Below, piece after piece: positions 1 to 10,744 of a stretch of DNA of 10,744 bases (positions are counted from its first letter, which is position 1; each line of letters starts with the position of its first letter). The translations under genes were made by a program, and so were the position numbers. Source of the stretch: an uncultured Bacteriovorax sp. (GTDB lineage Bacteria; Bdellovibrionota; Bacteriovoracia; Bacteriovoracales; Bacteriovoracaceae); the NCBI GenBank assembly GCA_946482295.1, contig CAMLRB010000128.1, forward strand, positions 1-10,744, written 5' to 3'. The notes beneath the pieces are model-generated. The model searched no databases. It was not told the origin of the DNA and saw only the letters and a list, made by a program, of their open reading frames with translations.

Positions 1-352
1 CGATTGCACCAGCAAGCGCTTCTTCTTCCGCTGCATCTATAGCGGCAGTAGAAGCTTCATCACTTTCAGCGCCACCATTCATCGCTTCGGCCATGGCCTT
101 GGCCATTTCATCTTCGCCACCATCGTCTGGTATAGGATCGCTTCCAATGACTCCAATGACGTTTGAACTTTCTTTTTTCTTAGGATTATATTCAGATCTA
201 AGAGCAACTAAGCTTGTCTCCAGACTCTCTGGAACAATTTCTCCAGCTTCAAGTTTCTCTTGAATGCGCGCTTCGATCTCATCTCTAAGAGACCAAATTT
301 TGAGAGAGATTTTTTTGATTAAGACAGGATCTGATGAACTGTTATGTATCAT
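1..352 (-). CDS. Unrecognised acidic/Ala-rich protein, N-terminal part only
   Basis: A continuous reading frame runs leftward from an ATG at 352 to the window edge with no stop, giving the first 117 residues of a longer protein. It begins MIHNSSSDPVLIKKISLKIW. Residues 1-60 look helical and charged. Residues 65-117 are low-complexity, rich in Glu, Asp, Ala and Met (for example EDEMAKAMAEAMN), which suggests a flexible acidic linker before a domain outside the window. There is no signal peptide or membrane segment, so it is probably cytoplasmic. The ATG at 360 was rejected because that frame stops after three codons. The gene is divergent from the protease gene. I do not recognise the family. 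That the frame is coding is inferred from its openness and sensible composition. Confidence 0.7.
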   Translation of the reverse strand, partial: MIHNSSSDPVLIKKISLKIWSLRDEIEARIQEKLEAGEIVPESLETSLVALRSEYNPKKKESSNVIGVIGSDPIPDDGGEDEMAKAMAEAMNGGAESDEASTAAIDAAEEEALAGAI

Positions 353-395
353 GAGTTCATTCTCGCAAATCAACGGACAAAATAAAAGGGTCTAA

Positions 396-422
396 CCATT
401 TCGGTAAAATTTACCAATTTGG
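396..422. promoter_or_regulatory. 27-bp imperfect palindrome in divergent intergenic region
   Basis: A perfect core GGTAAAATTTACC (6+1+6) is centred on base 409. It extends to an imperfect 27-bp palindrome with outer CCA/TGG ends, 10 of 13 positions per arm matching. It lies between the divergent starts at 352 and 553. A weak leftward promoter candidate, TTTACC (408-403) 18 bp from TATTTT (384-379), would place its -35 inside the palindrome. This is the position expected of a dimeric regulator's operator, but no regulator is identified and function is inference only. Confidence 0.35.
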
Positions 423-499
423 AAAAACGCTAGGAAAAAGTTTTAGACGGATTAAGCTCTAAAATAGACCTTTCATTTAACATGAAGATTAGCTGATTT

Positions 500-515
500 T
501 TTTGCTCAAGCAAAA
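500..515 (+). promoter_or_regulatory. Small hairpin in the presumed 5' leader of the protease gene
   Basis: TTTTGCT and AGCAAAA form a 7-bp inverted repeat around a 2-base centre, with TGAT/ATCA flanks that could lengthen it imperfectly. It lies about 40 bases upstream of the protease start. It has no T-run on its 3' side, so it is not a terminator for rightward transcription. It could be an mRNA-stabilising leader hairpin or a small operator. I could not identify a convincing sigma-70 promoter for the protease gene around it. Confidence 0.25.
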
Positions 516-540
516 GATCATGTAAAAACCATCATCTCCA

Positions 541-546
541 GGAGGG
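541..546 (+). promoter_or_regulatory. Strong Shine-Dalgarno for the protease gene
   Basis: GGAGGG lies 6 bases before the ATG at 553. It is a near-perfect anti-16S match and decides the protease start. Confidence 0.8.
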
Positions 547-552
547 AGAAGT

Positions 553-2250
553 ATGAAAAAGATGCTATTAGGGCTTGCGACAGTGGCAGTGACAACATCA
601 CTACACGCTACTGTGGCCGAACACGTTCCAGGCGAAATCGTCGTGAAGTTCAAGGAAGGTCGTGCAAACGCTTTCTTAAACAACAAGAATTTCTCAACGT
701 TAGGGATCGCAGGTAAGAGAGATGTTAATCTTTCTTATGGAACTCTCTCTGTATTGAAAGTCGCTCAAAACAAATCGGTTGAGTCAGTACTTAAGTCACT
801 TCAATCAAACAGCGATATTGAATTTGCTGAACCGAACTTCATTTATCGTGTAAACCCAATTAAAGAAAAAAACTTTTCACATAAGAGACTACAGAAGTCT
901 CCATTCACTGATTTCACGGCTGCGATTCCAAACGATCCATCATTTGGTCAACTTTGGGGTCTTCGCAATACAGGATCTAATGAGCCTCAAGGGAAAGCAG
1001 GTGTAGAAGGTGCAGACGTTAATGCTCTTAAAGCTTGGGATCTTACAACAGGTTCTAAAAGTGTAAGGATTGCAGTTATTGATACAGGTGTTGATTACAA
1101 TCACCCAGATTTAAAAGAAAACATCTGGACAAACGAAGCTGAAAAAAATGGTAGGCCAGGTGTAGACGATGATAAAAACGGATACGTAGATGATATTCAT
1201 GGATATGACTTCGCTAACAGCGATTCAGATCCAATGGATGGAAACGCTCACGGAACTCACTGTTCAGGTACAATCGGGGCCATTCATAACAATCAAGTTG
1301 GTGTTGCTGGGGTAATGAGTGACGTTCAAATTGTTGCTGTTAAATTTTTAGGTGATGATGGTTCAGGTTCACTAGAAGCGGCCGTTAAAGCGATCGATTA
1401 TGCTACGACATTAAACGTTGATCTTATGTCAAACTCTTGGGGAGGCGGTGGACGCTCTCAAGCTCTTTTGGATGCTATTCAAAGAGCTTCAGACAAAGGA
1501 ATCATCTTTACAGCTGCAGCTGGCAACAGCTCTTCTAATAACGATGCTTCACCTTCTTACCCAGCAAGCTACGAAACAGCAAACATGGTTGCTGTTGCAG
1601 CGACGACAGCTCAAAACGGATTAGCTTCTTTTTCTTCTTATGGAAGAAACTCAGTTCATATTGGAGCTCCAGGGCACAATATTCTTTCAACAGTATCTGG
1701 TGGGGGATATGATGTGTACTCTGGAACATCAATGGCAACTCCACACGTTTCGGGTGTCTTAGGACTTCTACTTGCTAAGGAAGGAAGACTTCCTCATGCA
1801 GAAATGAGAGAGCGCTTAACAATGACTGGTGTACCTGTTGCTGGACTTCGTGGGAAAACACAAACGGCTTCTCGCATCGATGCATACAATCTTCTTACAG
1901 ATACTCGTCCAGAGCGTTCTGGACCAAAGAATGATGCGTGGAAATCACTTGAACTTTCAGAGCGTCTAGAATCAGCTCACCCATACGCTGACAATGCAAT
2001 GTCTTCAAAAACTATTACAATTCCAGGTGCAAAATACCTAAGAGTAAAAGTAGCGAAGTATGACCTTGAATCTGGTTATGACTATCTTCGTATTGCTGAT
2101 GCTCAAGGAAACACAATTGAAAAAGTTTCTGGCACAGGGGAAAACTACAAGACAGACTACATCGAAGGGAACACTGTAAAAATCGATTTCGTTTCAGACA
2201 GATCGATCAATAAGTGGGGATACCTCATCGAAGAAATTGAAGTACAATAA
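553..2250 (+). CDS. Exported subtilisin-family (S8) serine protease with propeptide and C-terminal beta domain
   Basis: This is a secreted endopeptidase precursor of 565 residues. Residues 1-19/22 form a Sec signal peptide (MKK, hydrophobic core, then LHA or TVA). Residues ~25-100 resemble an inhibitor/chaperone propeptide (VPGEIVVKFK to EFAEPNFIYR). The catalytic domain spans ~130-455. Its triad is Asp177 (VIDTGVD), His233 (HGTH) and Ser393 (GTSMATPH), with oxyanion Asn325 (AAAGNSS). An Asp-rich loop at ~204-217 (DDDKNGYVDD) is typical of calcium-binding insertions in this family. The last ~90 residues (~475-565) form a separate beta-rich segment resembling a CUB or P-like domain, perhaps for substrate or surface binding. 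The start is fixed by a strong GGAGG ribosome-binding site. The gene appears monocistronic, ending at a hairpin terminator. The only cysteine is Cys237. All key residues are intact, so it is likely active. The natural substrate is unknown. Confidence 0.95.
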   Translation: MKKMLLGLATVAVTTSLHATVAEHVPGEIVVKFKEGRANAFLNNKNFSTLGIAGKRDVNLSYGTLSVLKVAQNKSVESVLKSLQSNSDIEFAEPNFIYRVNPIKEKNFSHKRLQKSPFTDFTAAIPNDPSFGQLWGLRNTGSNEPQGKAGVEGADVNALKAWDLTTGSKSVRIAVIDTGVDYNHPDLKENIWTNEAEKNGRPGVDDDKNGYVDDIHGYDFANSDSDPMDGNAHGTHCSGTIGAIHNNQVGVAGVMSDVQIVAVKFLGDDGSGSLEAAVKAIDYATTLNVDLMSNSWGGGGRSQALLDAIQRASDKGIIFTAAAGNSSSNNDASPSYPASYETANMVAVAATTAQNGLASFSSYGRNSVHIGAPGHNILSTVSGGGYDVYSGTSMATPHVSGVLGLLLAKEGRLPHAEMRERLTMTGVPVAGLRGKTQTASRIDAYNLLTDTRPERSGPKNDAWKSLELSERLESAHPYADNAMSSKTITIPGAKYLRVKVAKYDLESGYDYLRIADAQGNTIEKVSGTGENYKTDYIEGNTVKIDFVSDRSINKWGYLIEEIEVQ

Positions 2251-2294
2251 GGCGCGAGAGCGCCGCACCCCAACTAATTAGTACTAGTAAAAAG

Positions 2295-2329
2295 AGGCCC
2301 TTCTTGTAAATCTTTACAGAGAAGGGCCT
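2295..2329. terminator. Bidirectional intrinsic terminator between convergent genes
   Basis: AGGCCCTTCT (2295-2304) pairs with AGAAGGGCCT (2320-2329), and TGTAAA/TTTACA inside extends the stem with one bulged base. Rightward, it is followed by a T-rich tail (TTCTATTTCTT) for the protease transcript. Leftward, it is followed by CTTTTT for the histidine kinase transcript. The kinase stop codon (TAG, 2334-2332) lies within the rightward T-rich tail, so the two genes share one compact terminator. Confidence 0.88.
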
Positions 2330-2331
2330 TT

Positions 2332-3684
2332 CTATTTCTTAATACCAAAAATCAATTTAAATTGTGTATTTGCTGAATCCGTTTGATAGAGGAGATCTCC
2401 TCCATGTTCTTTCATAATTTTCTTCGAAATTGATAATCCTAGGCCAGTACCCTGAGATGAATTTTTTGTTGAATAAAAAGGCTCAAAGATATGGGGCCGG
2501 GATTCCACAGGAATCCCGTCACCACTATCGGTAACAGTCACAACAACATTTTCATCGGTGCTAAAGGCTTCGATTTTAATCCAAGGATCTGTAGATGCCT
2601 CGATGGCATCTAGTGAGTTATTCACCAGATTAGTGAGGACTTGTATGATTTGAATCTTCCTCACTTCAATGATTGCACTATTTGTGTGGTCTTCAATTGT
2701 TAGCCGGATTTTTCCATCACTCAGCTTTTGAGCAACCAATTCATTAACTTCTTCTAAAATTGATTTGAGATCATGATACTCAAAAGGATCATTATCACCA
2801 CTCTTCGAAAGAGTTTTGAAGTTTTTAATAATACTTTGTATGCGTTTTGAATTTCTTTTGATGACTTCTAAATTTTTGAAAAGTTTTTCTTTATCAAAAT
2901 CTTGGCCCTTTAAATCATTACTGACAATTCTCAAGCGACCATCAATGACCATTAAAGGAGAGTTGATTTCGTGCGCCAGTTCAGCACTCATCATTCCTAA
3001 TGTTGACAACCTAGTCTGTAAAACAAGCTGCTCATGTTGTTGATTAATTTTTTTGTTCAATCTATATCTTAAGATTGTAAAATAAATGAGTCCAAATTGA
3101 ATGATGATGAAAAGGGCAATGAGTCCATAAAAGATTTGGGAGTTCTTTTCTTTTAATTCAGCAAAGCGAGCAAATTTGAAAGACTCTTCAATCCATAAAC
3201 CACTTTCTACCTGAAAAAGAACATCTATGAGATTATCAAGTTTACCAATGATCGTGGTGATCAATTCTTTTTCTGCTAGTGGATTTTGACTTTCAGAGAG
3301 TTTAATAAAGAGAGGATTAATTTCTGTAAAATAGGGATCAAAGCGATTAGAAGTTTTACTCTTATTCTGAAATTGCTCAGACATTAAGATTTTAAAATTC
3401 GAATGGGCCGCAAGGAGCTGATCTTCTGCTTCCCAAATCAAGTCTATGTTTTTATCATTGAGGGCCCGAAGGAGATAGTATCGAGTATGATTTAACCCAT
3501 TGATCGATTTGAGAGTGAGGCGAGAATGAAAATTTGTACGGTAAGTATTGTTTTGAATGTCAGCGTTGTGAGTGACGTTTTCATTTCCTAAGATAATAAA
3601 GGAAACAAAAATGATGATCATGACAAGATTAAGTAATACACCACTTAGTATTGTATGTTGATTAATCTTGTTTTTGTTTGTCAT
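2332..3684 (-). CDS. Membrane sensor histidine kinase with periplasmic domain, no adjacent regulator
   Basis: This is an inner-membrane two-component sensor kinase of 450 residues. TM1 is at ~13-33 and TM2 at ~184-204. They bound a mostly helical periplasmic sensor of ~150 residues with no recognised cofactor motif. The dimerisation/phosphoacceptor segment follows, with His238 in AHEINSPL. The ATPase domain has the N box (NLVNNSLDA, Asn356), G1 (DSGDG, Asp386), F box (IFEPFYSTK, 399-407) and G2 (GTGLGLS, 412-418). All catalytic motifs are intact. There is no receiver or HAMP-like segment that I can identify; a short linker (205-225) joins TM2 to the His domain. It starts 3 bases after the pterin-binding-like gene stops, with no strong ribosome-binding site of its own, so translation is probably coupled. 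No response regulator gene is adjacent, so the output partner is unknown. The neighbour suggests that it senses the periplasmic protein, which is inference. Confidence 0.93.
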   Translation of the reverse strand: MTNKNKINQHTILSGVLLNLVMIIIFVSFIILGNENVTHNADIQNNTYRTNFHSRLTLKSINGLNHTRYYLLRALNDKNIDLIWEAEDQLLAAHSNFKILMSEQFQNKSKTSNRFDPYFTEINPLFIKLSESQNPLAEKELITTIIGKLDNLIDVLFQVESGLWIEESFKFARFAELKEKNSQIFYGLIALFIIIQFGLIYFTILRYRLNKKINQQHEQLVLQTRLSTLGMMSAELAHEINSPLMVIDGRLRIVSNDLKGQDFDKEKLFKNLEVIKRNSKRIQSIIKNFKTLSKSGDNDPFEYHDLKSILEEVNELVAQKLSDGKIRLTIEDHTNSAIIEVRKIQIIQVLTNLVNNSLDAIEASTDPWIKIEAFSTDENVVVTVTDSGDGIPVESRPHIFEPFYSTKNSSQGTGLGLSISKKIMKEHGGDLLYQTDSANTQFKLIFGIKK

Positions 3685-3687
3685 TTG

Positions 3688-4176
3688 TTAAATGAACTCA
3701 ATAGATTTAACTTTCCAAACCCAATTCACACCTAATGTGAGTAGAAGGTCTTTAGAGAGAATTCCTTCAAAAGGTGCGATTATTCTCGCAGGTCCCATAC
3801 GCTCTACACTTAAATAACCATTTTCATCTTTATAACTTAAAAACAACTTGGCCTTTGAAACGTCAGTATTGCTGATATCAATTTGGTATCCGTCTATGGC
3901 CTTGACTTTAATTTTGGTAGTTCCCGTTTGGGCGAATTTTTTAACAAGTTCTTCGAGGTAGAAACCATCAAATGTTGTTTTAATATTTTTATTATAGGGA
4001 TCGTGGATTGTGATTTTTTGAACCTTCGTAAACTTCTCTAGTTCAACAACAGTGAAGCTTAAAGGCGATTTGCCGTTCATTTTTCCAAGGAGTGTAACTT
4101 TTTGACGGGGGATGGGAGAGGCGAAAAGTGATGTAGTGATGATTAATGATAAAAGCGCTGTGATAAAGTTTCGCAT
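3688..4176 (-). CDS. Periplasmic SUOX-fold pterin-binding-like protein (PruR-like), cysteine-free
   Basis: A 162-residue exported protein. Residues 1-19 form a signal peptide ending SLFA before SP. The mature part has signatures of the molybdopterin-oxidoreductase (sulfite oxidase) fold: a TTFDGFYLEELV segment (68-79), a RMGPARIIAP motif (126-135) and the C-terminal NWVWKVKSIEF (151-161). It has no cysteine at all, so the Mo-ligating cysteine of true sulfite oxidases is missing. It is also about the size of the stand-alone domain. Known relatives of this cut-down type (such as PruR of Agrobacterium) bind pterins in the periplasm and control a partner membrane signalling protein. Here the partner would be the histidine kinase 3 bases downstream. 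The start at 4176 is chosen over an upstream ATG at 4209 because AAGGA precedes it at good spacing, a signal peptide begins there, and the longer frame would translate through the rpmB terminator. Ligand and role are inferred. Confidence 0.82.
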   Translation of the reverse strand: MRNFITALLSLIITTSLFASPIPRQKVTLLGKMNGKSPLSFTVVELEKFTKVQKITIHDPYNKNIKTTFDGFYLEELVKKFAQTGTTKIKVKAIDGYQIDISNTDVSKAKLFLSYKDENGYLSVERMGPARIIAPFEGILSKDLLLTLGVNWVWKVKSIEFI

Positions 4177-4190
4177 CGTTTTCCTTTTGT

Positions 4191-4221
4191 ATAAAAAAAA
4201 AGCTCCCACGAAGGGAGCTTT
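4191..4221 (-). terminator. Intrinsic terminator of rpmB
   Basis: Reading leftward, AAAGCTCCC (4221-4213) pairs with GGGAGCTTT (4207-4199) around a 5-base loop. At least six T residues follow, with a further A/T-rich tail. It begins 26 bases after the rpmB stop. The same sequence lies just before the ribosome-binding site of the downstream periplasmic protein gene. Confidence 0.9.
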
Positions 4222-4226
4222 AAATA

Positions 4227-4255
4227 ATTATAATTTAAAAGTGAAAACTATTCAA
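4227..4255 (-). promoter_or_regulatory. Candidate sigma-70-type promoter for the pterin-binding-like/kinase pair
   Basis: Reading leftward, TTGAAT (4255-4250) is followed after exactly 17 bases by TATAAT (4232-4227). The -35 overlaps the rpmB stop codon. A start site about 7 bases after the -10 would fall near 4220, at the outer edge of the rpmB terminator stem. The match is good, but the region is AT-rich, so chance is possible. Confidence 0.5.
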
Positions 4256-4481
4256 ATAGGTGAGCGTTTTTTCTCACGTACTTTGTGATTGATCCAACTT
4301 TATCTAGAGTTCTGATCGCTGCAGCTGAAAGCTTAAGGCGAACAACTGTTCCAGTTTCTGGATCGAAAACTTTTTTAGTGTGTAGGTTAACTTGTTTTTT
4401 TGTCTTTGTTTTGTTGTTAGCGTGAGAAACTTTGTTGGCCACTAATCTTCTCTTGCCTGTTAAATCACATGTGCGTGCCAT
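4248..4481 (-). CDS. rpmB: Large ribosomal subunit protein bL28
   Basis: A 77-residue basic protein of the bacterial L28 family, a late-assembling 50S component. The N-terminus MARTCDLTGKR, the central NLHTKKVF, the RLKLSAAAIRTLDK stretch and the length all match the E. coli-like form. Only one cysteine is present (Cys5), so this is the zinc-free type without paired CxxC motifs. The start at 4481 is supported by AAGGAT 7 bases upstream. The gene stands alone, not next to rpmG, and has its own downstream hairpin terminator. A possible leftward -35 (TTGACT, 4545-4540) lies upstream, but its -10 partner is poor. No terminator is visible between it and the oxygenase gene upstream, so some read-through from the long operon could reach it. 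Confidence 0.96.
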   Translation of the reverse strand: MARTCDLTGKRRLVANKVSHANNKTKTKKQVNLHTKKVFDPETGTVVRLKLSAAAIRTLDKVGSITKYVRKNAHLFE

Positions 4482-4573
4482 AAAAAATCCTTATGTAGAT
4501 ATGAGTTTTTCGTTTTTAAACTTCTTTAAACCTAAAAAGAGTCAAAAATGTAACTCAGCAGGATCATAAAGAC

Positions 4574-4595
4574 AAGTGAAAACCAAAGTGAAAAC
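4574..4595. repeat. Tandem direct repeat AAGTGAAAAC upstream of rpmB
   Basis: AAGTGAAAAC occurs at 4574-4583 and again at 4586-4595, 12 bases apart. A third exact copy is at 4239-4248, over the rpmB stop and the candidate promoter for the next gene. They may be protein-binding repeats or coincidence in AT-rich DNA. Confidence 0.3.
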
Positions 4596-4606
4596 TAAGT
4601 ACATCC

Positions 4607-5074
4607 TCATTGACACCATCCAGCAATCACGATCCTCTCCCCCGATGTGACGGCCGTTACCCGGTGTTCGTACCCGTAAATACCAGTTAAGAAGAGTAAA
4701 ATTGTTCCAAAAGGACGAGTGGAGATACTTTCTGCGGATGTTTCCCCTTTTTTACGAAATTGCAGATGGCCACCTTCAACGCTCAAAGAATCAAGCGTAA
4801 GAGAAAGCGAAAAACCGAGTATCCGAGACCCATCGTCGTGCCAAATGCCATCTTCGTCATCCGGAGCGCTTCGAATGGCGATAATATGTTCGAGGCCTTG
4901 ATAATCAAGGTAATCCTTCAGAAACTTTCTTAAAAGACCCTGTGGTGCACTCATTTCTTTAAAAGCATCGTCGAGTGCTTTCCAGTTTCTCTCTTCAACA
5001 AGCGGGAGAATATTTTCAGGAAGGGGAAATGTCGTTTGAATAAGACCCGTCGGAAATTCATGATAGAGCGACAT
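4607..5074 (-). CDS. Small 2-oxoglutarate/Fe(II)-dependent oxygenase
   Basis: A 155-residue protein of the prolyl-4-hydroxylase-like 2OG-Fe(II) oxygenase superfamily, which couples O2 and 2-oxoglutarate to substrate hydroxylation or related oxidation. The iron facial triad is visible as His79 and Asp81 (WHDDG) and His137 (GYEHRVTAV). Arg147 (SGERIVIAGW) is positioned to bind 2-oxoglutarate. GGHLQFRKKG (101-110) is the usual strand between them. No signal peptide is present, so it is cytoplasmic. The start at 5074 has GGAGG six bases upstream; ATG at 5077 is too close to it, and the longer frame from 5122 lies wholly inside the preceding gene. It overlaps the radical-SAM gene by 17 bases and is the last gene of the long operon. 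The substrate is unknown. The neighbours suggest it acts after, or together with, the radical-SAM enzyme. Confidence 0.85.
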   Translation of the reverse strand: MSLYHEFPTGLIQTTFPLPENILPLVEERNWKALDDAFKEMSAPQGLLRKFLKDYLDYQGLEHIIAIRSAPDDEDGIWHDDGSRILGFSLSLTLDSLSVEGGHLQFRKKGETSAESISTRPFGTILLFLTGIYGYEHRVTAVTSGERIVIAGWCQ

Positions 5075-6089
5075 CATCGTCCTCCATACATTCATAAATT
5101 TTTTCAAGCGCAACGCCAGCATCTACTAAAAGACTTTTAACTTTGCCGAGAATCCACATGCGCGTGGGGCGATTATAGCGAATTTTATTATCAAAACTTT
5201 TAATAAAATCATCCGCGAGAAAATCTGTGTCCGGATAATTTTTCATGACTTGATGATAAACGTTCTTCGTAAATCGAACAACACCAATGGAGATGTATTC
5301 AATCTGATCGGGAGGGAGGACAAGAGTGAGATCATGAATAAGTTGGGTGTAGCTCTCTTCGATTTTATGATCGTAGATGATGGGATCGAAGTGGAGCCCG
5401 ATCGGATGACCTTGTTCGTGAAGTTCGCTGATGGCCTGCAGTCGTGCTTTCGTTGAAGGTGTTTTTAAATCGTTAATACGTGCACGGTGTTCTGGGGCCA
5501 ATGAAAAACTTGTGATCACATTAGCTGAAGGGCGCTCTTTTAAAATCTCTTTGATATTCACTGATTTTGTTCTCAGCTCTAGTCGAGCATTGGGTAGTCT
5601 ACGAAAGAGATCAAAGTAAAAAGGCAACTCACCAGTGAGATGAGAAAGAGCGAGTGAGTCACTATATTCTCCGGCATGAAACCAAATCAGCTGGCCGGGA
5701 TTCGTTTGGGCAAAATCATTCGCCATCTTTTCGATTTCCGCACCGATTTCTTCATGATTAAGAAAAAGAACGATATCGGGAGATTGAAAATAGCCTTGAA
5801 GGTAACAATAATTACATTCGTAAATACAGTTGTAGGCATGCACGAAATAATAATGGGGATCACCGGAGAGTCCATAAGCTGGAGGGGCCGGTTTCACCAA
5901 CTGACCTTTTTTCTCTCCGAGAAACAAGTTGAGATTGGTGCGTTTTTGCAGATATGGTTTTTTTACTCGTCCAAAAACATCTTCAATTTTTGTCAGCAGT
6001 TTCACTTCCGCTTGAGGAAAACGAGCAATGATCGCCTTAGCTCGCGGATGATCGACTAAATGTTTCTCCAAGAAAATTTTCTCGAACAT
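5058..6089 (-). CDS. Radical SAM protein of the spore photoproduct lyase family, catalytic Cys absent
   Basis: A 343-residue radical SAM enzyme. Cys88, Cys92 and Cys95 form the CxxxCxxC [4Fe-4S] site in YNCIYECNYCYLQ. Tyr94 and Tyr96 match the paired tyrosines that relay the radical in true spore photoproduct lyase (SPL). Further family-like segments are HAGEYSDSLALSHLTG (138-153), LRTKS (172-176) and the C-terminal YNRPTRMWILGK (305-316). The only other cysteine is Cys334, so the hydrogen-donating cysteine of Bacillus SPL (Cys141, in a C-x-S-D motif) is missing; GEYSD has Glu141 where it would be expected. Nothing in the window suggests sporulation. It may repair a different DNA lesion or modify another substrate. 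The start ATG overlaps the nucleosidase stop (TAATG), with AAGGGAAG upstream. The gene is tightly linked to the nucleosidase and the oxygenase. Confidence 0.88.
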   Translation of the reverse strand: MFEKIFLEKHLVDHPRAKAIIARFPQAEVKLLTKIEDVFGRVKKPYLQKRTNLNLFLGEKKGQLVKPAPPAYGLSGDPHYYFVHAYNCIYECNYCYLQGYFQSPDIVLFLNHEEIGAEIEKMANDFAQTNPGQLIWFHAGEYSDSLALSHLTGELPFYFDLFRRLPNARLELRTKSVNIKEILKERPSANVITSFSLAPEHRARINDLKTPSTKARLQAISELHEQGHPIGLHFDPIIYDHKIEESYTQLIHDLTLVLPPDQIEYISIGVVRFTKNVYHQVMKNYPDTDFLADDFIKSFDNKIRYNRPTRMWILGKVKSLLVDAGVALEKIYECMEDDDVALS

Positions 6090-7129
6090 TAGCTAATCTT
6101 CCCTTCAAAAATATCTTTGATCTTTTGAAAGTTAAACTGGTCGAGCGCAAGCTGTAATCGTTTTTGATCTTTAGATGATTTAATTTTGGTATTGAGAGTG
6201 ACGTGGGGATTTTCTAGTTCTGGATCATAATGGGCCGTGATGCCCGCATTTGTCAGAGGCAAAAGGGCCATTTCAAGCTGTTCTTTTATTTTATACTTAA
6301 GCGGATTAAGTTTGAGATCGAGCTCAGAAAGCAGAAGTCTCGAAAGGTCTTTGGCATTTTTATCTGGATATTCGGACAGGATGCTTGAGCACAAGTAATC
6401 GAGATCTTTTTTGGTTATCAGTTCTTTAATGCGCAAACCATCGAGCAGTTGCTGCAACTTTCTCTCTTGGGTAACAGTGAAGTGAAAACGATCATCTGAG
6501 ACAGTTAAGGTATGTGTAGGAGGCGTGACCGCCACGTTTTTTTTCGATGGTTCCTTTTCCAAAAAGTGGTGCAACATTTTTTTTGAAAGGGCGTTAGCGT
6601 CCATTTTTATAAATGTACACATGTCCACATCAGTGACTTCATCAGAAATAAGTTTGAGTGAACGAAACTCTTTTTTAAAAAGGGCCGCGGCCGAAGCTAT
6701 CGACCAAGCTTCACGGTCGACCATATCGGCAAAAGGTGAGAGTTCTTTTTTTTGTTCAAGGTTTGTTGCCCTTGAAAAACTCGTAAGACAATCGATTCCA
6801 TCATGAACTGAAGAGGTATAGGTTTTAAATTCACATTTTTCCGAATTGTGAGCGAGAACTGTGCGAATCCAGGCATGATCGCCAACTTTTAATTTTGGAG
6901 TGAGTGATCCAGCAATCCCAATGTTTATCACTTGAGAAATTTGGGAAGCGAAAGCTGAAAGCACGGACACTGTTTTTTCACTGGCGTTTTGTGGGCCCTC
7001 TCCACACAGGAGGAGATAATCATTTTCATTTTGATAGACACCATCAAAATGAAAAGTGATGGGAAGAAAGGAAAAGTGCTCGATAAAAGCTTGAGCTTCT
7101 CCACGATGAGCGAATACGAATAGTTTCAT
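6089..7129 (-). CDS. MTAN-like nucleosidase fused to an unassigned C-terminal domain
   Basis: A 346-residue protein. Residues 1-~195 fit the nucleoside phosphorylase/nucleosidase family, resembling 5'-methylthioadenosine/S-adenosylhomocysteine nucleosidase (MTAN). Glu11 is near the N-terminus (FAHRGEAQAF), NIGIAGSL (69-76) forms the ribose/anion loop, DREAW carries Glu140 at the substrate-binding position, and ISDE (161-164) carries the catalytic Asp163. Such enzymes cleave adenine from nucleosides, including the 5'-deoxyadenosine by-product of radical SAM reactions. That fits the radical-SAM gene overlapping its end by one base. Residues ~200-346 are an additional region, mostly helical with a possible short beta pair (HYDPELENPHVTLNTKI, 300-316), which I do not recognise. 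MTANs are usually ~230 residues, so this is a substantial extension. The start follows directly on the permease stop, with GAGGT upstream (7142-7138). Nucleosidase class is fairly secure; substrate is inferred. Confidence 0.8.
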   Translation of the reverse strand: MKLFVFAHRGEAQAFIEHFSFLPITFHFDGVYQNENDYLLLCGEGPQNASEKTVSVLSAFASQISQVINIGIAGSLTPKLKVGDHAWIRTVLAHNSEKCEFKTYTSSVHDGIDCLTSFSRATNLEQKKELSPFADMVDREAWSIASAAALFKKEFRSLKLISDEVTDVDMCTFIKMDANALSKKMLHHFLEKEPSKKNVAVTPPTHTLTVSDDRFHFTVTQERKLQQLLDGLRIKELITKKDLDYLCSSILSEYPDKNAKDLSRLLLSELDLKLNPLKYKIKEQLEMALLPLTNAGITAHYDPELENPHVTLNTKIKSSKDQKRLQLALDQFNFQKIKDIFEGKIS

Positions 7130-8338
7130 TTATTCATACCTCAAAGCATCTATCGTTTGAATCATCGCTGCTTTTCTTGCTGGCCAGACACCAAAGCCCA
7201 ATCCAGTAATAAATGAAAGAAGGAAGGCCGGAGGAATAATCCAGAACGGCGGACGCATATCAAAACCAGGAAAGAAAAAATAAAGTGCTTGAGCAATGAT
7301 TTCTGAAATAAGAATTCCGATCACACCACCAGAGACGGAAATGACAACGGCTTCGATGATAAACTGTTTCAGAATATCACTTCTTCGTGCGCCAACGGCC
7401 CTTCTAATACCAATCTCACGTGTCCTCTCTGTTACTGAGACGAGCATGATGTTCATGATCCCAATACCACCAACGAGCATTGAAATAAAAGCAATAGCTC
7501 CCAGAGCATAAGTGAGCATGCTGAGGATGGTGTTCATGCTTTCGAGCATGTTAACTTGAGTAACAATCGTAAAGTTCTCTTCACCGTTATCGCGCTCTTT
7601 TAAAATGTCAGTAATGTCTTTTACAGCATCATCTAGACCGTTACGTGTTTTTGAAGCAGCACGGATACCAAAGAGGCGATCTGTATTAAAGAGGCGCAAT
7701 GCTGATTTTGTAGGAATGAAAACCATATCATCAACGTTGAAACCAAGTTTATCTCCAGTTGGTTTGATGATTCCGATGACTCTGTGTTCAGAGTCGTTTA
7801 CTTTTACGAGTTTTCCCAATGCCAGATTATCACCGAAAAGATTTTTCTTAACATTGAAGCCGAGAACAACAACGCGTCTTCCGGCATCGTCATCTTCTTT
7901 CGTGATGTAATTTCCTTGAATGATGACCATGTTGAAAATTTTCATGAACTGGTCGTTCGATCCGAGAATATTGATGTTATTGCTAGCACCTTCAAACTTA
8001 ACCACACCGGCCCCATACATCACGCCTGAAACGGCAGAAAGTGAAGTGGCATATCGTTGAAGAGCTTCCACGTCACTCATCAAAAGTTTTCCTTTCGACG
8101 AAGCTACAGGAGGACCCATGGATGATTTTTTATCTGTTTTACCCGGCTGGATAATAATGATGTTTGTTCCTAAACTTTCAAACTCACTTGTGATGTAACG
8201 TTTGGCCCCTGTTCCGACAGAAACAAGCAAGATCACCGCACTTACCCCGATGATCATTCCGAGCATCGTGAGAGTGGAGCGAAGTTTGTTTTCTATGAGT
8301 GCTTCAAATGAATTGACGATGATTTTTTGCATGATCAT
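7130..8338 (-). CDS. MacB-type ABC transporter permease
   Basis: A 402-residue inner-membrane permease of the MacB/FtsX type-VII ABC family, lacking a fused ATPase. TM1 lies at ~22-43. A large periplasmic core of ~220 residues (45-265) follows (ITSEFESLGTNIIIIQPG and onward). Three C-terminal TM segments are at ~275-300, ~327-357 and ~365-388. The conserved cytoplasmic loop ERTREIGIRRAVGARRSDI (304-322) contacts the ATPase, and the protein ends with the family-typical PARKAAMIQTIDALRYE. In known MacAB systems this protein works by mechanotransmission, driving periplasmic substrates through the adaptor and TolC. The start overlaps the ATPase stop as ATGA. GAGGA lies ~9-10 bases upstream of the ATG at 8338; a second ATG at 8332 is possible. 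Transported substrate unknown. Confidence 0.94.
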   Translation of the reverse strand: MIMQKIIVNSFEALIENKLRSTLTMLGMIIGVSAVILLVSVGTGAKRYITSEFESLGTNIIIIQPGKTDKKSSMGPPVASSKGKLLMSDVEALQRYATSLSAVSGVMYGAGVVKFEGASNNINILGSNDQFMKIFNMVIIQGNYITKEDDDAGRRVVVLGFNVKKNLFGDNLALGKLVKVNDSEHRVIGIIKPTGDKLGFNVDDMVFIPTKSALRLFNTDRLFGIRAASKTRNGLDDAVKDITDILKERDNGEENFTIVTQVNMLESMNTILSMLTYALGAIAFISMLVGGIGIMNIMLVSVTERTREIGIRRAVGARRSDILKQFIIEAVVISVSGGVIGILISEIIAQALYFFFPGFDMRPPFWIIPPAFLLSFITGLGFGVWPARKAAMIQTIDALRYE

Positions 8339-9030
8339 AAGGATTTTTCCTCGCGGATATGACCATCACTCATTCTTAAAATTCGATTGCAGCGAGAAGC
8401 GACGTGGTTGTCATGTGTAACAATAATGACGGTTACACCTTGCCGGTTGAGTTCAGCAAAGAGGTTCAAAATTTCTTCTGACGTTTTTGAATCAAGTGCT
8501 CCGGTTGGTTCATCGGCCAGTAAAATTTTAGGACGATTGACGAGAGCTCGAGCAATCGCAACACGTTGACGTTGTCCCCCCGAGAGTTCATTTGGCAAGT
8601 GATTAACGCGGGAACTTAAGCCGACTTGATCAAGAGTTTTAAGCGCCATCTCCCGGATCTTTTGATCCGTGAGGTTTTTATCGTAGGCAGAGGCATACTG
8701 CATCGGCATTTCAACATTTTTGAGAGCGGACGCTTTTGGGAGCAAGTTGAAGCTTTGAAAAACGAAACCGATTTTTTGGTTTCGATAGTGAGAAAGCTGA
8801 TCATCATTCATTTTAGAGATGTCAGTTCCATCTAGTAAATATTGTCCACTGGTTGGAAGGTCTAAGAGACCAATGATGTTCATTAAAGTAGATTTACCTG
8901 AACCAGATGTTCCGACGATTGAAGTAAATTCTCCTTCATGAATTTTGATTGTTACACCATTGAGCGCCTGAATTCTTTCTTCGCCCATCATGAAGTCTTT
9001 ATGAATATTATGAAGATCGATTAAGGCCAT
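8335..9030 (-). CDS. MacB/LolD-type ABC transporter ATPase
   Basis: A 231-residue ATP-binding subunit that powers the permease encoded just downstream. Walker A is GTSGSGKST (40-48), the Q-loop glutamine is Gln92 (FVFQSFNLL), the signature is LSGGQ (149-153), Walker B is ILLADEP with catalytic Glu174, and the H-loop is His206 (VTHD). FVFQSFNLLP and ADEPTGALDSKT are typical of the MacB/LolD/FtsE subfamily. All motifs are intact. The gene overlaps the adaptor gene by 10 bases at its start and the permease by 4 at its end. AAGAGA lies a few bases before the ATG. It could alternatively be labelled LolD, but the adaptor and TolC partners favour a tripartite efflux pump. Confidence 0.95.
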   Translation of the reverse strand: MALIDLHNIHKDFMMGEERIQALNGVTIKIHEGEFTSIVGTSGSGKSTLMNIIGLLDLPTSGQYLLDGTDISKMNDDQLSHYRNQKIGFVFQSFNLLPKASALKNVEMPMQYASAYDKNLTDQKIREMALKTLDQVGLSSRVNHLPNELSGGQRQRVAIARALVNRPKILLADEPTGALDSKTSEEILNLFAELNRQGVTVIIVTHDNHVASRCNRILRMSDGHIREEKSL

Positions 9031-10019
9031 TGTATCTCTTTTGAATCAACTTTCATTCCATCCGTTAATTCTACACCCTCAAGCGGCTGGGCAATAGGAT
9101 CGTTGGCATCAAGTCCACTAAGGATTTCTACACGATCATAATTTCCGGTTCCCACTTTTACGGGTTTTTTTACAAGTTTATTATCTTTAACTACAAACAC
9201 TGAGCGCTCTGAACCAACGCCAGTTAGTGTCGAGGCCGGAAGGATAGTAGCTTGCTCCTTTTTCTCGACGATGATTTCTACATCTGCCGAGGCCCCAACT
9301 GGAATCAAAAGATCATTGTCTAAGATTTCAAGTTCAATTTGGCTTGTGCGGTCCTGATCTTTTACTGTACTCACGAAAGGTACAACTTTAGTAAGACGAG
9401 CATTGATCAATTGATTACGCATGGCCGGGATTTTTACACGTGCGTCTTGTCCAATTTTGACTTTTTGAAGATCGACTTCATCAATTTCACCTTTAATCAA
9501 TCGAGATTTAAGATCGATGATTTGAACGTCGATTTTTTTTGTCGATGTCGTAATGCCAGCACTTGATTGATAAAATTCACCAATCTTCAAGTTGAGGGCC
9601 GTAATCATTCCGTCAAAAGGAGCGACAATCATTGTTTTATTTAAATTCGTACGGGCGACTTCACGAGCACGTTTAGCACTGTCGAGATTCGCACGCGAAA
9701 CGAGTCCACTCTTAAAAAATTCTTCAGCCCTTTCATAATCTTTTTGAGTTTCATCCAGGATGGCCTTTAGGTCAGAATTTTCAAGTTCTGCAATGATCGC
9801 ACCGGCCCTTACTTTGTCTCCTAGAGAAACGTGAATTCGAGAAATTCTTCCTGGAGTGCCAAAAGCAAGTTCTGCCTGTTGTTTGGCCTCGACAGTTCCT
9901 GAATTAGTTGTTGTAACTGTGCTTTCAACTGTTCCTTTAGAGAGTTTAATGGTTTTTACTTCGACCTTAGGCCCACAAGCGGCGATTAAAATCAGAAGGG
10001 GGATGTATTTTAATTTCAT
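9021..10019 (-). CDS. Periplasmic adaptor (membrane fusion) lipoprotein, MacA/HlyD-type
   Basis: A 332-residue adaptor that bridges the MacB-like permease and the outer-membrane channel. The N-terminus MKLKYIPLLILIAAC is a lipoprotein signal with lipobox IAAC; Cys15 would be the lipidated residue, followed by Gly-Pro. The two lipoyl half-motifs are at ~55-80 (GRISRIHVSLGDKVRAG) and ~132-150 (APFDGMITALNLKIGEFY). They flank a short alpha-helical hairpin (~82-128). The beta-barrel and membrane-proximal domains follow (~170-325), with ILPASTLTG and SVFVVKDNKLVKKPVKVG as in HlyD/RND adaptors. Its ATG overlaps the stop of the TolC gene (TAATG), and its end overlaps the ATPase start. The short hairpin is MacA-like in scale, implying contact with a TolC tip rather than a long periplasmic bridge. 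Confidence 0.93.
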   Translation of the reverse strand: MKLKYIPLLILIAACGPKVEVKTIKLSKGTVESTVTTTNSGTVEAKQQAELAFGTPGRISRIHVSLGDKVRAGAIIAELENSDLKAILDETQKDYERAEEFFKSGLVSRANLDSAKRAREVARTNLNKTMIVAPFDGMITALNLKIGEFYQSSAGITTSTKKIDVQIIDLKSRLIKGEIDEVDLQKVKIGQDARVKIPAMRNQLINARLTKVVPFVSTVKDQDRTSQIELEILDNDLLIPVGASADVEIIVEKKEQATILPASTLTGVGSERSVFVVKDNKLVKKPVKVGTGNYDRVEILSGLDANDPIAQPLEGVELTDGMKVDSKEIQWP

Positions 10020-10744
10020 TAGAAGCCTGCCTGCCAGATAGTATTCTGCGATAATGTGTAATATTGAATTTTATTTTGAGCGAGTGAGATCTTCGCATCG
10101 AGAAGATCATCTTGAACTTCAAGAAGTTCAAAGAGGGATCCTTTGCCGAGCTGGTATGATTTGTAAGACAGTCTGTAGAGCTCTTCAAACTGAGACACAT
10201 TCAACGTAAGCGAAGCAACCAACGTCTTAAGTGCATCGATTTTAATAAGAGCATTGTTAAGATTATTTTCCAATTCTTGTTTTTGGCGACCAATAGTCAC
10301 TTCAACTCTTTTACTTGCATAGTATTTTTCAAATTGAGTAGAAGCAAAACTCCCACCTGAAAAAAGAGGGATGTTAAGCACGAGGGCCACTGTGTGGGTC
10401 TTTTGTCCTTGGTGCAACGATTGATCAAACGTTTCGCCTGCACTTGTAAATGATCCTTGAAGTGAAAGATCAGGATACTCAAGGCGCGTAAGTTCTTCGA
10501 GTGCAAGTTTATTGATTTTTTCTTCATGAACCAATTGTTGATACTGAGGACTGCGCTCCAGAACGACTGATTGATTAAGTGACGGTACATTTGTGAGTTC
10601 ATGAATAACTGCTAATGTTTGCTCTTCATTTAGTGGTTTGAAGATTTCAAGGTCAGAAGCAGAAAGTCCACTGTATTCCAGTAGACGACTTTTTGTATTT
10701 TGTTCTTCATCGATATATGTCGTTTTTTTCGAGTTGAGAGAAAC
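10019..10744 (-). CDS. TolC-family outer-membrane efflux protein, C-terminal part
   Basis: The frame is open from the window edge to a TAA at 10019, giving the C-terminal 241 residues. An outer-membrane efflux protein repeat is evident: RSPQYQQLVHEEKINKLALE as the start of a coiled helix, LEYPDLSLQGSF as a beta-strand, VALVLNIPLFSGGS as the second strand with the usual P-L-F-S-G-G turn, a long coiled coil (~140-190), then SYQLGKGSLFELLEVQDDLLDA and the final helix. This is the exit duct of the tripartite pump. A shorter frame beginning at a TTG at 10534 is not a real start, because the homologous sequence continues upstream of it. The operon promoter and N-terminal half lie outside the window. 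Confidence 0.93.
   Translation of the reverse strand, partial: VSLNSKKTTYIDEEQNTKSRLLEYSGLSASDLEIFKPLNEEQTLAVIHELTNVPSLNQSVVLERSPQYQQLVHEEKINKLALEELTRLEYPDLSLQGSFTSAGETFDQSLHQGQKTHTVALVLNIPLFSGGSFASTQFEKYYASKRVEVTIGRQKQELENNLNNALIKIDALKTLVASLTLNVSQFEELYRLSYKSYQLGKGSLFELLEVQDDLLDAKISLAQNKIQYYTLSQNTIWQAGF

What the first reader, a model, noticed from the sequence alone, without database searches (positions are those of the whole stretch)
4607..10744. A tripartite exporter translationally coupled to a nucleosidase, SPL-like radical SAM enzyme and 2OG oxygenase
Seven leftward genes have no intergenic DNA. The junctions are TAATG (TolC/adaptor, 1 base), a 10-base overlap (adaptor/ATPase), ATGA (ATPase/permease), direct stop-start abutment (permease/nucleosidase), TAATG (nucleosidase/radical SAM) and a 17-base overlap (radical SAM/oxygenase). 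Such continuous coupling suggests co-production in one physiological process. A complete MacAB-TolC-like pump plus a radical SAM enzyme, a nucleosidase that could clear its by-product and an oxygenase could make and export, or detoxify and expel, a modified small molecule. It could also be a stress operon combining damage repair and efflux. I do not know this gene set as a described system.
Basis: partly seen in the sequence, partly recalled or inferred. Interest (0 to 1): 0.72.

Follow-up and report, generated by a model that had tools for sequence, protein, structure and literature searches.

The report
Radical enzyme with a swappable partner
In these predatory-type bacteria a radical enzyme related to a DNA-repair lyase was always found encoded beside a nucleosidase that carries an extra tail domain, a tail that in a sister system sits on a DNA-binding-type protein, while the efflux pump next to them is only a local addition.

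Summary
The seven genes and all six junctions are real. But the pump is not part of the conserved unit. In 80 genome loci (76 readable upstream) the nucleosidase (NUC) directly precedes the SPL-like radical SAM gene in 76 of 76. In 240 Bdellovibrionota genomes full-length NUC and this SPL class occur in the same 58 genomes, adjacent in 58 of 58. The pump abuts NUC in 7 of 73 loci (plus the window), inserted between NUC and a divergent aldo/keto reductase that is NUC's direct neighbour in 57 of 73. The oxygenase is associated (46 of 58 genomes) but not fixed in place.

NUC is an MTA/SAH-nucleosidase-like domain with intact catalytic residues plus a ~139-residue C-terminal domain without a clear match in Pfam or PDB. 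In Calditrichota this domain and the radical SAM gene are absent together between the same flanking genes. It is homologous (profile-profile E 2.8e-10; controls at most 1.2% probability) to the C-terminus of ParB-like proteins coupled upstream of a second SPL-like class. I read it as an adaptor.

The SPL cysteine that donates hydrogen and allows SAM recycling is Glu here, so 5'-deoxyadenosine should be released; NUC probably destroys it. Substrate unknown; function inferred, not shown.

The parts
10019..10744 (-). TolC-like outer membrane protein, 5' part cut by the window end (accessory pump)
   Evidence: PF02321, 1.6e-20
9021..10019 (-). periplasmic adaptor, membrane-fusion protein (accessory pump)
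   Evidence: TIGR01730 over cut-off, PF16576
8335..9030 (-). LolD/MacB-type ABC ATPase (accessory pump)
   Evidence: PF00005; below the cut-off in all 25 NCBIfam rows shown
7130..8338 (-). MacB-type permease (accessory pump); orthologues 78-87% identical in relatives
   Evidence: PF12704, PF02687
6089..7129 (-). NUC: nucleosidase with extra C-terminal domain, 346 aa (core)
   Evidence: PF01048; Foldseek to MTA/SAH nucleosidases E 1.4e-12
6515..7129 (-). NUC N-terminal nucleosidase domain; E11, E140, D163 invariant in 76 aligned sequences
6092..6508 (-). NUC C-terminal domain (proposed adaptor), homologous to the C-terminus of ParB-like partners of class-2 SPL-like enzymes
5058..6089 (-). SPL-like radical SAM enzyme, 343 aa (core)
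   Evidence: PF20903 3.5e-22; PDB spore photoproduct lyase E 1.7e-18
5805..5828 (-). CxxxCxxC radical SAM motif (C88, C92, C95)
   Evidence: 79 of 79 sequences, 78 loci and the window
5667..5669 (-). E141, at the place of the SPL hydrogen-donor C140
   Evidence: alignment; Glu in 78 of 79, 1 not matched by the pattern
5088..5090 (-). C334 in the C-terminal CME motif, candidate replacement donor
   Evidence: CME present in 79 of 79 sequences
4607..5074 (-). 2OG-Fe(II) oxygenase, 155 aa from ATG 5074; H79, D81, H137, R147 invariant in 39 sequences (associated, not fixed)
   Evidence: PF13640

Best explanation
The core is a two-protein radical SAM system: NUC and the SPL-like enzyme, encoded by overlapping or abutting genes. 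The C-terminal domain of NUC is an adaptor that docks on the SPL-like enzyme or holds their common substrate. The N-terminal domain is an active nucleosidase that cleaves the 5'-deoxyadenosine released on each turnover to adenine and 5-deoxyribose; the neighbouring aldo/keto reductase may dispose of the sugar. The radical enzyme needs this because the Cys that lets genuine SPL donate hydrogen and recycle SAM is replaced by Glu. The substrate is probably DNA or a nucleotide, since the sister class has a ParB-like partner. The pump was added in front of this unit in one Bacteriovorax clade and is dispensable. Shown: gene structure, linkage, domain homology, residue conservation. Inferred: docking, 5'-deoxyadenosine as substrate, the role of the reductase, the nucleic-acid substrate.
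For: NUC abuts SPL in 76 of 76 readable loci (these loci were found through SPL). Searched separately in 240 Bdellovibrionota genomes, this SPL class and full-length NUC are in the same 58, adjacent in 58 of 58. Of 40 Calditrichota genomes 20 have NUC; the 3 with the C-domain are the only 3 with this SPL class among the 25 searched for it. In 4 of 7 short-NUC loci (L117-L120) NUC without the C-domain is followed directly by the kinase that follows SPL in L024, L044 and L071, with no SPL between. The C-domain matches ParB-like partners of class-2 SPL: prob 96.8%, E 2.8e-10, 122 columns; controls at most 1.2%; enlarged set E 4.3e-11. Class-2 SPL genes have a same-strand upstream gene within 10 nt in 41 of 45 evaluable loci (2 of the 41 are channel-like). 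NUC catalytic residues are invariant. C140 becomes Glu; PMC3742179 (passages) says SPL without this Cys makes one 5'-dA per repair. AKR is NUC's direct divergent neighbour in 57 of 73 loci, also beside short NUC in 4 of 6 loci. No MqnA/D in 12 of 12 genomes, against a futalosine role.
Against: No biochemistry. Other radical SAM enzymes manage without a dedicated nucleosidase (recalled), and most of these genomes hold other PF01048 proteins. C334 could replace C140, so SAM recycling may persist. 9 of 73 loci have neither AKR nor pump beside NUC. The adaptor match is remote (11% identity; 74.5% probability for the 30 partners without ParB-like features). Relatedness of genomes inflates all counts. 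Short NUC exists without any SPL match in 5 of 17 Calditrichota genomes, so the nucleosidase has a life of its own.
Confidence: 0.45

Rival explanations
1. NUC is not a by-product scavenger but the second step of nucleic-acid repair or modification: the SPL-like enzyme alters a base and the NUC domain, held on the same DNA by the adaptor, cleaves the altered nucleoside's N-glycosidic bond.
For: ParB_N in partners of the sister class and their similarity to canonical ParB. SplB-like enzymes described as LexA-regulated (PMC3323433, passage) and in repair operons; a DUF4130 enzyme linked with SplB-like enzymes and uracil DNA glycosylases (PMC3765255, passages). An SPL-family gene is listed among UVC-induced genes in a Curtobacterium (PMC12029717, passage).
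Against: PF01048 enzymes known to me act on free nucleosides, not DNA (recalled). No excess of LexA-type boxes in 73 upstream regions (consensus sequences recalled; the window and pump loci have coding DNA there). NUC without the C-domain keeps its AKR neighbour in 4 of 6 loci where SPL is not adjacent.
Confidence: 0.27
2. A biosynthetic or detoxification cluster: the three enzymes make or modify a small molecule that the MacAB-TolC-like pump exports.
For: One-base PERM/NUC overlap in 7 of 7 pump loci of the clade over wide divergence; an SPL tree on which pump presence needs three changes, compatible with one gain and two losses.
Against: Pump beside NUC in only 7 of 73 loci; an 81% identical permease on another contig of G001, next to an MFS-like gene; none found in G002 and G048, which keep NUC and SPL. 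No biosynthetic gene beyond these was noticed in the window; short precursor-type ORFs were not searched for.
Confidence: 0.1
3. A canonical spore photoproduct lyase with chance neighbours in a slowly rearranging region.
For: PF20903 match, PDB match to SPL; L28 and the S8 protease nearby are also kept in many loci.
Against: Linkage holds in Bdellovibrionota, Calditrichota and L076/G009, in different surroundings; the NUC C-domain tracks SPL; C140 is lost; scores far below the SPL equivalog cut-off.
Confidence: 0.08

Closest known systems
Spore photoproduct lyase (SplB; PF20903, TIGR04070, PDB 4fhc-4fhg)
   Same: Fold family, CxxxCxxC, the Tyr right after the third cluster Cys
   Different: C140 replaced by Glu; CME cysteine near the C-terminus; always found with an upstream partner gene
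MTA/SAH nucleosidase (MTAN/Pfs) and aminodeoxyfutalosine nucleosidase
   Same: N-terminal fold; catalytic E, E and D retained
   Different: Below the equivalog cut-offs; extra C-terminal domain; fixed neighbour of a radical SAM gene
ParB-like partner plus class-2 SPL-like gene (found here; no name met in the libraries and papers searched)
   Same: Partner gene overlapping the start of an SPL-like gene; homologous C-terminal domain
   Different: ParB_N/middle domains instead of nucleosidase; another SPL subfamily
SplB-like radical SAM with DUF4130 / uracil DNA glycosylase or ImuB-C (PMC3765255, passages)
   Same: SPL-like enzyme linked with an N-glycosidic-bond enzyme or DNA-damage module
   Different: Other partner domains than here; no SOS box seen here
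5'-deoxyadenosine disposal (5-deoxyribose salvage, PMC6079011, abstract start only)
   Same: Proposed substrate and logic
   Different: Kinase, isomerase and aldolase there; here an aldo/keto reductase is the neighbour (the salvage genes were not searched for)
MacAB-TolC
   Same: Adaptor, ATPase, permease and outer-membrane protein types
   Different: ATPase and permease are separate genes; accessory to this unit

Membership tests
Spore photoproduct lyase | CxxxCxxC motif | tested here: met
   79 of 79
Spore photoproduct lyase | hydrogen-donor Cys (C140 Gt / C141 Bs) | tested here: not met
   aligned to Glu; Glu in 78 of 79
Spore photoproduct lyase | score over the equivalog cut-off | tested here: not met
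   TIGR04070 86.9 of 400 bits, TIGR03886 103.7 of 437.55
Spore photoproduct lyase | repairs 5-thyminyl-5,6-dihydrothymine | not testable with these tools
   needs an assay
MTA/SAH nucleosidase | PF01048 fold | tested here: met
   Foldseek E 1.4e-12, TMt about 0.7
MTA/SAH nucleosidase | catalytic E12, E174, D197 (E12 and D197 appear in PDB titles; E174 recalled) | tested here: met
   E11 (placed by eye), E140 and D163 (alignment), all invariant in 76
MTA/SAH nucleosidase | score over the equivalog cut-off | tested here: not met
   NF004079 32.2 of 169 bits
Futalosine hydrolase | genome holds MqnA/MqnD (PF02621) | tested here: not met
   0 of 12 related genomes (the window's own genome is not held); control found in 4 of 14
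MacB exporter | MacB periplasmic core plus FtsX domain | tested here: met
   PF12704, PF02687
MacB exporter | ATPase and permease in one chain at equivalog score | tested here: not met
   separate ORFs; NF007826 239.3 and 250.9 of 966 bits
2OG-Fe(II) oxygenase | HxD...H iron ligands and Arg | tested here: met
   invariant in 39 sequences
Shared SPL-partner C-domain | profile homology between NUC C-domain and ParB-like partner C-terminus | tested here: met
   (E 2.8e-10, nine partners grouped by eye; 8 families, reversed and 8 shuffled controls)
Shared SPL-partner C-domain | physical docking on the SPL-like enzyme | not tested
   no complex predicted

The most novel reading that the evidence does not exclude
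SPL-like radical SAM enzymes of these bacteria are two-component machines: an undescribed adaptor domain on the upstream protein recruits the radical enzyme, and the adaptor's other half is swapped between lineages (ParB-like DNA clamp, or nucleosidase). They are DNA- or nucleotide-modifying systems with chemistry different from spore photoproduct lyase.
Probability: 0.4. Interest if true: 0.78.

Novelty: new variant of a known kind. Interest (0 to 1): 0.6.

Why it matters
SPL-like radical SAM genes of such bacteria carry names such as 'spore photoproduct lyase' or 'DNA photolyase' in the sources, although they lack the catalytic cysteine. A dedicated co-encoded partner, with a domain shared between a nucleosidase and a ParB-like protein, gives a concrete handle on what they act on and how by-product is handled, and it can be tested with two purified proteins.

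Tried and rejected

Rows dropped or weak: among the 58 genomes, G193, G196 and G225 have split or fragmented SPL or NUC; the piece next to the other gene was used. From 43 candidate class-2 upstream proteins, L136, L148, L162 and L163 were left out of the profile (39 used); L162/L163 (the two Calditrichota loci) have a channel-like upstream gene, not a partner, yet count among the 41 of 45. Of 47 class-2 genomes listed, 45 were fetched (not G229, G019). The 4 class-2 loci without a coupled gene are L130, L133, L148, L100; L124 and L161 end at contig edges. L105 was dropped from the long-SPL alignment (mis-start). L021 and L071 had no SPL ORF's gene caller and L003, L006, L029, L030 no NUC ORF; tblastn found them. 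L011, L020, L057, L079 end before NUC and are not in the 76.

Literature: ten searches of an open-access library. From the listings, and passages of four papers (PMC3323433, PMC3765255, PMC12029717, PMC3742179), I saw no description of the NUC-SPL pair or of ParB-like partners; subscription papers are not held.
Full report
What is there. Seven leftward genes with overlapping or abutting ends were confirmed: a TolC-like protein cut by the window end, an adaptor, an ABC ATPase, a MacB-type permease, a PF01048 nucleosidase (NUC), a PF20903 SPL-like radical SAM protein (SPL) and a PF13640 2OG oxygenase (OXY), followed by a gene that reads as ribosomal protein L28 (4248-4481; named by eye). The closest genome loci are Bacteriovoracaceae.

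What is conserved. One scan of 84,980 genomes with an SPL alignment gave 107 relatives, of which the best 80 were kept. Of these, 76 reach upstream of SPL; in 76 of 76 NUC lies directly before it on the same strand. In 240 Bdellovibrionota genomes, SPL of this class (384 bits or more) and full-length NUC occur in the same 58 genomes, adjacent on the same strand in 58 of 58, distance -2 to 67 bases by profile ends; three of the 58 have a split or fragmented gene. The pair also occurs in Calditrichota (L024, L037, L044, L071) and in L076, whose genome is the only one of 112 sampled from its phylum with either gene at E 1e-15.

The pump. It abuts NUC in 7 of 73 loci with enough upstream DNA, plus the window. 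In the five of them that also show the flank, it lies between NUC and an aldo/keto reductase (AKR) about 4.3 kb away, which elsewhere is NUC's immediate divergent neighbour (57 of 73). Nine of 73 have neither at that place. On an SPL tree of 21 rows (19 labelled), pump presence needs three changes, compatible with one gain at the base of a supported clade (99/96) and two losses. In the genome of L001 an 81% identical permease sits on another contig beside an MFS-like gene (named by eye); G002 and G048 have only 32% and 34% identical permeases. L003 comes from a bin with three different SPL genes (L003, L010, L020), probably mixed. So the pump is accessory, but where present its coupling is strict: a one-base stop/start overlap in 7 of 7 relatives and abutment in the window.

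The oxygenase. The iron ligands and Arg are invariant in 39 sequences. It lies within 150 bases of SPL in 24 of 73 loci and within 6 kb in 52 of 73. It occurs in 46 of 58 genomes with the pair and 11 of 182 without (relatedness not corrected).

NUC. The first ~205 residues model as an MTA/SAH nucleosidase (pLDDT 92.6; Foldseek E 1.4e-12). Catalytic E11, E140 and D163 are invariant in 76 sequences. It is below every equivalog cut-off shown. Futalosine pathway genes are absent in 12 of 12 related genomes. The remaining ~139 residues fold confidently alone (pLDDT 96.0): seven helices and two strands, no clear PDB match, and no Pfam family besides PF01048 matched by more than 4 of 30 members, at weak E-values.

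The C-domain goes with SPL. In Bdellovibrionota the 190-216 aa NUC of L088-L093 lacks it; there SPL is not adjacent, and the AKR is still the neighbour in 4 of these 6 loci (L089, L090, L092, L093). In Calditrichota, 20 of 40 genomes have NUC; the 3 with the C-domain are the only ones of 25 searched that have this SPL class. In 4 of the 7 short-NUC loci fetched (L117-L120) the gene after NUC is the orthologue (57-68% identical) of the histidine kinase that follows SPL in L024, L044 and L071, with no SPL between; in L117, L118 and L120 the transglutaminase that precedes NUC in L024 is kept too. L116 and L121 are short pieces and L122 has other neighbours. So C-domain and SPL gene are present or absent together between fixed flanks.

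The C-domain is shared. A second SPL-like class (bits 120-199; 45 Bdellovibrionota loci fetched of 47 listed, plus 2 Calditrichota) has a same-strand upstream gene within 10 nt in 41 of 45 evaluable loci (two of these are channel-like genes, see Tried and rejected). Four of the 13 upstream proteins that I scanned carry ParB_N over the cut-off: L094, L126, L127 and L155. I grouped nine proteins as ParB-like by eye (these four, L125, L128, L129, L132, L144; of the last five L125, L132 and L144 gave no Pfam match, L128 and L129 were not scanned). As a profile their N-terminal and middle part match ParB proteins (E 6.4e-14 over 140 columns) and their C-terminal part matches the NUC C-domain: E 2.8e-10, 96.8%, 122 columns. 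All 39 partners: 3.4e-8, 95.1%. The other 30: 2.7e-5, 74.5%. Enlarged ParB-like set of 13: 4.3e-11. The first small set of six gave only 28.6%. Controls: eight other families, reversed partners and eight column shuffles all at most 1.2%; the NUC N-domain against the partners 0.1%. Hence a domain that sits right before an SPL-like gene, behind different N-terminal domains.

Chemistry. In genuine SPL, C140/C141 donates the hydrogen and allows SAM recycling; without it one 5'-dA appears per repair (PMC3742179, passages). Here that position is Glu in 78 of 79 sequences (one not matched by the pattern), while class 2 has Glu in 44 of 47 and the long class Gln in 14 of 15. A CME cysteine (C334) near the C-terminus is present in 79 of 79, 46 of 47 and 15 of 15. 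PMC3742179 names only four conserved cysteines in B. subtilis SPL, three in the cluster motif and C141. So this is not a spore photoproduct lyase by its defining residue, though it may work like one if C334 has taken over. If SAM is not recycled, 5'-dA, reported as an inhibitor of radical SAM enzymes (PMC8102628, abstract start), accumulates, and a docked nucleosidase is the obvious remedy; AKR could act on 5-deoxyribose. These last steps are inference.

Verdict. The new point is an adaptor-type domain that ties SPL-like radical SAM genes to exchangeable partners.

Noticed in passing
L094 4051-6116; L126-L129, L155: ParB_N-containing (or, in L128 and L129, ParB-like by eye) protein overlapping by about 4 bases, or abutting (L155), the start of a class-2 SPL-like radical SAM gene
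   Followed up: partly
L081-L087, L104, L106-L111: Long (413-438 aa) SPL-like proteins with an N-terminal TxQE-L-R...D-MW-type motif; weak, not significant resemblance to the helical half of the NUC C-domain
   Followed up: partly
L012 7947-8948; L001 7904-8854: Aldo/keto reductase divergently transcribed from NUC; a family-2 glycosyltransferase lies within 8 kb in 34 of 66 loci
   Followed up: partly
L162, L163: Calditrichota class-2 SPL-like genes preceded by an ion-channel-like gene (by eye) instead of a ParB-like partner
   Followed up: no
window 553-2250: Subtilase with prodomain and a CUB-like C-terminus just under the Pfam cut-off, divergent; kept near the L28 gene in many loci
   Followed up: no
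window 3688-4209 and 2332-3684: Protein with a sub-threshold molybdopterin-oxidoreductase match next to a histidine kinase, also kept in L001, L002 and L101
   Followed up: no
L003, L010, L020: Three different SPL genes in one metagenome bin (LF-bin-6), so the bin is probably mixed
   Followed up: no
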